DNA from: Aeromicrobium sp. IC_218
GTDB lineage: Bacteria; Actinomycetota; Actinomycetes; Propionibacteriales; Nocardioidaceae
Assembly (NCBI RefSeq): GCF_004336805.1
Contig: NZ_SJXM01000002.1
Span: forward strand, 186,001-250,000
DNA: 64,000 nucleotides
Direction of reading: 5' to 3'
Shown: positions 1 to 64,000 of the stretch, one piece after another
How the letters are laid out: each line of letters opens with the position of its first letter
How positions within the stretch are numbered: position 1 is the stretch's first letter
Translations under genes and position numbers: made by a program
The notes under the pieces: generated by a model
What the model saw: the letters and a program-made list of their open reading frames with translations, nothing else
What the model was told of the DNA's origin: nothing
Databases searched by the model: none

Positions 1-2292
1 GACCAGGCTGCGCAGGTAGTCGCGGACGCCGCCGAAGGTCTCGAAGTAGTCGTCCATGAGCGCCTGCGCCTCACCGGTGGTGATGCCCAGCTGCTGGCTC
101 AGGCCGTACGACGACAGCCCGTAGGCCAGGCCGTAGTTCATCGCCTTGATGCGGGCGCGCAGCCCGCCGTCGATCGCCTCGGGGTCGCGCTCGAACACCT
201 TGGCGGCCATGACCGTGTGGAAGTCCTGGCCGGAGTTGAACGCCGAGATGAGCCCGGCGTCCTCGGACAGGTGCGCCATGATGCGCATCTCGATCTGGCT
301 GTAGTCGGCGGTCAGCAGCGTCTCGTAGCCGTCGCCGACGCAGAACGCCTCACGGATGCGACGCCCGGACTCGGTGCGGATCGGGATGTTCTGCAGGTTC
401 GGGTCGGCCGAGCTGAGCCGGCCGGTGGCGGCGATCGTCTGGTAGTAGGTCGTGTGGATGCGGCCGTCGTCGGCGACGGTCTTCTGCAGGCCCTCGACGG
501 TCTGGCGCAGCCGGGTGACGTCGCGGTGGTCGAGCAGGTGGGCCAGGAACGGGTGCTCGGTCTTGACGAACAGCGACTGCAGCGCGTCGGCGTCGGTGGT
601 GTAGCCCGTCTTGGTCTTCTTGGTCTTGGGCATGCCGAGCTCCTCGAAGAGCACGACCTGCAGCTGCTTGGGCGAGCCGAGGTTCACCTCGCGGCCGATG
701 ACGTCGTACGCCTCCTGGGCCGCCACCTGCATGCGGTCGGAGAACTCGGCGTGCAGCGCGGCCAGGTGGTCGGAGTCGACCGCGATGCCGTCGCGCTCCA
801 TGACCGCGAGCACGTCGAGCAGCGGCAGCTCGACGTCGCGCAGCAGCGTCAGGGACCCCTCGGCCTCCAGCTCGGGCTGCAGCGCGCCCCACAGGTCGAG
901 CGTGGCCCGGGCCCGCTGGACCGCCCCGTCGGCGCCGGCGGTGTCGTCGTCGAAGGCCAGCTGGCCGGACGAGTCGGTGATCGTCAGCTCGCGGTGCAGG
1001 TAGCGGACGGCGAGGTCGGCGAGGTCGTACGCGCGCTGGTCGGGACGCACGAGGTACGTGGCCAGCGCGGTGTCGGCGACCAGGCCGCGCAGCGTCCAGC
1101 CCTGGGCCGCGAGGGCGTGCACCTGCCCCTTCGCGTCGTGCAGCACCTTGGGGCGCTCGGGATCGGCCAGCCACGCGGCCAGCGCGGCGTCGTCGTCGGC
1201 GCTGAGCCCCTCGACGTCGAACCACGCGGCGGTGCCGTCGGCGGTGGCCACGGCGATGCTCTCGGTGCGGGCGCCCACCGGACGCGTGACGCCCGCGACC
1301 TCGACCCCGACCGGGTCGGTGCCGGCGTGGGCGTCGAGCCAGGCGCGCAGCCCGTCGTGCGGGACGAGGGTCAGGTCGAGGTCGAGCGCCGAGCCGGCCT
1401 CGACCTCCTCGTCGGCGCCGCCGAGGTAGCTGAACAGCCGCTCGCGCAGCACCGCGAACTCGAGGGCGTCGAACACGCGGTGGATCGCCTCGCGGTCCCA
1501 CGCCGTGCTGAACGCGAGGTCGGCGGGACCGAGCGGCAGGTCGAGGTCGCGCACGAGCGCGTTGATGCGCCGGTTGCGCAGCACGTCGTCGAGGTGGTCG
1601 CGCAGCGACTGGCCGGCCTTGCCCGGCACCTTGTCGACGTCGGCGACGAGCGCCTCGAGCGTGCCGTACTGGTTGATCCACTTGGCCGCGGTCTTGGGCC
1701 CGACCCCGGGGACGCCGGGCAGGTTGTCGCTCGTCTCGCCCACGAGCGCGGCGATCTCGGGGTAGTGCTCGGGGGTGACGCCGTACTTGTCGAGCACGGC
1801 GTCGGGCGTCATGCGCGCGAGGTCGGAGACGCCCTTGCGCGGGTACAGGACGGTGGTCGTCGGCGTGACCAGCTGCAGCGCGTCGCGGTCGCCGGTGCAG
1901 ATGAGCACCTCCATGCCCGCGGCCTGGGCCTGCGTGGCGAGCGTGCCGATGATGTCGTCGGCCTCGAAGCCGTCCTTCTCGAACATGGGGATGCCGAGCG
2001 CCTCGAGCACCTCCTTGATCAAGGTGACCTGGCCCTTGAACTCGTCGGGGCTCTTGGAGCGGTTCGCCTTGTACTCGGCGTACTCGGTGGCCCGGAAGGT
2101 CTGGCGCGACACGTCGAACGCGACCGCGACGTGCGTGGGCTGCTCGTCGCGCAGCACGTTGATCAGCATCGAGGTGAAGCCGAAGACGGCGTTCGTGTGC
2201 TGGCCGGTGCTGGTCGAGAAGTTCTCGACCGGGAGGGCGAAGAAGGCGCGGTAGGCGACCGAGTGTCCGTCGATGAGCAGCAGGCGAGTCAC
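1..2292 (-). CDS. polA: DNA polymerase I (3' end cut by window edge)
   Basis: Repair and lagging-strand polymerase; 764 codons are present and the C-terminus lies outside the window. The N-terminal ~300 residues form the 5'-3' exonuclease/FEN domain (starts TRLLLIDGHSVAYRAFFAL; EADDIIGTLA; GETSDNLPGVPGVGPKTA). The middle (~310-480) corresponds to the proofreading domain but lacks the D-x-E of an active exonuclease (VGVEVAG instead). Polymerase motifs follow: TGRLSSADPNLQNIP, DYSQIEMRIMAH (near residue 664) and the O-helix KAMNYGLAYGLSSYG (near 718), with Tyr rather than Phe after Asn, as known for mycobacterial Pol I. The GTG start has no ribosome binding site, but TAGGGT lies 7 nt upstream, so the mRNA is probably leaderless. 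Confidence 0.97.
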   Translation of the reverse strand, partial: MTRLLLIDGHSVAYRAFFALPVENFSTSTGQHTNAVFGFTSMLINVLRDEQPTHVAVAFDVSRQTFRATEYAEYKANRSKSPDEFKGQVTLIKEVLEALGIPMFEKDGFEADDIIGTLATQAQAAGMEVLICTGDRDALQLVTPTTTVLYPRKGVSDLARMTPDAVLDKYGVTPEHYPEIAALVGETSDNLPGVPGVGPKTAAKWINQYGTLEALVADVDKVPGKAGQSLRDHLDDVLRNRRINALVRDLDLPLGPADLAFSTAWDREAIHRVFDALEFAVLRERLFSYLGGADEEVEAGSALDLDLTLVPHDGLRAWLDAHAGTDPVGVEVAGVTRPVGARTESIAVATADGTAAWFDVEGLSADDDAALAAWLADPERPKVLHDAKGQVHALAAQGWTLRGLVADTALATYLVRPDQRAYDLADLAVRYLHRELTITDSSGQLAFDDDTAGADGAVQRARATLDLWGALQPELEAEGSLTLLRDVELPLLDVLAVMERDGIAVDSDHLAALHAEFSDRMQVAAQEAYDVIGREVNLGSPKQLQVVLFEELGMPKTKKTKTGYTTDADALQSLFVKTEHPFLAHLLDHRDVTRLRQTVEGLQKTVADDGRIHTTYYQTIAATGRLSSADPNLQNIPIRTESGRRIREAFCVGDGYETLLTADYSQIEMRIMAHLSEDAGLISAFNSGQDFHTVMAAKVFERDPEAIDGGLRARIKAMNYGLAYGLSSYGLSQQLGITTGEAQALMDDYFETFGGVRDYLRSLV

Positions 2293-2299
2293 GGCCCCG

Positions 2300-2305
2300 A
2301 CCCTA
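2300..2305 (-). promoter_or_regulatory. Putative -10 box of leaderless polA
   Basis: TAGGGT on the minus strand ends 7 nt before the polA GTG, the spacing expected when transcription begins at the start codon. No clear -35 was seen. Assignment is inference from spacing and the lack of a Shine-Dalgarno sequence. Confidence 0.5.
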
Positions 2306-2325
2306 CCGGCCGCGGCCGACAGGCC

Positions 2326-2937
2326 TCACTCGGCGAAGCGGTGCGCCTCGCGCTCGCGGCGGCGCAGCGTGCGGCGCATCGCGATGAGGCGTCCGGTGTC
2401 GCGCGAGGCGCCCGTGCGGGTGCTCAGGCGCGACTGCAGGACGCTGGTCTGGATGGCCCGGACGGTCGCCACCTGGGCGAAGCCGAGCTTGGTCAGGTAG
2501 CGGTTGGGCTCGCGCGCGTGGGCGGGCGTCACGGCGATGACGACCTCGCAGGCGTGCTCCTCGCCGGCGTGCTCGGCGGCCGACAGCAGCGTCATCGCCA
2601 CCGAGCGGCGGCGGTAGCGCGGCGAGACGAGCAGCTCGTGCACCGTGAGCGTCCGGGTCAGGTTCAGCGGGGTGATCGTGCCGATCTGGAACATGAGGAC
2701 GCCCACGAGCTCGTCGTCGACGATCGCGACGATCATGTGCCGGCCGTCGCGCGCCAGCGTCATGCCCAGCGCCTCCTCGGCCTCCTCCAGCGACGGCTCG
2801 CGCCACAGGTTGGAGTAGGCCGCCGCCTCGATGCCCTCGGAGCGGTTCGCGGACGCGCACTCGGACCACAGCGCGACGAGCTCGGCGGCGTCGGCGAGGG
2901 TCGCCTCACGCAGGGTGACGCCGGGACGCATCGGCAC
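2326..2937 (-). CDS. GNAT family N-acetyltransferase
   Basis: A 203-residue GCN5-type acetyltransferase; the substrate cannot be told from sequence. The core reads LREATLADAAELVALW near the N-terminus, then MIVAIVDDELVGVLMF (beta strands 2-4), LTVHELLVSPRYRRRSVAMTLLSAAE (acetyl-CoA binding, with R-R-R-S in place of the usual Q/RxxGxG/A) and a C-terminal LTKLGFAQV strand. A basic tail of ~40 residues follows the fold. I chose the GTG at 2937 because GGAGG sits 8 nt upstream; an ATG two codons later is the alternative. It lies just upstream of polA on the same strand, with only ~33 bp between them, but polA seems to have its own start signal. Confidence 0.85.
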   Translation of the reverse strand: MPMRPGVTLREATLADAAELVALWSECASANRSEGIEAAAYSNLWREPSLEEAEEALGMTLARDGRHMIVAIVDDELVGVLMFQIGTITPLNLTRTLTVHELLVSPRYRRRSVAMTLLSAAEHAGEEHACEVVIAVTPAHAREPNRYLTKLGFAQVATVRAIQTSVLQSRLSTRTGASRDTGRLIAMRRTLRRREREAHRFAE

Positions 2938-3088
2938 GGGGTGGACCTCCTGGGAAGAACCGCGGGGGACGGAACGCCTCCGCGGAGGCTGGCACAGCAT
3001 ACCCGCCGCACCGTTGCGACCGGGCGGCCCGGCCACGCCGCACCCCCTCCCCCGCGGGCCCGACGCTGCTTAGTCGAACTGCAACCAA

Positions 3089-3116
3089 CTTGTTACACGT
3101 CAGGTGACGTAACAAG
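3089..3116. promoter_or_regulatory. Nested inverted repeat upstream of liv operon (putative operator)
   Basis: CTTGTTAC (3089-3096) and GTAACAAG (3109-3116) are perfect inverted arms; inside them ACGTCAGGTGACGT (3097-3110) is a second palindrome overlapping the right arm. It lies 25 bp upstream of TATGCT (3141-3146), the best -10 candidate for livH, where an activator or repressor would bind. No regulator gene is adjacent. Confidence 0.5.
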
Positions 3117-3140
3117 GGGTGCGGCGACCTGGGGCACGTC

Positions 3141-3146
3141 TATGCT
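3141..3146 (+). promoter_or_regulatory. Putative -10 box of liv operon
   Basis: TATGCT fits the actinobacterial TAnnnT -10 pattern and would give a 5' leader of roughly 48 nt before the livH GTG. The -35 region is not recognisable. Confidence 0.45.
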
Positions 3147-3200
3147 CCCAGGGACCATTCAGCGGCACGACCTGCTGCCTGAACGAACTAGGAGCCACGC

Positions 3201-4496
3201 GTGCGACTGCGACCCGCAGCTGTCCTCGCGGTTGTCCTGGGAGCCCTGGTCGTCGTCGGACTCGCCTCGCCCGCAGGGGCGGCGTCCGACGCGATCAACA
3301 TCAAGGGCACTCTCAGCGACACCCGTACCGATCCCCCCGAGCCCGTCCCCGACGTGAAGATCAGCGTCGAGATCGACGGATCCGAGGTCGCCACCGGCGT
3401 CAGCGGACCCGACGGCACCTTCGCGATCCCCGTCCCCGGCTCGCCGGACGACCTCCTCGGTCAGGACCTCACCGTCAAGCTCGACACCGACTCCCTCCCC
3501 GAGGGCACGAGCCTCACCGACGGCAAGAAGACCTCCTTCACCGTCATGGTGAAGACGAACGCCGACATCACCGTCAACTACGGCATCGGCCCCGAGGCCG
3601 ACAAGGGCCCCGGCCTGCTGCAGGAGATCGCTCAGAACAGCATCAACGGCGTCTTCCTGGGCCTGCTGCTGGCGCTCGCCGCGCTCGGCATCTCCCTGGT
3701 GTTCGGCACCACCGGCCTGACCAACTTCGCCCACGGCGAGCTGATCACGTTCGGTGCGCTGGCCGCCTACCTGCTGCAGGACGCCTTCGGCTGGAACTTC
3801 TACGCCGCGGCGCTGCTCGCGGTGATCCTGGCCGGCGTCTTCGGCCTGGCCAACGACCGCCTGCTCTGGAAGCCGCTGCGCAGCCGCGGCACCGGCCTGA
3901 TCGCGATGATGATCGTCAGCATCGGCCTGGGCATCTTCCTGCGGAACGTCTACCAGTACTTCTTCGGCGCCGACAACCACCAGTACCGCGGGGTCCCCGC
4001 CGGCGACCTGTGGAACATCGGCGGCGTGGGCATCTCGCCCAAGTCGTTCTACATCGCGGTCATCTGCGTGGTCGTGCTGATCCTGGTCTCGCTGGCCGTG
4101 ACCCGCACCCGCCTGGGCAAGGCGACCCGCGCCGTCTCGGACAACCCGGCGCTCGCCGCCTCGTCCGGCATCGACGTCAACCGCGTGATCACGACCGTCT
4201 GGATCGCCGGCGCCGCGCTGGCCGGCATGGGCGGCATCATGTGGGGCCTGCAGAACGGCTTCGACTACCAGGTGGGCAACAAGATCCTGCTGCTCACGTT
4301 CGCCGCGGTGACCCTCGGCGGCCTGGGCACGATCTGGGGCACCATGGCCGGCGCCCTGATCGTCGGGCTCCTGGTCGAGCTGTCCTCGATCGTCCTGCCG
4401 CCCGAGCTCAAGTACGTGACCGCGCTCGTCGTCCTCATCCTGATCCTGCTCGTGCGGCCCCAGGGCCTGCTGGGCCGGGCTGAGCGCGTCGGCTGA
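3201..4496 (+). CDS. livH: Branched-chain amino acid ABC transporter permease LivH with secreted N-terminal domain
   Basis: Inner-membrane permease of a Liv-type importer, 431 residues against the usual ~300. Residues 1-27 form a signal peptide (VVLGALVVVGLASPAGA). Residues ~30-125 form an exported beta-rich domain resembling carboxypeptidase-regulatory/Ig-like folds (PVPDVKISVEIDG, GVSGPDGTFAIPVPG). From ~141 the LivH permease begins (SINGVFLGLLLALAALGISL, FGTTGLTNFAHGELITFGA) and ends in the typical VLILILLVRPQGLLGRAE. The GTG start has TAGGAG 6 nt upstream. It is first in livHMGF with short gaps or overlaps throughout. Substrate specificity within the hydrophobic amino acid family is not determined. 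The extension could dock a binding protein encoded elsewhere; that is inference. Confidence 0.92.
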   Translation: MRLRPAAVLAVVLGALVVVGLASPAGAASDAINIKGTLSDTRTDPPEPVPDVKISVEIDGSEVATGVSGPDGTFAIPVPGSPDDLLGQDLTVKLDTDSLPEGTSLTDGKKTSFTVMVKTNADITVNYGIGPEADKGPGLLQEIAQNSINGVFLGLLLALAALGISLVFGTTGLTNFAHGELITFGALAAYLLQDAFGWNFYAAALLAVILAGVFGLANDRLLWKPLRSRGTGLIAMMIVSIGLGIFLRNVYQYFFGADNHQYRGVPAGDLWNIGGVGISPKSFYIAVICVVVLILVSLAVTRTRLGKATRAVSDNPALAASSGIDVNRVITTVWIAGAALAGMGGIMWGLQNGFDYQVGNKILLLTFAAVTLGGLGTIWGTMAGALIVGLLVELSSIVLPPELKYVTALVVLILILLVRPQGLLGRAERVG

Positions 4497-4512
4497 GGAA
4501 AGGAGAACACTG

Positions 4513-5511
4513 ATGAGCTGGTTCGAAGTCCTCACCAACGCGATCGAGCAGGCCGTCGGCCCGCAGGCGGTCGTCTACTGCCTGGCCGCGATCGGCCTGA
4601 ACATCCACTTCGGCTACACCGGTCTGCTGAACTTCGGTCAGGCCGCCTTCATGATGGTCGGCGGCTACGCCGTCGGCGCCCTCGTCCAGACCTGGGGCCA
4701 GAACCTCTGGCTGAGCATCCTGGTCGGCCTCCTGGCCGCGGTCGTCCTCGCCCTGATCCTGGGCGTCCCGACGCTGCGACTGCGAGCGGACTACCTGGCG
4801 ATCGCGACGATCGCCGCCGCCGAGGCGCTGCGCCAGATCCTCGGTGCCGCCAGCCTGAACGACCAGTTCGGCGGCCAGGACGGACGCTTCGGCTTCACCG
4901 AGGCGCTGCGCGACATCAACCCCATCCCCGAGGGAGGCGTGGACCTGGGCATCATCCAGTTCCGGTCCTACGACTTCTTCATCATGCTGATCGGCTGGGT
5001 GCTGGTCGCCCTGCTGTGCGTGTTCATCTACCTGCTGATGCGCAGCCCGTGGGGCCGCGTCCTCAAGGGCATCCGCGAGGACGAGGACGCCGTGCGCAGC
5101 CTCGGCAAGAACGTCTACTCGTACAAGATGCAGGCGCTCGTCCTGGGCGGCGTCATCGGCGCGATGGCCGGCATCATGAGCGGCCTGGCCACCAGCAACG
5201 TCGCGCCGTCGGACTTCGCGACCGACACGACGTTCTTCGCCTACACCGTGCTGCTCATCGGCGGCGCGGCCCGGGTGCTCGGCCCCGTCCTGGGTGCGCT
5301 GATCTTCTGGTTCTTCCTCAACGGGCTGGACCTGTTCTTCGGCAAGGCCACGAGCGGCACCGACCCCTTGATCCCCTCGGCGATCATGGACAGCAACCAG
5401 GCCAGCCTCATGCGCCTGATCGTGCTGGGCCTGGTGCTGATGCTGATCATGATCTACCGGCCGCAAGGCATCCTCGGAGACAGGCGGGAGCTGGCGATCG
5501 ATGGGCGCTGA
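4513..5511 (+). CDS. livM: Branched-chain amino acid ABC transporter permease LivM
   Basis: Second membrane subunit of the Liv importer, 332 residues, a normal length. Characteristic segments are the N-terminal LNIHFGYTGLLNFGQAAFM, the conserved ADYLAIATIAAAEALRQI in the middle, the cytoplasmic coupling loop SPWGRVLKGIREDEDAVRSLGKN that meets the ATPases, and the C-terminal MIYRPQGILGDR. AGGAAAGGAG precedes the ATG. It follows livH by 16 nt and its stop overlaps the start region of livG, so the operon is translationally tight. Confidence 0.95.
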   Translation: MSWFEVLTNAIEQAVGPQAVVYCLAAIGLNIHFGYTGLLNFGQAAFMMVGGYAVGALVQTWGQNLWLSILVGLLAAVVLALILGVPTLRLRADYLAIATIAAAEALRQILGAASLNDQFGGQDGRFGFTEALRDINPIPEGGVDLGIIQFRSYDFFIMLIGWVLVALLCVFIYLLMRSPWGRVLKGIREDEDAVRSLGKNVYSYKMQALVLGGVIGAMAGIMSGLATSNVAPSDFATDTTFFAYTVLLIGGAARVLGPVLGALIFWFFLNGLDLFFGKATSGTDPLIPSAIMDSNQASLMRLIVLGLVLMLIMIYRPQGILGDRRELAIDGR

Positions 5512-6394
5512 CACCATGAACGAGAAGCACGAGACGGCCCACGGGGGCGGCGACGTCATCCTGGTCGCCGACGGCGTGACCCGGACGTTCGGCGGCCTCA
5601 AGGCCGTCGACGTGGACCACTTCGAGATCCCGCGGGGCAAGATCACCGCGCTCATCGGACCCAACGGCGCCGGCAAGACGACGTTCTTCAACCTGCTGAC
5701 GGGCTTCGACAAGCCCGACGAGGGCAGCTGGACGTTCAACGGCCAGAGCCTGTCCGGCGTCCCGCCCTACAAGGTGGCCCGCCGCGGCATGGTCCGCACG
5801 TTCCAGCTCACCAAGGTGCTCTCGCGCCTGACGGTGATCGAGAACATGCGCCTGGGCGCCACGGGGCAGAAGGGCGAGCGGTTCCTGCCGAGCGTCCTGC
5901 GCTTCCTGTGGCAGGGCCAGGAGGACGCCAACACCGAGCGCGCGATGGACCTGCTCCGCCGGTTCAAGCTCGACGCCAAGAAGGACGACTTCGCCGGCTC
6001 GCTCTCGGGCGGCCAGCGCAAGCTGCTGGAGATGGCGCGCGCCCTCATGGTCGACCCCGAGCTGATCATGCTCGACGAGCCGATGGCCGGCGTGAACCCG
6101 GCGCTGAAGCAGTCGCTGCTGGGCCACGTGAAGTCGCTGCGCGACGAGGGCCGCACGGTCCTGTTCGTCGAGCACGACATGGACATGGTCCGCGACATCA
6201 GCGACTGGGTCGTCGTCATGGCCCAGGGCAAGATCGTCTCCCAGGGCACGCCGGACGCCGTCATGAGCGATCCTGCTGTCATCGACGCCTACCTGGGCGC
6301 CCACCACGACGCCGAGCTGACCTTCGACATGGAGTCGCAGATCGAGGCGGAGGCCGAGCAGGAGATCGCGGCCGAGACGGAGGAGAACCGCTGA
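5501..6394 (+). CDS. livG: Branched-chain amino acid ABC transporter ATP-binding protein LivG
   Basis: Cytoplasmic ATPase, 297 residues. Walker A GPNGAGKTTFF, signature LSGGQRKLLEMARALM, Walker B LIMLDEPMAGVNP and switch His in FVEHDMDMV are all present, and the LivG/BCAATP_C-type end (IDAYLGAHHD) is followed by an acidic tail of ~30 residues (MESQIEAEAEQEIAAETEE). The ATG at 5501 overlaps livM by 11 nt and has GGGAG 10 nt upstream; an in-frame ATG at 5516 is the alternative. It pairs with LivF in the Liv complex. Confidence 0.95.
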   Translation: MGADTMNEKHETAHGGGDVILVADGVTRTFGGLKAVDVDHFEIPRGKITALIGPNGAGKTTFFNLLTGFDKPDEGSWTFNGQSLSGVPPYKVARRGMVRTFQLTKVLSRLTVIENMRLGATGQKGERFLPSVLRFLWQGQEDANTERAMDLLRRFKLDAKKDDFAGSLSGGQRKLLEMARALMVDPELIMLDEPMAGVNPALKQSLLGHVKSLRDEGRTVLFVEHDMDMVRDISDWVVVMAQGKIVSQGTPDAVMSDPAVIDAYLGAHHDAELTFDMESQIEAEAEQEIAAETEENR

Positions 6395-7137
6395 TGGTCG
6401 ACTACACCAACCCCGAGGGCGCGGTCCTGCGGGCCGACGACCTGGTCGCCGGCTACCTGCCCGGCGTCAACATCCTCAACGGTGCGAGCCTGCACTGCCA
6501 CGAGGGCGAGCTGATCGGCATCATCGGGCCGAACGGCGCGGGCAAGTCGACGTTCCTCAAGTCGCTGTTCGGCCTCGTGCAGGTGCGCGAGGGCGACGTG
6601 ACGCTCAAGGGCGAGAGCATCGTCGGCAAGCGCGCCGACCAGCTCGTGTCCGCGGGCATCGGGTTCGTCCCGCAGACGAACAACGTCTTCCCGTCACTGA
6701 CCGTGGGCGAGAACCTCGAGATGGGGATGTACCTGGCTCCCAAGAAGTTCAAGGAGCGCTTCGGGTACGTCACCGACATCTTCCCGCGGCTGCTGGAGCG
6801 CAAGGACCAGCGCGCCGGCTCGCTGTCGGGCGGTGAGCGCCAGATGGTCGCCATGGGCCGCGCGCTCATGATGGACCCGTCGGTGCTGCTGCTCGACGAG
6901 CCGTCGGCCGGCCTGTCCCCCGCGCTCCAGGACGAGGTGTTCCTGCAGACCAAGAAGATCAACGCCGCCGGCGTCTCGGTCGTCATGGTCGAGCAGAACG
7001 CCCGCCGCTGCCTGCAGATCTGTGACCGCGGCTACGTCCTGGACCAGGGCAAGGACGCCCACACGGCGTCCGGTCGCGCGCTGCTCAACGACCCCAAGGT
7101 CATCGAGCTGTACCTGGGGACGCTGGCCAAGGCCTGA
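6394..7137 (+). CDS. livF: Branched-chain amino acid ABC transporter ATP-binding protein LivF
   Basis: Second ATPase of the importer, 247 residues. Walker A GPNGAGKSTFLKSL, signature LSGGERQMVAMGRALM, Walker B VLLLDEPSAGLSP and VEQNARRCLQI are intact, and the LivF-type C-terminus VIELYLGTLAKA is present. Its ATG shares one base with the livG stop (TGATG), implying coupled translation. It is the last gene of the operon and is followed 16 nt later by a strong intrinsic terminator. No periplasmic binding protein gene (livK/J) is next to the four genes, so that partner must be encoded elsewhere. Confidence 0.95.
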   Translation: MVDYTNPEGAVLRADDLVAGYLPGVNILNGASLHCHEGELIGIIGPNGAGKSTFLKSLFGLVQVREGDVTLKGESIVGKRADQLVSAGIGFVPQTNNVFPSLTVGENLEMGMYLAPKKFKERFGYVTDIFPRLLERKDQRAGSLSGGERQMVAMGRALMMDPSVLLLDEPSAGLSPALQDEVFLQTKKINAAGVSVVMVEQNARRCLQICDRGYVLDQGKDAHTASGRALLNDPKVIELYLGTLAKA

Positions 7138-7153
7138 CGCCAGTCCCCCCGGC

Positions 7154-7190
7154 GAAGGCCCCCGCACCCCTCCCGGGTGCGGGGGCCTTC
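7154..7190 (+). terminator. Intrinsic terminator of liv operon
   Basis: A perfect 16-bp GC-rich stem (7154-7169 with 7175-7190) and 5-nt loop begin 16 nt after the livF stop. There is no U-tract, as usual for high-GC actinobacteria. Confidence 0.8.
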
Positions 7191-7225
7191 CCACGTCCCC
7201 GGCCGCAGTCCCCCGTCCCGCCGCC

Positions 7226-7365
7226 TGTCACCGCCCGAGGTGGGCCACCCTCCCGCTGAGTGTCACCGTGCGAGGTGGGTCACCGTCCCGCTGAGCCTCA
7301 CCTCCCGCGGTCGGTCACCGTCCCGCTGAGCCTCACCTCCCGTGGTCGGTCACCGTCCCGCTGAG
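7226..7365. repeat. Four tandem copies of a 35-bp repeat
   Basis: Copies lie at 7226-7260, 7261-7295, 7296-7330 and 7331-7365, each ending in TCCCGCTGAG and each containing two GTCACC-like blocks around CGxGGTxGGTCACC. Copies 3 and 4 differ at a single base; copies 1 and 2 have diverged more. There are no spacers, so it is not a CRISPR array. It sits between the liv and pot terminators. Confidence 0.85.
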
Positions 7366-7424
7366 TGTGACGTTTCGGGGCTCAGAAGCCCCGTTCCACC
7401 CCCGAAACGTCACACTCAGCGGGA
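7356..7424. repeat. Perfect 25-bp inverted repeat
   Basis: Arms at 7356-7380 and 7400-7424 are exact reverse complements, separated by 19 nt. The outer end of the left arm (TCCCGCTGAG) belongs to the fourth tandem copy, and the core TGTGACGTTTCGGGG is new. It could form a cruciform or hairpin. It lacks a terminator-like position close to a stop codon, being over 200 bp from livF. Confidence 0.85.
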
Positions 7425-7461
7425 GCCGGACCGGGCATCCCGGGTGAGGGACCTGGGGACG

Positions 7462-7500
7462 CGAGAGGGCCCCCGGACGCGTCGTCCGGGGGCCCTCTCG
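7462..7500 (-). terminator. Intrinsic terminator of pot operon
   Basis: A perfect 18-bp stem (7462-7479 with 7483-7500) with a 3-nt loop lies 20 nt beyond the potC stop. Being palindromic it could also stop rightward transcription from liv. Confidence 0.8.
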
Positions 7501-7519
7501 CCGGGCCGCGTGCGCCCGG

Positions 7520-8344
7520 CTAGGCCGCCTTGGCGGTGGCCCGGCGGCGCTGGTTCCAGCCACCGGCGAGCACGAGCGCCAGCGCGATGACGAACATCGC
7601 GGTGCCGATGACGTTCACCTGCATCGGGACGCCGCGCTGGGCCGCGCCCCACACGAACATCGGGAACGTCACCGTCTGCCCGGCGTTCAGGTTGCTGATG
7701 ATGAAGTCGTCGAACGACAGCGAGAAGCTCAGCAGCGCCGCGGCCAGGATGCCGGGGAACACGAGCGGGAACGTGACCCGCCAGAACGTCTGCGCCTCGG
7801 TGGCGTAGAGGTCCATGGCCGCCTGCTCCAGGTTGTCGTCCAGGCCCGACAGGCGCGCCTTGACCGTGATGATCACGAACGACAGGCAGAACATGACGTG
7901 GGCGATGAAGATCGTCCAGAAGCCCAGCTGGCCGCCGAAGCCGGCCGCCACGAACAGCGCCAGCAGCGACGAGCCCATGACGATCTCCGGGGACGCCATC
8001 GGCAAGAAGATCAGCATATTGGCGCCCGACCGGCCCCGGAACCGGTGCCGGGCCAGCGCGAACGCGGCCAGCGTGCCGAGGGTCGTCGCCACGATGGTCG
8101 CCAGCAGACCGATCTGGATGCTGGTCGAGACCGCGTCGCACAGTCCCTCCGGCTTGCACGGGTTCGCCCAGTTGGACACCGTGAACTCCTGGAACTTGTA
8201 CACGTTCCGCGAGCCGCTGGAGTCGTTGAAGCTCATGAGCGCCACGATTGCGATCGGCACCACGAGGTACACGATCACCAGCACGCCGAGGGCGAGCACC
8301 AGGTGGTCGCCGATCCACCGACCGACACGCTGCAGCGGGGTCAC
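7520..8344 (-). CDS. potC: Polyamine-type ABC transporter permease PotC
   Basis: Second permease of a spermidine/putrescine-type importer, 274 residues, about six membrane spans. LVIVYLVVPIAIVALMSFND is the typical PotC first helix, and the EAA loop reads EQAAMDLYATEAQTFWRVTFPLVFPGI. FSFSLSFDDF-type residues (LLSFSLSFDDFIISNL) match PotC. The GTG start has GGAGGT 6 nt upstream. It is the last gene of potDABC and lies 76 nt after potB, the largest gap in the operon. Confidence 0.93.
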   Translation of the reverse strand: MTPLQRVGRWIGDHLVLALGVLVIVYLVVPIAIVALMSFNDSSGSRNVYKFQEFTVSNWANPCKPEGLCDAVSTSIQIGLLATIVATTLGTLAAFALARHRFRGRSGANMLIFLPMASPEIVMGSSLLALFVAAGFGGQLGFWTIFIAHVMFCLSFVIITVKARLSGLDDNLEQAAMDLYATEAQTFWRVTFPLVFPGILAAALLSFSLSFDDFIISNLNAGQTVTFPMFVWGAAQRGVPMQVNVIGTAMFVIALALVLAGGWNQRRRATAKAA

Positions 8345-8420
8345 GGGCGCACCTCCGTGGGAAGAGCACGGTACGGACGTCCGCCCGTGAGGGTCTGCAT
8401 GGTTCGCTCGCTCCGCTCGC

Positions 8421-9266
8421 TCATACGAGGTCCTCCGTGCTCGAGGTGCGGGCGTACGCGACGACCATGGCCACGATGATGAGCATGAGCGTCACCGAGA
8501 GGGCTCCGGCCGCGGCGTAGTCGCCGGTGGTGGTGAACAGGTTCTGGATGACGTTGCCGACCATCCGCTCGTTCGGACTGCCCAGCAGCTCGGCGTTGAT
8601 GAAGTCGCCGGCCGCCGGGATGAAGGTCAGCAGCACGCCGCCGACGACGCCCGGACGCGACAGCGGCCAGGTCACCTTCCAGAACGCCCGGGCCGGGGAC
8701 GCGTACAGGTCGCTGGCCGCCTCGATGAGGCGCGGGTCGAGCTTCTCCAGCGCCGCGTACAGCGGCAGCACCATGAACGGCAGGAAGTTGTACGTCAGGC
8801 CGGCGACCACCGCCACCGGCGTGGCCAGCAGGCGTCCGTCGTCGCCCAGCACGTGGACGAACTGCAGCGTGTTCACGATCCAGCCGTCGTCGGCCAGGAT
8901 CAGCTTCCACGACAGCGTCCGCACCAGGAAGCTGGTGAAGAACGGCGCCACGACCAGGACGAGCATGAGGTTCTTCCAGCGTCCGGCCTTGAACGCGATG
9001 GCGTAGGCCAGCACGTAGCCGAGCACCAGGCAGATCGCCGTGGCGATGCCGGCGTAGACCAACGACCGCACCAGCGGGCGCCAGTACTCGCTGATCGCGT
9101 CGGGGAAGTTGCCGAACGCCCACGCGACGTCGTAGCCGGTGAGCACCGAGCCGTCCGGGTCGAACAGGCTGGTCGCCACCAGCGAGTACAGCGGGACGGC
9201 GAAGAACAGCGCCAGCCACAGCGCCGCCGGCGCGAACAGCCAGTAGCCGGTGAGGCGTCCGCGCAT
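8421..9266 (-). CDS. potB: Polyamine-type ABC transporter permease PotB
   Basis: First permease of the importer, 281 residues. The N-terminal YWLFAPAALWLALFFAVPLYSL is a clear first helix, and the EAA loop is IEAASDLYASPARAFWKVTWPLSRPGV, followed by FIPAAGDFINAELLG. The ATG overlaps the potA stop in TGATG, so the two are translationally coupled. Substrate could be spermidine, putrescine or a related cation. Confidence 0.93.
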   Translation of the reverse strand: MRGRLTGYWLFAPAALWLALFFAVPLYSLVATSLFDPDGSVLTGYDVAWAFGNFPDAISEYWRPLVRSLVYAGIATAICLVLGYVLAYAIAFKAGRWKNLMLVLVVAPFFTSFLVRTLSWKLILADDGWIVNTLQFVHVLGDDGRLLATPVAVVAGLTYNFLPFMVLPLYAALEKLDPRLIEAASDLYASPARAFWKVTWPLSRPGVVGGVLLTFIPAAGDFINAELLGSPNERMVGNVIQNLFTTTGDYAAAGALSVTLMLIIVAMVVAYARTSSTEDLV

Positions 9267-10423
9267 CAGACCTCCCCGAGGCCGGCCGTGACGTCCTGGC
9301 TGGCGTCCAGCAGGAACGCGAACTCCGGACGCCACGACACGTCGACCGGGGTGCCCGGCGCGAGCACCTCGCGCAGGCCGGTGTTCTGCTCGAAGGCGGT
9401 GATCTCCTGGCCCCACGCCATGCGCACCCGGTACTGGGTGCTCACGCCGATGAACGAGGCGTCGGTGACGACCGCGCCCGTCATGTGGTTGCCGGGCGCG
9501 TCGATGCGCTCGCCGGTGCGGGCGATGAGCACCTTCTCGGGGCGCACGCCGATCCAGCCCTTGCCGGACGTCGCGTGGGCCCGCTCGCGCGGCACCGACA
9601 CCGTCGTGCCGTGCATGTCGGCCTTCACGACGTCGCCGTCGACGCCGATGATCTCGCCGGCGACCAGGTTCGACTGGCCCAGGAAGTTGGCCACGAACGT
9701 GGTGCGCGGGTTGTCGTACAGCTCGGTCGGCGAGCCCATCTGCTCGATGACGCCCCCGTTCATCACCGCGACCACGTCGGCCATGGTCATGGCCTCCTCC
9801 TGGTCGTGCGTGACGTGCACGAAGGTGAGCCCCACCTCGGACTGGATGCGCTTGAGCTCGACCTGCATCGAGCGGCGCAGCTTGAGGTCGAGGGCGCCGA
9901 GCGGCTCGTCGAGCAGCAGCACCTCGGGGCGGTTGATCAGCGCGCGGGCGAGCGCGACGCGCTGCTGCTGGCCGCCGGAGAGCTGCCCGGGCGTCTTGGT
10001 CGCCTGCGTGCTGAGCTCGGTGAGCTCCAGCATCTCGGCCACCGCGCCCTTGACGTCCTTGATCCCGCGTCGCTTCAGGCCGAACGCGACGTTCTCGGCG
10101 ATGTCCAGGTGCGGGAACAGGGCGTAGTTCTGGAACACCGTGTTGACCGGACGCTTGTACGGCTTGGTGTACGTGACGTCGTCGTCGCCGAGCAGGATGC
10201 GCCCGCTCGTCGGCGTCTCCAGGCCCGCCACCATGCGCAACGTGGTCGTCTTGCCGCAGCCCGACGGGCCGAGCAGGGCGAAGAAGGTGCCGGTCGGCAC
10301 CACCAGGTCCAGCGCCTTGACCGCGGTGAAGGAGGCGAACTCCTTCGTCAGGCCCTCGAGCCGCAGGTCACGGGTCTGCGCCCGCTCACGGTGCTGGTGC
10401 AGCACCTCATCCACCTGTGACAT
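9266..10423 (-). CDS. potA: Polyamine-type ABC transporter ATP-binding protein PotA
   Basis: Energy-coupling ATPase, 385 residues. Walker A GPSGCGKTTTLRMVAG, Q-loop region NYALFPHL, signature LSGGQQQRVALARAL, Walker B VLLLDEPLGALD and switch HVTHDQEEAMTMAD are complete. The C-terminal third (~270-385) is a TOBE-like regulatory domain (GVRPEKVLIA). I took the ATG at 10423, which has GGAGA 8 nt upstream and overlaps the potD end by 17 nt; a longer in-frame start lies entirely inside potD and is less likely. Confidence 0.95.
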   Translation of the reverse strand: MSQVDEVLHQHRERAQTRDLRLEGLTKEFASFTAVKALDLVVPTGTFFALLGPSGCGKTTTLRMVAGLETPTSGRILLGDDDVTYTKPYKRPVNTVFQNYALFPHLDIAENVAFGLKRRGIKDVKGAVAEMLELTELSTQATKTPGQLSGGQQQRVALARALINRPEVLLLDEPLGALDLKLRRSMQVELKRIQSEVGLTFVHVTHDQEEAMTMADVVAVMNGGVIEQMGSPTELYDNPRTTFVANFLGQSNLVAGEIIGVDGDVVKADMHGTTVSVPRERAHATSGKGWIGVRPEKVLIARTGERIDAPGNHMTGAVVTDASFIGVSTQYRVRMAWGQEITAFEQNTGLREVLAPGTPVDVSWRPEFAFLLDASQDVTAGLGEV

Positions 10424-11570
10424 CAGCGAACTCTCCTTCGTAGGCGCGGGCCTCGTACTCCTTGAGGCCACGGAAGACGTGGGTCTGGGCGAGGGTCTCT
10501 TCCGTGGGGAAGATGAGCTCGCTCTCGGCCAGCTCGGGGTCGATCTTCTCCATCTCGGCCTGGGCCCCCTCGACCGGACAGATGTAGTTGACCCAGGCGG
10601 CGAGCTTCGCCGCGACGGCCGGGTCGTAGTAGTGGTCGATCCACTTCTGGGCGTTGTCCTGGTGACCGGCCAGGTTCGGGACGAGCATGTTGTCCGACCA
10701 GATCATCGAGCCCTCCTCGGGCGTGACGAACTTGAGGTTCTCGTCGCCCGCGGCCAGCACGTCGCCGGACCAAGCGACGCAGGCCAGGATGTTGCCGGCG
10801 CTGAGGTCCTGGATGTACTCGTTGCCGGTGAAGGCGCGGATCTGGCCGGCGGAGCGGGCCTTGCGCAGCTTCTCCATGGCCACGGCCCAGTCGTCGTCGT
10901 CGAAGTCGGCCGGGTCGTTGCCGTCGCTCAGCAGGAGCAGGCCCATGGTGTCGCGCATCTCGGTGAGCAGGCTGATGCGTCCCTTGAGGTCGGACCGGGT
11001 CAGCAGCTCGTCCATCGTGCGCACCTCGCCGACCTCGGCGGCGTTGTAGGCGATGCCGGCCAGCCCGCTCTGCCAGGGCGCGGAGTACTCGCGCTCGGGG
11101 TCCCAGTCGACGCCCCGCAGTGACGAGATGAGGTTCTGGTGCAGGTTGGGGACCTTGGCGGCGTCCAGCTTCTGGATCCAGCCCATCTGGATCATCCGGG
11201 CGGCCATCCAGTCGGTCAGCATGAACATGTCACGCTTCGTCTCCTGGCAGGCGCCGAGCTGGTTGACGACCTTGGCGAAGAACTCGACGTTGTCGTTGAC
11301 GTCCGCGGTGTAGCTGACGTCGATGCCCGTGGCCTTCTCGAAGTCCTCGAGGGTCGTCGTGCCGCCGTCCTCGGCGGTGTCGATGTACTCGGGCCAGTTC
11401 GAGATCACCAGGCGCTTGTCGGTGGCCGACCGGTCGTCGGTCGTGCACGACTCGGGGTCCTGCTGCCGGCTCGGCGTGCCGAACAGCGGCAGGACGCCGG
11501 CACTGCCGGCGAGCACGGCTCCGGCACCGAGACCTCTCAGCACCGTGCGGCGAGTGGGTTGACGCGGCAT
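10407..11570 (-). CDS. potD: Polyamine-type ABC transporter substrate-binding protein PotD
   Basis: Extracellular solute-binding protein, 387 residues. It starts with a twin-arginine signal (TRRTVLRGLGAGAVLAGSAG), so it is probably exported folded; no lipobox Cys follows, which leaves anchoring unclear. The mature part begins LVISNWPEYIDTAEDG, typical of PotD/PotF, with DVSYTADVNDN and SDNMLVPNLA later. GGGAGG precedes the ATG by 5 nt. It is first in potDABC, reading leftwards. The ligand is inferred from family; acidic residues that bind polyamines cannot be assigned without a structure. Confidence 0.93.
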   Translation of the reverse strand: MPRQPTRRTVLRGLGAGAVLAGSAGVLPLFGTPSRQQDPESCTTDDRSATDKRLVISNWPEYIDTAEDGGTTTLEDFEKATGIDVSYTADVNDNVEFFAKVVNQLGACQETKRDMFMLTDWMAARMIQMGWIQKLDAAKVPNLHQNLISSLRGVDWDPEREYSAPWQSGLAGIAYNAAEVGEVRTMDELLTRSDLKGRISLLTEMRDTMGLLLLSDGNDPADFDDDDWAVAMEKLRKARSAGQIRAFTGNEYIQDLSAGNILACVAWSGDVLAAGDENLKFVTPEEGSMIWSDNMLVPNLAGHQDNAQKWIDHYYDPAVAAKLAAWVNYICPVEGAQAEMEKIDPELAESELIFPTEETLAQTHVFRGLKEYEARAYEGEFADVTGG

Positions 11571-11631
11571 AACACCTCCCTGAACCGGACACGGGTCGTC
11601 CGGGCCAGATCATGGTGCCGCTCACAGGGGG

Positions 11632-11653
11632 GCACTGACAATGGATTCAGTGC
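11632..11653. promoter_or_regulatory. Inverted repeat in potD upstream region
   Basis: GCACTGA (11632-11638) and TCAGTGC (11647-11653) are perfect 7-bp arms with an 8-nt spacer, in the relatively AT-rich 142-bp gap between potD and the sbcC-like gene. Its position 62-83 bp before potD suits an operator. The regulator is unknown. Confidence 0.45.
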
Positions 11654-11712
11654 TGATGTAACGACAACGCAACGAAATCGGTACAGGAACGCTCATTTGA
11701 GCGACGGATTGC

Positions 11713-14304
11713 TCAGTCGAGCGTGACGAAGTGGGCCTGTCCGAGGTCGGCGAACCGGTCCGGGTCGCAGGTCAGGACGACGACCTGGGCCTGGCGTCCG
11801 GCCAGGGCCAGCACCGTGGCCATGCTGCGCCGGCGCACCGGGTCGCTGAAGCCGAGCGAGTCGTCGAGCACGACCGGCGCCCCGTCGGCCGGGTCGACCA
11901 GCCGGGCGGTGGCCAGCCGGGTGAGCAGGCCCAGCTGCTCGCGGGCGCCGCCCGACAGCCCGGTGAACGGCACCGTGACGCCGTCGAGCGTGCGACTCTC
12001 GACGCTCAGGTCGTCGGCGATCTCGACGGCGAAGTCGGGTCCGAACACCGGCCGGCCGAGGGTCTCGACCTCGCGGCGGAACGGGTCGACGTACCGGGCA
12101 CGGGTCTCGTGCTGGTGGCGCTGCAGCACCTCGTGCAGCAGGTCGGCCGCAGCCGCGCGCGACCGGACGGCCTCGTGTGCCCGCTCGGCGTCGTGGTGGG
12201 CGGCCAGGGCCGCGTCGAGCCGGTCCTGCAGGCCGTCGCGGCCGCGATCGTCCAGCACCGACTCCAGACGGACGCGCTCGGCCTCGAGGCTGCCGATCTC
12301 CCGGCCGGCGTTCTCGACGGCACCGCGGGCGTTCTCGAGCTCGACCTCGAGCAGCTCGGCCCCGAGCTCGGCGAGGGACGAGCGGACCCGGGCGACCTCG
12401 GCCCGCGCCTCGTCGCCGGCGAGGTCGGCCGCGTCGGCCGCCGCCTGCAGCGCCTCGTCGAGCTGATCGGCCCGGTCGGCCTCCAGGCGCGTCACGAGCC
12501 GGTCGAGCTCGGCGTGAGCGCTCTCGCGGCGCGCGCCCGTGCGTGCGTGGTCGGCCCGCAGGACGCCCACCCGGTCGGACAGATGGTCGTGCTCGGTGCT
12601 TGCTTCGTCACGCTCGCGCTCGGCGTCGCGCACAGCCCGCTCGGCGGCGTCGAGCGCGTCCTCGAGCGCCTCCAGCGGCTCGGCCGGAGCCGCCTCGGCC
12701 CGCTCCTCCAGGACCGTCAGGCGAGCGGTGAGCCGGTCGAGGCTGTCCCCCGCCAGCACCAGGTCGCGGGTCGCCGCGGCCGCGTCGGCCGTGCGGACGA
12801 GGTCGGCGTGCTCGGCCGCCTTCTCACGCGCGGCGACCAGGTCGGGCACGTCGTGCCTCGACAGCAGCGCGGCCAGCGCGTCACGCGCCCGACCGACGCG
12901 CTCGGCCTGCTCGTCGGCGCTGCGGTCGGGCAGCACACGGACCCGGACGACGTCGGGCACGTCGACCTCGGTCTCGGCGATGACGTCGTGCTCGACGACT
13001 CGCACCACCGGACGACCGTCGAGGTGGACGACGGTGTCGCCCAGCGGCTCGACCACGATGCGTGCCGCTCCGGCGCGGGCGGCGGCCAGGGCGCTGTCTA
13101 CGTCGAGCTGGGCCTGCTCGACCCGGCGCAGCGCGGCGGCGTCGAGGCCGTTGCGCTCCTGCGCCTCGTGCGCCGAGCGCAGCTCGTCGGCGGCCTTCTG
13201 GGCTCGCTGCACGCGATCGCGCACCGAGGCGAGCTCGGCACCGGCCCGGGCCAGCTCGACCTGGCGGCGCGCGGTCGTGAGCGCCGTGGCCGCGTCGGCG
13301 TGGGCCAGGCGGGCGGCGTCGCGGCGCTCGACGGCGGGGGCCAGCAGCGTCTCGGTCTCGACCAGGCGGGCCGCCACCTGCTCGTGCTCGGCGTCGAGCG
13401 CGGTGACGGACCGGCCGCGCTCGGCCACCTCGGCGACCAGGGCCTGGCGGTCGTCGACCCGGCGCAGCGCGTCGGCGGCCACCAGACCGGCCTCGCGGAC
13501 GGCGGCCTCGGCCCGCTCGAGCTCGCGGCGCAGCCCGACCACGGTCTGGTGGCGACGCTCGACCTCGGCGAGCACCTCGGCCCGCTCGGCGACGCGGGGC
13601 TGGAGGTCGGCCAGGCGGGCCACGGTGCGGGCGTGGGCCTCGACGTCGGCCTCGACCCGCGCCAGCGCCTCGCGCGCCTGGGCGACCTCGTGCTCGGCCT
13701 CGGCGAGCCGCTGCTCGGCGTCGGCGAGCTCCTTGGTCGACCGGCCGGTGGACGTCAGGTACAGCGCCCGCTCGGCGGCGGCGCGGTCGACGAGGGCGGC
13801 GTGCACCGAGCCGTCGTCGGCGCCGGCCCGCCCGGAGAGCGCGGCCTGCAGCGGGGTCGCCCGGCCCAGCGCCGGCTGCTGGAGGGAGTCGCCCTGCACC
13901 TGCTGGAGCGCGTCCCAGAGCGTGGCGTCGAGGGTCTCGGCGAACATCGCCTCGACCCGGTCGTGGGCCTCGTCGCCGGAGAGCTGCTGGCGCCGCGGGG
14001 CCAGCACGGTGAGCTCGGTGCGGTGCTTGCGCAGCCACCGCTTGGTGTAGACGAAGTGGTAGGGCCCGGTCTCGACCTCGATCTCGACCTCGGGGCCCAC
14101 GTCGCGGTGGGTCGGCTGCACCGCCTTGACGTCGCGGTGGGAGGACGCGCTCTTGTACTGGCGCACGAGCCGCAGGCCCTCGGCCAGGGACGACTTGCCG
14201 ATCTCGTTCGGGCCGACGACGACGGTGACGCCGGGCGCGTCGAGCCGCACCTCGGACTCCGCGACCCCGCGGAAGTCCTTCAGCCGGATGCGCAGCAGCC
14301 TCAT
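11713..14304 (-). CDS. SbcC/Rad50-like AAA ATPase
   Basis: Large coiled-coil ATPase, 863 residues, partner of the phosphoesterase upstream; such pairs process DNA ends. The N-terminus has LKDFRGVAESEVRL and Walker A GPNEIGKSSLAEG; the C-terminus has signature FTGLSGGAREQLGLL and Walker B PVVLDDSLGFSDP. Between them are two long Ala/Glu/Arg-rich coiled coils. At the apex (~410-468), where SbcC has a CxxC zinc hook, there is instead a beta-rich stretch (ARIVVEPLGDTVVHLDG ... VVRVRVLP) and no CxxC. The ATG overlaps the sbcD-like stop by 4 nt. Function in DNA repair is by family; the insert's role is unknown. Confidence 0.88.
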   Translation of the reverse strand: MRLLRIRLKDFRGVAESEVRLDAPGVTVVVGPNEIGKSSLAEGLRLVRQYKSASSHRDVKAVQPTHRDVGPEVEIEVETGPYHFVYTKRWLRKHRTELTVLAPRRQQLSGDEAHDRVEAMFAETLDATLWDALQQVQGDSLQQPALGRATPLQAALSGRAGADDGSVHAALVDRAAAERALYLTSTGRSTKELADAEQRLAEAEHEVAQAREALARVEADVEAHARTVARLADLQPRVAERAEVLAEVERRHQTVVGLRRELERAEAAVREAGLVAADALRRVDDRQALVAEVAERGRSVTALDAEHEQVAARLVETETLLAPAVERRDAARLAHADAATALTTARRQVELARAGAELASVRDRVQRAQKAADELRSAHEAQERNGLDAAALRRVEQAQLDVDSALAAARAGAARIVVEPLGDTVVHLDGRPVVRVVEHDVIAETEVDVPDVVRVRVLPDRSADEQAERVGRARDALAALLSRHDVPDLVAAREKAAEHADLVRTADAAAATRDLVLAGDSLDRLTARLTVLEERAEAAPAEPLEALEDALDAAERAVRDAERERDEASTEHDHLSDRVGVLRADHARTGARRESAHAELDRLVTRLEADRADQLDEALQAAADAADLAGDEARAEVARVRSSLAELGAELLEVELENARGAVENAGREIGSLEAERVRLESVLDDRGRDGLQDRLDAALAAHHDAERAHEAVRSRAAAADLLHEVLQRHQHETRARYVDPFRREVETLGRPVFGPDFAVEIADDLSVESRTLDGVTVPFTGLSGGAREQLGLLTRLATARLVDPADGAPVVLDDSLGFSDPVRRRSMATVLALAGRQAQVVVLTCDPDRFADLGQAHFVTLD

Positions 14305-15416
14305 CGGGCACCTGCCGAGGCCAGGCGGTAGAGCAGGCTCAGCGCGTCCTGCGCGGCCGGGTCGTCGGCCGAGCGCGCGACCAGCTCGTCGACCGCCTCG
14401 CGGGCGAAGCCCGTGAGACCGAGCTCGTCCATGTCGCCGTCGGCGGGACGGACGGCGAGGTCGGTGTGCCGGGCCCACAGGTCGAGCAGGGCGTACAGCG
14501 AGCCGGCGTCGTCGAGCACGGCGTCGAGCCGCGCCTTCTCGGCGACGCTGAGCGTGCCGGTGAGCGAGAGCCACACCGCGGTGCGCTCCTTGGCCGGCTG
14601 CTCGCGCAGCCAGCGCTCGAGCGCGTCGAGGTCGGCGGCGGAGTCGACCCGCGCCGCGTGGGCCACGAACCGCCATGCGCCGACCCGGACCGGCTCGACC
14701 GACACAGCACCGTCGTCGGCGACGTCGACGACCAGGACGTTGCCCGGGTCGTCCTCGAGCCGGCTGGTGACCTCGGGCGCCCCGGGGTACCAGACGCGGT
14801 CGGTGACGCGGGTGGTCGAGTGCCGGTCGCCCAGGACGGCGACGTGGGCCAGCCCGGCGTCGAGCGCCGCGGTGAGGCCGGGCTCGCTGATCGTGGACGG
14901 GTTGGTGCGGTCGAAGCCGACGACCGACCCGTGGCCGGCGACGACCCGGGCGGTGCCGGGCGCGGGCGGCTCGAGGCCCTCGAGCGCGTCGGCGACCAGG
15001 TCGCTCAGCGGACGCTTGGAGAACCACGGTGCGGCGACCACCTCGACGCCCGGCGCCACCTCGTGGAGGCCGGGACGGTCGAGGACGTGGACGTGCTCGG
15101 GGCAGCCGGCCAGGAACTCCGGCGAGCGGTAGACCGACGCCGCGTCGAGCGGGTCGTGGTTGCCCGGCAGCAGCCAGACCGGGACCGGGACGTCGCGCAG
15201 CGCGTCGAAGGCGCGGCCGACCACCTGGCGGTCGAGCTGGTTGGACTCGAAGACGTCGCCGCAGACCAGGACGAACGCAGCACCGCGCTCGGCGGCGACC
15301 CGCCCCGTGGCCCGGACGGCGTCGAGGCGTGCCTGCGCGAACCGGGGCCGCGCCTCCGCCTCGAGGAAGTGCGCGGTCATGCCGATCTGCCAGTCGGCGG
15401 TCGCCACGAATCGCAT
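14301..15416 (-). CDS. SbcD-like metallophosphoesterase (DNA nuclease subunit)
   Basis: Calcineurin-type phosphoesterase, 371 residues, acting with the ATPase that overlaps its end. Metal-binding motifs are ATADWQIG (D-x-Q rather than D-x-H), VLVCGDVFES (GD), LLPGNHDPLD (GNHD), VVAGHGSV (GH) and AVLGDRHSTT (G-D-x-H in place of GHxH). The ~100-residue C-terminal part is an SbcD-like cap. The start codon ATG has no Shine-Dalgarno; TAGGCT lies 6 nt upstream, suggesting a leaderless mRNA. Confidence 0.88.
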   Translation of the reverse strand: MRFVATADWQIGMTAHFLEAEARPRFAQARLDAVRATGRVAAERGAAFVLVCGDVFESNQLDRQVVGRAFDALRDVPVPVWLLPGNHDPLDAASVYRSPEFLAGCPEHVHVLDRPGLHEVAPGVEVVAAPWFSKRPLSDLVADALEGLEPPAPGTARVVAGHGSVVGFDRTNPSTISEPGLTAALDAGLAHVAVLGDRHSTTRVTDRVWYPGAPEVTSRLEDDPGNVLVVDVADDGAVSVEPVRVGAWRFVAHAARVDSAADLDALERWLREQPAKERTAVWLSLTGTLSVAEKARLDAVLDDAGSLYALLDLWARHTDLAVRPADGDMDELGLTGFAREAVDELVARSADDPAAQDALSLLYRLASAGAR

Positions 15417-15422
15417 GCTGCG

Positions 15423-15428
15423 AGCCTA
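15423..15428 (-). promoter_or_regulatory. Putative -10 box of leaderless sbcD-like gene
   Basis: TAGGCT on the minus strand ends 6 nt before the ATG at 15416; no ribosome binding site is visible between them. Confidence 0.5.
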
Positions 15429-15559
15429 GGTCCGAGGGCTGACAGAACCTGGCAGCGTCGCCCGGCGTGTGCGTCACGTCCCGCCGGCGGACGTGCGACG
15501 CTGTTGGGAATGGATCCCACTCGGTCGCTGTTGTGGCGGGCACGAGAAAGGACTGGCAC

Positions 15560-15967
15560 ATGACCATCTACCAGAAGCCGAGCTACACGGACGCGCAGAT
15601 CGAGGCCATGGAGGTCTTCGACGCCTTCCGCCTCGGTGAGGAGCTGCTCGACTCGCGCTGGCCGCGCGAGGCGATCCGGGTGCTCACCAAGGTGGTTGAG
15701 TCCGAGCCGAGCAACGCCGCCGCCTGGGAGCTCATGGGCCGGGCGCGCTTCGCCGCCGCCCTGCTCGTGCCGGCCGAGGACGCGTTCCGCCGCCTGGTCG
15801 AGCTGGAGCCGACGAGCCAGTGGGCGCACACCGCGCTGGGCCTGAGCCTGGACCGCCAGAGCCGTCACTCCGAGGGCGCGATGTTCCACCGCATGGCCGC
15901 GGCCATGGGGGCCGACCCGCGTGACGCCACCCGCGTCGACCTGGTCGACGACAAGGGCCTGGTCTGA
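15560..15967 (+). CDS. Tetratricopeptide-repeat protein
   Basis: A 135-residue soluble protein made of about three TPR-like helical pairs: AIRVLTKVVESEPSNAAAWELMGRARF, LVPAEDAFRRLVELEPTSQWAHTALG and a third, weaker SRHSEGAMFHRMAAAMGADP. TPRs mediate protein contacts; the partner is unknown. AAAGGA precedes the ATG by 7 nt. A GTG 93 nt upstream is in frame but its extra peptide (Cys/Arg-rich) looks non-coding. The M50-like gene follows after 11 nt, so the two may be cotranscribed. Confidence 0.8.
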   Translation: MTIYQKPSYTDAQIEAMEVFDAFRLGEELLDSRWPREAIRVLTKVVESEPSNAAAWELMGRARFAAALLVPAEDAFRRLVELEPTSQWAHTALGLSLDRQSRHSEGAMFHRMAAAMGADPRDATRVDLVDDKGLV

Positions 15968-15978
15968 CCTCGGCCTGG

Positions 15979-16617
15979 GTGCCGGCCGCCGTGGCCGCCG
16001 CCCTCGTGCTCGTCCCGCCGGCGTGGGCGTTCTCGCGCCACGTCGTGACGCTCGTGCACGAGGCCGGTCACGCGCTGGCGGCGCTCGCGACCGGGCGGCG
16101 GCTCCAGGGCATCCGGCTGCACCGCGACACGTCCGGCCTGACGGTCTCGGTCGGACGTCCGCGCGGCCCCGGCATGGTGCTGACCGCCGCCGCCGGGTTC
16201 CTGGCCGCTCCCCTGCTCGGGCTGCTGCTGGCCGCGCTCGCCGCGGTCGGCGGCACCCGCTGGTCGCTGGGCGTCGCGGTCGCGGTGCTCGCGCTCGTGC
16301 TGCTGTGGGTGCGCAACCTGTTCGGGCTGCTCGTCGTGGCCCTGTGCGGCGCCGGCGTCTACGCCCTCGTGCGCTGGGCTTCGCTGCCCGTGCAGGAGGG
16401 CGTGGCTGCCGGCGCCGCATGGTTCCTGCTGCTCGGCGGCCTGCGCACCACCGTCGAGCTGTGGCCGCACCGGCGGCGCAGCCGCACCCGCACCTCCGAC
16501 GCCGACGTGCTGGCCCGGCTCACCCGGGTGCCGGCACCGCTGTGGAACCTGCTGCTGGTCGCGGCCGCCGCCGGCGCGCTCGTGCTGGCCACCTCCTGGC
16601 TGCCGGTGCTCGACTGA
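15979..16617 (+). CDS. M50-like membrane metallopeptidase family protein
   Basis: A 212-residue polytopic membrane protein with HEAGHALAAL (HEXXH) at about residue 28, just inside the first helix, and several further hydrophobic helices (AAGFLAAPLLGLLLAALAAV, VAVAVLALVLLWVRNLFGLL). This is the pattern of M50/DUF4184-like site-2-protease relatives; a second metal-ligand motif (N/LDG or D) is not obvious, although RNLFGLL occupies the expected place. The GTG start is chosen because it is the first one after the TPR gene; no strong ribosome binding site is seen. Proteolysis is inferred, not shown. Confidence 0.7.
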   Translation: MPAAVAAALVLVPPAWAFSRHVVTLVHEAGHALAALATGRRLQGIRLHRDTSGLTVSVGRPRGPGMVLTAAAGFLAAPLLGLLLAALAAVGGTRWSLGVAVAVLALVLLWVRNLFGLLVVALCGAGVYALVRWASLPVQEGVAAGAAWFLLLGGLRTTVELWPHRRRSRTRTSDADVLARLTRVPAPLWNLLLVAAAAGALVLATSWLPVLD

Positions 16618-16637
16618 CCCCCTGGGAGGATGGCGCG

Positions 16638-17831
16638 GTGTTCACCGTCGGCAAGCAGCTCCCCGGGACCCTCGGACGCACCGGCGTCCTCTCCACCCCG
16701 CACGGCGACGTGCGGACCCCCGCGTTCATCCCGGTCGGGACGAAGGCGACGGTCAAGGCGGTGCTGCCTGAGTCGATGGCCGAGCTCGGCGCGCAGGCGC
16801 TGCTGGCCAACGCCTACCACCTGTACCTGCAGCCCGGCGCCGACGTCGTCGACGAGGCCGGCGGCCTGGGCGCGTTCATGGGCTGGCGCGGCCCGACGTT
16901 CACCGACTCCGGCGGCTTCCAGGTGCTCAGCCTGGGTGCCGGCTTCCAGAAGACGCTGTCGATGGACTCGACGACGGCGACCGCCGACGACGTCATCGCG
17001 CCGGGCAAGGAGCGCCTGGCCCACGTCGACGAGGACGGCGTCACCTTCCGCTCGCACCTGGACGGCAGCAAGCACCGCTTCACGCCCGAGGTGTCGATGG
17101 CCATCCAGCACCAGCTCGGCGCTGACGTCATCTTCGCCTTCGACGAGCTGACGACGCTCATGAACTCCCGCGGGTACCAGGTCGAGTCGCTGGCCCGTAC
17201 CCAGCGCTGGGCCGAGCGCTGCGTCCGCGAGCACGCGCGACTGACCGAGGCGCGCGCGGACAAGCCGTACCAGGCGCTGTTCGGCGTCGTGCAGGGCGCG
17301 CAGCACGAGGACCTGCGCCGTCAGGCGGCCCGCGACCTGCGCACCCTCGGCTTCGACGGGTACGGCATCGGCGGCGCGATCGAGAAGGAGCGCCTGGGCG
17401 AGATCACCTCCTGGGCCGTCTCCGAGCTCGAGGAGGACAAGCCGCGCCACCTGCTCGGCATCGGCGAGCCGGACGACTTCTTCGCCGCGGTCGAGTCCGG
17501 CATTGACACCTTCGACTGCGTCTCCCCCACCCGCGAGGCCCGCCGCTCGCGGGTCTACACCCGCGACGGCCGGTTCAACCTGCTGCAGGCGCGGTTCAAG
17601 CGCGACTTCACGCCGATCGACGCGTCGTGCGACTGCTACACGTGCACGCACTACACGAAGGCGTACCTGCACCACCTGTACAAGGCCAAGGAGTACCTGT
17701 CGGCCACGCTCGCCTCGATCCACAACGAGCGGTTCACGGTGCGGCTGGTCGACGAGATCCGCGCCGCCATCGAGGACGGGACGTACGCCGACCTCAAGGC
17801 CGACGTCCTGGCTCGGTACTACGGCCGCTGA
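16638..17831 (+). CDS. tgt: tRNA-guanine transglycosylase
   Basis: Exchanges guanine-34 of GUN-anticodon tRNAs for a queuosine precursor or queuine. 397 residues. Active-site general Asp in FTDSGGFQVLSL, nucleophile region GIDTFDCVSPTREARRSRVY, GVVQGAQHEDLR, and the zinc site CDCYTCTHYTKAYLHHL are all present. VSPTREARR replaces the more common LPTRSGRNG. GTG at 16638 has GGGAGG 8 nt upstream. The convergent neighbour is a YhhQ-type queuosine-precursor transporter, consistent with salvage. Which base is used (preQ1, preQ0 or queuine) cannot be told here. Confidence 0.95.
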   Translation: MFTVGKQLPGTLGRTGVLSTPHGDVRTPAFIPVGTKATVKAVLPESMAELGAQALLANAYHLYLQPGADVVDEAGGLGAFMGWRGPTFTDSGGFQVLSLGAGFQKTLSMDSTTATADDVIAPGKERLAHVDEDGVTFRSHLDGSKHRFTPEVSMAIQHQLGADVIFAFDELTTLMNSRGYQVESLARTQRWAERCVREHARLTEARADKPYQALFGVVQGAQHEDLRRQAARDLRTLGFDGYGIGGAIEKERLGEITSWAVSELEEDKPRHLLGIGEPDDFFAAVESGIDTFDCVSPTREARRSRVYTRDGRFNLLQARFKRDFTPIDASCDCYTCTHYTKAYLHHLYKAKEYLSATLASIHNERFTVRLVDEIRAAIEDGTYADLKADVLARYYGR

Positions 17832-17873
17832 CCCCGCCGCCGGCGGTGACCTGGCGTCCACCCCGGGTCGTCA

Positions 17874-17924
17874 GCGGTGAGTGAGCGTCCACCGCGGCAC
17901 TCGCGGTGGACGCTCACTCACCGC
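17874..17924. terminator. Perfect 23-bp palindrome between tgt and yhhQ (bidirectional terminator or repeat element)
   Basis: Arms 17874-17896 and 17902-17924 are exact reverse complements around the loop GCACT. It lies 42 bp after the tgt stop and 15 bp after the convergent yhhQ stop. The core GGTGAGTGAGCGTCCACC resembles palindromic sequence in other gaps of this window, so it may be a repeated element that serves as a terminator. Confidence 0.75.
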
Positions 17925-17939
17925 CCCACCGGGCGACGG

Positions 17940-18677
17940 TCAGTCGACGACGGGCGCGGCGTCGTCCCAGTAGCCGGGCTCGCGCTGCTTCAACCAGGCG
18001 ATCACCACGACGGTGACCGGCATGACGATGAGCTCGACGAGCACCTTGTACACGAAGCCGACGATCGCGTAGTTCCAGAACTGGCCCATCGACGTGATGC
18101 CGATGGCCGACGCCGCGATGGCGCAGAAGATGAGCGTGTCGGCGGCCTCCCCGACGCCGGTGGACGTGGCCAGGCGGGCGACGAGGCCGCGCTCGGCGGT
18201 GCGTGCCTTCATGCGCACCAGCACGTACGAGTTGGTCAGCTGGCCCACCACGTACCCGGCCATGGACGCCAGCAGGATCTGCGGGACCTGGCCCAGCACG
18301 GCCTCGAACGCTCCCTGGTTCTCGTAGAACGACGCCGCCGGGGCGTGCTCCACGGCCACGAACGTCAGGGCCGCGACGATCGAGGCGCCGAACCCGACGA
18401 TCACCGCACGCCGTGCGGCCCGGAAGCCGTACACCTCGCTGATGACGTCGCCCAGCACGTACGCCAGCGGGAACAGGAACGCACCCCCGTCGGTGATCAC
18501 CGGCCACAGCTGCAGCGAGCCGAGCGACCACGAGCCCGAGCCGAGCTCGATGCCCTTGGTGGCGACGATGTTGGACACGACGAGCACGACGCAGAACAGC
18601 GCCAGGATGACGTCGAAGTGGGTGCGGGTGCGCGCGGCGTACCGGACGCGCGTCGAGGGGGCTGTCACGGGCTTCAT
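17940..18677 (-). CDS. yhhQ: Queuosine precursor transporter (YhhQ/VUT family)
   Basis: A 245-residue membrane protein of about six helices. Family landmarks are SNIVATKGIE after the first helix, ITDGGAFLFPLAYVLGDVISEVYGF in the second, and ATSTGVGEAADTLIF towards the end. YhhQ imports queuosine precursors (preQ0/preQ1, in some bacteria queuine). It converges on tgt, the enzyme that inserts the base, which supports the assignment. The ATG at 18677 has only a weak ribosome binding site. The adjacent GGR-like gene starts divergently 36 bp away. Confidence 0.9.
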   Translation of the reverse strand: MKPVTAPSTRVRYAARTRTHFDVILALFCVVLVVSNIVATKGIELGSGSWSLGSLQLWPVITDGGAFLFPLAYVLGDVISEVYGFRAARRAVIVGFGASIVAALTFVAVEHAPAASFYENQGAFEAVLGQVPQILLASMAGYVVGQLTNSYVLVRMKARTAERGLVARLATSTGVGEAADTLIFCAIAASAIGITSMGQFWNYAIVGFVYKVLVELIVMPVTVVVIAWLKQREPGYWDDAAPVVD

Positions 18678-18712
18678 CCAACCACCGACCGACCCTCTGG
18701 GAGAATCCGACC

Positions 18713-19963
18713 ATGACCGCCGCGCTGCCCGACCGCACCGACGTCCTCGTGGTCGGCGCCGGCCCCGCCGGGTCCGCCGCCGCGGCCTGGTCCGCGCGCC
18801 ACGGGCTGGCCACGGTGCTCGCCGACGCGGCCGTCTTCCCGCGCGACAAGACCTGCGGCGACGGCCTCACCCCGCGGGCGGTCGCCGAGCTCGACCGGCT
18901 CGGACTCGGTGCGTGGACGCGTTCGCACGGCACCAACCGGGGCCTGCGCGCGGCCGGCTTCGGCCAGGAGCTGCTGCTCCCCTGGCCCGGCGGGTCGCTG
19001 CCCGACCACGGCTCGGCCGTGCCGCGCACCGAGCTGGACGCGCACCTGCGCGAGACCGCGCTGGCCGCCGGCGCCACCCCGCTGGACGGAGCCCGCGCGA
19101 CCGACGTCGAGCGTGACGCCGCCGGCCGCGTCACCGGCGTCGTGTTCAGCCTCGGTCGCGGCCGCGAGCCGCACGTCGTCCGCTGCGACCGCCTCGTCGT
19201 CGCCGACGGCGTCCGCTCGCCGCTCGGCCGCGTGCTCGGCCGTGAGTGGCACCGCGACACCGCGTACGGCGTGGCCGGGCGCTCGTACGTGAAGTCCGGC
19301 CGCACCGACGACCCCTGGATCTCCTCGCACCTGGAGCTGCGCGACGAGACCGGCACGGTGCTGCCCGGCTACGGCTGGATCTTCCCGCTCGGCGACGGCG
19401 AGGTGAACCTCGGCGTGGGCGCGCTGGCGACGTCCAAGCGTCCGGCCGACCTCGCCGTCCGCCCGCTCATGAACCTGTACGCCGACCAGCAGCGCGAGAC
19501 CTGGGAGCTCGGCGACGAGCTGCGCGCGCCGACGTCCGCGCTGCTGCCGATGGGCGGTGCCGTCACCGGCGTGGCCGGCCCCAACTGGGCGCTGGTCGGC
19601 GACGCGGCCGCCTGCGTCAACCCGCTCAACGGCGAGGGCATCGACTACGGCCTGGAGACCGGACGCCTCGTGGCCGAGCAGCTGGCCGACGGTGCCGACC
19701 TCGCGACCGCCTGGCCCGCGCTGCTGCGCCGGCACTACGGCGAGGCGTTCTCGATCGCGCGGCGTCTCTCCGGCCTGCTCACCGTGCCGCGGGTCCTGCC
19801 CACGTTCGGCCCGCTCGGCATGCGCTCGAAGGTGCTGATGACGGTCGCGCTGCGGGTCATGGGCAACCTGGTCACCGACGAGGACCGCGACCTCACCGCC
19901 CGGCTCTGGCGCGCGGCCGGACGTGCCTCGGTGCGCCTGGACGCCCGCCCGCCGTTCGCCTGA
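18713..19963 (+). CDS. Geranylgeranyl reductase family FAD-dependent oxidoreductase
   Basis: A 416-residue flavoprotein. N-terminal dinucleotide fold VLVVGAGPAGSAAAAWSARHG, then the family motif FPRDKTCGDGLTPRAV, a substrate-proximal YGWIFPLGDGEVNLGVG and the FAD-ribityl motif WALVGDAAACVNPLNGEGIDYG. Family members saturate isoprenoid chains of chlorophyll, archaeal lipids or, in mycobacteria, menaquinone (MenJ). In an actinomycete the MenJ-like role is the best guess, but no menaquinone genes are in the window. The C-terminal ~70 residues contain a hydrophobic segment that may associate with the membrane. GGGAGAAT precedes the ATG. Confidence 0.85.
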   Translation: MTAALPDRTDVLVVGAGPAGSAAAAWSARHGLATVLADAAVFPRDKTCGDGLTPRAVAELDRLGLGAWTRSHGTNRGLRAAGFGQELLLPWPGGSLPDHGSAVPRTELDAHLRETALAAGATPLDGARATDVERDAAGRVTGVVFSLGRGREPHVVRCDRLVVADGVRSPLGRVLGREWHRDTAYGVAGRSYVKSGRTDDPWISSHLELRDETGTVLPGYGWIFPLGDGEVNLGVGALATSKRPADLAVRPLMNLYADQQRETWELGDELRAPTSALLPMGGAVTGVAGPNWALVGDAAACVNPLNGEGIDYGLETGRLVAEQLADGADLATAWPALLRRHYGEAFSIARRLSGLLTVPRVLPTFGPLGMRSKVLMTVALRVMGNLVTDEDRDLTARLWRAAGRASVRLDARPPFA

Positions 19964-19967
19964 CCGC

Positions 19968-20999
19968 TCAGCCGGCCAGCGCGGCGAGCAGGCGGTCGAC
20001 GTCCTCGTCGTCGTTGTAGAGGTGGAAGCCGACGCGCACGCGTCCGGCGCGCACCGCGGCCCGCAGCCCCGCCGCCTGCAGCCGCTGCTCGGCGCCGTCC
20101 GCGTCGAGCGCCACGATCGCCGACGGCGACGCCGGCAGGTCGAGCGCCTCGCGCACCCGGCCGGCCAGCCGGGTGCAGTGCTGCTGCACCGCGTCCATGT
20201 CCAGCGAGGCGAGCCACGGCATCGCCACGCCCGCGCCGACGAGGGTGAACCAGGCCGGGGACGTGTCGAACCGGCGCCCGTCGCCGGCCAGCAGCGGCGG
20301 CAGCTCGTAGGTGTTGGCCCACGGACGCTCGGAGGCATACCAGCTCGCCGCCAGCGGGACGAGCGAGTCCGCGACGTCCGGGCGCACCGCCATCCAGGCG
20401 GCGCCGCGCGGCGAGACCAGCCACTTGTAGCTGCCGCCGACCACGGCGTCGGCCCAGCCGACGTCCAGGCGCATCCAGCCCATCGCCTGCGTGACGTCCA
20501 GGACGACGCGGGTCGGTCGCCCGGCCAGGCTCGCGCGCAGCGTGGGGACGTCCAGCACGTACCCGTCCGCCGACTGCACCAGGCTCACCGCGACGACGTC
20601 GAACTCGCCGGCCCGGCGCTCCAGCTCACCCGGGCCCAGCGCGGTCACCGTGACGCCGCGCCCGCCGTGGACGTGGAAGGGCGCGCTCACGCTTGTGAAC
20701 TCGCCGGTCAGGGTGACGACGCGCGACCCGTCCGGGACGACTGCGGCGAACAGGCCGATGAGAGCCGACACGCTGCCGCCCATCGACACCGTCGAGGTGG
20801 GGACGCCGGCCAACGACGCGAACGCCTCACGGGCCGCGGCGACCGGCACGTCGAAGTCGCGCGGCGTCATCTCGCCCAGCTCCCATGCGCGCAGCCGGCC
20901 CCGCAGCACCTCGGCCTGGCGCCGCGACGCGAGCCCGTAGGTCGCGGAGTTCAGGTATCCCGGGGCACCGTCGAACGTCTCACCGTGGGTCTCTCGCAC
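19968..20999 (-). CDS. Class V aminotransferase-like PLP enzyme
   Basis: A 343-residue fold-type I PLP enzyme related to cysteine desulfurase/kynureninase-like aminotransferases. Evidence: GYLNSATYGL at the N-terminus, STVSMGGSVSALIGLFAA (phosphate loop), RVVLDVTQAMGWM (cofactor Asp) and VVGGSYKWLVSPRG with the PLP lysine. No reactive-loop Cys typical of NifS/SufS is obvious, and no Fe-S genes are near, so a desulfurase role is not supported. The GTG at 20999 has TAGCGT 7 nt upstream and no Shine-Dalgarno: probably leaderless. It is transcribed away from the FAD dehydrogenase at 21225. Substrate unknown. Confidence 0.85.
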   Translation of the reverse strand: MRETHGETFDGAPGYLNSATYGLASRRQAEVLRGRLRAWELGEMTPRDFDVPVAAAREAFASLAGVPTSTVSMGGSVSALIGLFAAVVPDGSRVVTLTGEFTSVSAPFHVHGGRGVTVTALGPGELERRAGEFDVVAVSLVQSADGYVLDVPTLRASLAGRPTRVVLDVTQAMGWMRLDVGWADAVVGGSYKWLVSPRGAAWMAVRPDVADSLVPLAASWYASERPWANTYELPPLLAGDGRRFDTSPAWFTLVGAGVAMPWLASLDMDAVQQHCTRLAGRVREALDLPASPSAIVALDADGAEQRLQAAGLRAAVRAGRVRVGFHLYNDDEDVDRLLAALAG

Positions 21000-21006
21000 C
21001 CCGGCG

Positions 21007-21012
21007 ACGCTA
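21007..21012 (-). promoter_or_regulatory. Putative -10 box of leaderless aminotransferase gene
   Basis: TAGCGT on the minus strand ends 7 nt before the GTG start at 20999. Confidence 0.5.
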
Positions 21013-21072
21013 CCGGCCGGGGGCTGGGCGAGGGGAGGTCCACCTGACGCGCACTGGCCCTGCGTCCCCGCG

Positions 21073-21161
21073 CGGTGCGTGGTCCCCCACCGAGCACCGT
21101 CCCGTGGTGGACGACGCACCGCCCCGGCGGTCCCGTGGTGGACGACGCACCGCCCCCGGCG
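21073..21161. repeat. Direct and inverted repeats in divergent promoter gap
   Basis: A 31-32-bp unit beginning GTCCCGTGGTGGACGACG occurs twice in tandem (21099-21129, 21130-21161). Immediately upstream (21074-21092) is an imperfect inverted copy, GGTGCGTGGTCCCCCACCG, able to pair with GGTGGACGACGCACC of either unit. The gap separates two divergent genes and contains no gene. Confidence 0.75.
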
Positions 21162-21211
21162 CCCGGTCGCCGGATCTGCGGGTACCGGCCCGCCGGCGGG
21201 GTGGCGTGCGC

Positions 21212-21217
21212 CACAAT
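21212..21217 (+). promoter_or_regulatory. Putative -10 box of FAD dehydrogenase gene
   Basis: CACAAT lies 7 nt before the ATG at 21225 and no ribosome binding site is present. Weaker match to TAnnnT than the other candidates. Confidence 0.35.
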
Positions 21218-21224
21218 GCTCGGC

Positions 21225-22874
21225 ATGGATGCTGACGTCGTCGTCGTGGGGGCCGGTCTCGCCGGTCTCGTCGCCACCGCCGAGCTCGTGGAGGCCGGCC
21301 GCTCGGTCGTGCTGGTCGACCAGGAGGGCGAGCAGGGCCTCGGCGGCCAGGCCTGGTGGTCGTTCGGCGGGCTGTTCCTCGTCGACTCCCCCGAGCAGCG
21401 CCGCCTGCGCATCAAGGACTCCGTCGACCTCGCGATGCAGGACTGGCTCGGCAGCGCCCAGTTCGACCGCGCCGAGGACGACCACGCCCGCCGCTGGGCC
21501 GAGGCGTACGTCCACTTCGCCGCCGGCGAGAAGCGCGCCTGGCTGCACGAGAAGGGCCACCGGCTCTTCCCCGTCGTGGGCTGGGCCGAGCGCGGCGGCG
21601 GGCTCGCCGGCGGGCACGGCAACTCCGTGCCCCGCTTCCACATCACCTGGGGCACCGGCCCCGGCATCGTCGAGCCGTTCGAGCGGGTCGTCCGTGACGG
21701 TCTCGCCCGTGGCCTGGTCACGTTCGCCTTCCGCCACCGCGTCGACGACCTCGTGGTCGAGGACGGCCGCGTGGTCGGCGTCCGCGGCACCCGCCTGGCC
21801 CCCGACACGTCCGCCCGCGCCGTCGCCACCAACCGCGACGTCGTCGGCGAGTTCGAGCTGCGCGCCCAGGCGGTCGTGCTGACCTCCGGCGGCATCGGCG
21901 GCAACCACGAGCTCGTGCGCGAGGTCTGGCCCGAGCGGCTCGGCACCCCGCCCGAGCACATGCTGTCGGGCGTCCCGGCGCACGTCGACGGACGCATGCT
22001 GGGCATCGCCGAGTCCGCCGGCGCCCACCACGTCAACCGCGACCGGCTCTGGGCGTACGTCGAGGGCATCGAGAACTACGACCCGGTCTGGCCGATGCAC
22101 GGCATCCGCATCCTGCCCGGCCCGTCGTCGCTGTGGCTGGACGCCGAGGGCAACCGCCTCCCGGTGCCCGGCCTGCCCGGCTTCGACACCCTCGGCACGC
22201 TGAAGCTGCTGCGCGAGACCGGGCACGACCACAGCTGGTTCGTGCTCACGCAGAAGATCATCGAGAAGGAGTTCGCGCTGTCGGGCTCCGAGCAGAACCC
22301 CGACCTCACCGGCCGCAGCGTCAAGGAGCTGCTCCGCCAGCGCCTGGGCAAGGGCGCGCCCGGACCGGTCGAGGCGTTCAAGGAGCGCGGCGCCGACTTC
22401 GTCGTGGCCGACACCCTCGAGCAGCTCGTCGACGGCATGAACGCCGTCACCAAGGAGCCCCTCCTGGACGTCGCGCAGGTGCGCACCGTCGTCGAGGCGC
22501 GCGACCGCGAGATGCGCAACCCGTTCACCAAGGACCTGCAGGTCGCGGCCATGCGCCAGGCCCGCAGCTACCTGGGCGACAAGATCATCCGCGTCGCGTC
22601 GCCGCACGAGCTGCTCGACCCGAAGGCCGGCCCGCTCGTCGCCGTCCGCCTGCACGTGCTCACCCGCAAGTCGCTCGGCGGCCTGCAGACCGACCTCGAC
22701 TCGCGCGTGCTCCGGGCCGACGGCACCCCGTTCGACGGGCTGTACGCGGCCGGCGAGGTCGCCGGCTTCGGTGGCGGCGGCGTCCACGGGTACAACGCGC
22801 TCGAGGGCACGTTCCTGGGCGGCTGCCTGTTCTCGGGCCGCGCCGCCGGACGCGCGCTGGCTCGCGACCTGTAG
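21225..22874 (+). CDS. FAD-binding dehydrogenase
   Basis: A 549-residue flavoprotein of the succinate dehydrogenase/3-ketosteroid-dehydrogenase superfamily. FAD fold at the N-terminus: ADVVVVGAGLAGLVATAELVEAG followed by GLGGQAWWSFGGLF; second FAD segment AVVLTSGGIGGNHELV; C-terminal cap-adjacent motif LYAAGEVAGFGGGGVHGYNALEGTFLGGCLFSG. The near-C-terminal TRKSLGGLQTD resembles the GGL/M motif of KstD-like enzymes. Substrate is not identifiable. I took the ATG at 21225; an in-frame ATG at 21216 would add three residues and overlap the putative -10. Confidence 0.85.
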   Translation: MDADVVVVGAGLAGLVATAELVEAGRSVVLVDQEGEQGLGGQAWWSFGGLFLVDSPEQRRLRIKDSVDLAMQDWLGSAQFDRAEDDHARRWAEAYVHFAAGEKRAWLHEKGHRLFPVVGWAERGGGLAGGHGNSVPRFHITWGTGPGIVEPFERVVRDGLARGLVTFAFRHRVDDLVVEDGRVVGVRGTRLAPDTSARAVATNRDVVGEFELRAQAVVLTSGGIGGNHELVREVWPERLGTPPEHMLSGVPAHVDGRMLGIAESAGAHHVNRDRLWAYVEGIENYDPVWPMHGIRILPGPSSLWLDAEGNRLPVPGLPGFDTLGTLKLLRETGHDHSWFVLTQKIIEKEFALSGSEQNPDLTGRSVKELLRQRLGKGAPGPVEAFKERGADFVVADTLEQLVDGMNAVTKEPLLDVAQVRTVVEARDREMRNPFTKDLQVAAMRQARSYLGDKIIRVASPHELLDPKAGPLVAVRLHVLTRKSLGGLQTDLDSRVLRADGTPFDGLYAAGEVAGFGGGGVHGYNALEGTFLGGCLFSGRAAGRALARDL

Positions 22875-22895
22875 GTCGCGGGCCCGCCCGGGCCG

Positions 22896-24989
22896 TCAGA
22901 CCAGCACGGAGGCCGCGGCGATCGGCACGGCGGCGCTGTAGAGGAAGCCCTGCCCCTGGTCGCAGCCCAGGCCGCGCAGGTGCTGCTCCTGGCCGGGCGT
23001 CTCGATGCCCTCGGCCACCACGGCCATGCCGAGGGTGTGGGCGAGCAGGATGATCGACTCCACGATGCTCGCGTCGCGCTCGTTGTCGTCCATCTTGGTG
23101 ACGAACGAGCGGTCGATCTTGATCTTGTCGATCGGCAGCCGGGTCAGGTAGCCCAGGCTGGAGAAGCCGGTGCCGAAGTCGTCGATGACGATCTTCACGC
23201 CGAGCGAGCGCACGGCCCGCATGACGTCGACGACCTCCATGGGGTCGCTGACCAGGATGTTCTCGGTGATCTCCAGCTCGAGCATCGTCGGGTCGAACCC
23301 GGTCTGCTCGGCGATCTGGCGCACCAGGCCGGGCAGGTCGCGGTCGCGGAACTGCTGCGGCGAGACGTTGACCGACAGCCCGACCGGACGGTCGAGGCGG
23401 CGGCACAGCTCGGCCACCTCGGCGCACGCGGTGCGCAGCACCTTCTCGCCCAGGTCGGAGATGAGACCGTGGTCCTCGGCGAGCGGGATGAACCGGCCGG
23501 GCGACACGACGCCGAAGCGCGGGCTGGTCCAGCGCGCCAGCGCCTCGAAGGCGGCGACGTTGCCGGTGCGCAGGTCGACGAGCGGCTGGTACGAGACAGT
23601 CACCTCGGACTCGTTGATCGCCCGGCGCAGGCCGCTGGCCAGCTGGAGCTTCTCGCGGTCGGCGTCCATGGACGGCACGAAGACCTTGATCGTGTTCCGG
23701 CCGGCGACCTTGGCCTGGTACATCGCGGTGTCGGCGCGCTTGAGCAGCTCGGTCGCGTCGGCGCCGTCGCGGCCGGCCAGCGCGACGCCGATGCTCACGC
23801 CGACCAGGTCCAGGTCGTCGCTCTCGATGTCGGTCATCGCGACGCGCTCCTGGATGACCCGGGCCCGCGACATCGCGTCGGGCTCGTCGAGCACGTCGAC
23901 GACGGTCGCGAAGGCGTCGCCACCGATGCGCGCGGTGACGGCACCGGGACCGGCCCCCTCGCGGATGCGCTCGGAGACGGAGCGCAGCACGGCGTCGCCC
24001 ACGTGGTGGCCGAGCGTGTCGTTGACGGTCTTGAAGTGGTCGACGTCCAGCACGAGCAGGGCGAGCGGCGCGGACGGGCGGCGCAGCAGGATGTCGTCGA
24101 CGACCGAGACCAGGAACGCGCGCGTCGGCAGCCCGGTGAGCTGGTCGTGCCGGGCGAGCCGCTCGGCCTCGGCCGAGGCCTCGACCCGCTGGCTGTTGTC
24201 GTAGGCGGCGAACAGGTAGCCGGTCGGCGCGTCTCCCCCGCCCATCGGCGTGATGAACTCCGCGACCGGGACGCGCGTGCCGTCGGGCCGGACGTACGAC
24301 CACTCGCGGCGCGCGCCGGGCTCGAGGTCGGCCAGCGTGCGCAGCACGGCGAAGGTCGGCGCGTCGTCACCCTCGGGACGCGCCTGGGGCACGTCGAGGC
24401 CGGCCGCGGCGAGCTCGTCGGGGTCGTGCAGGTCGGCCAGGTCGAGGTCGATCAGCTCGTCGGCCTCGACGCCGAGCAGGGTGCCGGCCGCGGCGTTGGC
24501 CGAGACGACGACGCCGTCGGCGTCGGTGGTGAGGATGCTGATCGGGACGCTGTCCAGGATCGTGCGCCGGCCCGCGTCCAGGCGGGCCTGCTCGGTGGCG
24601 ACCCGGGTGCGCGCGTCGGTGGCCGAGGCGACCACGAGCGGCTCGTCGTCGCCGTGCAGCAGCGACAGGCGCACGTCGACGTGCAGGCTGGTGCCGTCGG
24701 GACGGCTGACCACGAGCTCCTCGGCGACCCCGAACGTCTCGCGCGTGACGGCGAGCGCGAGGTGCGCCTCGGTGGTGTCGGTGTGGAACGTCTCGGGGAC
24801 GAAGTCGCGGACGTCCTGGCCCACCAGGTCGAGCGGCTCGCAGCCGAGCAGGCGTCCGGCCTCGGGATTGGCCATGCGGATCCGCCCGCGCAGGTCCCAG
24901 ACCAGCACGCCGGTGGAGATGGACTCCACGACGTCACGCCACGAGCCCTCGTCGGGTCGCTCGTCGGCGGCGGCGTCCTCCACGGACAT
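22896..24989 (-). CDS. PAS-GGDEF-EAL protein with degenerate GGDEF (GGDAF)
   Basis: A 697-residue cytoplasmic signalling protein with no membrane segment. Two or three PAS domains (~20-135, ~140-275) precede a GGDEF domain (~285-440) and an EAL domain (~455-690). The cyclase signature reads ARIGGDAFATVV near residue 356, with Ala for the conserved Glu, so diguanylate cyclase activity is doubtful. The phosphodiesterase site looks intact: FEALARW (near 483), NVSPQQF, ELEITENIL, IDDFGTGFSSLGYL, KIDRSFV, VAEGIET. It is therefore likely a PAS-controlled c-di-GMP phosphodiesterase, with GGDAF perhaps sensing GTP. GGGAGG precedes the ATG. Confidence 0.9.
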   Translation of the reverse strand: MSVEDAAADERPDEGSWRDVVESISTGVLVWDLRGRIRMANPEAGRLLGCEPLDLVGQDVRDFVPETFHTDTTEAHLALAVTRETFGVAEELVVSRPDGTSLHVDVRLSLLHGDDEPLVVASATDARTRVATEQARLDAGRRTILDSVPISILTTDADGVVVSANAAAGTLLGVEADELIDLDLADLHDPDELAAAGLDVPQARPEGDDAPTFAVLRTLADLEPGARREWSYVRPDGTRVPVAEFITPMGGGDAPTGYLFAAYDNSQRVEASAEAERLARHDQLTGLPTRAFLVSVVDDILLRRPSAPLALLVLDVDHFKTVNDTLGHHVGDAVLRSVSERIREGAGPGAVTARIGGDAFATVVDVLDEPDAMSRARVIQERVAMTDIESDDLDLVGVSIGVALAGRDGADATELLKRADTAMYQAKVAGRNTIKVFVPSMDADREKLQLASGLRRAINESEVTVSYQPLVDLRTGNVAAFEALARWTSPRFGVVSPGRFIPLAEDHGLISDLGEKVLRTACAEVAELCRRLDRPVGLSVNVSPQQFRDRDLPGLVRQIAEQTGFDPTMLELEITENILVSDPMEVVDVMRAVRSLGVKIVIDDFGTGFSSLGYLTRLPIDKIKIDRSFVTKMDDNERDASIVESIILLAHTLGMAVVAEGIETPGQEQHLRGLGCDQGQGFLYSAAVPIAAASVLV

Positions 24990-25059
24990 CGACCCTCCCG
25001 TTGCTCGAACACCCGGAGCATAGCGATCCCGCGCCCCCTAGTTCAGCAGGACGTGCCGA

Positions 25060-25065
25060 TAAGGT
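25060..25065 (+). promoter_or_regulatory. Putative -10 box of leaderless xthA
   Basis: TAAGGT ends 6 nt before the GTG start at 25072, and no Shine-Dalgarno sequence is visible. Confidence 0.5.
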
Positions 25066-25071
25066 CGAGTC

Positions 25072-25869
25072 GTGCTTCGTGTCGCCACCGTCAACGTCAA
25101 CGGCATCCGTGCCGCCTACCGCAAGGGCATGGACGCCTGGCTCGCCGACCGCGGCTGCGACGTGGTCGCGCTGCAGGAGGTCCGGGCCCCCGACGACATC
25201 GTCCGGGAGATCACCGCGGAGAGCGGGCTCCACGTCGTCCACACCGAGGCCGCCGACAAGGGACGCGCCGGCGTGGCGATCCTGAGCCGGTTCGAGCCCA
25301 AGGACGTCCGGGTCGGCAACGGCGACGACTACTTCGACACGTCGGGCCGCTGGATCGAGGCCGACTACGTCCTCGACGACGGCAGCGCGCTGACCGTCGT
25401 GTCGGTCTACGTGCACTCCGGTGAGGCCGGCTCCCCGCGCCAGGACGACAAGTACCGCTTCATGGACGCCATGTCCGAGCGCATGCGCGAGCTGCGCGCC
25501 GCGGGCACCCACGGCCTGCTCATGGGCGACCTCAACGTCGGCCACACCGAGCGCGACATCCGCAACTGGAAGGGCAACCTCAAGAAGGCCGGCTTCCTGC
25601 CCGAGGAGCGCGCCTACTTCGACCGCTTCCTGGGCGAGCTCGGCTGGGTGGACGTCCACCGCCAGCTCAGCGGCGACGTCGACGGCCCGTACACCTGGTG
25701 GTCGATGCGCGGGCAGGCGTTCGACAACGACACCGGCTGGCGCATCGACTACCACCTCGCCACGCCCGAGCTCGGCGCGCTGGCCCGGCAGGCGTGGGTC
25801 GACCGCGCCGCCAGCTGGGGCGAGCGCTGGTCCGACCACGCGCCCCTCGTCGTCGACTACGACCTGTAG
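25072..25869 (+). CDS. xthA: Exodeoxyribonuclease III / AP endonuclease
   Basis: A 265-residue base-excision repair enzyme that cuts 5' to abasic sites. Catalytic motifs of the EEP fold are present: ATVNVNGIRAAYRKG (Asn), VVALQEVRAPDD (metal Glu), HGLLMGDLNVGHTERDIRN (Asp, Asn) and the C-terminal GWRIDYHLATPEL and SDHAPLVVDYDL (Asp-His pair). GTG start with a probable leaderless promoter. It stands alone, divergent from the GGDAF-EAL gene and followed by a hairpin terminator. Confidence 0.95.
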   Translation: MLRVATVNVNGIRAAYRKGMDAWLADRGCDVVALQEVRAPDDIVREITAESGLHVVHTEAADKGRAGVAILSRFEPKDVRVGNGDDYFDTSGRWIEADYVLDDGSALTVVSVYVHSGEAGSPRQDDKYRFMDAMSERMRELRAAGTHGLLMGDLNVGHTERDIRNWKGNLKKAGFLPEERAYFDRFLGELGWVDVHRQLSGDVDGPYTWWSMRGQAFDNDTGWRIDYHLATPELGALARQAWVDRAASWGERWSDHAPLVVDYDL

Positions 25870-25882
25870 TCCCGGGCCCCGC

Positions 25883-25911
25883 ACGCCCCGGTCCGACACG
25901 GGCCGGGGCGT
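25883..25911 (+). terminator. Putative terminator of xthA
   Basis: ACGCCCCGG (25883-25891) pairs perfectly with CCGGGGCGT (25903-25911), 13 nt after the xthA stop; the short loop has partial extra pairing. Confidence 0.6.
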
Positions 25912-25927
25912 CCTCGTCTGGAGATAT

Positions 25928-25957
25928 GCATAACCACCTGATATACATGGTTGCGTG
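25928..25957. promoter_or_regulatory. Imperfect palindrome over the marR promoter and start codon
   Basis: AACCA (25932-25936) and TGGTT (25948-25952) form inverted arms, weakly extended on both sides (GCAT on the left, GCGTG on the right). TATACA (25942-25947) inside it is the best -10, 7 nt before the GTG at 25955, with no Shine-Dalgarno. The layout suggests a leaderless marR transcript repressed by its own product; autorepression is inference from MarR family practice. Confidence 0.55.
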
Positions 25958-26380
25958 AATCAACTTGAACTGGCGAGCGCGCTGCGCACGTTCGCGGTGG
26001 ACGTCGCCCGGAGCACCCGGTCGACGTCCATGAGCCGCGTCGCCGCGGCCACCCTCGGCGACCTGGAGCGCTCCGGCGGCCGGCGCATCACCGCGCTGGC
26101 CGAGAACGAGGGCGTCAGCCAGCCGGCCATGACCGGCCTGGTCCAGCGGCTCGAGGCCGGCGGCCTCGTGCACCGCGAGGACGACCCGGCCGACGGACGC
26201 GTCAGCCTCATCTCGATCACCGACGCCGGCCGCGAGGCACTCACCGCCCGCCGGGCCGAGCAGGACGCCGCCCTCGGCGCCTGGCTCGAGCGCCTCTCCC
26301 CCGCCGAGCGCGAGCTCCTGGCCGCCGCCGCACCCGTCCTGCTCACCTACCCCGACACGGAGGACCATGCACACCGCTGA
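25955..26380 (+). CDS. MarR family transcriptional regulator
   Basis: A 141-residue winged-helix regulator. The DNA-binding part reads RITALAENEGVSQPAMTGLVQRLEAGGLVHREDDPADGRVSLISITDAGR, with the typical wing D-x-R-x-x; helices at both ends would dimerise. Its end overlaps the MFS exporter start by 14 nt, so the pair is one operon. MarR proteins in this arrangement usually repress the exporter and release DNA on binding a phenolic or drug-like ligand; the ligand here is unknown. The promoter palindrome overlaps its own start codon. Confidence 0.92.
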   Translation: MNQLELASALRTFAVDVARSTRSTSMSRVAAATLGDLERSGGRRITALAENEGVSQPAMTGLVQRLEAGGLVHREDDPADGRVSLISITDAGREALTARRAEQDAALGAWLERLSPAERELLAAAAPVLLTYPDTEDHAHR

Positions 26381-27659
26381 GCCCGTCAGCATGTTCAAGC
26401 AGCCGAAGGCGGTCTATGCCGTCGCCTTCGCCTGCGTCATCTCGTTCATGGGCATCGGCCTGGTCGACCCGATCCTGCCGGCGCTCGCGTCCGAGCTGGA
26501 CGCCACGCCGAGCCAGGTCACGCTGCTGTTCACCAGCTACCTCGTCGTCACCGCGCTCATGATGCTCGTGACCAACGCGATCTCCAGCCGCATCGGCGCC
26601 AAGGCGACCCTGCTCACCGGCCTGGTGATCATCGTGGTCTTCGCCGCGCTCGCCGGCTCGACCGACTCGATCAGCGGCATCGTCGCGTTCCGTGCCGGCT
26701 GGGGCCTGGGCAACGCCCTGTTCATCGCCACCTCGCTGGCCGCGATCGTCTCCAGCGCCCGTGGCGGCTTCGCCGGTGCGATCATCCTGTACGAGGCCGC
26801 CCTCGGCCTCGGCATCGCCGCCGGTCCGCTGGTCGGCGGCCTGCTGGGCGACATCAGCTGGCGCGGCCCGTTCTACGGCGTCGCCGTGCTCATGGCCGTC
26901 GCCCTGGTCGCCACGGCCGTGCTGCTCCCCGCGACGCCGCGCCCGGCCACGCCGACGTCGGCCGCCGCCCCCCTGCGCGCGCTCGGCCACCGCGGCCTGC
27001 TGCTCATGAGCGTCGCCGCCCTCCTCTACAACTGGGCGTTCTTCACGATGCTCGGCTACGCGCCGTTCCCGATGGACCTGGGCGCCATGCAGCTCGGCTG
27101 GGTCTTCTTCGGCTGGGGCCTGCTCGTCGCGCTGTTCTCGGTGGTCGGCGCCCCGCGCCTGCAGAACCGGTTCGGCACCGCTCGATCGCTGTACGGCGCG
27201 CTCACCGGCTTCGCGGTCGTCCTCGCCGTGATCGCCGCCTTCCCCGAGCAGCGCACCGTCCTGGTGGCCTGCGTGGTCGTGTCGGGCATCTTCATCGGCA
27301 TCAACAACACGCTCACCACCCAGGCGGTCATGATCGTCGCCCCGGTCGAGCGTCCGGTGGCCTCGGCCGCCTACGGGTTCGTGCGCTTCATCGGCGGCGG
27401 CCTCGCGCCCTACGCCGCCGGCAAGCTGGTCGAGCACCTGAACCTGCACGTGCCGTTCGCGATCGCCGCCCTGGCCGCGCTCGCCGCCGTCGGCGTGCTG
27501 GCCACCAACCGCGCGGCGCTCGACGCGGCCGACGCCGGGATGGACGAGAGCGGCCACCCCGTGACCGACGCGGACGCCGTCGCCGGAGAGGTCGCCGACG
27601 AGATGGGCGGCGCGCCCGGCGCGATCGACCAGGTCGTCCACGCGCACGAGCGCGCGTGA
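26367..27659 (+). CDS. MFS drug-efflux-type transporter
   Basis: A 430-residue major facilitator protein with about twelve membrane helices. The first helix has MGIGLVDPILPALASEL, the usual start of DHA1-type multidrug exporters, and the loop after helix 2 has ISSRIGAKATLL, the family's motif A position. The C-terminal ~45 residues are an acidic cytoplasmic tail (AADAGMDESGHPVTDADAVAG) not needed for the fold. Encoded directly after marR with overlap, so it is likely induced by its own substrate. Substrate unknown. Confidence 0.9.
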   Translation: MHTAEPVSMFKQPKAVYAVAFACVISFMGIGLVDPILPALASELDATPSQVTLLFTSYLVVTALMMLVTNAISSRIGAKATLLTGLVIIVVFAALAGSTDSISGIVAFRAGWGLGNALFIATSLAAIVSSARGGFAGAIILYEAALGLGIAAGPLVGGLLGDISWRGPFYGVAVLMAVALVATAVLLPATPRPATPTSAAAPLRALGHRGLLLMSVAALLYNWAFFTMLGYAPFPMDLGAMQLGWVFFGWGLLVALFSVVGAPRLQNRFGTARSLYGALTGFAVVLAVIAAFPEQRTVLVACVVVSGIFIGINNTLTTQAVMIVAPVERPVASAAYGFVRFIGGGLAPYAAGKLVEHLNLHVPFAIAALAALAAVGVLATNRAALDAADAGMDESGHPVTDADAVAGEVADEMGGAPGAIDQVVHAHERA

Positions 27660-27700
27660 CCGCCGCCGGCCGGTCGGGGCGTGGCTGGGAGGATGAGCGG

Positions 27701-28777
27701 GTGACCACCACCCCCCTCCACGACCCCGACTGGCGCGGCTTCGCCAGCGACAACTACGCCGGCGTCCACCCCGAGGTGCTGGCCGCGCTCGCCGCGGCCA
27801 ACGGCGGCCACCAGGTCGCGTACGGCGAGGACGTCTACACCGCCCGCCTGCAGCAGGTCGTCCGCGAGCAGCTCGGTGAGCAGGCCGAGACGTTCCCGGT
27901 GTTCAACGGCACCGGCGCCAACGTCGTGTCGCTGACCAGCGTGCTGCCCCGCTGGGGCGCCGTCGTCGCCGCGAGCACCGCCCACATCAACACCGACGAG
28001 GCCGGCGCCCCCGAGCGCATGACCGGGCTCAAGCTGCTCACCGTCCCGACGCCCGACGGCAGGCTCACGCCCGAGCTCGTCGACCGTGAGGCCTGGGGCT
28101 ACGGCAACGAGCACCGCGCGCAGCCGCTCGCGGTCAGCATCACCCAGACCACCGAGATGGGGACGCTCTACACGCCCGCCGAGGTGCGGGCGATCGCCGA
28201 CCTGGCCCACGAGCGCGGCATGGCCGTGCACATGGACGGCGCGCGGCTCTGGAACGCCGCCGCCGCGCTGGGCCTGCCGTTCCGCGACTTCGTCACCGAC
28301 GCCGGTGTGGACGTGCTCAGCCTGGGCGGCACCAAGAACGGGCTGCTGGGCGTCGAGGCGGTGGTCGTGCTCTCCCCCGAGCGCGCCACCGGCCTGACCT
28401 ACCTGCGCAAGCTCACGATGCAGCTCACCAGCAAGATGCGGTTCGCCTCGGCGCAGCTGCTGGCCCTGTTCGAGGACGACCTCGGGCTGCGCAGCGCCGC
28501 CCACGCGAACGCCATGGCCGCCCGGCTGCGCTCGGCGCTCGAGGCCGGCGTGGCCGACGGGTCGCTGGCCGGGCTCGCGTTCACGCAGGACAGCCCGGCG
28601 AACGCGATCTTCGCGACGCTCCCGCTCGAGGCGGCCGACCGCATCCGCGAGCAGGTGCGCTTCTACGACTGGGACCGCTCGCGCGGCGAGGTCCGCTGGA
28701 TGACGTCCTGGGACACCACCGAGGCCGACGTCGACCGCTTCGTCGCCGTCGTCCGCCAGGAGCTCGGCCGCGGCTGA
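27701..28777 (+). CDS. Threonine aldolase-like beta-eliminating lyase
   Basis: A 358-residue fold-type I PLP enzyme of the low-specificity L-threonine aldolase family, which cleaves threonine to glycine and acetaldehyde. Landmarks: FASDNYAGVHPEVLAALAAAN, AYGEDVYTARLQ, VFNGTGANVVSL, VHMDGARLWNAAAALG (cofactor Asp) and LSLGGTKNGLLGVEAVV with the PLP lysine. I chose GTG 27701 because GGGAGG lies 8 nt upstream; a GTG at 27656 would overlap the MFS gene and adds an unlikely peptide. It may be cotranscribed with marR-MFS (42 nt gap) but need not be related. Confidence 0.88.
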   Translation: MTTTPLHDPDWRGFASDNYAGVHPEVLAALAAANGGHQVAYGEDVYTARLQQVVREQLGEQAETFPVFNGTGANVVSLTSVLPRWGAVVAASTAHINTDEAGAPERMTGLKLLTVPTPDGRLTPELVDREAWGYGNEHRAQPLAVSITQTTEMGTLYTPAEVRAIADLAHERGMAVHMDGARLWNAAAALGLPFRDFVTDAGVDVLSLGGTKNGLLGVEAVVVLSPERATGLTYLRKLTMQLTSKMRFASAQLLALFEDDLGLRSAAHANAMAARLRSALEAGVADGSLAGLAFTQDSPANAIFATLPLEAADRIREQVRFYDWDRSRGEVRWMTSWDTTEADVDRFVAVVRQELGRG

Positions 28778-28793
28778 GCGCGTCCGCACGCGA

Positions 28794-28827
28794 CGAGGGC
28801 CCCGGGGATCGCTCCCCGGGGCCCTCG
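28794..28827. terminator. Bidirectional terminator between aldolase and M6 protease genes
   Basis: A perfect 15-bp stem (28794-28808 with 28813-28827) and TCGC loop lies 17 nt past the aldolase stop and 16 nt past the convergent protease stop. Confidence 0.8.
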
Positions 28828-28842
28828 CGCGTCAGGCGTCGG

Positions 28843-31239
28843 TCAGTTGACCTTGATCTTCAGGCTGGTGCCCTGCTGCTGCACCACCTTGACCTTCACA
28901 CCGGCACCCGGCAGCTTGACGCCCTGCTGGGGCGTCTCGGCGTACCAGTACTTCTTGGTGTCGTCGAAGGTCGGCTGCGGGTTCTGCGCCCGGATGTAGG
29001 ACGCCACGCCGTTGGTGTGCAGCGTGAACGAGTCCGCCTTCTGCAGCGAGAACGGCGCGTCGTAGACCGCCACGCGGGCGCGCCACGGCTGACCGTTCGC
29101 GATGTTGATGATCGGCTCCGGGTGGGCGTCGATCGGCAGGTTCCGGCCCTGGCCGGGGTGGTCGATCGTGTTGTTGTCGGCCTGGGACGTGTCCCAGTAC
29201 GAGATCAGCAGGCCCTGGCCGTAGCTGAAGTGCTCGGCCCAGTCGGGCCGGGTGTTCAGCCACCCGAAGTTGTACGGACCGGTCGCCAGGTACTTGTCGT
29301 AGCTGACGTGCGACCGGTTGCCCATGACGTAGAAGTTGTCGTGCTGGGTCGTCGTGGTCTCCGCGATGATCTGGAAGCCGTCGAACGTCCACGCCGGGCT
29401 GCCGTCCTCGGCACCGTCGGTCAGCACCGGCTGGCCGTCGGCGACGACGCTCAGGTCGTCCAGGAACAGGCCGGCGAGGGCGAGGCCGCCGTCGGTCTTG
29501 TAGTAGGCGCGCAGCTGGATCTTCTGGCCCGCGTACGCGTCCAGCGGGACGTTGAGGTCCGCCCAGGTCTTTTGCTCCCCGCCGAGGGCCGGGCGCTTGG
29601 AGGTGTCGAGGCCGAAGGCCTTGCCACCCACCGTGCCCGGCAGCGACGTCCAGGTGTCGCCACCGTCGGTGGACGCCTGGATGTAGGCGTAGTCGTAGCC
29701 CTTCTCGATCGCGTAGCGGACCTTGCCCTTGAACGAGGCGGTGGTCTTGCCCGTGAGGTCGACCTCGGTGGTCATCGAGTTGGCCAGGTCGTCGCCGGAG
29801 CCCGAGTGGAACTGCAGCTTGCCCGAGGCCGGGGCCCCGTTCTGCTTGGTGACCGACTTCTTCGGCAGCACCACGACGGCGCCCTGCGCCTTGTCGGTGT
29901 TGTACTCCTGCGGACCGAGCTCGAGCGTCTTCTTCTGCTTGGCCGTGACCGCCTCGTAGTCGAGCCAGCCCAGCTGCAGCTTCTCCCACGCGCCGAGGTC
30001 GCCCGGACGCGTGCCGAGCGGCTCGCCCTTGCCGCTCAGGCGGCTCTGCGCCATGAGCGTCCAGTACTCGTTGTTGTTGTCGCCGCCGGAGGTGCTGTAC
30101 GCGTCGGGCAGGCCCAGGTCGTGGCCGTACTCGTGCGCGAAGACCGACAGGCCGCCGTTCTCGGGCTGGACGGTGTAGTCGCCGACCCAGATGCCGGTGT
30201 CGCCGACCTGGGTGCCGCCGAGCGGGTTGGTGGCCGGGCCGGTCGCGCCGGCGTCGGTGACGAAGGCGTACCAGCGGTGCGACCACAGGGCGTCGCTGCC
30301 GTAGATCGGGTCGCCGTCGGCCTCGTCGCCGCCCGCGTGGACGATCTGGAAGTGGTCGACGTAGCCGTCGGGCTCGTTGAAGTCGCCGTCACCGTCGAAG
30401 TCGTAGCGGTCGTACTGGTCGTACTCGGCCAGCTCCGCCTTGATCTCGGCGGGCGTGGCGCCCGCGGCCTCGCGGTCGGCGACCCACTGGTTCAGTGCGT
30501 CGCGGACCAGGTCCCAGGCGCCCTCGTCGGTGCGGCCGTAGCGGGCCTGGTTGTACCGGACCTTGACCCAGTCCGAGACCTCGCCGTCGACGGTGTAGCG
30601 GCCCGACGACTGCGTCTCGTAGTACGTCTTGAGCGACTCGTCCTTCTTGCCGTCGGCGAAGTACATGTCGTCGAAGTGCTGCTGGGAGAAGTCCTTCTGC
30701 CAGATCGTCGTGTTGTCCTTGCGACGGTCGGGCTCAGGGATCTGGTTGTGCAGGGGGCCGTCGAAGCGCTGCGGCTCGACCGCGTCCTCGGCGGAGGCCC
30801 AGTCGGAGTCGGGGAAGTCGGGGTGACGCTCGTCGCCGAACTCGGCGAGGATCACGAAGACCTTGTCGGCGCGCTCCTGCTCGAGCTCGACGTACTGGTC
30901 GACCTGCTTCGGCGCGGCCTTCTGCGCACGCAGCTTGGTGCGGGCCTTGGCGTTGTTCTGGGCGGCGGCGTCGGCGGGCGCGTACGCCTTGCCGAGCTTG
31001 ACGACGGTGCTGCCGTTCTTCTGCACCGTCTTGGCGTCACCGCTCAGCACCGAGGAGAGGGCCTCCTCGCGCAGGGCGCGACGCTTCTCCTCGAGCGGGT
31101 TCGGGAGGTCGTGCTCCCGGTGTGCCTTCTCGGCCGCCGGCTGCTGCGGCGCCGGGGCGGCCTGTCCGGGCGCGGCGTACGCGACTCCGAACGAGGCCGT
31201 CAGTCCGAGCCCGATCAGGCCCGTCGTGAGACGTCTCAC
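28843..31239 (-). CDS. Secreted M6 family metalloprotease (immune inhibitor A-like)
   Basis: A 798-residue secreted zinc protease. A signal peptide ([26 protein letters not shown]) and a ~100-residue propeptide rich in Lys/Ala come first. The M6 catalytic domain (~130-440) carries [11 protein letters not shown] (HExxHxxGxxD), preceded by [18 protein letters not shown], a calcium-binding-like loop. Further beta-rich modules include [19 protein letters not shown] (MAM/VEG-like) and the InhA-type C-terminal region. The family degrades host or environmental proteins; here nutrient scavenging is plausible. GTG 31239 has GGGGGA upstream and starts the signal peptide; an upstream in-frame start adds 29 residues lacking signal character. 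Confidence 0.92.
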
Positions 31240-31587
31240 TGTGTTCCCCCTGTGTGTCGTGATGGTGCGGGCCGGGTGGTCCGCGCAGCGCGTGCCGCCC
31301 GGGTGGGGTGGCGCACGCCTTCGCACAACCTAGGAAGAAATGACTAGTTGCGTCTAGACACCAAGGACTATTCGTCCGATTGCGATTCGGTGAAGGGACG
31401 TGCCGGCGACACGCCTCGGGCGAACCCGTGCACGGGGAGCATCGGCTGCCCTAGGGTGTTCGGCAGTTGCTGTGCGTACGACCTCGGCTGCGTGACCCGT
31501 CCGGGTGCCTGGTTGGTTCGGGTGCACGACCGCGACCGCGGTCCGCAGATCGTCTCGGGCCGCTCCTGCCACGGAGGAGAGAAGGAC
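31240..31587. other. Divergent promoter region of the M6 protease and cold-shock genes
   Basis: No gene is supported in this 348-nt gap. It has a short AT-richer patch around 31327-31380 with TAGGTT (minus strand, 31327-31332), a candidate -10 for the protease. On the plus side, the perfect palindrome CCCGTGCACGGG (31425-31436) precedes TAGGGT (31452-31457), a candidate -10 that would leave a 5' leader of about 125 nt ahead of the cold-shock gene, as known for cspA mRNAs. Confidence 0.45.
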
Positions 31588-31791
31588 ATGGCCACCGGAA
31601 CCGTCAAGTGGTTCAACGCCGACAAGGGCTTCGGATTCATCGCGCCGGACGACGGCAGCGCCGACGTCTTCGCCCACTTCAGCGCCATCCAGACGAGCGG
31701 CTACCGCTCGCTGGACGAGGCCCAGAAGGTCGAGTTCGACGTCGAGCAGGGCCCCAAGGGCCCGCAGGCGGCGAACATCCGCCCGCTCTGA
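31588..31791 (+). CDS. cspA: Cold-shock protein
   Basis: A 67-residue single-domain OB-fold RNA chaperone. RNP1 KGFGFIAP and RNP2 DVFAHFSAI are present, after the family start [13 protein letters not shown]. The start is fixed by GGAGGAGA 8 nt upstream of the ATG. An in-frame open region extends 240 nt further upstream but shows no coding bias and disagrees with the universal CspA start. Followed by a strong terminator, so it is monocistronic. Confidence 0.96.
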
Positions 31792-31801
31792 CCCGACGCG
31801 C

Positions 31802-31839
31802 ACGAAGGCCCCACCCGGTTCGCCGGGTGGGGCCTTCGT
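31802..31839. terminator. Terminator after cold-shock gene
   Basis: A perfect 17-bp stem (31802-31818 with 31823-31839) closed by a TTCG loop, 10 nt past the csp stop. It can also serve the short gene converging from the right. Confidence 0.85.
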
Positions 31840-31859
31840 CGTCCGTGGAGGGACGTCGC

Positions 31860-32027
31860 TCAGGGACGTCCGCCCTCGTCCCACGCGTGCTGCAGCGGCT
31901 CGGGGACGCCGGCCAGGAAGCGCACGTCGCCGGGGTGCGCCTGGGCGTGGGCCAGCGGCCGGGACGGGAACCGGTGGGCCATGGTGGTGACGTCGTCGCG
32001 GTCGTAGTCGAAGGTCGAGTCGTCCAT
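31860..32027 (-). CDS. Small hypothetical protein (55 aa)
   Basis: A 55-residue acidic protein, MDDSTFDYDRDDVTTMAHRF at the start, then SRPLAHAQAHPGDVRFLAGVPEPL and a short tail. I do not recognise a family. Support for a real gene: third codon positions are nearly all G or C as in neighbours, and TAGCGT lies exactly 7 nt before the ATG, the leaderless spacing found for several genes here. It ends just before the csp terminator. No membrane segment or signal peptide. Confidence 0.6.
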   Translation of the reverse strand: MDDSTFDYDRDDVTTMAHRFPSRPLAHAQAHPGDVRFLAGVPEPLQHAWDEGGRP

Positions 32028-32034
32028 GAACCTG

Positions 32035-32040
32035 ACGCTA
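32035..32040 (-). promoter_or_regulatory. Putative -10 box of small leaderless gene
   Basis: TAGCGT on the minus strand, 7 nt before the ATG at 32027. Confidence 0.45.
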
Positions 32041-32092
32041 GCCTCATGTTTCGCCCGGCGGCACCCCTACGCGGCGGTAGTCTCGCCCACCC

Positions 32093-33217
32093 TCAGAGTG
32101 TGACGCGCCAGATGCGGTCGTCGCCCGAGGAGGGCTCGCGTCGCCCGTCGGTGTTGCTCGTCGTCACCCACAGCGCGCCGTCGGGCGCGACCGCCACCGA
32201 GCGCACCCGGTCGCCGTCGTCGAGGTGACGCCGGGGCGTCCCGGCCCGCTCGCCGCGTAGCGGCACCGAGAACAGGCACCGCCCCTGCAACGCGCCCAGG
32301 AACGCGGTCGAGCGGGTGATGGCCAGGCCCGCGGGCGAGCACTCGCTCGTGCCCCACGTGACCTTCGGGTCGACGAGCCCGTCGCCACCGCCCTCCCCCT
32401 CGACCTGGGGCCAGCCGTAGTTGCCGCCCCGCTCGAGCAGGTTCAGCTCGTCGGCCGCCTTGTCCCCGAACTCGGTCGCCCACAGCCGTCCGGACGCGTC
32501 GAGCGCGAGGCCCTCGACGTTGCGGTGGCCGTAGGTCCAGGTGCGGTTGCCGAACGGGTTGCCGTCGACCGGACGTCCGTCGCGGTCGACACGCAGCACC
32601 TTGCCGGCGAGCGAGTCGCGGTCCTGGGCCAGCTCGCGCTGCTCGGCGTCGCCGGTGGACACGAACAGGCGCCCGCGCCCGTCGAAGAGCAGGCGTCCGC
32701 CGTGGTGGTGCGTGGACGTCGGGATGCCGGCGAGCACCGGCTCGGGACGACCCAGCCGGCCACCGGAGTAGCTCATGCGCACGACCCGATCGTCGGACCC
32801 GGACGTGTGGAAGGCGTAGACCACCGAGTCGTCGCCCGGCGGCACGGCCAGCCCGAGCAGCCCGCCCTCGCCGATGCCGGCGGCGGGGACGACTCCCGGC
32901 ACGTCGCCCACGGTGCGGACGCCGTCGGGGCCGACCCGCACGACGCGGGCCTCGTCGCGCAGCGACACCAGCGCCTCGCCGGTCGAAAGGAACGCGATGC
33001 CCCAGGGAACACCGAGCCCCTCGGCGACCACGGAGTCCTTGCGCGGACGGACCGGGCGCTCGTCCGTCGGGGACGGCGAGACCGGCGTCGCGCTCGGGCT
33101 GCGCGTCGGCGAGGGGCCGGAGGTGGTGCGGCGCGGCGCGGGCTCGTCGGACGTGCACCCGACGAGCGCCGCGGCGCCCACGGCGGCCAGCGAGCCGAGC
33201 AGGTGTCGTCGGTCCAT
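32093..33217 (-). CDS. PQQ-dependent sugar dehydrogenase lipoprotein (GSDH family)
   Basis: A 374-residue six-bladed propeller of the soluble glucose/sorbosone dehydrogenase family (YliI-like). The N-terminus DRRHLLGSLAAVGAAALVGC has a twin-arginine-like pair and a lipobox (LVGC), then a ~40-residue Ser/Pro/Thr linker, so it is a cell-surface lipoprotein. Blade motifs: GVPWGIAFLSTGEALVS, GEGGLLGLAVPP, HHHGGRLLFDGRGRLFVSTGD, GHRNVEGLALDASGRLWATEFG, GGNYGWPQVEG and VAPDGALWVTTSN. Family members oxidise aldose sugars with PQQ; the sugar is unknown. ATG 33217 has AGGA 8 nt upstream; a GTG two codons earlier is possible. Confidence 0.88.
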   Translation of the reverse strand: MDRRHLLGSLAAVGAAALVGCTSDEPAPRRTTSGPSPTRSPSATPVSPSPTDERPVRPRKDSVVAEGLGVPWGIAFLSTGEALVSLRDEARVVRVGPDGVRTVGDVPGVVPAAGIGEGGLLGLAVPPGDDSVVYAFHTSGSDDRVVRMSYSGGRLGRPEPVLAGIPTSTHHHGGRLLFDGRGRLFVSTGDAEQRELAQDRDSLAGKVLRVDRDGRPVDGNPFGNRTWTYGHRNVEGLALDASGRLWATEFGDKAADELNLLERGGNYGWPQVEGEGGGDGLVDPKVTWGTSECSPAGLAITRSTAFLGALQGRCLFSVPLRGERAGTPRRHLDDGDRVRSVAVAPDGALWVTTSNTDGRREPSSGDDRIWRVTL

Positions 33218-33250
33218 GCCCACGATCCTGCCCGGCCCCTGGCCGGCCCG

Positions 33251-34063
33251 CTAGCGGCGGCGGATCTTCACCGTCTGGGTGCGGGTCTTCTTCTTGAGCG
33301 GCGAGTACGTCGTGGTGCGGGACCTGACGTACGTCTGGGTGGCGTCGGCGGCCAGCGTCAGGCCGTCGGCGACGAAGCTGCGTCCCTTGAGCTGCTCGGG
33401 CCCGTAGTTCACGATCTCCGGGTCGGTGACGTCGCGGTTCTCCGAGCCGGGGTACGAGACCACGGAACGATCGACCGAGCCGGAGCCGGCGATCGTGCCG
33501 GCGATGCGGAACCCGTTGGAGCCGTTGACCTTGCAGGTCGCGGTGTAGTCGTGGACGTTGATGACGCCCTGCAGCACGTTGCCGACCAGGCCGGTCACCA
33601 CCCCGAGCAGGTCGCCCAGCACCGGGATCTCGGTGACCGCGTCGTCGACGGGTCCGACGATCGTGCCGACCACCGGGCTGACCGAGGTGACGGTGCAGGT
33701 GGCGTCGACCGCCGAGCCCTTGCGGGCCACGACGCGCTGGGCGTAGTTGTTGCGGACCGTGTACGAGCGGTACCGGACCGTCGTGCGCACCTTGTAGGTG
33801 CCGGCGCCGAGGCGGGCCCGCGGCTTCTTGACGACGATCCGCTTGCCCTTCTTGTTCCAGACGTCCATGACGGGCGTGCCGATGCGGACGTTGCCGCGGG
33901 CGTCGACCTTCGCCTTGATGGTGGTCTTGTGACCCTTGGTCACGCTGTAGCTGCCGAACTTGCGGATCTTCACCGAGTCGGCGGCCTGGGCCGTCGTCGC
34001 GGAGGCACCGACCAGGCTGACCGACAGTCCCGCTGCCACCAGCACCGTCAACATTCGCTTCAT
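33251..34063 (-). CDS. Secreted hypothetical protein
   Basis: A 270-residue exported protein: signal peptide MKRMLTVLVAAGLSVSLVGA with cleavage near AQA, then a Lys/Arg-rich beta-type region with Ig-like sequence (SYSVTKGHKTTIKAKVDARG, AGTYKVRTTVRYRSY), a short hydrophobic/Gly-rich stretch in the middle (VVGTIVGPVDDAVTEIPVLGDLLGVV, around 135-160) and a second basic part ending KKKTRTQTVKIRRR. Two cysteines (CTVTS and CKVNG) flank the hydrophobic stretch and could form a disulfide. I recognise no family. It lies on the same strand as the sugar dehydrogenase, 33 nt upstream of it. Confidence 0.75.
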   Translation of the reverse strand: MKRMLTVLVAAGLSVSLVGASATTAQAADSVKIRKFGSYSVTKGHKTTIKAKVDARGNVRIGTPVMDVWNKKGKRIVVKKPRARLGAGTYKVRTTVRYRSYTVRNNYAQRVVARKGSAVDATCTVTSVSPVVGTIVGPVDDAVTEIPVLGDLLGVVTGLVGNVLQGVINVHDYTATCKVNGSNGFRIAGTIAGSGSVDRSVVSYPGSENRDVTDPEIVNYGPEQLKGRSFVADGLTLAADATQTYVRSRTTTYSPLKKKTRTQTVKIRRR

Positions 34064-34224
34064 GCGTTCTCCCCTTGTGTGAGCCCCATCACTCGGGACC
34101 GATGTTGCATGAAACGTGGCGGATGGCGTGAAGTTACGCGATCGGGACCATCGGCCACCGGGAATGGCCCGGACGGGCCATACGTTGAACCCGTCGTACG
34201 CACGCTCCCGAGGAGAGGCAACCC

Positions 34225-34605
34225 ATGGCTACCGTCGAGCTCACCAAGGACAACTTCGAGTCCACCGTCACCGGCGAGGGCATCACGCTCGTCGACTGGT
34301 GGGCCGAGTGGTGCGGCCCGTGCAAGCAGTTCGGCCCGGTGTTCGAGAACGCCAGCGAGCAGCACCAGGACGTCACCTTCGGCAAGATCGACACCGAGGC
34401 GCAGGGCGAGCTCGCGGCCGCCGCGCAGATCACGTCGATCCCCACGCTGATGGCCTTCCGCGACGGCATCCTGGTCTTCAACCAGGCCGGCGCGATGCCC
34501 GGACAGGCGCTGGAGCAGCTGCTCCAGGCCGTGCGCGACCTCGACATGGACGACGTCCGCCGCCAGCTCGCCGAGCAGCAGGCCCAGCAGGCTCCGCAGG
34601 CCTGA
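34225..34605 (+). CDS. trxA: Thioredoxin
   Basis: A 126-residue thioredoxin with active site DWWAEWCGPCKQF and the cis-Pro loop SIPTLMAFRDG. Compared with classical TrxA (~108 residues) it has a ~20-residue C-terminal tail rich in Gln/Ala (RRQLAEQQAQQAPQA). The fold and CGPC motif indicate a general disulfide reductant; the tail is of unknown meaning. GAGGAGAGG lies before the ATG. Followed by its own terminator. Confidence 0.94.
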   Translation: MATVELTKDNFESTVTGEGITLVDWWAEWCGPCKQFGPVFENASEQHQDVTFGKIDTEAQGELAAAAQITSIPTLMAFRDGILVFNQAGAMPGQALEQLLQAVRDLDMDDVRRQLAEQQAQQAPQA

Positions 34606-34616
34606 CGCCGCACACG

Positions 34617-34652
34617 ACGAGGGGCCCGGTCCACCAGGACCGGGCCCCTCGT
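34617..34652. terminator. Bidirectional terminator between trxA and ygiD
   Basis: A perfect 16-bp stem (34617-34632 with 34637-34652), loop ACCA, 11 nt past trxA and 7 nt past the convergent ygiD stop. Confidence 0.85.
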
Positions 34653-34659
34653 GCTGCGC

Positions 34660-35481
34660 TCAGGCGACGGTGATGAACGACCGCATGCTGATGGAGCCCA
34701 TGTCCATCGTGTCGTTGAAGAACTCCACCTGCTCCTGCGGCTCGAGCAGGCTCAGCGCCGCGACCATCGGGCGGTAGTGGTCGTCGGTGGGCACCGCGAG
34801 GCGCGCCTCGCTCCACGACCGGTACGGGTCGAGCAGGCGGGCCACGTCGCGCTCGACGATCGCCTCGGCCGTGTCGGCGTCGAACTGCAGCGCCCAGTCG
34901 TACGCGGGCGCCTGCGGCTCCCACCGGGCCCGGCCGAGCGCGTGGACGATGTTGCCCGAGCCGATGAACACGACGCCGCGGCGGCGCAGCCGGCGCAGGC
35001 GCGAGAACAGCTCGTACAGCCGGGGCAGCGGCATCGCGTAGTCGATGCTGATCTGCAGCACCGGCACGTCCGGCGCAGGCGCCAGGAACTTCAGGACGCT
35101 CCAGGTGCCGTGGTCCAGGCCCCACTGCTTGTCGAGCTCGGCCTCGTACTCGGCGAGCTGCTGGGCGAGGAGCCGCGCGACGTCCGGGTCGCCGGTCGTC
35201 TCGTACGTCACCCGCGACAGCTCGTCGGGGAAGCCGCCGAAGTCGTAGATGATCTCGTTGCGCGGGGCGTCGGTGATGTGGACCTCGCCGGGCGTGAGCC
35301 AGTGCGCACTGACCACGACGATGGCCTGCGCCGCCGGCAGCCCCTCCCCGACCCGCGTCCACGTGCGCGTGTAGTCGTTGTCGGAGATCGCGTGCATCGG
35401 GTTGCCGTGCCCCACGAACAGCGCGGGCATGAGCGGGCTGGGCACCAGGCGGTTCTCCAGGTCCGACAGGGCGTACGACAC
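34660..35481 (-). CDS. ygiD: Extradiol ring-cleavage dioxygenase of the YgiD/DODA family
   Basis: A 273-residue LigB-type dioxygenase related to 4,5-DOPA dioxygenase. Residues expected to hold the metal are in LFVGHGNPMHAI (His), VVSAHWLTPGEVH (His), GLDHGTWSVLKFL (His) and DDHYRPMVAAL (His), and GSGNIVHALG is conserved. The physiological substrate of bacterial YgiD is not settled; it opens catechol-type rings. GTG start with GAGGAG upstream. A perfect palindrome in its promoter suggests control by a local repressor such as a MarR protein, not encoded beside it. Confidence 0.9.
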   Translation of the reverse strand: MSYALSDLENRLVPSPLMPALFVGHGNPMHAISDNDYTRTWTRVGEGLPAAQAIVVVSAHWLTPGEVHITDAPRNEIIYDFGGFPDELSRVTYETTGDPDVARLLAQQLAEYEAELDKQWGLDHGTWSVLKFLAPAPDVPVLQISIDYAMPLPRLYELFSRLRRLRRRGVVFIGSGNIVHALGRARWEPQAPAYDWALQFDADTAEAIVERDVARLLDPYRSWSEARLAVPTDDHYRPMVAALSLLEPQEQVEFFNDTMDMGSISMRSFITVA

Positions 35482-35493
35482 GACGACTCCTCG

Positions 35494-35513
35494 ATAGTTG
35501 TTGCTTCAACTAT
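35494..35513. promoter_or_regulatory. Palindromic operator upstream of ygiD
   Basis: ATAGTTG (35494-35500) and CAACTAT (35507-35513) are perfect 7-bp arms with a 6-nt spacer. It begins 13 nt before the ygiD start, in an AT-rich patch that must contain the promoter, so binding would block transcription. Size and composition resemble MarR-family sites (inference). Confidence 0.65.
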
Positions 35514-35597
35514 TACACGGAGGTCCACGCCTGTCCAGGTCCGGACATGACGCGAACGTCACCGTGGACCCGCTTGGGATCACGAGGAGCGACCCGC

Positions 35598-35603
35598 GAC
35601 AAT
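35598..35603 (+). promoter_or_regulatory. Putative promoter of SNF2 gene
   Basis: TTGGGA (35574-35579) and GACAAT (35598-35603) are 18 nt apart, and GACAAT ends 6 nt before the ATG at 35610, fitting a leaderless mRNA, although AGAAGG directly before the ATG could be a poor ribosome binding site. Confidence 0.45.
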
Positions 35604-35609
35604 AGAAGG

Positions 35610-38182
<2,573 letters not shown>

Positions 38183-38186
<4 letters not shown>

Positions 38187-39160
38187 GCCAACCCTCCCCC
38201 CGCTCGTCGCGCGCCGCGCTCGCGCTGGCCGCGGCCCTCGTCGTCGCGCTCGTGGCCGGGCCGGCCGGCCTCGAGCGTCCGGCGGCGACCGCGACGGCGG
38301 CCAAGGATCCCCGCCTGACCCAGCGGCTGCACGTGCCCGCGTGGCCGGCCCAGCGGGTCGACCGGGACCCGCGCTACCGGCGCATCTGGTCGCAGCCGCA
38401 GGCGGTCTGGCTGACCGACTCCTACCCCGGACGCGCGCAGGTGCGCCGGGTCGTCGCCCAGACCGTCCGCGAGGCCCGCGGGCAGCGGCGCACGCCCGTC
38501 CTCGTCGTCTACGCCATCACCAACCGTGACTGCGGCTCGTACTCGGCCGGTGGCTACGGCCCCCGCGAGTACCGCGCCTTCGTCGACGAGGTGGCGCGCG
38601 GCCTGCGCGGCAGCCGCGCGATGGTCGTGCTGGAGCCGGACGCGCTGGCCAACCTCGGCGCGTGCGACACGTCCGCCACCACCCGGCTCATGCGGTACGC
38701 CACCAAGCGGCTGCGTGGAGCCGGCGCCTGGGTCTACCTCGACGCCGGGCACTCGAGCTGGGTGCCGGCCGCCGAGATGGCCACGCGCCTGCGGTCGGCC
38801 GGCGTCCGGTACGCACGCGGCTTCTCGACGAACGTGTCGAACTTCAACCGCACCGCCCGTGAGCGCCGCTTCGGCGACGCCGTGGTGCGCGAGCTGGCGC
38901 GGCGCGGTGTGAAGGGACGCCGGTACGTCGTCGACACGTCGCGCAACGGCGGCCGCCACCGGGTCAGCGACGGCTGGTGCAACCCCTCGACCGCCCGGCT
39001 CGGCAGCCGTCCGCGTGTGGTCAACCGCACGAACGCGCGCGGCACCGTGGACGCCTACCTGTGGATCAAGAGCCCCGGCGAGTCCGACGGCTCCTGCCGT
39101 CCGGGTCAGCCGGCCGCCGGCCAGTGGTGGCCCGAGGGCGCCCGCCGCCTGCTGCGCTGA
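38183..39160 (+). CDS. Secreted glycoside hydrolase family 6 (cellulase-type)
   Basis: A 325-residue exported enzyme: signal peptide ALALAAALVVALVAGPAG, then a GH6 barrel. Family residues: VVYAITNRDCGSYSAGG (general acid Asp region), MVVLEPDALANLG, WVYLDAGHSSWV, GFSTNVSNFNRT, VVDTSRNG and WIKSPGESDG. Conserved Cys pairs (DCGSY...GACDT and GWCNP...GSCRPG) are kept. No cellulose-binding module is attached. GH6 enzymes cleave beta-1,4-glucan. Translation is coupled to the unrelated SNF2 gene by a 4-nt GTGA overlap, and no separate Shine-Dalgarno stands out. Confidence 0.93.
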
Positions 39161-39191
39161 CCATCCCCGTGGCCGGTCAGCCTTGTGACGG

Positions 39192-40748
39192 TCAGCCCAG
39201 CGCCGACGGGTAGGCCACGAACAGGCCCGCCGCGGCCAGCGCGGCGGTGAGGCGCAGCATCGACGCCATGAGGGCGCCGAACCGCGGCCGCAGGCGGGTG
39301 ACGCCCCACCAGGCCAGCGCGACCGACACCGCGGGCATCGTGGCCCACAGCTGCGTCCAGGCGTCGACGCCCTCGGGCCAGTCCAGGCCCAGGGAGTCGC
39401 TCAGCGCCACGACGCCGGCCGCGTACCAGGGCAGCAGCAGCACGAGGCTGCCGCGCCACGCGGCGGCCCAGGTCAGCGCGAGGGCCCGGGCGTGCGAGCC
39501 GCTCAGCGCGCTGCGCGGCACCGGCGAGCCCAGCGGCGGTCCGTCGAGGGCGGCCAGCAGCGGCCGGACGCGCAGCAGCAGACCACCGGCGACGAGGAGC
39601 ATCGCGACGGCCGTCCAGTCCAGCGACGGCACCAGCGGCTGGGCCCGGACCACGTCCGCGGACGGCAGCAGGCTCTGGCTGCCCGCGACGACCGACGGCA
39701 CCAGCAGCGCGAGGCCGAGACAGAGCAGGCCGCCGACCGCCCAGTGGCGCAGCCGCTCGGGCCAGCCGACGACGCCCTCCTGGCCGGTGGCACCCGCCCA
39801 CGCAGCGTCGGTGACGAGCGGGCGCGGCACGGAGGTCGGCACGGCGGCGGTGCGGGCGGCGGCATCGACCGGGACGTCGGCGACGGCGTCCAGCGCGTCA
39901 CGCATCTGCTCGACGGTCTGGAACCGCTCGTCCGGGTCGATCGCCATCGCGCCCAGCACGACCGCGGCGAGGTCGGCGCCGACGCCCGGCGCGAGGACCC
40001 GCGGGTCGGGGCGCGGCGCCTGCCGGTGGGCCATGAGCTGCTCGGCGACCGAGCCCTCGAACGGCGGGCGTCCGGTCAGGCACTCGAACAGCAGGCAGCC
40101 CACCGAGTAGACGTCGCTGCGCTCGTCGGCGCGGCCGTCGTACTGCTCGGGGGCCATGTAGTGCGGGGTGCCGGCGACCGTGGCCGTCGTGTCGGACGCG
40201 GCGCGGGAGATGCCGAAGTCGACGATCTTGACGCCGCCCTCGGGGGTGACCAGCACGTTGGCCGGCTTGATGTCCAGGTGCAGGATGCCGGCGCGGTGGC
40301 ACGCAGCGAGCCCGTCGAGGACGCCGCGCACGGCGACGGTCGAGCGCAGGCTCGGGCCGTGGGCCTGCAGCAGCTCGCGCAGCGAGGTGCCCTCGACCAG
40401 CTCCATGACCAGGTGCGGGGTGACCTCGCCGTCGCCGTCGGGCATGTGGACGAGGTCGTGCACGGTGACGACGTGCGGGTGGGACACGCGCGCCAGGGCC
40501 TCGACCTCGCGCGTGATGCGGCGCATGGCCCGCGGGTCGTCGGCCAGGAAGTGCGAGAAGCGCTTGACCGCGACGTCGCGGCCCAGGTGCCGGTCGCGGG
40601 CGCGGAAGACGACGCCGTGGTTGCCGGCGCCGATGCGTCCGAGCAGCTCGAACCGGGCCACCGCCACGTCGATCGTGGGGTCGGGGCTCACGAAGGGGTC
40701 GACCACGGTGCGCCTCCTTCCCGGCTCGACGTCGGGCGCCGGCTCCAT
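39192..40748 (-). CDS. Membrane Ser/Thr protein kinase (PknB-type)
   Basis: A 518-residue kinase with a soluble N-terminal kinase domain (~35-295) and about five hydrophobic helices after ~345 instead of the usual single span and PASTA repeats. Kinase motifs: GRIGAGNHGVVFRARDRHLG, VAVKRF (Lys), HLDIKPANVLV (HLD instead of HRD), VDFGISR, MAPEQYDG, SDVYSVGCLLFECLTGRPPF. The catalytic Asp and metal Asn are kept, so it is probably active but not an RD kinase. ATG 40748 lies 2 nt after the FHA protein's stop, so both are one operon. The multi-span tail (LRHWAVGGLLCLGLALLVPS onward) has no recognised domain. Confidence 0.9.
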   Translation of the reverse strand: MEPAPDVEPGRRRTVVDPFVSPDPTIDVAVARFELLGRIGAGNHGVVFRARDRHLGRDVAVKRFSHFLADDPRAMRRITREVEALARVSHPHVVTVHDLVHMPDGDGEVTPHLVMELVEGTSLRELLQAHGPSLRSTVAVRGVLDGLAACHRAGILHLDIKPANVLVTPEGGVKIVDFGISRAASDTTATVAGTPHYMAPEQYDGRADERSDVYSVGCLLFECLTGRPPFEGSVAEQLMAHRQAPRPDPRVLAPGVGADLAAVVLGAMAIDPDERFQTVEQMRDALDAVADVPVDAAARTAAVPTSVPRPLVTDAAWAGATGQEGVVGWPERLRHWAVGGLLCLGLALLVPSVVAGSQSLLPSADVVRAQPLVPSLDWTAVAMLLVAGGLLLRVRPLLAALDGPPLGSPVPRSALSGSHARALALTWAAAWRGSLVLLLPWYAAGVVALSDSLGLDWPEGVDAWTQLWATMPAVSVALAWWGVTRLRPRFGALMASMLRLTAALAAAGLFVAYPSALG

Positions 40749-40750
40749 TG

Positions 40751-41731
40751 TCACCGCACGGTGGGCACGCGGCGGACGGGGACCGTGCCCGGGGCCGGCG
40801 CCGTGACCGTCACGACGACACCGGCGAGGGCCAGCTCGGCGCCGGGGCGCACCGTCGTCCAGACGTCCGGGGTCAGCCGCTCGCCGTCGACGGTCGTGCC
40901 GTTCGTGCTGCCCAGGTCCTTGACCTGCCACTCGCCGCGGGCGTGGCGCAGCGTCGCGTGGCGGTACGACACCTCCGGCTGGGGCAGGGCGAGCGGGCTG
41001 GCCTTGACGCGGCCCAGGACCGGCTCCTCCCCCGGCGTCAGCTCGGCCGCGTCGTCGCCGCGCTCGAGCCGCAGGCCGGACGCCAGCACCGGCATCGTGC
41101 CTGTGTCGGGCAGGTCGTGGACGAGGGCCGGGAAGCGGGTCGTGGCCGCCTCGGCCACGGGGGCGCGCACGGGCTCGGGACGTCGCTCGTCGTCGGCGGC
41201 CGGACGCAGCACCGACCAGCCGGCCGCAGCCGGGGCCGCGTCCGCACCGGCGACGGCGCCGCGGGCCGGCGCGGCCGAGCCGCCGCGCGCCGGCGGGATC
41301 CAGCCCGCCCGCAGCGACGGGTCGACCTCGACCTGCACCCGCACGTCCGCCGGGACGGTCCAGTCCTGGCGCTCGGCGTGCGCGACGTACAGCCGGGCGG
41401 CGTCGGCGCCGAGCCGCTCGAGGTCCTCGTCGGGGTCGAGCCGGACGACGTCCTCGGGCGCGAGCCGCACGACGAGGGAGCCGAAGGCCAGCCGCTCGCC
41501 GCTGGGCATGACGACGTGCTGGCCGGTCACCGCCCGCACGAACCGGCGTCGCAGCACGCCGTCGGAGCCGGCGGGGAGCGTCACGAGCTTCGCGGCGACC
41601 TCGCCGGCGGCCGCCCGCTTGGTGTCCGTGCGGAAGATCGCCTGGCCGACGCGTAGCAGCAGGACGACCACCCCGACGAGCAGCGCGAGGATCAACAGGT
41701 TCGAGACGACGGCGGAGAGGGAACCGGGCAT
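40751..41731 (-). CDS. Membrane-anchored FHA-domain protein
   Basis: A 326-residue protein: one N-terminal membrane helix (LLILALLVGVVVLLLRVGQAIF), a DUF3662/FhaA-like region (~40-130; RRFVRAVTGQHVVMPSGERL, YVAHAERQDWTVPADVRVQVEVDP), an Ala/Pro-rich linker (~140-215) and a C-terminal FHA domain (~235-326) with GRVKASPLALP, VSYRHATLRHARGEWQVKDLGSTNGTTVDGERL. FHA domains bind phosphothreonine; its kinase partner is most likely the kinase gene 2 nt downstream. In mycobacteria FHA/kinase pairs control cell envelope synthesis; this pair's target is unknown. Confidence 0.88.
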   Translation of the reverse strand: MPGSLSAVVSNLLILALLVGVVVLLLRVGQAIFRTDTKRAAAGEVAAKLVTLPAGSDGVLRRRFVRAVTGQHVVMPSGERLAFGSLVVRLAPEDVVRLDPDEDLERLGADAARLYVAHAERQDWTVPADVRVQVEVDPSLRAGWIPPARGGSAAPARGAVAGADAAPAAAGWSVLRPAADDERRPEPVRAPVAEAATTRFPALVHDLPDTGTMPVLASGLRLERGDDAAELTPGEEPVLGRVKASPLALPQPEVSYRHATLRHARGEWQVKDLGSTNGTTVDGERLTPDVWTTVRPGAELALAGVVVTVTAPAPGTVPVRRVPTVR

Positions 41732-41800
41732 GGCATCATCGTCGGCGTCCTGCGCCGGGCAGGTCGAGCCGGCGCGGAACGTGTTCCAGGAGGAGCCACG

Positions 41801-42523
41801 GTGGTGAGAGTGACGTGGTCCCGCGACGGCGGGCCGAGCGGCACCGAGGTGCTGGGCCCGGGCGCCCGCCTGGTCGTCGCCCGCCGCATGACGCTCCCCG
41901 AGCAGCAGCCGTTCACCGTCGAGCGCATCGACGGCTCGGTGTACCTGTTCGTCCGCCTGCCCTACGTCAGCGACCCGGCCCTCGTGCTCAGCGCGACCGA
42001 CGGCCACCCGGTGCTGCACCGCGGGCAGCGGGCCAACGGTGCCGTGGTCGAGCTGGCCGCCCCTGGCGGGAGCCCGGTGACGCCGGAGCCCGGCCAGCGG
42101 GTCTCGCTCACGGCGTCCGGCACGCGGGTCGAGCTGCGGGTGCCCGCGCTCGTCCTCACGCTCGAGGTCGAGCTCGACCAGGCCGCCGCCCCGGTGGGCT
42201 CGGGCACCGTGCAGCTCGGCGTCGGCGCGCTCGAGCACGACGACGCCTGGCTCGTCGCCGCGCTCGCCGTCGCCCTCTCCCCCGACCACGGCATCGTCGG
42301 GCACGCCGACCTCAAGGCCGCGTTCGCCGCGTGGCGCGGGGAGCCGGAGATGTCCGACGGCACCTTCGACCGCAACGTGCTGCGTCCGTCGCTGGAGGCC
42401 CGAGGCGTCGAGCTGCCCGGCCGACGGCTCAACAAGATCGTCTACCTCGTCGAGCGCTGCCGGCGCACGGCCGAGTTCCCGCCTCGCGTGCTGGACGAGG
42501 TGCGGGCCCGGCTCGCGGCCTGA
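41801..42523 (+). CDS. Protein of unknown function divergent from FHA/kinase operon
   Basis: A 240-residue soluble protein that I do not recognise. The N-terminal ~125 residues look like an all-beta domain (LGPGARLVVARRMTLP, VYLFVRLPYVSDPALVL, VSLTASGTRVELRVPALVLTLEVEL), possibly FHA-like but without the G-R...S-x-x-H signature. The C-terminal ~95 residues are helical and resemble a winged-helix unit (DDAWLVAALAVALSPDHG, HADLKAAFAAWRG, TFDRNVLRPSLEARGV, NKIVYLVERCRR). The start GTG is preceded by AGGAGGAG; another GTG is next in frame. It faces the FHA gene across 69 nt, hinting at a shared pathway. Confidence 0.75.
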   Translation: MVRVTWSRDGGPSGTEVLGPGARLVVARRMTLPEQQPFTVERIDGSVYLFVRLPYVSDPALVLSATDGHPVLHRGQRANGAVVELAAPGGSPVTPEPGQRVSLTASGTRVELRVPALVLTLEVELDQAAAPVGSGTVQLGVGALEHDDAWLVAALAVALSPDHGIVGHADLKAAFAAWRGEPEMSDGTFDRNVLRPSLEARGVELPGRRLNKIVYLVERCRRTAEFPPRVLDEVRARLAA

Positions 42524-42580
42524 GCGTCCGTCCGGGGCCGCCCGTGCGCGGACGGCCCGGCGGGCCATGATGGACGCACC

Positions 42581-44086
42581 ATGACTCGCGTCCTCAGCCC
42601 TCAGCTCCAGCAGCGCATCACCACGCCCGAGCGGGCCGCCACCTTCGTGCGCCACGGCGACAACGTCGGCATGAGCGGCTTCACGGGCGCCGGCTACCCC
42701 AAGGCCCTGCCGGCGGCCCTCGCGTCCCGGATGCAGGCCGCGCACGGCCGCGGCGAGGACTTCCGCATCGGCCTGTGGACCGGTGCGTCCACCGCGCCGG
42801 ACGCCGACGGCGTGCTCGCCGAGGCGCACGGCATCTCGACCCGTCTGCCGTACAACTCCGACCCGACGCTGCGGGCGCTCATCAACTCCGGCGAGGTCGA
42901 CTACGTCGACGCCCACCTGAGCCACAGCGCCCAGCACATGTGGTTCGGCTTCTACGGCAACCTCGACGTCGCCGTGGTCGAGGTGACCGCGATCCTGGCC
43001 GACGGGCTGCTCGTGCCGTCCAGCTCGGTGGGCAACAACAAGACCTGGCTGGACCAGGCCGACCGGATCATCCTCGAGGTCAACCACTGGCAGCCGCGCG
43101 AGCTCGAGGGCTTCCACGACGTCTACTACGGCACCGCCCTGCCGCCGCACCGCCGCCCGCTGGCCCTCACCGAGCCGATGCAGCGGATCGGCGAGCCGTA
43201 CCTGCGGGTCGACCCGAGCAAGGTCGTCGCCGTCGTCGAGACCGACGCACCGGACCGCAACTCGCCGTTCAGCGAGCCGGACGACGCGTCGCGGGCCATC
43301 GCCGAGCACCTGGTCGACTTCCTGCGGCACGAGGTCGCGGCCGGACGCATGCCGGCCGAGCTGCTGCCGCTGCAGTCGGGCGTGGGCAACGTCGCCAACG
43401 CCGTGCTCGCCGGCCTCGACGCCAGCGACTTCACCGACCTCGTGGCCTACACCGAGGTGCTGCAGGACGGGATGCTCGACCTGCTCGACAGCGGCACCCT
43501 GCGAGCCGCCTCGGCGACGTCGTTCGGCCTGTCCGACGCCGGCGTCCGCCGCTTCATGGACGGGATCGACGCCTACAAGGGACGCATCCTGCTGCGCAGC
43601 GAGGAGATCTCGAACCACCCCGAGCTCGTCCGGCGGCTCGGGATCATCGCCATGAACGGGATGATCGAGGCCGACCTGTACGGCAACGTGAACTCCACCC
43701 ACGTCATGGGCAGCGCGATCATGAACGGCATCGGCGGCTCGGGCGACTTCGCGCGCAACGCGTTCCTGAACTTCTTCCTGTCGCCGTCCACGGCCAAGCA
43801 CGGCGCCATCTCGGCGATCGTGCCGATGGTCAGCCACGTCGACCACACCGAGCACGACGTCCACGTGGTCGTCACCGACCAGGGCCTGGCCGACCTGCGC
43901 GGGCTCGCGCCGCGCAAGCGCGCCCGGCGCATCATCGAGCACTGCGCCCACCCGGACTTCCGCGACGGCCTCACCGACTACCTGGAGCGCGCCGAGGCGT
44001 CGCGCCCCACCGCCCGGCACACGCCGCACCTGCTCGGCGAGGCGCTCTCGTGGCACCAGCGCTTCCTCGACACCGGCCACATGTAG
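42581..44086 (+). CDS. Acetyl-CoA hydrolase/transferase family protein
   Basis: A 501-residue CoA-transferase of the succinyl-CoA:acetate/acetyl-CoA hydrolase family. Landmarks: GMSGFTGAGYPKALP at the N-terminus, LLPLQSGVGNVANAVL, the catalytic-Glu segment VAYTEVLQDGMLDLL, IIAMNGMIEADLYGNVNST, GIGGSGDFARNA and HVVVTDQGLADLRGLAP. It moves CoA between acyl-CoA and acetate or a related acid, linking to acetate use or disposal; direction and partner acid cannot be read from sequence. The start follows 'CATGAT' by 9 nt with no Shine-Dalgarno, so translation initiation is uncertain, but the N-terminus fits the family. Confidence 0.9.
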   Translation: MTRVLSPQLQQRITTPERAATFVRHGDNVGMSGFTGAGYPKALPAALASRMQAAHGRGEDFRIGLWTGASTAPDADGVLAEAHGISTRLPYNSDPTLRALINSGEVDYVDAHLSHSAQHMWFGFYGNLDVAVVEVTAILADGLLVPSSSVGNNKTWLDQADRIILEVNHWQPRELEGFHDVYYGTALPPHRRPLALTEPMQRIGEPYLRVDPSKVVAVVETDAPDRNSPFSEPDDASRAIAEHLVDFLRHEVAAGRMPAELLPLQSGVGNVANAVLAGLDASDFTDLVAYTEVLQDGMLDLLDSGTLRAASATSFGLSDAGVRRFMDGIDAYKGRILLRSEEISNHPELVRRLGIIAMNGMIEADLYGNVNSTHVMGSAIMNGIGGSGDFARNAFLNFFLSPSTAKHGAISAIVPMVSHVDHTEHDVHVVVTDQGLADLRGLAPRKRARRIIEHCAHPDFRDGLTDYLERAEASRPTARHTPHLLGEALSWHQRFLDTGHM

Positions 44087-44116
44087 GCGCGCTTCCGCTC
44101 CGGGGGCCGGATGCCG

Positions 44117-44180
44117 CTCCTCGAGCCGGTCGAGAGGACTCCTTTCGACAGGCTCAGGGAGCGGGCAGGCTCAGGGAGCG
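44117..44180. repeat. Imperfect palindrome with duplicated right arm
   Basis: The arm at 44117-44137 pairs with CCTTTCGACAGGCTCAGGGA (from 44141) over 21 positions with four mismatches and a 3-nt loop. The segment CAGGCTCAGGGAGCGGG is then repeated in tandem (from 44149 and from 44166). It sits between the convergent CoA-transferase and transglycosylase genes and could act as their terminator. The TTTCGACAGGCTCAGGG core is one I recognise as recurrent in intergenic DNA of other high-GC bacteria. Confidence 0.7.
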
Positions 44181-44189
44181 GGCCAGGCC

Positions 44190-44858
44190 TCAGCCCGCGT
44201 ACTCGCGGGCGGCGTCGGCCACCTTGCGGGCGTAGGCGCCGCTGTTGTTGTAGGTGAGCACCGCCTCGACCCAGCCGTCGTCGTCGGACATCCCGTCGCC
44301 GGCGTCGCACAGGTAGCGCGCGGCGGCCAGGGTCGCGTCGTCGATCGAGTGCGGGTCGCGCCGCCCGTCCCCGTCGCCGTCCGCGCCCCAGCGCTCCCAC
44401 GTGGTCGGGATGAACTGCATGGGGCCGACGGCCCGGTCCCACGTGGTGTCGCCGTCGAGCTCGCCGCCGTCGGTGTCCTCGATCGCCCGGATGCCGGGCC
44501 CGCCGTCCAGCCGGGGACCGAGGATGCGCGGGCGGACGTCGCCGGCCTCGCTGACCTCGGCGCCGCCGAACCGGGCGTGCGACGTCTCGACCCGTCCGAT
44601 GCCGGCCAGCGTGTTCCAGCCGATCTCGCACCCGCGGGCGGCCAGGCGGTCGGAGGCTCGCGCGTACGCCCGTAGCACCCGCTCGGGCACCTGCGTGCGA
44701 TCGGCGGTCTCGGCGAGCCAGGCGGCGTCCACGACCCCGTCGGCCACCGGCGCGGACACGCGCTCCGGGACGTCCACGTCGGGCCGCTGCGGACCTTCCG
44801 AGCAGGCCGCGAGCAGGGCGGCGACGGCGACGAGCGGGGCCAGGCGGAGGGTCCTCAC
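44190..44858 (-). CDS. Lytic murein transglycosylase lipoprotein
   Basis: A 222-residue cell-wall enzyme. The N-terminus is a lipoprotein signal (LRLAPLVAVAALLAAC lipobox). The SLT/MltB-like domain has IGWNTLAGIGRVETSHARFGG with the catalytic Glu (RVETSH), WDRAVGPMQFIPTTWERWG, SIDDATLAAARYLCDAG and LTYNNSGAYARKV. It cleaves peptidoglycan to anhydro-muropeptides. A DGDGDGRRDPHS stretch resembles a calcium-binding loop. GTG 44858 was chosen because it starts the lipoprotein signal; the longer open frame adds a basic peptide without signal character. GACACT lies 6 nt upstream. Confidence 0.9.
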   Translation of the reverse strand: MRTLRLAPLVAVAALLAACSEGPQRPDVDVPERVSAPVADGVVDAAWLAETADRTQVPERVLRAYARASDRLAARGCEIGWNTLAGIGRVETSHARFGGAEVSEAGDVRPRILGPRLDGGPGIRAIEDTDGGELDGDTTWDRAVGPMQFIPTTWERWGADGDGDGRRDPHSIDDATLAAARYLCDAGDGMSDDDGWVEAVLTYNNSGAYARKVADAAREYAG

Positions 44859-44920
44859 GGCGCCAGTGTCCCGGACGGTCCAAGCCCGGACCCGGCTGCA
44901 CCGGGCCCGCCGCCGCGACA

Positions 44921-44926
44921 TAGGAT
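44921..44926 (+). promoter_or_regulatory. Putative -10 box of zinc-ribbon gene
   Basis: TAGGAT ends 8 nt before the GTG at 44935; no Shine-Dalgarno is visible between them. Confidence 0.45.
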
Positions 44927-44934
44927 CGTCGATC

Positions 44935-45462
44935 GTGCCTGGCCTTCCCCCGCAGCTCAAGGACTGGGTCCCGGTGGCCCACGAGATCCTCAAGACGACC
45001 GCCTCGACCTATCAGCAGACCATCACCTACAGCGAGCTCGCCGAGCTCGTCCAGACCCGTTCGGGCGTGCGGGCCGCCGCGCGGCCGTCGGCCTGGATGG
45101 GACCGCTCCTGGACGTCGTCGCGCTCCACGCGCAGCGCTCCGGCGAGCCGCCGCTGACCTCGCTCGCCGTCCGTCACGACGGCCGCGTGGGCGAGGCCTA
45201 CGCGAAGGCCGCCGTCATCAACGGCACCTCGGACGTCAGCGACCTCGAGGCGCGCGCCGCCGAGCACCGACTCGCCTGCTACCGCGCCTTCGCCGCCGAC
45301 GTGCCCGAGGACGCCGCCCCGGCGCTCACCGCGCAGGAGGCGCGCCGCCGGGCGACGGCCAAGGCCGCCGCCGCCAAGGCGGCGCCGCAGCGCCACGCGC
45401 CGGTGTGCGGACGCTGCTTCGTCCAGCTGCCGCTCAGCGGCAGCTGCGACACCTGCGACTGA
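44935..45462 (+). CDS. Conserved hypothetical protein with C-terminal zinc ribbon
   Basis: A 175-residue soluble protein. The N-terminal half is a helical domain (LKDWVPVAHEILKTTASTYQQTITYSELAELVQTRSGV) that looks winged-helix-like; then a linker with Ala/Lys repeats (RRRATAKAAAAKAAPQ) and a C-terminal CGRCFVQLPLSGSCDTCD that has two CxxC pairs, suited to bind zinc. No family is recognised with confidence; a DNA- or RNA-binding role is inference. It is divergent from the transglycosylase gene and converges closely with the Excalibur gene (6 nt between stops). Confidence 0.7.
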   Translation: MPGLPPQLKDWVPVAHEILKTTASTYQQTITYSELAELVQTRSGVRAAARPSAWMGPLLDVVALHAQRSGEPPLTSLAVRHDGRVGEAYAKAAVINGTSDVSDLEARAAEHRLACYRAFAADVPEDAAPALTAQEARRRATAKAAAAKAAPQRHAPVCGRCFVQLPLSGSCDTCD

Positions 45463-45468
45463 CCGCGG

Positions 45469-45732
45469 TCAGCGCTTCTCGCAGGCGATGCCGTCCTTGT
45501 CGCGGTCGCTCTTGCGGTTCGCGGTGTAGATCTTCTTGCTGCGCTTGAAGGTCGTCACCGGCGTGCCGGACGTGCGGTCGCGCGCCCCGGGCTTGCCCAC
45601 GCCGTGCTTGTAGGTCTTGTGCATCTCGGTGCAGTTCTTGAACACGCGCGGTCCGGCGTCCGCCGTGGTGGCCGGACCGACCGCGAGGGCGGCACCGACG
45701 ACGGCGGACAGGACGAGGGGCATCACACGCAC
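45469..45732 (-). CDS. Secreted Excalibur calcium-binding domain protein
   Basis: An 87-residue exported protein: signal peptide (VMPLVLSAVVGAALAVGPAT, cleaved near ADA) and an Excalibur domain, FKNCTEMHKTYKHGVGK ... KSDRDKDGIACEKR, whose DxDxDGxxCE loop binds calcium and whose two Cys form a disulfide. Such proteins occur at the actinobacterial and firmicute cell surface. GTG 45732 has GGAGG 5 nt upstream; a GTG at 45726 and an ATG at 45723 in the same frame are alternatives. Confidence 0.88.
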   Translation of the reverse strand: MRVMPLVLSAVVGAALAVGPATTADAGPRVFKNCTEMHKTYKHGVGKPGARDRTSGTPVTTFKRSKKIYTANRKSDRDKDGIACEKR

Positions 45733-45824
45733 GAGGGCCTCCGGGACGGTGCAGGACGGGACGAACCCGTCGATCCTCGCCCCGGAGGCCCCGCGCGCGG
45801 GCGGTTTTCGCGAACTTCGGCCTT

Positions 45825-47483
45825 CTAGCGCTCGACGACCACGTGCTCGTCCGGCACGCAGTGGGTCATGGTCAGCCCCTCGACGTCGCGCGGACCGTTG
45901 CTGCCGAGGTTCTTGAGCCGCTCGAGCTCGTCGGCGTCCAACGTCTGGCTCTGCAGCGGCGGCAGGTCGCGGACGTCGTCGGCGCCGATGCCCAGGCCCT
46001 CCCCGACCCGCTGGCCGAGCTCGTCGTCGCACAGCAGGAAGTGCCAGACCATGCGCTCCTGCACCTCCCGGACGGCCTCGCCGATGTTGGCCACCAGGTT
46101 CGCCACGAGGTCGTCCTTCTCCCACTGCTCCATGAGCTGGTAGCGCTGGCCGGCCTGGGTGTAGTCGTTCGTCCGCGGGATGCGCTTGCGGGTCAGCCGG
46201 CCGACGATCTCCGGGCCCTGCTCGTCGTGCGTGGGCGCCTGGCCCTCACGCAGGCCGCCGGTGATGGAGGGCTCATAGTTGACGTGCGGGTTCTCGCCAC
46301 GCTGGTCCGGCCCGAACGACATCTGCCCGCCGGACTGGTTGGTCGCGACCTGGGCGTTCTTGGCCGAGTTCACCGGCAGCTGCAGGTAGTTCGGGCCGAC
46401 GCGGTAGCGCTGGGTGTCGCTGTAGGAGAACGTCCGCCCGACCAGCATCTTGTCGTCGGAGAAGTCCAGGCCGTCGACCAGGACGCCGGTGCCGAAGCTG
46501 ATCTGCTCGTTCTCGGCGTGGTGGTCGGTGACGTTGCGGTCCAGCACCATGCGTCCGACGACCTTCGGCGGGAACTCGTTCTCGGGCCACACCTTGGTGT
46601 CGTCGAGCGGGTCGAAGTCGAGCTCGGGGTGCTCCTCGTCGCTCATCAGCTGCACCTGCAGCTCCCACTCGGGGAAGTCGCCGGCCTCGATCGCGTCGTA
46701 GAGGTCCTTGCTCGCGTGACCGAGGTCGCCGGCCTGGATCGCGGCGGCGTCGGCCTCGGTGAGGCTCTTCACCCCGATCTTCGGGATCCAGTGGTACTTG
46801 ACCAGGTGCGACTCCCCCTGCTCGTTGATCCACTTGTAGGTGTTCACGCCGAAGCCCTGCATCGTGCGGTAGTTCGCCGGGATGCCGCGGGGGCTGAACA
46901 GGTTGACCAGCATGTGCATCGCCTCGGGCGTCTGCGACATGAAGTCGAAGATGCGCGCCGGCTCCTGGCGGAAGGTGATCGGGTCCGGCTTGAGCGCGTG
47001 GATGACGTCGGGGAACTTGATCGCGTCCCGGATGAAGAACACGCCCAAGTTGTTGCCGACGAGGTCCCAGTTGCCGTCCTCGGTGTAGAACTTCACCGCG
47101 AACCCGCGCGGGTCACGGGCCGCCTCGGACGAGTCGCGGCCACCGATGACGGTCGAGAACCGGATCGCGACGTCCGTGCGCTTGCCGGCCTCCTGGAACA
47201 GCTTGGCGCGGGTGTAGCGCGAGATCGGCTCGTCGCCCCACTGGCCGGTCGCCTCGAAGTGGCCGTACGCGACGAATCCCCGGGCGTGGACGACACGCTC
47301 GGGGATCCGCTCCCGATCGAAGTGGCTGATCTTCTCCAGGAACTGGTAGTTCTCCAGGGTGGCGGGGCCACGGGCTCCGACCGTCCGCTGGTTCTGGTTG
47401 TCGTGGACCGGATGGCCCTGCCGGGTCGTGAGGACCCGGCGGTCGTCGCCCTCGGCGGGCGGCTGGGCTGCGACGTCGGTCAT
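45825..47483 (-). CDS. katA: Heme catalase (clade with C-terminal extension)
   Basis: A 552-residue monofunctional catalase, destroying hydrogen peroxide. Distal His in [16 protein letters not shown], Asn in [15 protein letters not shown], and proximal Tyr in [23 protein letters not shown] are all in place. At about 550 residues it is longer than small-subunit catalases (~480) and shorter than KatE-type (~700); the extra length is helical ([21 protein letters not shown] ... [11 protein letters not shown]). AGGAAGGA precedes the ATG. No regulator (FurA/OxyR) is adjacent. Confidence 0.96.
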
Positions 47484-47558
47484 GGGTCGTCCTTCCTGAG
47501 CGGGTGGGTATCTCTCGCCCGTACCCCGCTCCGGCGACCTGAACCGTCGACGGTCCGG

Positions 47559-48491
47559 TCAGCCCACGGTGAGCACGATCTTGCCGCGCACGTGCCCCTC
47601 CATGGACTCGCGCCAGGCGTCGGCCGCGCGCTCGAGCGGGTAGGTGGACGCGATCGGCACCGTCAGCTCGCCGGCGTCGGCCAGGGTCGCCAGCGCCGCG
47701 AGGTCGTCCACGTCGGGGTGGACGAACACGTAGGTGCCGCCCAGCTCGGCCACGGCCGGGTCGGCGATCGACGCCACCCGGCCCTGGTGCTGGTCGGCGA
47801 GCACGTCCGGGGCCGTCGTGAGCGCGTCTCCGCCCCGGGTGTCGAGCACCGCGGTGACGCCGTCGGGAGCCAGCGCGCGGACCCGGTCGACGAGCCCGTC
47901 GCCGTAGGCCACCGACTCGCCGCCGAGCTCGCGGACGAAGTCGTGGTTGGCCTCCGACGCCGTGCCGATGACCCGGGCCCCGCGCGCCGCGGCGATCTGC
48001 ACCGCGAAGACGCCGACGCCGCCGGACGCGCCGTGGACGAGCACGACGTCGTCGGCACCCACCTGCAGCGCGTCCTCGAGCGCCTGGAACGCGGTGAGCC
48101 CGGCCAGCGGGATGCCGGCCGCCTCCTCGAACGACAGCGAGGTGGGCTTCAGCGCCAGCGTGGCGCGGGGCGCCGCGACCTGCTCGGCGTAGGTGCCGCC
48201 GTGGACGGCGTCCTTGCGGAGGTAGCCGTAGACCTCGTCGCCCACGCGCAGGTCGCGGTGGGCCGGCCCGACCTCGGTGACGACGCCGGCGACGTCCCAG
48301 CCGGGTACGGCGGGCAGGAAGACGTCCAGGGCCGAGTCCAGGCCGCCGGAGGCGACCTTCCAGTCGACCGGGTTGACCGAGCTCGCCCGCACCGCGACGC
48401 GCACCCAGTCCGGACCCACCTTCGGGTCGTCCACCTCGCCGTAGGTCAGCTGCTCGGGACCGCCGTACTCGGCGTAGGTGATCGCCTTCAC
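47559..48491 (-). CDS. Zinc-independent medium-chain alcohol dehydrogenase / quinone oxidoreductase family
   Basis: A 310-residue NADPH-dependent reductase of the quinone-oxidoreductase class. Landmarks: MKAITYAEYGGPEQL-type start, SSVNPVDWKV, PGWDVAGVVTEVG, GIPLAGLTAFQAL, and the Rossmann motif VLVHGASGGVGVFAVQIAAARGA. Zinc ligands of classical alcohol dehydrogenases are missing. The GTG at 48491 overlaps the preceding gene's stop (GTGA, 4 nt), so both are translated together. The substrate is unknown; enones or quinones are typical. It lies directly downstream of the catalase promoter region but on the same strand, ahead of katA by 75 nt. Confidence 0.88.
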   Translation of the reverse strand: MKAITYAEYGGPEQLTYGEVDDPKVGPDWVRVAVRASSVNPVDWKVASGGLDSALDVFLPAVPGWDVAGVVTEVGPAHRDLRVGDEVYGYLRKDAVHGGTYAEQVAAPRATLALKPTSLSFEEAAGIPLAGLTAFQALEDALQVGADDVVLVHGASGGVGVFAVQIAAARGARVIGTASEANHDFVRELGGESVAYGDGLVDRVRALAPDGVTAVLDTRGGDALTTAPDVLADQHQGRVASIADPAVAELGGTYVFVHPDVDDLAALATLADAGELTVPIASTYPLERAADAWRESMEGHVRGKIVLTVG

Positions 48492-49105
48492 CGCGGGTCG
48501 TCCTCGGTCAGCTCCTCGATCGGGGCATCGACGTCCGGACCGCTGCTGTAGACGACCTCCTCCTCGACCTCGGTGTGGCCGACCGGAGGGACGGGCTGCG
48601 TGCCCGCACCGCTGGGTGCGTCGGTGGGCCGGTCGGCCGCGTGGGCACCGCCCTCGCCCGACGAGCCGCCCTCGGGCGCGGTGCCGCTGCCCGGCGTGGG
48701 CGCGGAGTACATGGGGGTGGAGGCGGCGGTGCCGCCCGGCGTCGCGTCGTCCGCCGAGCCGGCGTCGTCCGGAGCGGGGCCCGCGTCGGGCGTCGGCGCG
48801 GAGTACATCGGGGTGGACGCGGCGGCCTCGGTGCCCGAGCCGCTGGTGCCGGAGCCGCTGCTGCTCGAGCCGCTGCTGCCAGAGCCGGTGCTGCTCGAGC
48901 CGGTGCTGCTGCTGGAGCCGGAGCCGGAGCTCGACGAGCCGCTCGCGGCTCCCGTGGCCTGGTCGACCACCTGGGACGCCAGGTCCGGGGCGTCCTCGCG
49001 CACCCGCTGGGCGGTGCGGACGATCTGCTCGTAGCGGCCACGGCCAGCGCGGGTGCCCAGCACGTAGCCGGTGGCGAAGGCGGCGGCGTTCAGGATCTTG
49101 CTCAT
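48488..49105 (-). CDS. Low-complexity YtxH-like protein
   Basis: A 205-residue protein with a short ordered N-terminus (SKILNAAAFATGYVLGTRAGRGRYEQIVRTAQRVRED, like YtxH-family membrane-associated proteins, with one weak hydrophobic stretch) followed by a Ser/Gly-only tract (~55-90, runs of GSSSSGSG) and two copies of ASTPMYSAPTP in a Pro/Asp/Ala-rich tail ending VEEEVVYSSGPDVDAPIEEL. The tail should be disordered. A role is unknown. It overlaps the oxidoreductase gene by 4 nt. ATG 49105 has GAGGAT upstream. Confidence 0.7.
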   Translation of the reverse strand: MSKILNAAAFATGYVLGTRAGRGRYEQIVRTAQRVREDAPDLASQVVDQATGAASGSSSSGSGSSSSTGSSSTGSGSSGSSSSGSGTSGSGTEAAASTPMYSAPTPDAGPAPDDAGSADDATPGGTAASTPMYSAPTPGSGTAPEGGSSGEGGAHAADRPTDAPSGAGTQPVPPVGHTEVEEEVVYSSGPDVDAPIEELTEDDPR

Positions 49106-49210
49106 CCTCGGTCCTCTCGTCGGGGCTGGCCGGGCCGTACCCACGGACGCGGGATTCATGCACGGGCCTGCCGCACCCCGGCGCGCCGGGAGCGCGCCGC
49201 CCCGCGCCGA

Positions 49211-49216
49211 TAGTCT
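49211..49216 (+). promoter_or_regulatory. Putative -10 box of leaderless ybaK-like gene
   Basis: TAGTCT ends 7 nt before the ATG at 49224 and no Shine-Dalgarno intervenes. Confidence 0.5.
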
Positions 49217-49223
49217 CGTCCCC

Positions 49224-49691
49224 ATGGAACTGGCCGGACGTGCGCGCGCGCTCGACGACGCCCGGTCCCGCGACCTGGCCGTCGAGATCGTCCCGCTCCC
49301 CCGGGTCGACTCGCTGGAGCAGGCCGCCGAGGCGCTGGGGGTGACGCCGCGCGACGTGGTCAAGACGCTCGTCGTGAAGCGCAGCGACGACACCTTCGTG
49401 CTGGTGCTCGTGCCCGGCGACCGGCAGATCGCGTGGCCCAAGCTCCGCTCGTTGCTCGGCGCCAACCGCCTGCAGCTCCCGGACGCCGAGGTCGCGCTCG
49501 CCGCGACCGGCTACGCCCGAGGCACGATCACCCCGCTCGGCGCGCGCGGCGACTGGCCCGTGGTCGGCGACGCGTCGCTGGCCGGACGCACCGTCTGCCT
49601 CGGCGCCGGCGAGCGCGGCTGGATGGCCCGGGTGGAGGCGGACGACCTGGTGCGGGCCTACGCCGCGACCGTCGCCGACGTCACCGGATGA
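49224..49691 (+). CDS. YbaK/EbsC-type aminoacyl-tRNA deacylase
   Basis: A 155-residue trans-editing family protein, removing mischarged amino acids from tRNA. The fold's hallmark segments are VTPRDVVKTLVVKRSDDTFVLVLVPGDRQI (catalytic Lys of the VKTLV block), ALAATGYARGTITPLGA (GxxxGxxxP) and RGWMARVEADDLVRA. Which tRNA is edited is unclear. Its stop overlaps the sensor kinase ATG (ATGA), so it is in the same transcript as the two-component genes, though probably not functionally linked. Confidence 0.87.
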   Translation: MELAGRARALDDARSRDLAVEIVPLPRVDSLEQAAEALGVTPRDVVKTLVVKRSDDTFVLVLVPGDRQIAWPKLRSLLGANRLQLPDAEVALAATGYARGTITPLGARGDWPVVGDASLAGRTVCLGAGERGWMARVEADDLVRAYAATVADVTG

Positions 49692-51133
49692 GCGCCGCGT
49701 CCCGCCGCGCCGCGCTCCCGTCCTGGGTGCGGCGCCTGCCCCGGCTGAGCGGCCTGCCCGTGCGCCGCCGGCTCGCCTACGCCGTGGCGGCGCTGACCGC
49801 CCTCGTGCTCGCCGGCGTCGGCCTCACGCTGTACGGCGTCGAGTCCGGTCGCATCGACGAGGACGCCGACGAGAGCCTGTCCCACCAGCTCGACCACATC
49901 GAGACGGTGCGCAACGAGAACGACCTCGACACCGGGCGCCCGTACGCCAGCTCGGACCGACTGGTCGCGGCGTTCCTGGAGCAGAGCCTCGCCGGCCACA
50001 ACGAGGACCTCTACGCGGTGTTCAGCAACGGGGACCGCGCCGTGCAGGGCGACTCCAACCCGGGGCTGGAGGGATCGGGGCGGTTCTGGCCGCTCGTGGA
50101 CGAGATGCGCGACGAGGGCGGCGTCCGCGACCTCGAGGTGCGTGGCCAGACGTACCGCGTGGCGGTGAAGCCGGTGTCGATCGACGACACCACCGCCGCC
50201 CTCGTCGCGGTGCACAACCTCAGCGCCGACCGCGAGGGGCTGCGTGCGCTGGTGCTGAACTACACCGCGCTCGCCGTCCTGGCCGTGCTCGTGGTGGCGG
50301 CGCTGTCGTCCCGCATCGCCGGCAGCCTGCTGCGTCCGGTCCGCAACCTGCGCGACACGGCCCTGCAGATCAGCGAGGGCGACGTCGGACGCCGCATGGT
50401 CGTCACCGGCAACGACGACCTGGCCGATCTGCAGCGCACGTTCAACGCGATGCTCGACCGGCTCGACGCCGCCCTGACCGCCCAGCGCCGCCTGCTGGAC
50501 GACGCCGGCCACGAGCTGCGCACCCCGCTCACCGTGCTGCGGGGGCACCTGGAGGTGCTCGACCCGAACGATCCCGTGGACGTCGACGACACCCGGCGGC
50601 TGCTGCTGGACGAGGTCGACCGGATGACCCGGCTGGTCGAGGACCTGCTGCTGCTGGCCAAGGCCCGGCGCACCGACTTCGTCCAGCCGCACCCGTCCGA
50701 CGTCGCCGCGATCACCCACGGCGTCGTGGCCCGGGCCCGGGGACTGGGCGACCGCCACTGGGTCGTCGACGCCGTCGCCGAGACCACCGCCGAGCTGGAC
50801 GAGCAGCGCATCGTGCAGGCCCTGCTGCAGCTCACCGACAACGCCGTCCGGCACACCGGGCCCGGCGACGAGATCGGCGTCGGGTCGGCCGTCGCGGACG
50901 GCCGGCTGGAGCTGTGGGTCCGTGACACCGGGCCCGGCGTCGAGCCGCAGCTGCGCGACCGGCTGTTCGAGCGCTTCAGCCGCGGTGCCGACGACGACGA
51001 CCGCTTCGGCCTCGGGCTGGGGCTGTCGATCGTCGAGGCGATCGCGACCGCGCACGACGGCGCGGTCGTGCTGGACGACACCGAGACCGGCGCGACCGTG
51101 CGGTTGCGCCTTCCGCTGAAGGAGAGCTCGTGA
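49688..51133 (+). CDS. Two-component sensor histidine kinase
   Basis: A 481-residue membrane kinase: first helix ~29-51 (AYAVAALTALVLAGVGLTLYG), an extracytoplasmic sensor loop of ~125 residues, second helix ~178-200 (YTALAVLAVLVVAALSSRI), HAMP, then HisKA with LLDDAGHELRTPLTVLRGH (phospho-His) and an ATPase domain with LTDNAVRHTGPGDE (N box), WVRDTGPGVEP (G1) and FGLGLGLSIVEAIATAHDG (G2). The signal is unknown; the sensor loop has an acidic stretch. It overlaps the ybaK-like gene before it and the response regulator after it, each by 4 nt. Confidence 0.94.
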   Translation: MSAASRRAALPSWVRRLPRLSGLPVRRRLAYAVAALTALVLAGVGLTLYGVESGRIDEDADESLSHQLDHIETVRNENDLDTGRPYASSDRLVAAFLEQSLAGHNEDLYAVFSNGDRAVQGDSNPGLEGSGRFWPLVDEMRDEGGVRDLEVRGQTYRVAVKPVSIDDTTAALVAVHNLSADREGLRALVLNYTALAVLAVLVVAALSSRIAGSLLRPVRNLRDTALQISEGDVGRRMVVTGNDDLADLQRTFNAMLDRLDAALTAQRRLLDDAGHELRTPLTVLRGHLEVLDPNDPVDVDDTRRLLLDEVDRMTRLVEDLLLLAKARRTDFVQPHPSDVAAITHGVVARARGLGDRHWVVDAVAETTAELDEQRIVQALLQLTDNAVRHTGPGDEIGVGSAVADGRLELWVRDTGPGVEPQLRDRLFERFSRGADDDDRFGLGLGLSIVEAIATAHDGAVVLDDTETGATVRLRLPLKESS

Positions 51134-51786
51134 ACCGGATCCTGATCGCCGAGGACGAGGAGCGCATCGCCTCGTTCGTCTCCAAGGGCCTGCGCGCGGA
51201 GGGGTTCGCCCCCACCGTCGTGGCCGACGGCCAGTCGGCGCTCGACCACGCGCTGGCCGGCGAGGCCGACCTCGTCGTGCTCGACATCGGCCTGCCCGTC
51301 ATGGACGGCTTCGCCGTGCTCGCGCGGCTGTCGGCCGAGTGCCCGGCCCTGCCGGTCATCGTCCTCACCGCACGCGACTCGCTCGACACCACGGTCGCGG
51401 CGCTGGAGGGCGGGGCCGCCGACTACATGGCCAAGCCGTTCCGGTTCGACGAGCTGCTGGCACGCGTCCGGCTGCGGCTGCGCGACCAGAGCGAGCCCGC
51501 CGTCCTGGAGCTGACCGTCGGCGACGTGACCCTCGACCTGCGCCGCCACCGGGCCAGCGTCGGCGAGAAGGTCGTGGAGCTGTCGGCGCGCGAGATGACC
51601 CTCGCCGAGGTGCTGGTCCGTCACCGCGGGCAGGTGCTGTCGCGCGAGCAGCTGCTCTCGCAGGTCTGGGGCTACGACTTCGATCCCGGCTCGAACGTCG
51701 TGGACGTGTACGTCGGCTACCTGCGCAAGAAGCTGGGCTCGGACTTCGTCACGACGGTCCGCGGCGCGGGGTACCGCGTCGACTGA
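51130..51786 (+). CDS. OmpR/PhoB-type response regulator
   Basis: A 218-residue DNA-binding response regulator, partner of the overlapping kinase. Receiver residues: ILIAEDEERIASF (acidic pair), LVVLDIGLPVMDGF (phospho-Asp), VIVLTARDS (Thr) and YMAKPFRFDELLARV (Lys). The C-terminal winged helix reads LSAREMTLAEVLVRHRGQVLSREQLLSQVWGYDFDPGSNVVDVYVGYLRKKL. Start GTG 51130 lies within the kinase's last codons, with AAGGAGAG just upstream. Targets unknown; the secreted SGNH-like gene follows but has its own promoter-like signal. Confidence 0.95.
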   Translation: MNRILIAEDEERIASFVSKGLRAEGFAPTVVADGQSALDHALAGEADLVVLDIGLPVMDGFAVLARLSAECPALPVIVLTARDSLDTTVAALEGGAADYMAKPFRFDELLARVRLRLRDQSEPAVLELTVGDVTLDLRRHRASVGEKVVELSAREMTLAEVLVRHRGQVLSREQLLSQVWGYDFDPGSNVVDVYVGYLRKKLGSDFVTTVRGAGYRVD

Positions 51787-51794
51787 TCCGGCCG

Positions 51795-51800
51795 TAGCGT
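51795..51800 (+). promoter_or_regulatory. Putative -10 box of leaderless SGNH-like gene
   Basis: TAGCGT ends 7 nt before the ATG at 51808. A GTG at 51799 overlapping this box is the rejected alternative start. Confidence 0.45.
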
Positions 51801-51807
51801 GGATCAC

Positions 51808-52671
51808 ATGAAGCGTCTCGCGATCCTCCTCGTCGCGGTGCTCACGGCCGGCCTGCTGGCCGCTCCGTCGGCCTCCGCCGCCCTACGGCCCAGCCCCGCG
51901 CGGGCCGGGTCCGACGTCCGGGCCGACTACATGGCCTCGTGCTACCAGAGCAAGACGTCCGGCTCCCGGCCGACGCACTGCACGTTCGGCCGCCGCGGCA
52001 GCGCCACCCGCGTCGCGGTCATCGGCGACTCGGTCGCCAAGCAGTACGTGACCGCGCTCGACCACGCCGGCCGCACCCGTGGCTGGGCGGTCGACGTCTA
52101 CGCCAAGACCGCGTGCTCCTTCGGCCGCTACAACGGACGCGCCGGGAAGCAGTGTGCGGACTGGAACCGCAACGTCATGCGGAAGGTGCGCCGAGCCGGC
52201 TACGACTACGTCGTCACCGCGCTCTACGAGACCCACGCGTACGCGACGTCGCGCTACAACACCGACTCCGAGCGCCGCACGCGCTTCATCAAGGGCATGC
52301 GGTCGCGCATCTCCTACCTGCAGCGCGGCGGCGCCAAGGTCGTGCTGCTCAACGACACTCCCAAGTTCGGCCACGACGTGCCGTCGTGCCTGAAGCGGAA
52401 CAGCTCGCGCCCCAGCCGCTGCGACGAGAGCCGCGGGTACGCACTGAGCTCGCAGCGGTTCTGGACGTCGTCCGCCCGGCAGCGGCTCATGCGGGGCCTC
52501 GTGCCGTCGCGCCGCCTGGTCAGCATCACCGGGTCCCTGTGCACGTCGCGCAGCTGCCAGGCGGCGAAGAGCAGCGTGATCGTCTACCGCGACAGTCACC
52601 ACTTCACCGAGACGTTCGTCCGCTGGCAGCGCGAGAACATCGCGCGCCGGCTGGTGCGCGCCCTGCGCTGA
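51808..52671 (+). CDS. Secreted SGNH-hydrolase-like protein
   Basis: A 287-residue exported protein: signal peptide MKRLAILLVAVLTAGLLAAP, cleaved near ASA, then an SGNH domain like those fused to acyltransferase-3 proteins (OafA/OatA), here free-standing. RVAVIGDSVAKQYVTAL carries the nucleophile Ser of block I, YDYVVTALYETHAYA a block II/III-like region, and YRDSHHFTETFV the C-terminal D-x-x-H. Six or more cysteines after the signal (CYQSK, HCTFG, ACSFG, QCADW, SCLKR, RCDES, LCTSRSC) suggest several disulfides. It may deacylate or bind cell-wall sugars. Likely function is inference. Confidence 0.78.
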   Translation: MKRLAILLVAVLTAGLLAAPSASAALRPSPARAGSDVRADYMASCYQSKTSGSRPTHCTFGRRGSATRVAVIGDSVAKQYVTALDHAGRTRGWAVDVYAKTACSFGRYNGRAGKQCADWNRNVMRKVRRAGYDYVVTALYETHAYATSRYNTDSERRTRFIKGMRSRISYLQRGGAKVVLLNDTPKFGHDVPSCLKRNSSRPSRCDESRGYALSSQRFWTSSARQRLMRGLVPSRRLVSITGSLCTSRSCQAAKSSVIVYRDSHHFTETFVRWQRENIARRLVRALR

Positions 52672-52729
52672 GCCTCACCGGCGCAGGACCCTGCGCTGCC
52701 GGACGGACGTCGTGCTGAGGGGGACGATC

Positions 52730-53605
52730 ATGAGCAGGTTCGTCGTGGGTGTGGACGGCTCGCCGCAGAGCGGGGCCGCGCTGGAGTGGGCCGTGGAACG
52801 GGCCCGGCGCGGAGGCGAGCACCTGGAGCTGGTGCACGTCTACGAGACGCCCGTCGTGGCCGACTTCTTCGGCTACCAGGCGGTGCTGGCCGCCTCGGTC
52901 GTGGACGACCTCGCCGCCGCCGGACACGACCTGGTCGAGGCCGGACGGGCTCGGGTCGAGCAGCTCGCCCCGGACGTCCCGGTCACGGTGCGCGTCGACA
53001 GCGGGCACCCGGCCACGGTCCTGGTGGAGGCCTCGCGGTCGGCGGACCTCGTCGTCGTGGGCCGGCGCGGTCTCGGCTGGGCCGCGAGCGTCCTGGTGGG
53101 GTCGGTCGCCCATCGTGTGACGGTGCAGTCGTCCTGCCCGGTGGCCGTGGTCGGCGAGGACGGCGCCCCGGACTCCGGCCCGATCGTGGTCGGCGTCGAC
53201 GGCTCGGCGACGGGGACCCAGGCCCTCCGGTGGGCGGTCGGCGAGGCGACGGTCCGCGGCACGTCGGTGCGAGCGGTCGCCGCCTACGACGTGCTCCACC
53301 CGGCGTTCGCGGCGGACCCGGAGCTGGCCGAGCAGCTGCGCAAGGACGTCGAGTCCGAGGCGCGGGCCACGATCGCGAGCGTCCTGGACGAGCAGGGTGA
53401 GCCCGCCGTCCCGATCGACCTCGTGCTGGAGTCCCAGCGGGCGGCCGAGGCGATCCTCGGCGCAGCCGACGACGCGCAGCTGGTCGTCGTCGGCACGCAC
53501 GGCAAGGGTGCGGTGCGGCGGATGCTGCTGGGCTCGACCAGCCGGTTCGTCCTCGACGAGGCCGACCGTCCGGTCGTGATCGTGCCGACGCCCCGCGACG
53601 GCTGA
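52730..53605 (+). CDS. Tandem universal stress protein
   Basis: A 291-residue protein with two Usp domains (~1-145 and ~150-291). Each starts with a VGVDGS strand-loop (FVVGVDGSPQSGAALEWAVE; IVVGVDGSATGTQALRWAVG) and ends with the ATP-binding G-x2-G-x9-G-S/T pattern (VVGRRGLGWAASVLVGSVAHRV; VVGTHGKGAVRRMLLGSTSRFV). Actinobacterial homologues of this two-domain form bind ATP and respond to hypoxia or dormancy signals. ATG 52730 follows GAGGGGG by 6 nt; the in-frame GTG at 52712 is less well placed. Confidence 0.93.
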   Translation: MSRFVVGVDGSPQSGAALEWAVERARRGGEHLELVHVYETPVVADFFGYQAVLAASVVDDLAAAGHDLVEAGRARVEQLAPDVPVTVRVDSGHPATVLVEASRSADLVVVGRRGLGWAASVLVGSVAHRVTVQSSCPVAVVGEDGAPDSGPIVVGVDGSATGTQALRWAVGEATVRGTSVRAVAAYDVLHPAFAADPELAEQLRKDVESEARATIASVLDEQGEPAVPIDLVLESQRAAEAILGAADDAQLVVVGTHGKGAVRRMLLGSTSRFVLDEADRPVVIVPTPRDG

Positions 53606-53660
53606 TCGCTCGTCGTCGTGCTGACCCGCGCGGGTCGGGTTCCCGGACCCGGACGCACGA

Positions 53661-53693
53661 CGGGGCCGGGACGGAGTGATCGTCCCGGCCCCG
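53661..53693. terminator. Terminator between usp and His/Asp-rich gene
   Basis: A perfect 13-bp stem (53661-53673 with 53681-53693) and 7-nt loop between two convergent genes, 55 nt past the usp stop and 15 nt past the other stop. Confidence 0.7.
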
Positions 53694-53708
53694 CCGTGGG
53701 TCTGCTGG

Positions 53709-54317
53709 TCAGTCGTCGTCGTGACGGTCGTGGCCGCGGTGGCGGCCCGGGCCGTCGTCGCCGTGACGCTCCCACCCGCGCTCGCGGTCCCAGCCGCGGT
53801 GGCGTCCGGGGCGGTCGTCCGTGCGGCGGTCGCGGGCGCGTTCGCGGGCATCGCGGTGGTCGCCACGGTGCTTGCCCGGGCGCGCGGCCACGTCGTCCGC
53901 GTCGTCGTCCTTGCCGACACTGGCCACCGGGATCGGTGAGGACGTCGCGCGCTCGGCCGCTCGGGCCTCCGTGCGCTCGGCCTGCTCCCGCTCGGCCCGC
54001 TCGGCCGCCGCGACCTGCTGCGCCCGCGCCTGCTGGGCAGCACGCTGCTTGGCGAGGGCGACCCGCTGCTGCGCGGTCTGGAACTGGCTGGTCAGCTGGT
54101 TGGTCTGGTTGAGCGCCGCGTCGAGCACGCCGCTGATCTGCAGGCTCAGGTCGCCGGCGGACTCGGTGTCGACGGCTCCGGACGTACCGGTGACCGGAGA
54201 CGTGTCGATGCGGCGGTCATTGCCGCTCTCGCTCGCGACGGCGACGGTCACGCCGGCGGTTCCCAGGACGGCGGCCGTGCTGAGCGCCGCCAGGCACCCT
54301 CGTGCGGTCCAGCTCAT
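53709..54317 (-). CDS. Secreted protein with His/Asp/Arg-rich C-terminus
   Basis: A 202-residue exported protein: signal peptide (LAALSTAAVLGTAGVTVAVA), a Ser/Thr/Gly stretch, a predicted coiled coil (~65-115: QTNQLTSQFQTAQQRVALAKQRAAQQARAQQ ... AERAEREQAERTEARAAE) and a final ~65 residues dominated by His, Arg and Asp (GKHRGDHRDARERARDRR ... HRGHDRHDDD). The last part could bind divalent metals; that is inference from composition. No family recognised. GAGGAGGAGC lies before the ATG. The same strand carries the TetR gene 84 nt upstream. Confidence 0.75.
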   Translation of the reverse strand: MSWTARGCLAALSTAAVLGTAGVTVAVASESGNDRRIDTSPVTGTSGAVDTESAGDLSLQISGVLDAALNQTNQLTSQFQTAQQRVALAKQRAAQQARAQQVAAAERAEREQAERTEARAAERATSSPIPVASVGKDDDADDVAARPGKHRGDHRDARERARDRRTDDRPGRHRGWDRERGWERHGDDGPGRHRGHDRHDDD

Positions 54318-54401
54318 GAAAGCTCCTCCTCGACGGGTCGGTCTCCTCCAGACCTTGCCCGTCCGTGATGAGGGCAACATGAATCCCCGGTGAGGGAGTT
54401 C

Positions 54402-55121
54402 TTATCTGTTTTCGGACGCCGCCGGGGATCCACCCCGCGTCCACCCACCGCGGCGGAGCCGCTCCGCGGCGTCCAGCAGGAGGTCCAGGGCGAACACGAA
54501 CTCAAAGTCCTCGTCGCACCCCGCGCCGACCTGGCCGAGGTCTCCCCCGGTCGCTGCCGTCGCGATGGCCAGGATGTGCGGGTAGCGCCGACCCATCTCG
54601 GCCATCGCGGCGGCCGCCGTCTCGGCGTCCGGACCGGGCGCGTCCGGGTCTGCGGGCGCATCGAAGAGCTCGGGACTGAAGCCCCAGATCCGGTTGCCCA
54701 GCGCGTGCATGAGGTGGTGGGTCAGGTCCGCGGAGCACCCGCCGGCCAGGAATCCGCCCGTGACCGCGTCCATGTGCGCCAGGACGGTCGGCGTGCGGCG
54801 GGTGCGTGACTCGATCGCCCGTCGCGCCCACGCGTGACGCTGAACGGCTGCCCGCGCCGAGAGCACGCGATGCCGCACGGCGTCCTGCCACGACACGTCC
54901 GCCGGAGGCTCGGTGAGCTCGGCGATGACCACGTCGACCATGCCGTCGAGCAGGTCGTCCTTGTTCGCGACGTGCTTGTAGAGCGCCATGGGGACCACAC
55001 CCAGCTCCTGGGCCAGGCGACGCATGCTGAGCGCGTCGATCCCGATCTCGTCCGCGAGGGTCACCGCTTCGGCCAGCACGCGATCACGGTTCAGCGGGGC
55101 CCGTCGTTCCTGCGGCGACAT
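54402..55121 (-). CDS. TetR family transcriptional regulator
   Basis: A 239-residue repressor. N-terminal HTH (~10-60): RDRVLAEAVTLADEIGIDALSMRRLAQELGVVPMALYKHVANKDDLLDGMVD; the C-terminal ligand/dimer domain is of the TetR_C type seen in tetracycline-type regulators (HLMHALGNRIWGF). GAGGAG precedes the ATG by 4 nt; an in-frame upstream start would overlap the operators. It is divergent from the DUF4386 membrane gene, with two near-identical palindromes between them, so it most likely represses both itself and that gene. Confidence 0.93.
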   Translation of the reverse strand: MSPQERRAPLNRDRVLAEAVTLADEIGIDALSMRRLAQELGVVPMALYKHVANKDDLLDGMVDVVIAELTEPPADVSWQDAVRHRVLSARAAVQRHAWARRAIESRTRRTPTVLAHMDAVTGGFLAGGCSADLTHHLMHALGNRIWGFSPELFDAPADPDAPGPDAETAAAAMAEMGRRYPHILAIATAATGGDLGQVGAGCDEDFEFVFALDLLLDAAERLRRGGWTRGGSPAASENR

Positions 55122-55141
55122 GTGACTCCTCGATCCTTGAC

Positions 55142-55209
55142 AGGTGGACACCGTACACCTACCGTTCGGAACCAAAGGTGTACGTCGTACACCTCCTGTT
55201 CGGAGGCCC
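55142..55209. promoter_or_regulatory. Duplicated TetR-type operator (two 34-bp units)
   Basis: AGGTGTACGTCGTACACCT (55176-55194) is a perfect 19-bp palindrome. A copy with changes in its left arm, AGGTGGACACCGTACACCT (55142-55160), lies exactly 34 bp upstream. Each is followed by a related GTTCGGA block (55164-55170, 55198-55204), so the whole 34-bp unit is tandemly duplicated (about 25 of 34 positions alike). It fills the space between the divergent TetR and DUF4386 starts. Confidence 0.8.
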
Positions 55210-55210
55210 C

Positions 55211-55894
55211 ATGACCACGCTGAACCTCCGCTCGGACCACGCCGCCCGCACGCGTGCGGGCACCCGGCTGGCCGGCGCCCTGTACCTGCTGACGTTCCTC
55301 ACCTCGGTCCCGACACTCGCGCTCTACGCGCCGCTGCGCGAGCACGACTTCCTGGCCCGCACCGACGGGACGGGCGGTCCGACGACGGGCGCCGCGCTCG
55401 AGGTGGCTTTGGCGGTCTGCTGCGTCGGGACCGCGGTGGTGCTGGTCCCCCTGATCCGTCGCCACGGGGAGACACTCGCCGTGGGATACCTGGCCGCCCG
55501 CGTCGTCGAAGGCGCGCTGATCCTGGTCGGCGTCGGCGCCGTCCTCACCGTGCTCACCCTCCGCGACCGGGGATTCGCCGACGCCGATGCCACGGCCGCT
55601 GCGCTGGTCGGGCTCTACGACGCGACCTTCCTGCTCGGCCAGAGCGTCATGCCCGCCCTGTGTGCGCTGACCCTCGGGACCGTCCTGTACCGCGCTCGCC
55701 TCGTGCCGCGGATCATCCCGGCGATCGGACTGGTCGGCGCTCCCCTGCTGCTTGCGTCGGACCTCGCGCAGCTGACCGGCCTGTACGAGATGCGCAGCCC
55801 GCTCGCCGGGCTCGGGGCGCTGCCGATCGCCGCCTGGGAGCTCTCGCTCGGCGTCTGGCTCATCGCCCGCGGCTTCTACAGTCCGCGCACTTGA
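55211..55894 (+). CDS. DUF4386-family membrane protein
   Basis: A 227-residue polytopic membrane protein, about six helices (GTRLAGALYLLTFLTSVPTLALY; VALAVCCVGTAVVLVPLI; VEGALILVGVGAVLTVLTL; IIPAIGLVGAPLLLASDLAQL; ALPIAAWELSLGVWLIARGF). This matches the uncharacterised DUF4386 family, often found beside TetR genes. Function unknown. I chose ATG 55211 with GGAGG 4 nt upstream; the longer frame from 55178 runs through the operator and adds a poor peptide. Expected to be the main target of the divergent TetR. Confidence 0.85.
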   Translation: MTTLNLRSDHAARTRAGTRLAGALYLLTFLTSVPTLALYAPLREHDFLARTDGTGGPTTGAALEVALAVCCVGTAVVLVPLIRRHGETLAVGYLAARVVEGALILVGVGAVLTVLTLRDRGFADADATAAALVGLYDATFLLGQSVMPALCALTLGTVLYRARLVPRIIPAIGLVGAPLLLASDLAQLTGLYEMRSPLAGLGALPIAAWELSLGVWLIARGFYSPRT

Positions 55895-55952
55895 TTGCTT
55901 TCGGTTTGATGAACTGGCACCGCCGGAACAGCTAGTCCTCGAAGATGAGGAT

Positions 55953-56837
55953 GTGGACAGTCAGCGGGAGCTTCAACTTCGACGCGAAATCATGCAGCAC
56001 CTCACGGATGCCACCACGGAGAAGGGCACTCTCACTCGCGAGCAGCTGTTGAGCTTTCCAGTCGCGGATTCGGTATGGAAGCTTCTGGATCATTCTCGTG
56101 GAATCCGAAATCCCCGCGAACTCGCCGCGACTCTGACCGTGATGTCCTCCCCAACAGGTCCGTACCGGGACGAGGACCTTCAGGGGGGCTTGCTCAAGTA
56201 CGAGTACCGAGCGGGAAGTGTGAACGGCGATAACACCAAGCTCCGTCGCGCCTACGAGCTAGGGATGCCGCTCATCTTGCTGAAAAAGATCGAGCCTTCC
56301 GTGTACGTACCAATTCACCCCGTGTACGTCGTCGCGGACGTCCAGGACGCGCGTTACTTCCTCCTCGCGCTTGACGAGGGCATACGCCTACTGTCGGATC
56401 CGCTCAATCCTTCCGAGGACGAGCGCCGGTACGTGGAGCGGATCACCCGTGAACGTCTCCACCAGCCGGAGTTCCGAGGCCGGGTGCTCCGCGCGTACGA
56501 AACTCGATGTGCCGTTTGCGTACTTCGTCACGGGCGACTTCTAGACGCGGCGCACATCGTGGCTGATCACGAGGTGACGGGGACTCCGATTACGGCGAAC
56601 GGACTGGCGCTCTGCAAGCTGCACCATGCTGCCTACGACAGCGACCTGCTGGGCATCTCCCCTGATTACCAGGTGCATATCAACAGCGCCCTCCTCGAAG
56701 AAACCGATGGACCCATGCTGCGACATGGACTTCAAGAAATGGATGGCCGCGAGCTACACGTACCGCATCGCGCCAGCGAGAAGCCCGATCGTGACCGGCT
56801 GGGCTACCGCTTCCAAAAGTTCCTCGCCTCAGCTTAA
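55953..56837 (+). CDS. HNH endonuclease, putative restriction-type, in lower-GC DNA
   Basis: A 294-residue protein. The C-terminal HNH_2-like nuclease has CAVCVLRHGRLLDAAHIVADHEVTG, then TANGLALCKLHHAAYDSDLLGI (H...N...H). The preceding domain (LQGGLLKYEYRAGSVN, DNTKLRRAYELGMPLILLKKIEPSVYVPIHPVYVV) resembles the N-terminal half of a widespread class of HNH restriction-like proteins that I think use a PUA/SRA-type DNA-reading fold; this link is inference. Base and codon use are visibly more AT-rich than every neighbour (GAA, CTT, ACT, GAT frequent), so it was probably acquired. GTG start with GAGGAT just upstream. No methyltransferase gene is adjacent. Confidence 0.82.
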   Translation: MDSQRELQLRREIMQHLTDATTEKGTLTREQLLSFPVADSVWKLLDHSRGIRNPRELAATLTVMSSPTGPYRDEDLQGGLLKYEYRAGSVNGDNTKLRRAYELGMPLILLKKIEPSVYVPIHPVYVVADVQDARYFLLALDEGIRLLSDPLNPSEDERRYVERITRERLHQPEFRGRVLRAYETRCAVCVLRHGRLLDAAHIVADHEVTGTPITANGLALCKLHHAAYDSDLLGISPDYQVHINSALLEETDGPMLRHGLQEMDGRELHVPHRASEKPDRDRLGYRFQKFLASA

Positions 56838-56843
56838 GAACGC

Positions 56844-56882
56844 CGAGAGCCCGGCTCCCCCATCGGGGGAACCGGGCTCTCG
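56844..56882. terminator. Bidirectional terminator between HNH and nrdJ genes
   Basis: A 17-bp stem with one mismatch (56844-56860 with 56866-56882) lies 6 nt past the HNH stop and 11 nt past the convergent nrdJ stop. Confidence 0.8.
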
Positions 56883-56893
56883 CGTGCTTCAGG

Positions 56894-59779
56894 TCAGCTG
56901 CAGCCGCTGGTCGAGCCGCAGCCCTCGCAGACGTGGCACGAGCCGGCCGGACGCATCTTGGTGCCGCAGGTCATGCACAGCGGGCTGTCGACCGCCGAGC
57001 CGGTGATGACCTCGAGCAGCTCCGCGGACGTGTGGGCCTGCGCCGGGGCGGCCTTGGCCGTCTCGGCGACGACCTCGGCCGGGGTCTCCGGAGCCGGAGC
57101 CGACGCCGTGGCCTCGACCGGAGCACCCTTCTCGGTCGGCGCGGACTCGACGAGCTCGGCGGCCGTCGTGCCGTTGCTGACCGGCTGGTGCGAGCCGGTG
57201 TCCAGGTAGCGCTGACGCTCCGCGGCCGAGTGGATGCCCAGGGCCGAGCGGGTGTCGAAGTCCAGGTAGTCCAGCGCCAGGCGGCGGAAGACGTAGTCCA
57301 TGATCGACTGCGCCATGCGGATGTCCGAGTCGTCGGTCAGACCGGCCGGCTCGAACTTCAGGTTCGTGAACTTCTGGACGTAGGTCTCCAGCGGCACGCC
57401 GTACTGCAGGCCGATCGAGACGGCGATCGAGAAGGCGTCCATCACGCCGGCCAGGGTCGAGCCCTGCTTGCCCAGCTTGAGGAAGAGCTCGCCGAGCTCA
57501 CCGTTCTCGTGCGCGCCGGAGGTCATGTAGCCCTCGGCACCGCCGACCGAGAAGGACGTCGTGATCGACGTGCGCGACTTCGGCAGACGACGACGGATCG
57601 GCTTCTCGACGACGACCGTCTTGACCTCGGTCTTCTCCGCCGGCTCCTCGGCCTTCTTGGCCTTGGCGTCGCTCAGCGGCTGGCCGACCTTGCAGTTGTC
57701 GCGGTAGACCGCGAGCGCCTTGAGGCCGAGCTTCCAGCCCTGGAAGTAGACGTCGGCGATCTCGTCGACCGTCGAGGTCTCGGGCATGTTGACCGTCTTG
57801 GAGATGGCGCCCGACAGGAACGGCTGCGCCGCGGCCATCATGCGGACGTGGCCCATCGGCTTGATGGCGCGCTCGCCGACCGCGCAGTCGAAGACCTCGT
57901 AGTGCTCGGTCTTCAGGCCGGGCGCGTCGATGACGTGGCCGTGCTCGGAGATGTACTCGACGATCGCCTCGATCGTCTCGTTGGTGTAGCCGAGCTTCTT
58001 CAGCGCCGCCGGGACGGTCTGGTTGACGACCTGCATGGAGCCGCCGCCGACCAGCTTCTTGAACTTGACCAGCGAGAAGTCCGGCTCGATGCCGGTCGTG
58101 TCGCAGTCCATCATGAAGCCGATGGTGCCGGTCGGCGCGAGCACCGACGCCTGGCTGTTGCGCCAGCCGGCCTTCTCGCCGATCTTCAGGTTCTCGGCCC
58201 ACTGCTTGGTGGCCTCGCGGTGCACGGCGATGTCCATCGCGTGCATCGTGCGGACGTCGTCGTTGGCCGCGAGGTGCTTGCGCATGACGCGGGTGTGGCC
58301 GTCCTTGTTCTGGGCGTAGCCGTCGTAGGCACCCACGACGCCGGCCAGCTCGGCCGAGCGGCGGTAGGACGTGCCGGTCATCAGCGACGTGATCGACGCG
58401 GCCAGCGCGCGGCCGCCGTCGGAGTCGTACGCCAGGCCCGAGGCCATGAGCAGCGCGCCGAGGTTGGCGTAGCCGATGCCCAGCTGACGGAAGGCACGCG
58501 TGGTGTCGCCGATCGCCTCGGTCGGGAAGTCGGCGAAGCAGATCGAGATGTCCATCGCGGTGATGATCATCTCGACGCTCTTGACGAAGCGCTGGACGGC
58601 GAAGCTGCCGTCGGCCTCGAGGAACTTCATGAGGTTCAGGCTGGCCAGGTTGCAGCTGGAGTTGTCCAGGTGCATGTACTCCGAGCACGGGTTGGACGCG
58701 GTGATGCGGCCGGCCTCGGGCGTGGTGTGCCAGTCGTTGATCGTCGAGTCGTACTGGATGCCGGGGTCGGCGCAGGCCCACGCGGCCTTGGCGATCTTGC
58801 CCCACAGGTCGCGGGCGTCGATGCTCTCGATGACCTCGCCGTTGGTGCGGGCGCGCAGACCGAAGTCGGTGCCCTCCTCGACGGCGCGCATGAACTCGTC
58901 GTTGACGCGGACCGAGTTGTTGGCGTTCTGGTACTGGACGCTGGTGATGTCGGAGCCACCGAGGTCCATGTCGAAGCCGGCGTCGCGCAGGACGCGGATC
59001 TTCTCCTCCTCACGCTCCTTGGTCTCGACGAACTCCTCGATGTCGGGGTGGTCGACGTCCAGGACGACCATCTTGGCCGCACGACGCGTGGCGCCGCCGG
59101 ACTTGATCGTGCCGGCCGACGCGTCCGCACCGCGCATGAAGGAGACCGGGCCCGACGCGGTGCCGCCCGAGGAGCGGAGCAGCTCCTTGGACGAGCGGAT
59201 GCGCGAGAGGTTGAGGCCGGCACCGGAGCCGCCCTTGAAGATCAGGCCCTCCTCGCGGTACCAGTTGAGGATCGAGTCCATCGAGTCGTCGACGGCCAGG
59301 ATGAAGCAGGCGCTGACCTGCTGCGGGCTCGAGGTGCCCACGTTGAACCACACCGGGCTGTTGAAGCTGAAGACCTGGTGCAGGAGCATGTGCGTCAGCT
59401 CGTGCTCGAAGACCTCGGCGTCCTCGTCGGAGGCGAAGTAGCCGTGGTCCTTGCCGGCCTTGACGTACGTCAGCACGACGCGGTCGAGCAGCTGCTTGAG
59501 GCTGGACTCACGCTCGGCCGAGCCCACCGCGCCGCGGAAGTACTTGGTGGTGACGATCGTCGAGGCGTTCAGGCTCCAGAAGTCGGGGAACTCCACGCCA
59601 CGCTGCTCGAAGACGTTCTCGCCGGTCTTCCAGTTGGTCTGGACGACGTCGCGACGCTCCCACGTGACGGCGTCGTACGGGTGCACGCCCTCGGTGGTGT
59701 AGACGCGCTCGATGGTCAGGCCCTTGGCCTTCCCCTTGGCGCGGCGGGGGCCGGTCTGGCCGCTGACGGTCTCCGTCAT
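56894..59779 (-). CDS. nrdJ: Vitamin B12-dependent (class II) ribonucleotide reductase
   Basis: A 961-residue adenosylcobalamin-dependent reductase that makes deoxynucleotides with or without oxygen. N-terminal VWFNVG, SGAGLNLSRIRSSKE, NPCSEYMHLDNSSCNLASLNL (near 365), the FDCA region, and the radical-site and finger-loop segments are present; the C-terminal CMTCGTKMRPAGSCHVCEGCG zinc/thiol tail typical of actinobacterial NrdJ is intact. ATG 59779 has GAGGAG upstream. It follows nrdR by 84 nt on the same strand, as in Streptomyces. I saw no cobalamin riboswitch in the gap. Confidence 0.97.
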   Translation of the reverse strand: MTETVSGQTGPRRAKGKAKGLTIERVYTTEGVHPYDAVTWERRDVVQTNWKTGENVFEQRGVEFPDFWSLNASTIVTTKYFRGAVGSAERESSLKQLLDRVVLTYVKAGKDHGYFASDEDAEVFEHELTHMLLHQVFSFNSPVWFNVGTSSPQQVSACFILAVDDSMDSILNWYREEGLIFKGGSGAGLNLSRIRSSKELLRSSGGTASGPVSFMRGADASAGTIKSGGATRRAAKMVVLDVDHPDIEEFVETKEREEEKIRVLRDAGFDMDLGGSDITSVQYQNANNSVRVNDEFMRAVEEGTDFGLRARTNGEVIESIDARDLWGKIAKAAWACADPGIQYDSTINDWHTTPEAGRITASNPCSEYMHLDNSSCNLASLNLMKFLEADGSFAVQRFVKSVEMIITAMDISICFADFPTEAIGDTTRAFRQLGIGYANLGALLMASGLAYDSDGGRALAASITSLMTGTSYRRSAELAGVVGAYDGYAQNKDGHTRVMRKHLAANDDVRTMHAMDIAVHREATKQWAENLKIGEKAGWRNSQASVLAPTGTIGFMMDCDTTGIEPDFSLVKFKKLVGGGSMQVVNQTVPAALKKLGYTNETIEAIVEYISEHGHVIDAPGLKTEHYEVFDCAVGERAIKPMGHVRMMAAAQPFLSGAISKTVNMPETSTVDEIADVYFQGWKLGLKALAVYRDNCKVGQPLSDAKAKKAEEPAEKTEVKTVVVEKPIRRRLPKSRTSITTSFSVGGAEGYMTSGAHENGELGELFLKLGKQGSTLAGVMDAFSIAVSIGLQYGVPLETYVQKFTNLKFEPAGLTDDSDIRMAQSIMDYVFRRLALDYLDFDTRSALGIHSAAERQRYLDTGSHQPVSNGTTAAELVESAPTEKGAPVEATASAPAPETPAEVVAETAKAAPAQAHTSAELLEVITGSAVDSPLCMTCGTKMRPAGSCHVCEGCGSTSGCS

Positions 59780-59863
59780 GGAGTGCTCCTCGTGTGCTGC
59801 GGTGCGGTGGATGGGGGTGGTGCTGGGTGGTTCGTGGCCCGTCAGGTTCAACAACCCCGACGG

Positions 59864-60358
59864 TCAGGGGATTTCGTGCTGGACCCGTTCGGTCTCGGCC
59901 AGCTCGCCGTCGGCGGAGGCGGCCATGAGCGTCGCGATCTCGGCGGCGAAGTCGTCGGCGGAGTCGAACGCCTTGTACACGCTGGCGAAGCGCAGGTACG
60001 CGACCTCGTCGAGCGCCTTGAGCGGCTCGAGGACGGCCAGGCCGACCTCGTGGGCGGGGACCTCGGCGCAGCCGGAGGCGCGCAGGGTCTTCTCGACCTG
60101 CTGCCCCAGACGGGCCAGGTCGTCGGTGGAGACCGGACGGCCCTTGCAGGCCTTCGCGACGCCGGCGACCGCCTTCTCGCGGACGAACGGCTCGGTCGCG
60201 CCCGAGCGCTTCACGACCATCAGCTGCATCTGCTCGATCGTGGTGAACCGCTTCTCGCACCGCGCGCACGTGCGGCGGCGGCGGATCGAGGCACCCTCGT
60301 CGGCGATGCGGCTGTCGAGCACCTTGGTGTCGTCGTGCTGGCAGAACGGGCAGTGCAC
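59864..60358 (-). CDS. nrdR: Transcriptional repressor NrdR
   Basis: A 164-residue zinc-ATP-cone repressor of ribonucleotide reductase genes. Zinc ribbon [11 protein letters not shown] ... [10 protein letters not shown] at the N-terminus, then the ATP-cone ([59 protein letters not shown]). GTG start at 60358. It heads the nrdR-nrdJ operon, and two NrdR-type boxes lie 98-137 nt upstream, so it is expected to repress itself and nrdJ when dATP/ATP-bound. Confidence 0.97.
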
Positions 60359-60385
60359 GAGCGGGCTCCTTCGGTGTCGTCGCGA

Positions 60386-60470
60386 TGTGGATGAAGCTGT
60401 GCGTCCCGCTGTGGAACACGGCGCTTCCTGTGGGTGGGACCGCCACTTCTGTGGAACTAGATGTGGAGAA
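60386..60470 (-). promoter_or_regulatory. Cluster of DnaA-box-like motifs upstream of nrdR
   Basis: Reading the minus strand, TTCTCCACA (60462-60470) matches TTnTCCACA, TCATCCACA (60386-60394) has one change, and TGTTCCACA (60410-60418), AGTTCCACA (60450-60458) and CCACCCACA (60429-60437) are weaker. Five such sites within 85 bp is unusual; DnaA control of nrd promoters is known in E. coli. Weak sites may be chance. Confidence 0.4.
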
Positions 60471-60499
60471 CTACACCCGTGTAACTACTAGATGTAGGG
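60453..60499 (-). promoter_or_regulatory. Two NrdR-type boxes, 31 bp apart
   Basis: The 9-mer ACATCTAGT (minus strand) occurs at 60456-60464 and again at 60487-60495, a spacing of 31 bp or three helical turns, as reported for paired NrdR boxes. Each sits in a 16-bp half-palindromic context (CCACATCTAGTTCCAC; CTACATCTAGTAGTT). They lie just upstream of nrdR, presumably over its promoter. Confidence 0.8.
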
Positions 60500-60709
60500 G
60501 AACCGTACGCCCTCGTCCCGGCTCGTGCAAGCACCTTCGCAGGGCCCACCGACAGACCTCTCCGACACCGCTCGGACGCGCCCGGAATCCCGGGCCGGAC
60601 GCCCCCGGAGCGTGCCTGGCGACACACCGCGCGGCGGCGATCCGTCCGACCGCCAGCGCGACGGACCGGGCTCGCTTACTGTGTGCTGGTGCCGAGGGAG
60701 GGGACGCGC

Positions 60710-63700
60710 ATGGACGACCTGCACCACCTGCCCCAGCACGAGCGCGCGCCGTACACCTCCGTGCTGGTCGACGGCGCCGGCACGATCCTGGAGACCGGCC
60801 CCGGCTTCGACGACGTCGCCGGCTACCCCGGCGACCTCGTGCTCGGCCGTCGGATCGCGGAGTTCGGCGCGACGGCGCACGACCGCGACCAGCTGACCGC
60901 CCTGCTCGCCGCCCCGGCGGGGGTCGGCTACGGACGGCTCGCGGTGATCCGCCCGAGCGACGACAGCGTGCAGCACGTCGTGCTCGCCGCCGTGCCCTTG
61001 GGCGACGACCGCCTGCGCGTGGTCGTCGCCAACGAGACCGAGTCCCTCAGCCGCTACTTCGACCTGCAGGCCTTCGCCGAGCGCGTCCGGGTGCTGGCGT
61101 CCAACTCCGCCGACGTCATGTGGCTCATGGACGACGAGGGCGTCGTCGTGTTCACCACCTCCGCGCTCGCCGCCCGCTTCGGCTGGCGGGTCGAGGACGT
61201 CCGCGGCCGGCCGGCGACCGACTTCGTCCACCCCGACGACCATGCGCTGGCCCGTTCCACCTTCGACCGGGTGCGTGGCGGCGAGCGCCAGCTGGTCTAC
61301 GAGATCCGGCTGCTGCGGGCCGACGGCACCACCGTGTGGACGCGCTCCACCCTCACCGACCTGCGCCACGAGCCGTCCGTCGGCGGCATCATGGGCAGCG
61401 CCGTCGACATCGACGACAAGAAGGCCGAGGAGGCGCGTCGCGCCGACGACGAGGCGCAGTACCGCGCTCGCTTCGAGCAGAGCCTCATCCCGCAGTCGGT
61501 CACCGACCCCACGTTCCGCTACCAGGACGTCAACGCCGCGTACTGCACGCTGCTCGGCCGCGACCGCGAGCAGCTGATCGGGCGCCGCCCGGACGACTTC
61601 CTGCACCCGACCGACCCGGGCACCGGCGGGCACGAGCTGGCCACGATGGCCGACGTCGGACGCTCCACGCACCGCGTCTACCGGGTCTTCGCCCACCAGG
61701 ACGGCAGCCCCGTGCCGGTGCTGGTGAGCGGCACCGCGCTCCAGGACGCCTCCGGCGGGCTCATCGGCTACGCGGCGGTGCTCGAGGACCAGCGCGCCCT
61801 GTTCGCCAGCGAGCGGCAGCGCGAGGAGGCGCAGCGCCTGTTCGAGACGATCGCCGACCGCAGCGACGAGCTGCTCACCGTCGTCACCCCGCAGCGCGAG
61901 ATCCTCTACTCCTCCCCCAACGGGCCGCGGCTGGCCAACTTCCGTCAGTCCGGGGTCATCGACGACCTCGGCGCGTTCGCGCACCCCGACGACGTCGAGC
62001 TGGTCCAGCGCCAGTGGGAGCACATCACCACCACGGGCATCGCCACGACGTTCCGCTTCCGCGCGTTCCGCGACGACGGGGAGCTGATCTGGCTCGAGCA
62101 GACGTCCACGAACCTCACCGACACCGCGATCGGCGGCGTCGTCACCACGCTGCGCGACGTCACCGACGAGATGGAGGCCGAGCGGGCGCTGGCCGAGAGC
62201 GAGGCGCGGCACCGGATGATCGCCGACCTCGCCGACGAGGGCATCTGGGTCATCGCCCAGGACGGCCGGACGCTGTACGCGAACGCGCGGCTCGCCTCGC
62301 TGGTGGGCTACTCCCTCGACCAGCTCTACGCCGCGCCGGTGTGGGACTACATGGACGAGGAGATCGCCCGGCTCACCCTCCCCCGGCTCACCGAGCGGGA
62401 GGTGCGCGGCTCCGAGCGGTACGAGGTCGCCTACCGCCACCCCGACGGACGCGTGCGCCGCCTGCGCATCGCCGCCAGCCCCATGCGCAACGCCGACGGC
62501 GAGGCCGAGGGATCGCTGGCGATGGTCTCCGACGTCACCGAGACGCGACGCATCGAGGGCGAGCTGTGGCACGCGGCGCTGCACGACGCGCTCACCGGTC
62601 TGCCCAACCGCTCCATGCTCATGGAGCGGGTCGAGGAGGCCCTGGAGCAGCAGGCCGACGTCGCGCTGCTGTTCGTCGACCTCGACCTGTTCAAGGACGT
62701 CAACGACGCCCGCGGCCACGGGGTCGGCGACCAGGTCCTGGTCGCCGTGGCCCACCGGCTGGCGGCGATCGCCGGGCCGCACGACACCGTGGCCCGGTTC
62801 GGCGGCGACGAGTTCGTGGTGCTGCTCCGCGACGCCCACGAGTCCCACGCGCGCGCGGTGGCCAGCCGCGCGCTCGACTCGCTGCAGGAGCCGTTCGACG
62901 TCGGCGACGTCCACATCGGCATCGGCGGCTCGATCGGCATCGCCCTGTCGCCCGCGGCCAGCGCGGACGACCTGCTCCGGTACGCCGACACCGCCATGTA
63001 CGCGGCCAAGGCGGCCGGGCGCGGACGCATCCAGGTCTTCGACGCCGAGCTCGAGCACCGCAGCCGCGAGCGGTACGTGCTGGGCGCCGACCTGAGGGCC
63101 GCCCTGCAGGACGGTGGGCTCCAGATGGCCTACCAGCCGGTCGTCGACCTGGCCGACGGGCGGGTCGTGGGCGTCGAGGCCCTCTCGCGCTGGGAACACC
63201 CCCAGCAGGGCCCCGTGCCCGCGCAGCGCTTCGTCGACCTGGCCGAGTCGCTCGGCCTGGCGCCCGACCTCGACCGGTGGGCGCTCGACCGCGCACTCGG
63301 CGACGTCGCCCGGATGCGCGAGCGCGGGGTGCTGCCCGAGGACGCCTACGTGGCGGTGAACCTGTCCGGTCGCAGCCTGGCCGACGAGACGCTCGACCGC
63401 TACATCATCGAGCGCACCGCGCACCACGGTCTCGACCCGCGCAAGGTCGTCCTGGAGCTCACCGAGAGCGCGATCATGGCCGACCCCGAGGTGGCGATCG
63501 GCCTGCTCGACCGGCTGCGCACGCACTGCTTCCCGGTCGCGGTGGACGACTTCGGCACCGGCTACAGCTCGTTGGCCTACCTGCGCGACCTGCCCGTCAC
63601 CATGCTGAAGATCGATCGCAGCTTCGTGTCCGGGGTGACCGACGACAAGCACTCGCTGGCCATCGTCGCGTCGGTGCTCCAGCTGGCCCGCACGCTCGAC

Positions 63701-63865
63701 CTCGCGCTGGTCGCCGAGGGGGTCGAGACCGAGGAGCACGCTCGCGTCCTGCGCCGGCACGGCTGCCGCCTCGCGCAGGGCTGGCTGTGGAGCAAGGCGG
63801 TCACCCCCGAGCAGGCCGAGCTGGAGGGCACGTTCACCCGCGTCCAGGGGCCCGGCAGCGCCTAG
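60710..63865 (+). CDS. Multi-PAS diguanylate cyclase/phosphodiesterase (GGDEF-EAL)
   Basis: A 1051-residue soluble signalling protein with about five PAS-like modules (~10-105, ~118-240, ~255-365, ~385-505, ~510-625), then GGDEF (~640-795) and EAL (~805-1045). Both catalytic motifs look intact: RFGGDEFVVLLRDA (near 697) and VEALSRWEHPQQGP (near 822), with LELTESAI, VDDFGTGYSSLAYL, KIDRSFVSGV and LVAEGVET. Either activity could dominate, set by the PAS signals. PAS 2 has HPDD (DFVHPDDHALA), common in redox/light sensors, but ligands are unknown. ATG 60710 has GAGGGAGGGG upstream; the in-frame GTG at 60683 would follow the -10 directly. Confidence 0.92.
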   Translation: MDDLHHLPQHERAPYTSVLVDGAGTILETGPGFDDVAGYPGDLVLGRRIAEFGATAHDRDQLTALLAAPAGVGYGRLAVIRPSDDSVQHVVLAAVPLGDDRLRVVVANETESLSRYFDLQAFAERVRVLASNSADVMWLMDDEGVVVFTTSALAARFGWRVEDVRGRPATDFVHPDDHALARSTFDRVRGGERQLVYEIRLLRADGTTVWTRSTLTDLRHEPSVGGIMGSAVDIDDKKAEEARRADDEAQYRARFEQSLIPQSVTDPTFRYQDVNAAYCTLLGRDREQLIGRRPDDFLHPTDPGTGGHELATMADVGRSTHRVYRVFAHQDGSPVPVLVSGTALQDASGGLIGYAAVLEDQRALFASERQREEAQRLFETIADRSDELLTVVTPQREILYSSPNGPRLANFRQSGVIDDLGAFAHPDDVELVQRQWEHITTTGIATTFRFRAFRDDGELIWLEQTSTNLTDTAIGGVVTTLRDVTDEMEAERALAESEARHRMIADLADEGIWVIAQDGRTLYANARLASLVGYSLDQLYAAPVWDYMDEEIARLTLPRLTEREVRGSERYEVAYRHPDGRVRRLRIAASPMRNADGEAEGSLAMVSDVTETRRIEGELWHAALHDALTGLPNRSMLMERVEEALEQQADVALLFVDLDLFKDVNDARGHGVGDQVLVAVAHRLAAIAGPHDTVARFGGDEFVVLLRDAHESHARAVASRALDSLQEPFDVGDVHIGIGGSIGIALSPAASADDLLRYADTAMYAAKAAGRGRIQVFDAELEHRSRERYVLGADLRAALQDGGLQMAYQPVVDLADGRVVGVEALSRWEHPQQGPVPAQRFVDLAESLGLAPDLDRWALDRALGDVARMRERGVLPEDAYVAVNLSGRSLADETLDRYIIERTAHHGLDPRKVVLELTESAIMADPEVAIGLLDRLRTHCFPVAVDDFGTGYSSLAYLRDLPVTMLKIDRSFVSGVTDDKHSLAIVASVLQLARTLDLALVAEGVETEEHARVLRRHGCRLAQGWLWSKAVTPEQAELEGTFTRVQGPGSA

Positions 63866-63905
63866 CTCGGGTTGCGAGCCGGACCCGCGTGGCTACGTTG
63901 GAGGC

Positions 63906-64000
63906 ATGGCTACCGACACTCCCCAGTACACCGTCCCGGGTCTGACCACGGCCGAGGGCCAGAAGGTCGCCGGCATCCTCCAGGAGCGCCTCAACGCGCT
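63906..64000 (+). CDS. dps: Dps-family ferritin-like protein (5' end only)
   Basis: The first 31 codons of a gene cut by the window edge: ATDTPQYTVPGLTTAEGQKV then GILQERLNAL, which matches the N-terminal helix of actinobacterial Dps/ferritin-like iron-storage proteins. TACGTT (63894-63899) lies 6 nt before the ATG and GGAGG overlaps that space, so either a leaderless or a Shine-Dalgarno start is possible. Confidence is limited by the short length visible. Confidence 0.75.
   Translation, partial: MATDTPQYTVPGLTTAEGQKVAGILQERLNA

Follow-up and report, generated by a model that had tools for sequence, protein, structure and literature searches.

The nrdR-nrdJ locus

The window analysed here is a 64-kb stretch of DNA (64,000 nucleotides) from an Aeromicrobium strain, whose 3.31-Mb genome is assembled in 25 contigs. 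On its minus strand the window carries the gene for the ribonucleotide reductase (RNR) repressor NrdR, the closest named relative of which in the nrdR search is that of Aeromicrobium massiliense JC14 (98% identity). The next gene is nrdJ, coding for a B12-dependent class II RNR, and the divergent neighbour encodes a PAS-GGDEF-EAL protein. The mechanically delimited open reading frame of nrdJ extends to 59854, and judging from the sequence the ATG at 59779 is its likely start.

59864..60358, minus strand: nrdR, RNR repressor, 164 aa, GTG start (TIGR00244, 171 bits against a cut-off of 124.65)
56894..59779, minus strand: nrdJ, B12-dependent class II RNR (NF005122, 1595 bits)
60366..60371, minus strand: Shine-Dalgarno sequence AAGGAG of nrdR, read from the sequence

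Searches of the strain's own genome gave no match for the class I RNR small subunit (0 matches) and did not find NrdD, and thus nrdJ is the only RNR found there. Across the genus, the class I small subunit occurs in 14 of 49 genomes.

The region upstream of nrdR, here termed the leader, was compared among 87 leaders, 47 from genomes of the genus and 40 from actinobacterial loci (of 80 loci; those of other phyla, L071-L110, were left out). These reduce to 65 distinct leaders, 49 of which form the genus set: 48 from Aeromicrobium and one from a neighbour (L045), which has the same leader as a locus of the family sample (L202).

Paired NrdR boxes and a putative promoter

The preliminary description of this DNA had pointed to two NrdR boxes 31 bp apart and to five TGTGG motifs beside them, and both observations are borne out. 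The window contains two copies of the word ACATCTAGT and no more, both on the minus strand (60456-60464 and 60487-60495) and offset by 31 bp; shuffled windows had 0.06 copies on average, and two copies in none of 100 cases. The five TGTGG motifs lie at 60386, 60410, 60429, 60450 and 60462, on one strand and within 81 bp (38 occur in the window as a whole), and one of them fits the DnaA-box pattern TTNTCCACA. The geometry of the box pair is the published one: NrdR tetramers with dATP and ATP repress via two boxes about three helical turns apart (PMC9110341, PMC12051234). Every leader of the genus set has a spacing of 31 or 32 bp (49/49). Searched with two mismatches, the NrdR pattern is uninformative genome-wide (874 matches versus 2047 for the reversed control).

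60525..60530, minus strand: putative -35 element TTGCAC (consensus match only)
60502..60507, minus strand: putative -10 element TACGGT after a 17-bp spacer (all 49 leaders have a TANNNT within 45 bp ahead of box 1, which is a weak test)
60487..60497, minus strand: NrdR box 1, core CTACATCTAGT (mean column identity 0.94 in 49 aligned leaders)
60456..60466, minus strand: NrdR box 2, core CCACATCTAGT (31 bp from box 1)

By sequence, the operon thus has an NrdR box pair at three-turn spacing beside a putative RNR promoter, in a genome that carries nrdR. The order along the minus strand is -35, -10, NrdR box 1, box 2, the DnaA-like sites D1-D6 described below, the Shine-Dalgarno sequence and the GTG of nrdR. 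Since the putative -35 and -10 elements precede box 1, transcription probably starts within NrdR box 1, which would put the array of sites in the nrdR 5'UTR. The -35 hexamers and spacers that pair with TANNNT vary across the genus set.

The stretch between the boxes (60467-60486; GTTACA...GTGT...TT) is similar in nrdRJ leaders and in the leaders of class I RNR operons (L302-L312); it may be part of what NrdR requires of its operator, e.g., DNA bending.

An array of DnaA-like sites in one direction

The cluster of TGTGG motifs noticed at the outset is real, and its placing is corrected here: read in the sense of nrdR, the motifs are CCACA, and they lie downstream of the likely promoter. Scored with a motif derived from the replication origins (oriC) of the genus (see below), they and one weaker word give the following sites, the core identities of which refer to CCACA in the 49 leaders:

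60462..60470, minus strand: DnaA-like site D1, TTCTCCACA, overlapping NrdR box 2 (score 10.7, core identity 1.0)
60450..60458, minus strand: DnaA-like site D2, AGTTCCACA, after a 3-bp gap from D1, with which it forms a double box (score 8.5, core identity 0.85)
60429..60437, minus strand: DnaA-like site D3, CCACCCACA (score 6.9, core identity 0.91)
60410..60418, minus strand: DnaA-like site D4, TGTTCCACA (score 10.3, core identity 0.93)
60398..60404, minus strand: weak DnaA-like site ACGCACA, 12 bp from both D4 and D6 (score 3.1, below threshold)
60386..60394, minus strand: DnaA-like site D6, TCATCCACA (score 13.3, core identity 0.82)

D1 and D2 both overlap NrdR box 2. Most of the sites are imperfect, as only one of them fits TTNTCCACA, and D3 and ACGCACA are weak. 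That pattern occurs once in the window (60462-60470, minus strand) and in the whole 3.31-Mb genome gives 8 matches only, so that a direct count is too strict here.

When 64-kb sequences were simulated 300 times with a first-order Markov model, the number of TGTGG copies on one strand within 85 bp never exceeded three. At a threshold of 6, the oriC motif marks the leader as the densest place in the window, with five sites in 110 bp (next best, three), and at a threshold of 7 with four sites (next best, three); at a threshold of 5, two other places in the window equal it with five sites each. Three same-strand CCACA words with gaps of 5-30 bp occur at five places in the genome, with three overlapping matches at the nrdR leader only. 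Such a triple is by itself not significant, because its 8 matches compare with 7 for the reversed-pattern control; unlike the triple, the five-fold CCACA cluster and its conservation are significant.

Clusters of CCACA/TCCCCA are also seen elsewhere in the genome, at C17:15189-15258 (L179), C20:23787-23846 (L180) and C22:125750-125798 (L182), all intergenic by eye, and may represent further DnaA-binding regions. Next to the L180 cluster stand the palindromic sequence AATGACACCGGTGTCATT and a second, degenerate version of it.

Likeness to the replication origin

With the E. coli box as its seed and the number of sites fixed, the DnaA-box matrix was refitted on the intergenic region between dnaA and dnaN at 42 loci of the genus (from 49 dnaA loci, 7 of which were left out); outside the genus it was thus applied to species that had no part in its fit. 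Words strongly enriched at the origins of the genus include TCCACA, TTCACA and CCACAG, and also TAGTAG, which resembles DnaA-trios. The strain's own DnaA has the signature DHTTVMHA, and its C-terminal region aligns with the solved DnaA chain 3pvp (E 1.8e-30), a DNA-binding domain. The strain's own origin (L149:1270-1690) lacks TTGTCCACA and shows the box types GTCCACAG, GTGCACAG and GTCCCCAG, and its dnaA promoter (L149:3180-3250) carries two inverted copies of TTTTCCACA.

With this matrix, the array in the window has five sites of at least 6 bits. Every one of the 49 genus-set leaders has at least three sense sites, and 48 have at least four (mean, 5.41 sense versus 0.27 antisense), and 38 of the 39 leaders from other Nocardioidaceae likewise have at least three. 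The strand bias is also evident from the bare word CACA downstream of box 2, which is found 137 times in sense versus 5 times in antisense in the genus, 116 versus 2 times in the family and 54 versus 8 times in the class. The positions in front of CACA prefer T, mostly a purine, T and then a variable base, like TTATNCACA; the variable base is mostly C, followed by G and A, with T the rarest (2-4%).

The spacing of the sites is regular as well. Gaps of 11-12 bp make up 113 of 216 adjacent gaps in the genus, 55 of 135 in the family and 36 of 70 in the class, against 5-7% under random placement (the leaders are related, and the events are therefore not independent), and a second peak lies at 19-24 bp, near 21 bp. 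A tandem at 11 or 12 bp is present in 47/49 leaders of the genus set. The commonest gaps at oriC include 11, 12 and 21 bp, and also 9 and 43-44 bp; the latter two are not shared by the leader arrays.

The 3-bp gap between D1 and D2 falls within the 2-3 bp at which box pairs are preferred in DnaA ChIP-seq from E. coli, including at nrdA (PMC11317965). A table of high-affinity DnaA boxes (PMC4285127) includes TCATTCACA and TTGTCCACA, and on this account D6 (TCATCCACA) is a plausible box.

Conservation from genus to phylum

The array is present in 49/49 distinct leaders of the genus set. Their aligned consensus reads CACTACATCTAGTAGTTACAC-GATGTAGTT-TCCACATCTAGGTCCACAGG, followed by more CCACA units. 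After the second site, the core columns are identical at 0.88 versus 0.55 for the spacers, the columns being set by the CCACA words of the window itself. Within the genus set nrdJ adjoins nrdR in 35 of 38 loci checked, and the other three are contigs that end at or in nrdR.

Beyond the genus, 48 of 50 genomes sampled in the family were matched (39 leaders used, 9 left out), and 87 of 89 genomes sampled in the class outside the family (46 leaders used, 41 left out; 20 chosen to spread over families). Among the 46 class leaders, 36 have an NrdR pair and 23 at least three sites, and for 14 of the 24 other families sampled, one genome or more has the array. It is absent from the leaders sampled in the families labelled f3, f4, f9, f12 (two sites), f13, f14, f15, f18, f25 and f26. 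Some of the leaders lacking it have nrdJ beside nrdR (L267 of f13, L263 of f18, L254 of f9, and L060; L247 has two sites), and others an NrdR pair (f3, f14, f15 and f26), which argues that the array is dispensable.

Outside the family, the array was compared with the presence of nrdJ beside nrdR in 36 leaders, of which 26 are class loci and 10 are named loci. At least three sites were found in 18 of 23 with nrdJ beside nrdR and in 0 of 13 without it, a comparison in which at least some of the 13 lack the NrdR pair and kinship is uncorrected. Other classes were sampled with 50 leaders from 28 families (105 matched genomes, 55 leaders left out): in no case do three sense sites fall within 150 bp, the means being 0.38 sense and 0.80 antisense sites. 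Within 300 bp, three sites occur only in L337, which is AT-rich, and in L362, with four antisense sites, both without the layout of the array.

The preliminary description had named a lack of conservation of the TGTGG motifs as grounds for giving up its reading; as conservation was found at genus and family level and in a large part of the class, that reading survives. Its likening of the motifs to DnaA boxes holds at the level of sequence, given the match to the oriC motif and the spacings of 11-12 and 21 bp that are common at oriC.

Fusion of the array with NrdR box 2

The array does not merely follow the NrdR boxes but enters one of them. In 47/49 leaders of the genus, 39/39 of the family and 25/36 of the class, one of the DnaA-like sites shares its register with box 2, whereas such a site in register with box 1 was seen in only 1, 0 and 4 leaders, respectively. 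In 17 of the 39 leaders from other Nocardioidaceae box 2 coincides with a perfect TTATCCACA, and the fused site, GTTATCCACA, holds a perfect box of the E. coli type.

A proposed composite NrdR/DnaA operator

Taken together, these features make it probable that the nrdRJ leader is a composite NrdR/DnaA operator, in which the array represents one-directional, helically phased DnaA boxes in the 5'UTR. The NrdR box pair would cover the presumed transcription start of nrdRJ. The D1-D2 double box, lying across NrdR box 2, would serve DnaA as a nucleation point from which to spread along the weaker sites; in doing so, DnaA would exclude NrdR from box 2 and/or block RNA polymerase just past the start. 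Expression of nrdRJ would then follow the level of DnaA, probably DnaA-ATP, around replication initiation. With its position downstream of the presumed start, the array would be better suited to obstruct polymerase when DnaA-ATP is high, and its overlap with box 2 would favour displacement of NrdR at lower levels.

By analogy with E. coli, we infer that DnaA binds the array and competes with NrdR. The preliminary description had proposed a coupling of nrdRJ to replication initiation, which we likewise infer, with support from the features of the leader. A more far-reaching version can be offered tentatively, and we hold it to be less likely than its opposite: NrdR, sensing dATP versus ATP/ADP, and a DnaA filament, sensing DnaA-ATP, might form a two-sensor switch, mutually exclusive on one fused site, in which DnaA competent for initiation moves the sole RNR operon of many actinobacteria away from dNTP feedback and under control by the replication cycle, and this switch might be ancestral and class-wide, with losses in some lineages.

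Other readings of the array

Among the alternatives, an array that binds DnaA chiefly as a titration or reactivation locus, as datA and DARS do, with any effect on nrdRJ being secondary, fares best, although we regard it as improbable. It would account for several clustered boxes on one strand, and in 14 genomes of the genus (of 16 in one or two contigs) the separation of nrdR from dnaA amounts to 75-92% of that between dnaA and the opposite point of the chromosome. Yet a titration locus would not need a link to box 2 or to nrdJ, and therefore the fusion of a DnaA-like site with box 2 throughout the family and in 25/36 class leaders, as well as the absence of the array where nrdJ is not beside nrdR (0/13 outside the family), count against it.

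Only marginally less probable is that the repeats bind another actinobacterial regulator that recognizes direct repeats with an 11-bp period, such as the response regulator MtrA or some other factor. The MtrA motif, a 9-nt direct repeat with 2-nt spacing (PMC6265350), indeed has the same period as the array. However, exact GTNAC pairs at an 11-bp period, as expected from the MtrA half-site GTnAC, number zero in all three leader sets and on both strands, and an MtrA operator was rejected on this basis; moreover, GTCACA requires T before CACA, the rarest base at this position (2-4%). Against any such factor stands the fact that the motif and the spacings of the array are also found at oriC.

The repeats might instead serve as extra half-sites for NrdR oligomers, given that the left half of box 2 is CCACA and that NrdR forms tetramers and octamers (PMC9110341). 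We consider this quite unlikely in view of the class I RNR operons of the genus, 11 of which (L302-L312, of 14; 3 left out) served as a control. Their leaders carry a cobalamin riboswitch in 11/11 cases, preceded by an NrdR-box-like pair with similar inter-box sequence; the pairs were recognized by eye, the automatic search having found the pair beside the riboswitch in 2/11. None has an array: there are 4 sense sites in total, at most 2 in any leader, and 20 antisense sites. Because these leaders combine NrdR-like pairs with a lack of repeats, the presence of NrdR boxes does not by itself entail the array. In addition, about a quarter of the repeats have G or A in place of the first C of the half-site, a position that appears to correspond to the conserved G-C pair in the box, and the repeats are uniform in orientation, whereas the NrdR box is palindromic. 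(In L302 and L303, a second riboswitch lies on the other strand.)

An RNA-level element, which a position in the presumed 5'UTR would allow, is very improbable: the only Rfam match up to E 1 scores 16.6 bits versus a threshold of 65.5, the only predicted fold is a 5-bp hairpin between the NrdR boxes (-0.99 kcal/mol; z -3.2 versus 60 column shuffles) with none in the array, and repeats recurring every 11-12 bp accord with the turn of the DNA helix rather than with codons. A chance cluster of CCACA words can practically be dismissed, for although one TTNTCCACA in the window is nothing unusual, with 28 of 100 shuffled windows also containing one, the cluster was reached in 0/300 simulations and shows conservation in the genus and family and in a large part of the class.

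Comparison with known systems

Control of RNR genes by DnaA is a known kind of regulation. In E. coli, DnaA can act on nrdAB as an activator or as a repressor, according to how much of it is present and which nucleotide it carries, and the available text of PMC8203912 describes such control for E. coli nrdAB and otherwise as a proposal for Caulobacter only. In the accessible parts of the openly licensed literature we found no report of DnaA boxes at actinobacterial nrdR or nrdJ, nor of a contest between NrdR and DnaA at one operator; in this sense a DnaA-like array at nrdRJ appears not to have been reported before.

The systems closest to the proposed composite operator each share a part of it. 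The nrdRJ and nrdAB operons of Streptomyces coelicolor have a box pair about three turns apart, and the same nrdR-nrdJ operon is found there; the word DnaA is absent from the main text of that paper (PMC9110341). Two leaders of family f15, from large genomes that are probably Streptomyces, have the boxes but no array. The datA and DARS loci resemble the array in having several DnaA boxes outside oriC, but feature IHF sites and IHF-dependent hydrolysis of DnaA-ATP or release of ADP, while the array is tied to the operator of one operon. The oriC and dnaA promoter regions of the genus share with it the motif and the gaps of 11, 12 and 21 bp, but the boxes of oriC occupy both strands, whereas those of the leader array are confined to one, and oriC further has TAGTAG words, with 9 and 43-44 bp among its common gaps.

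E. coli nrdAB is alike in combining a DnaA double box with a 3-bp gap, TTATCCACAaagTTATGCACT (PMC11317965), with NrdR boxes (PMC12176259). It differs in that the operon considered here codes for the class II enzyme NrdJ and is headed by nrdR, and in that the array is longer, one-directional, apparently downstream of the transcription start and fused to box 2. At the level of sequence, the array predicts a direct contest between NrdR and DnaA at one operator and, if DnaA binds, this conserved DNA element would represent a link between DnaA and RNR in a different phylum and with a different class of RNR.
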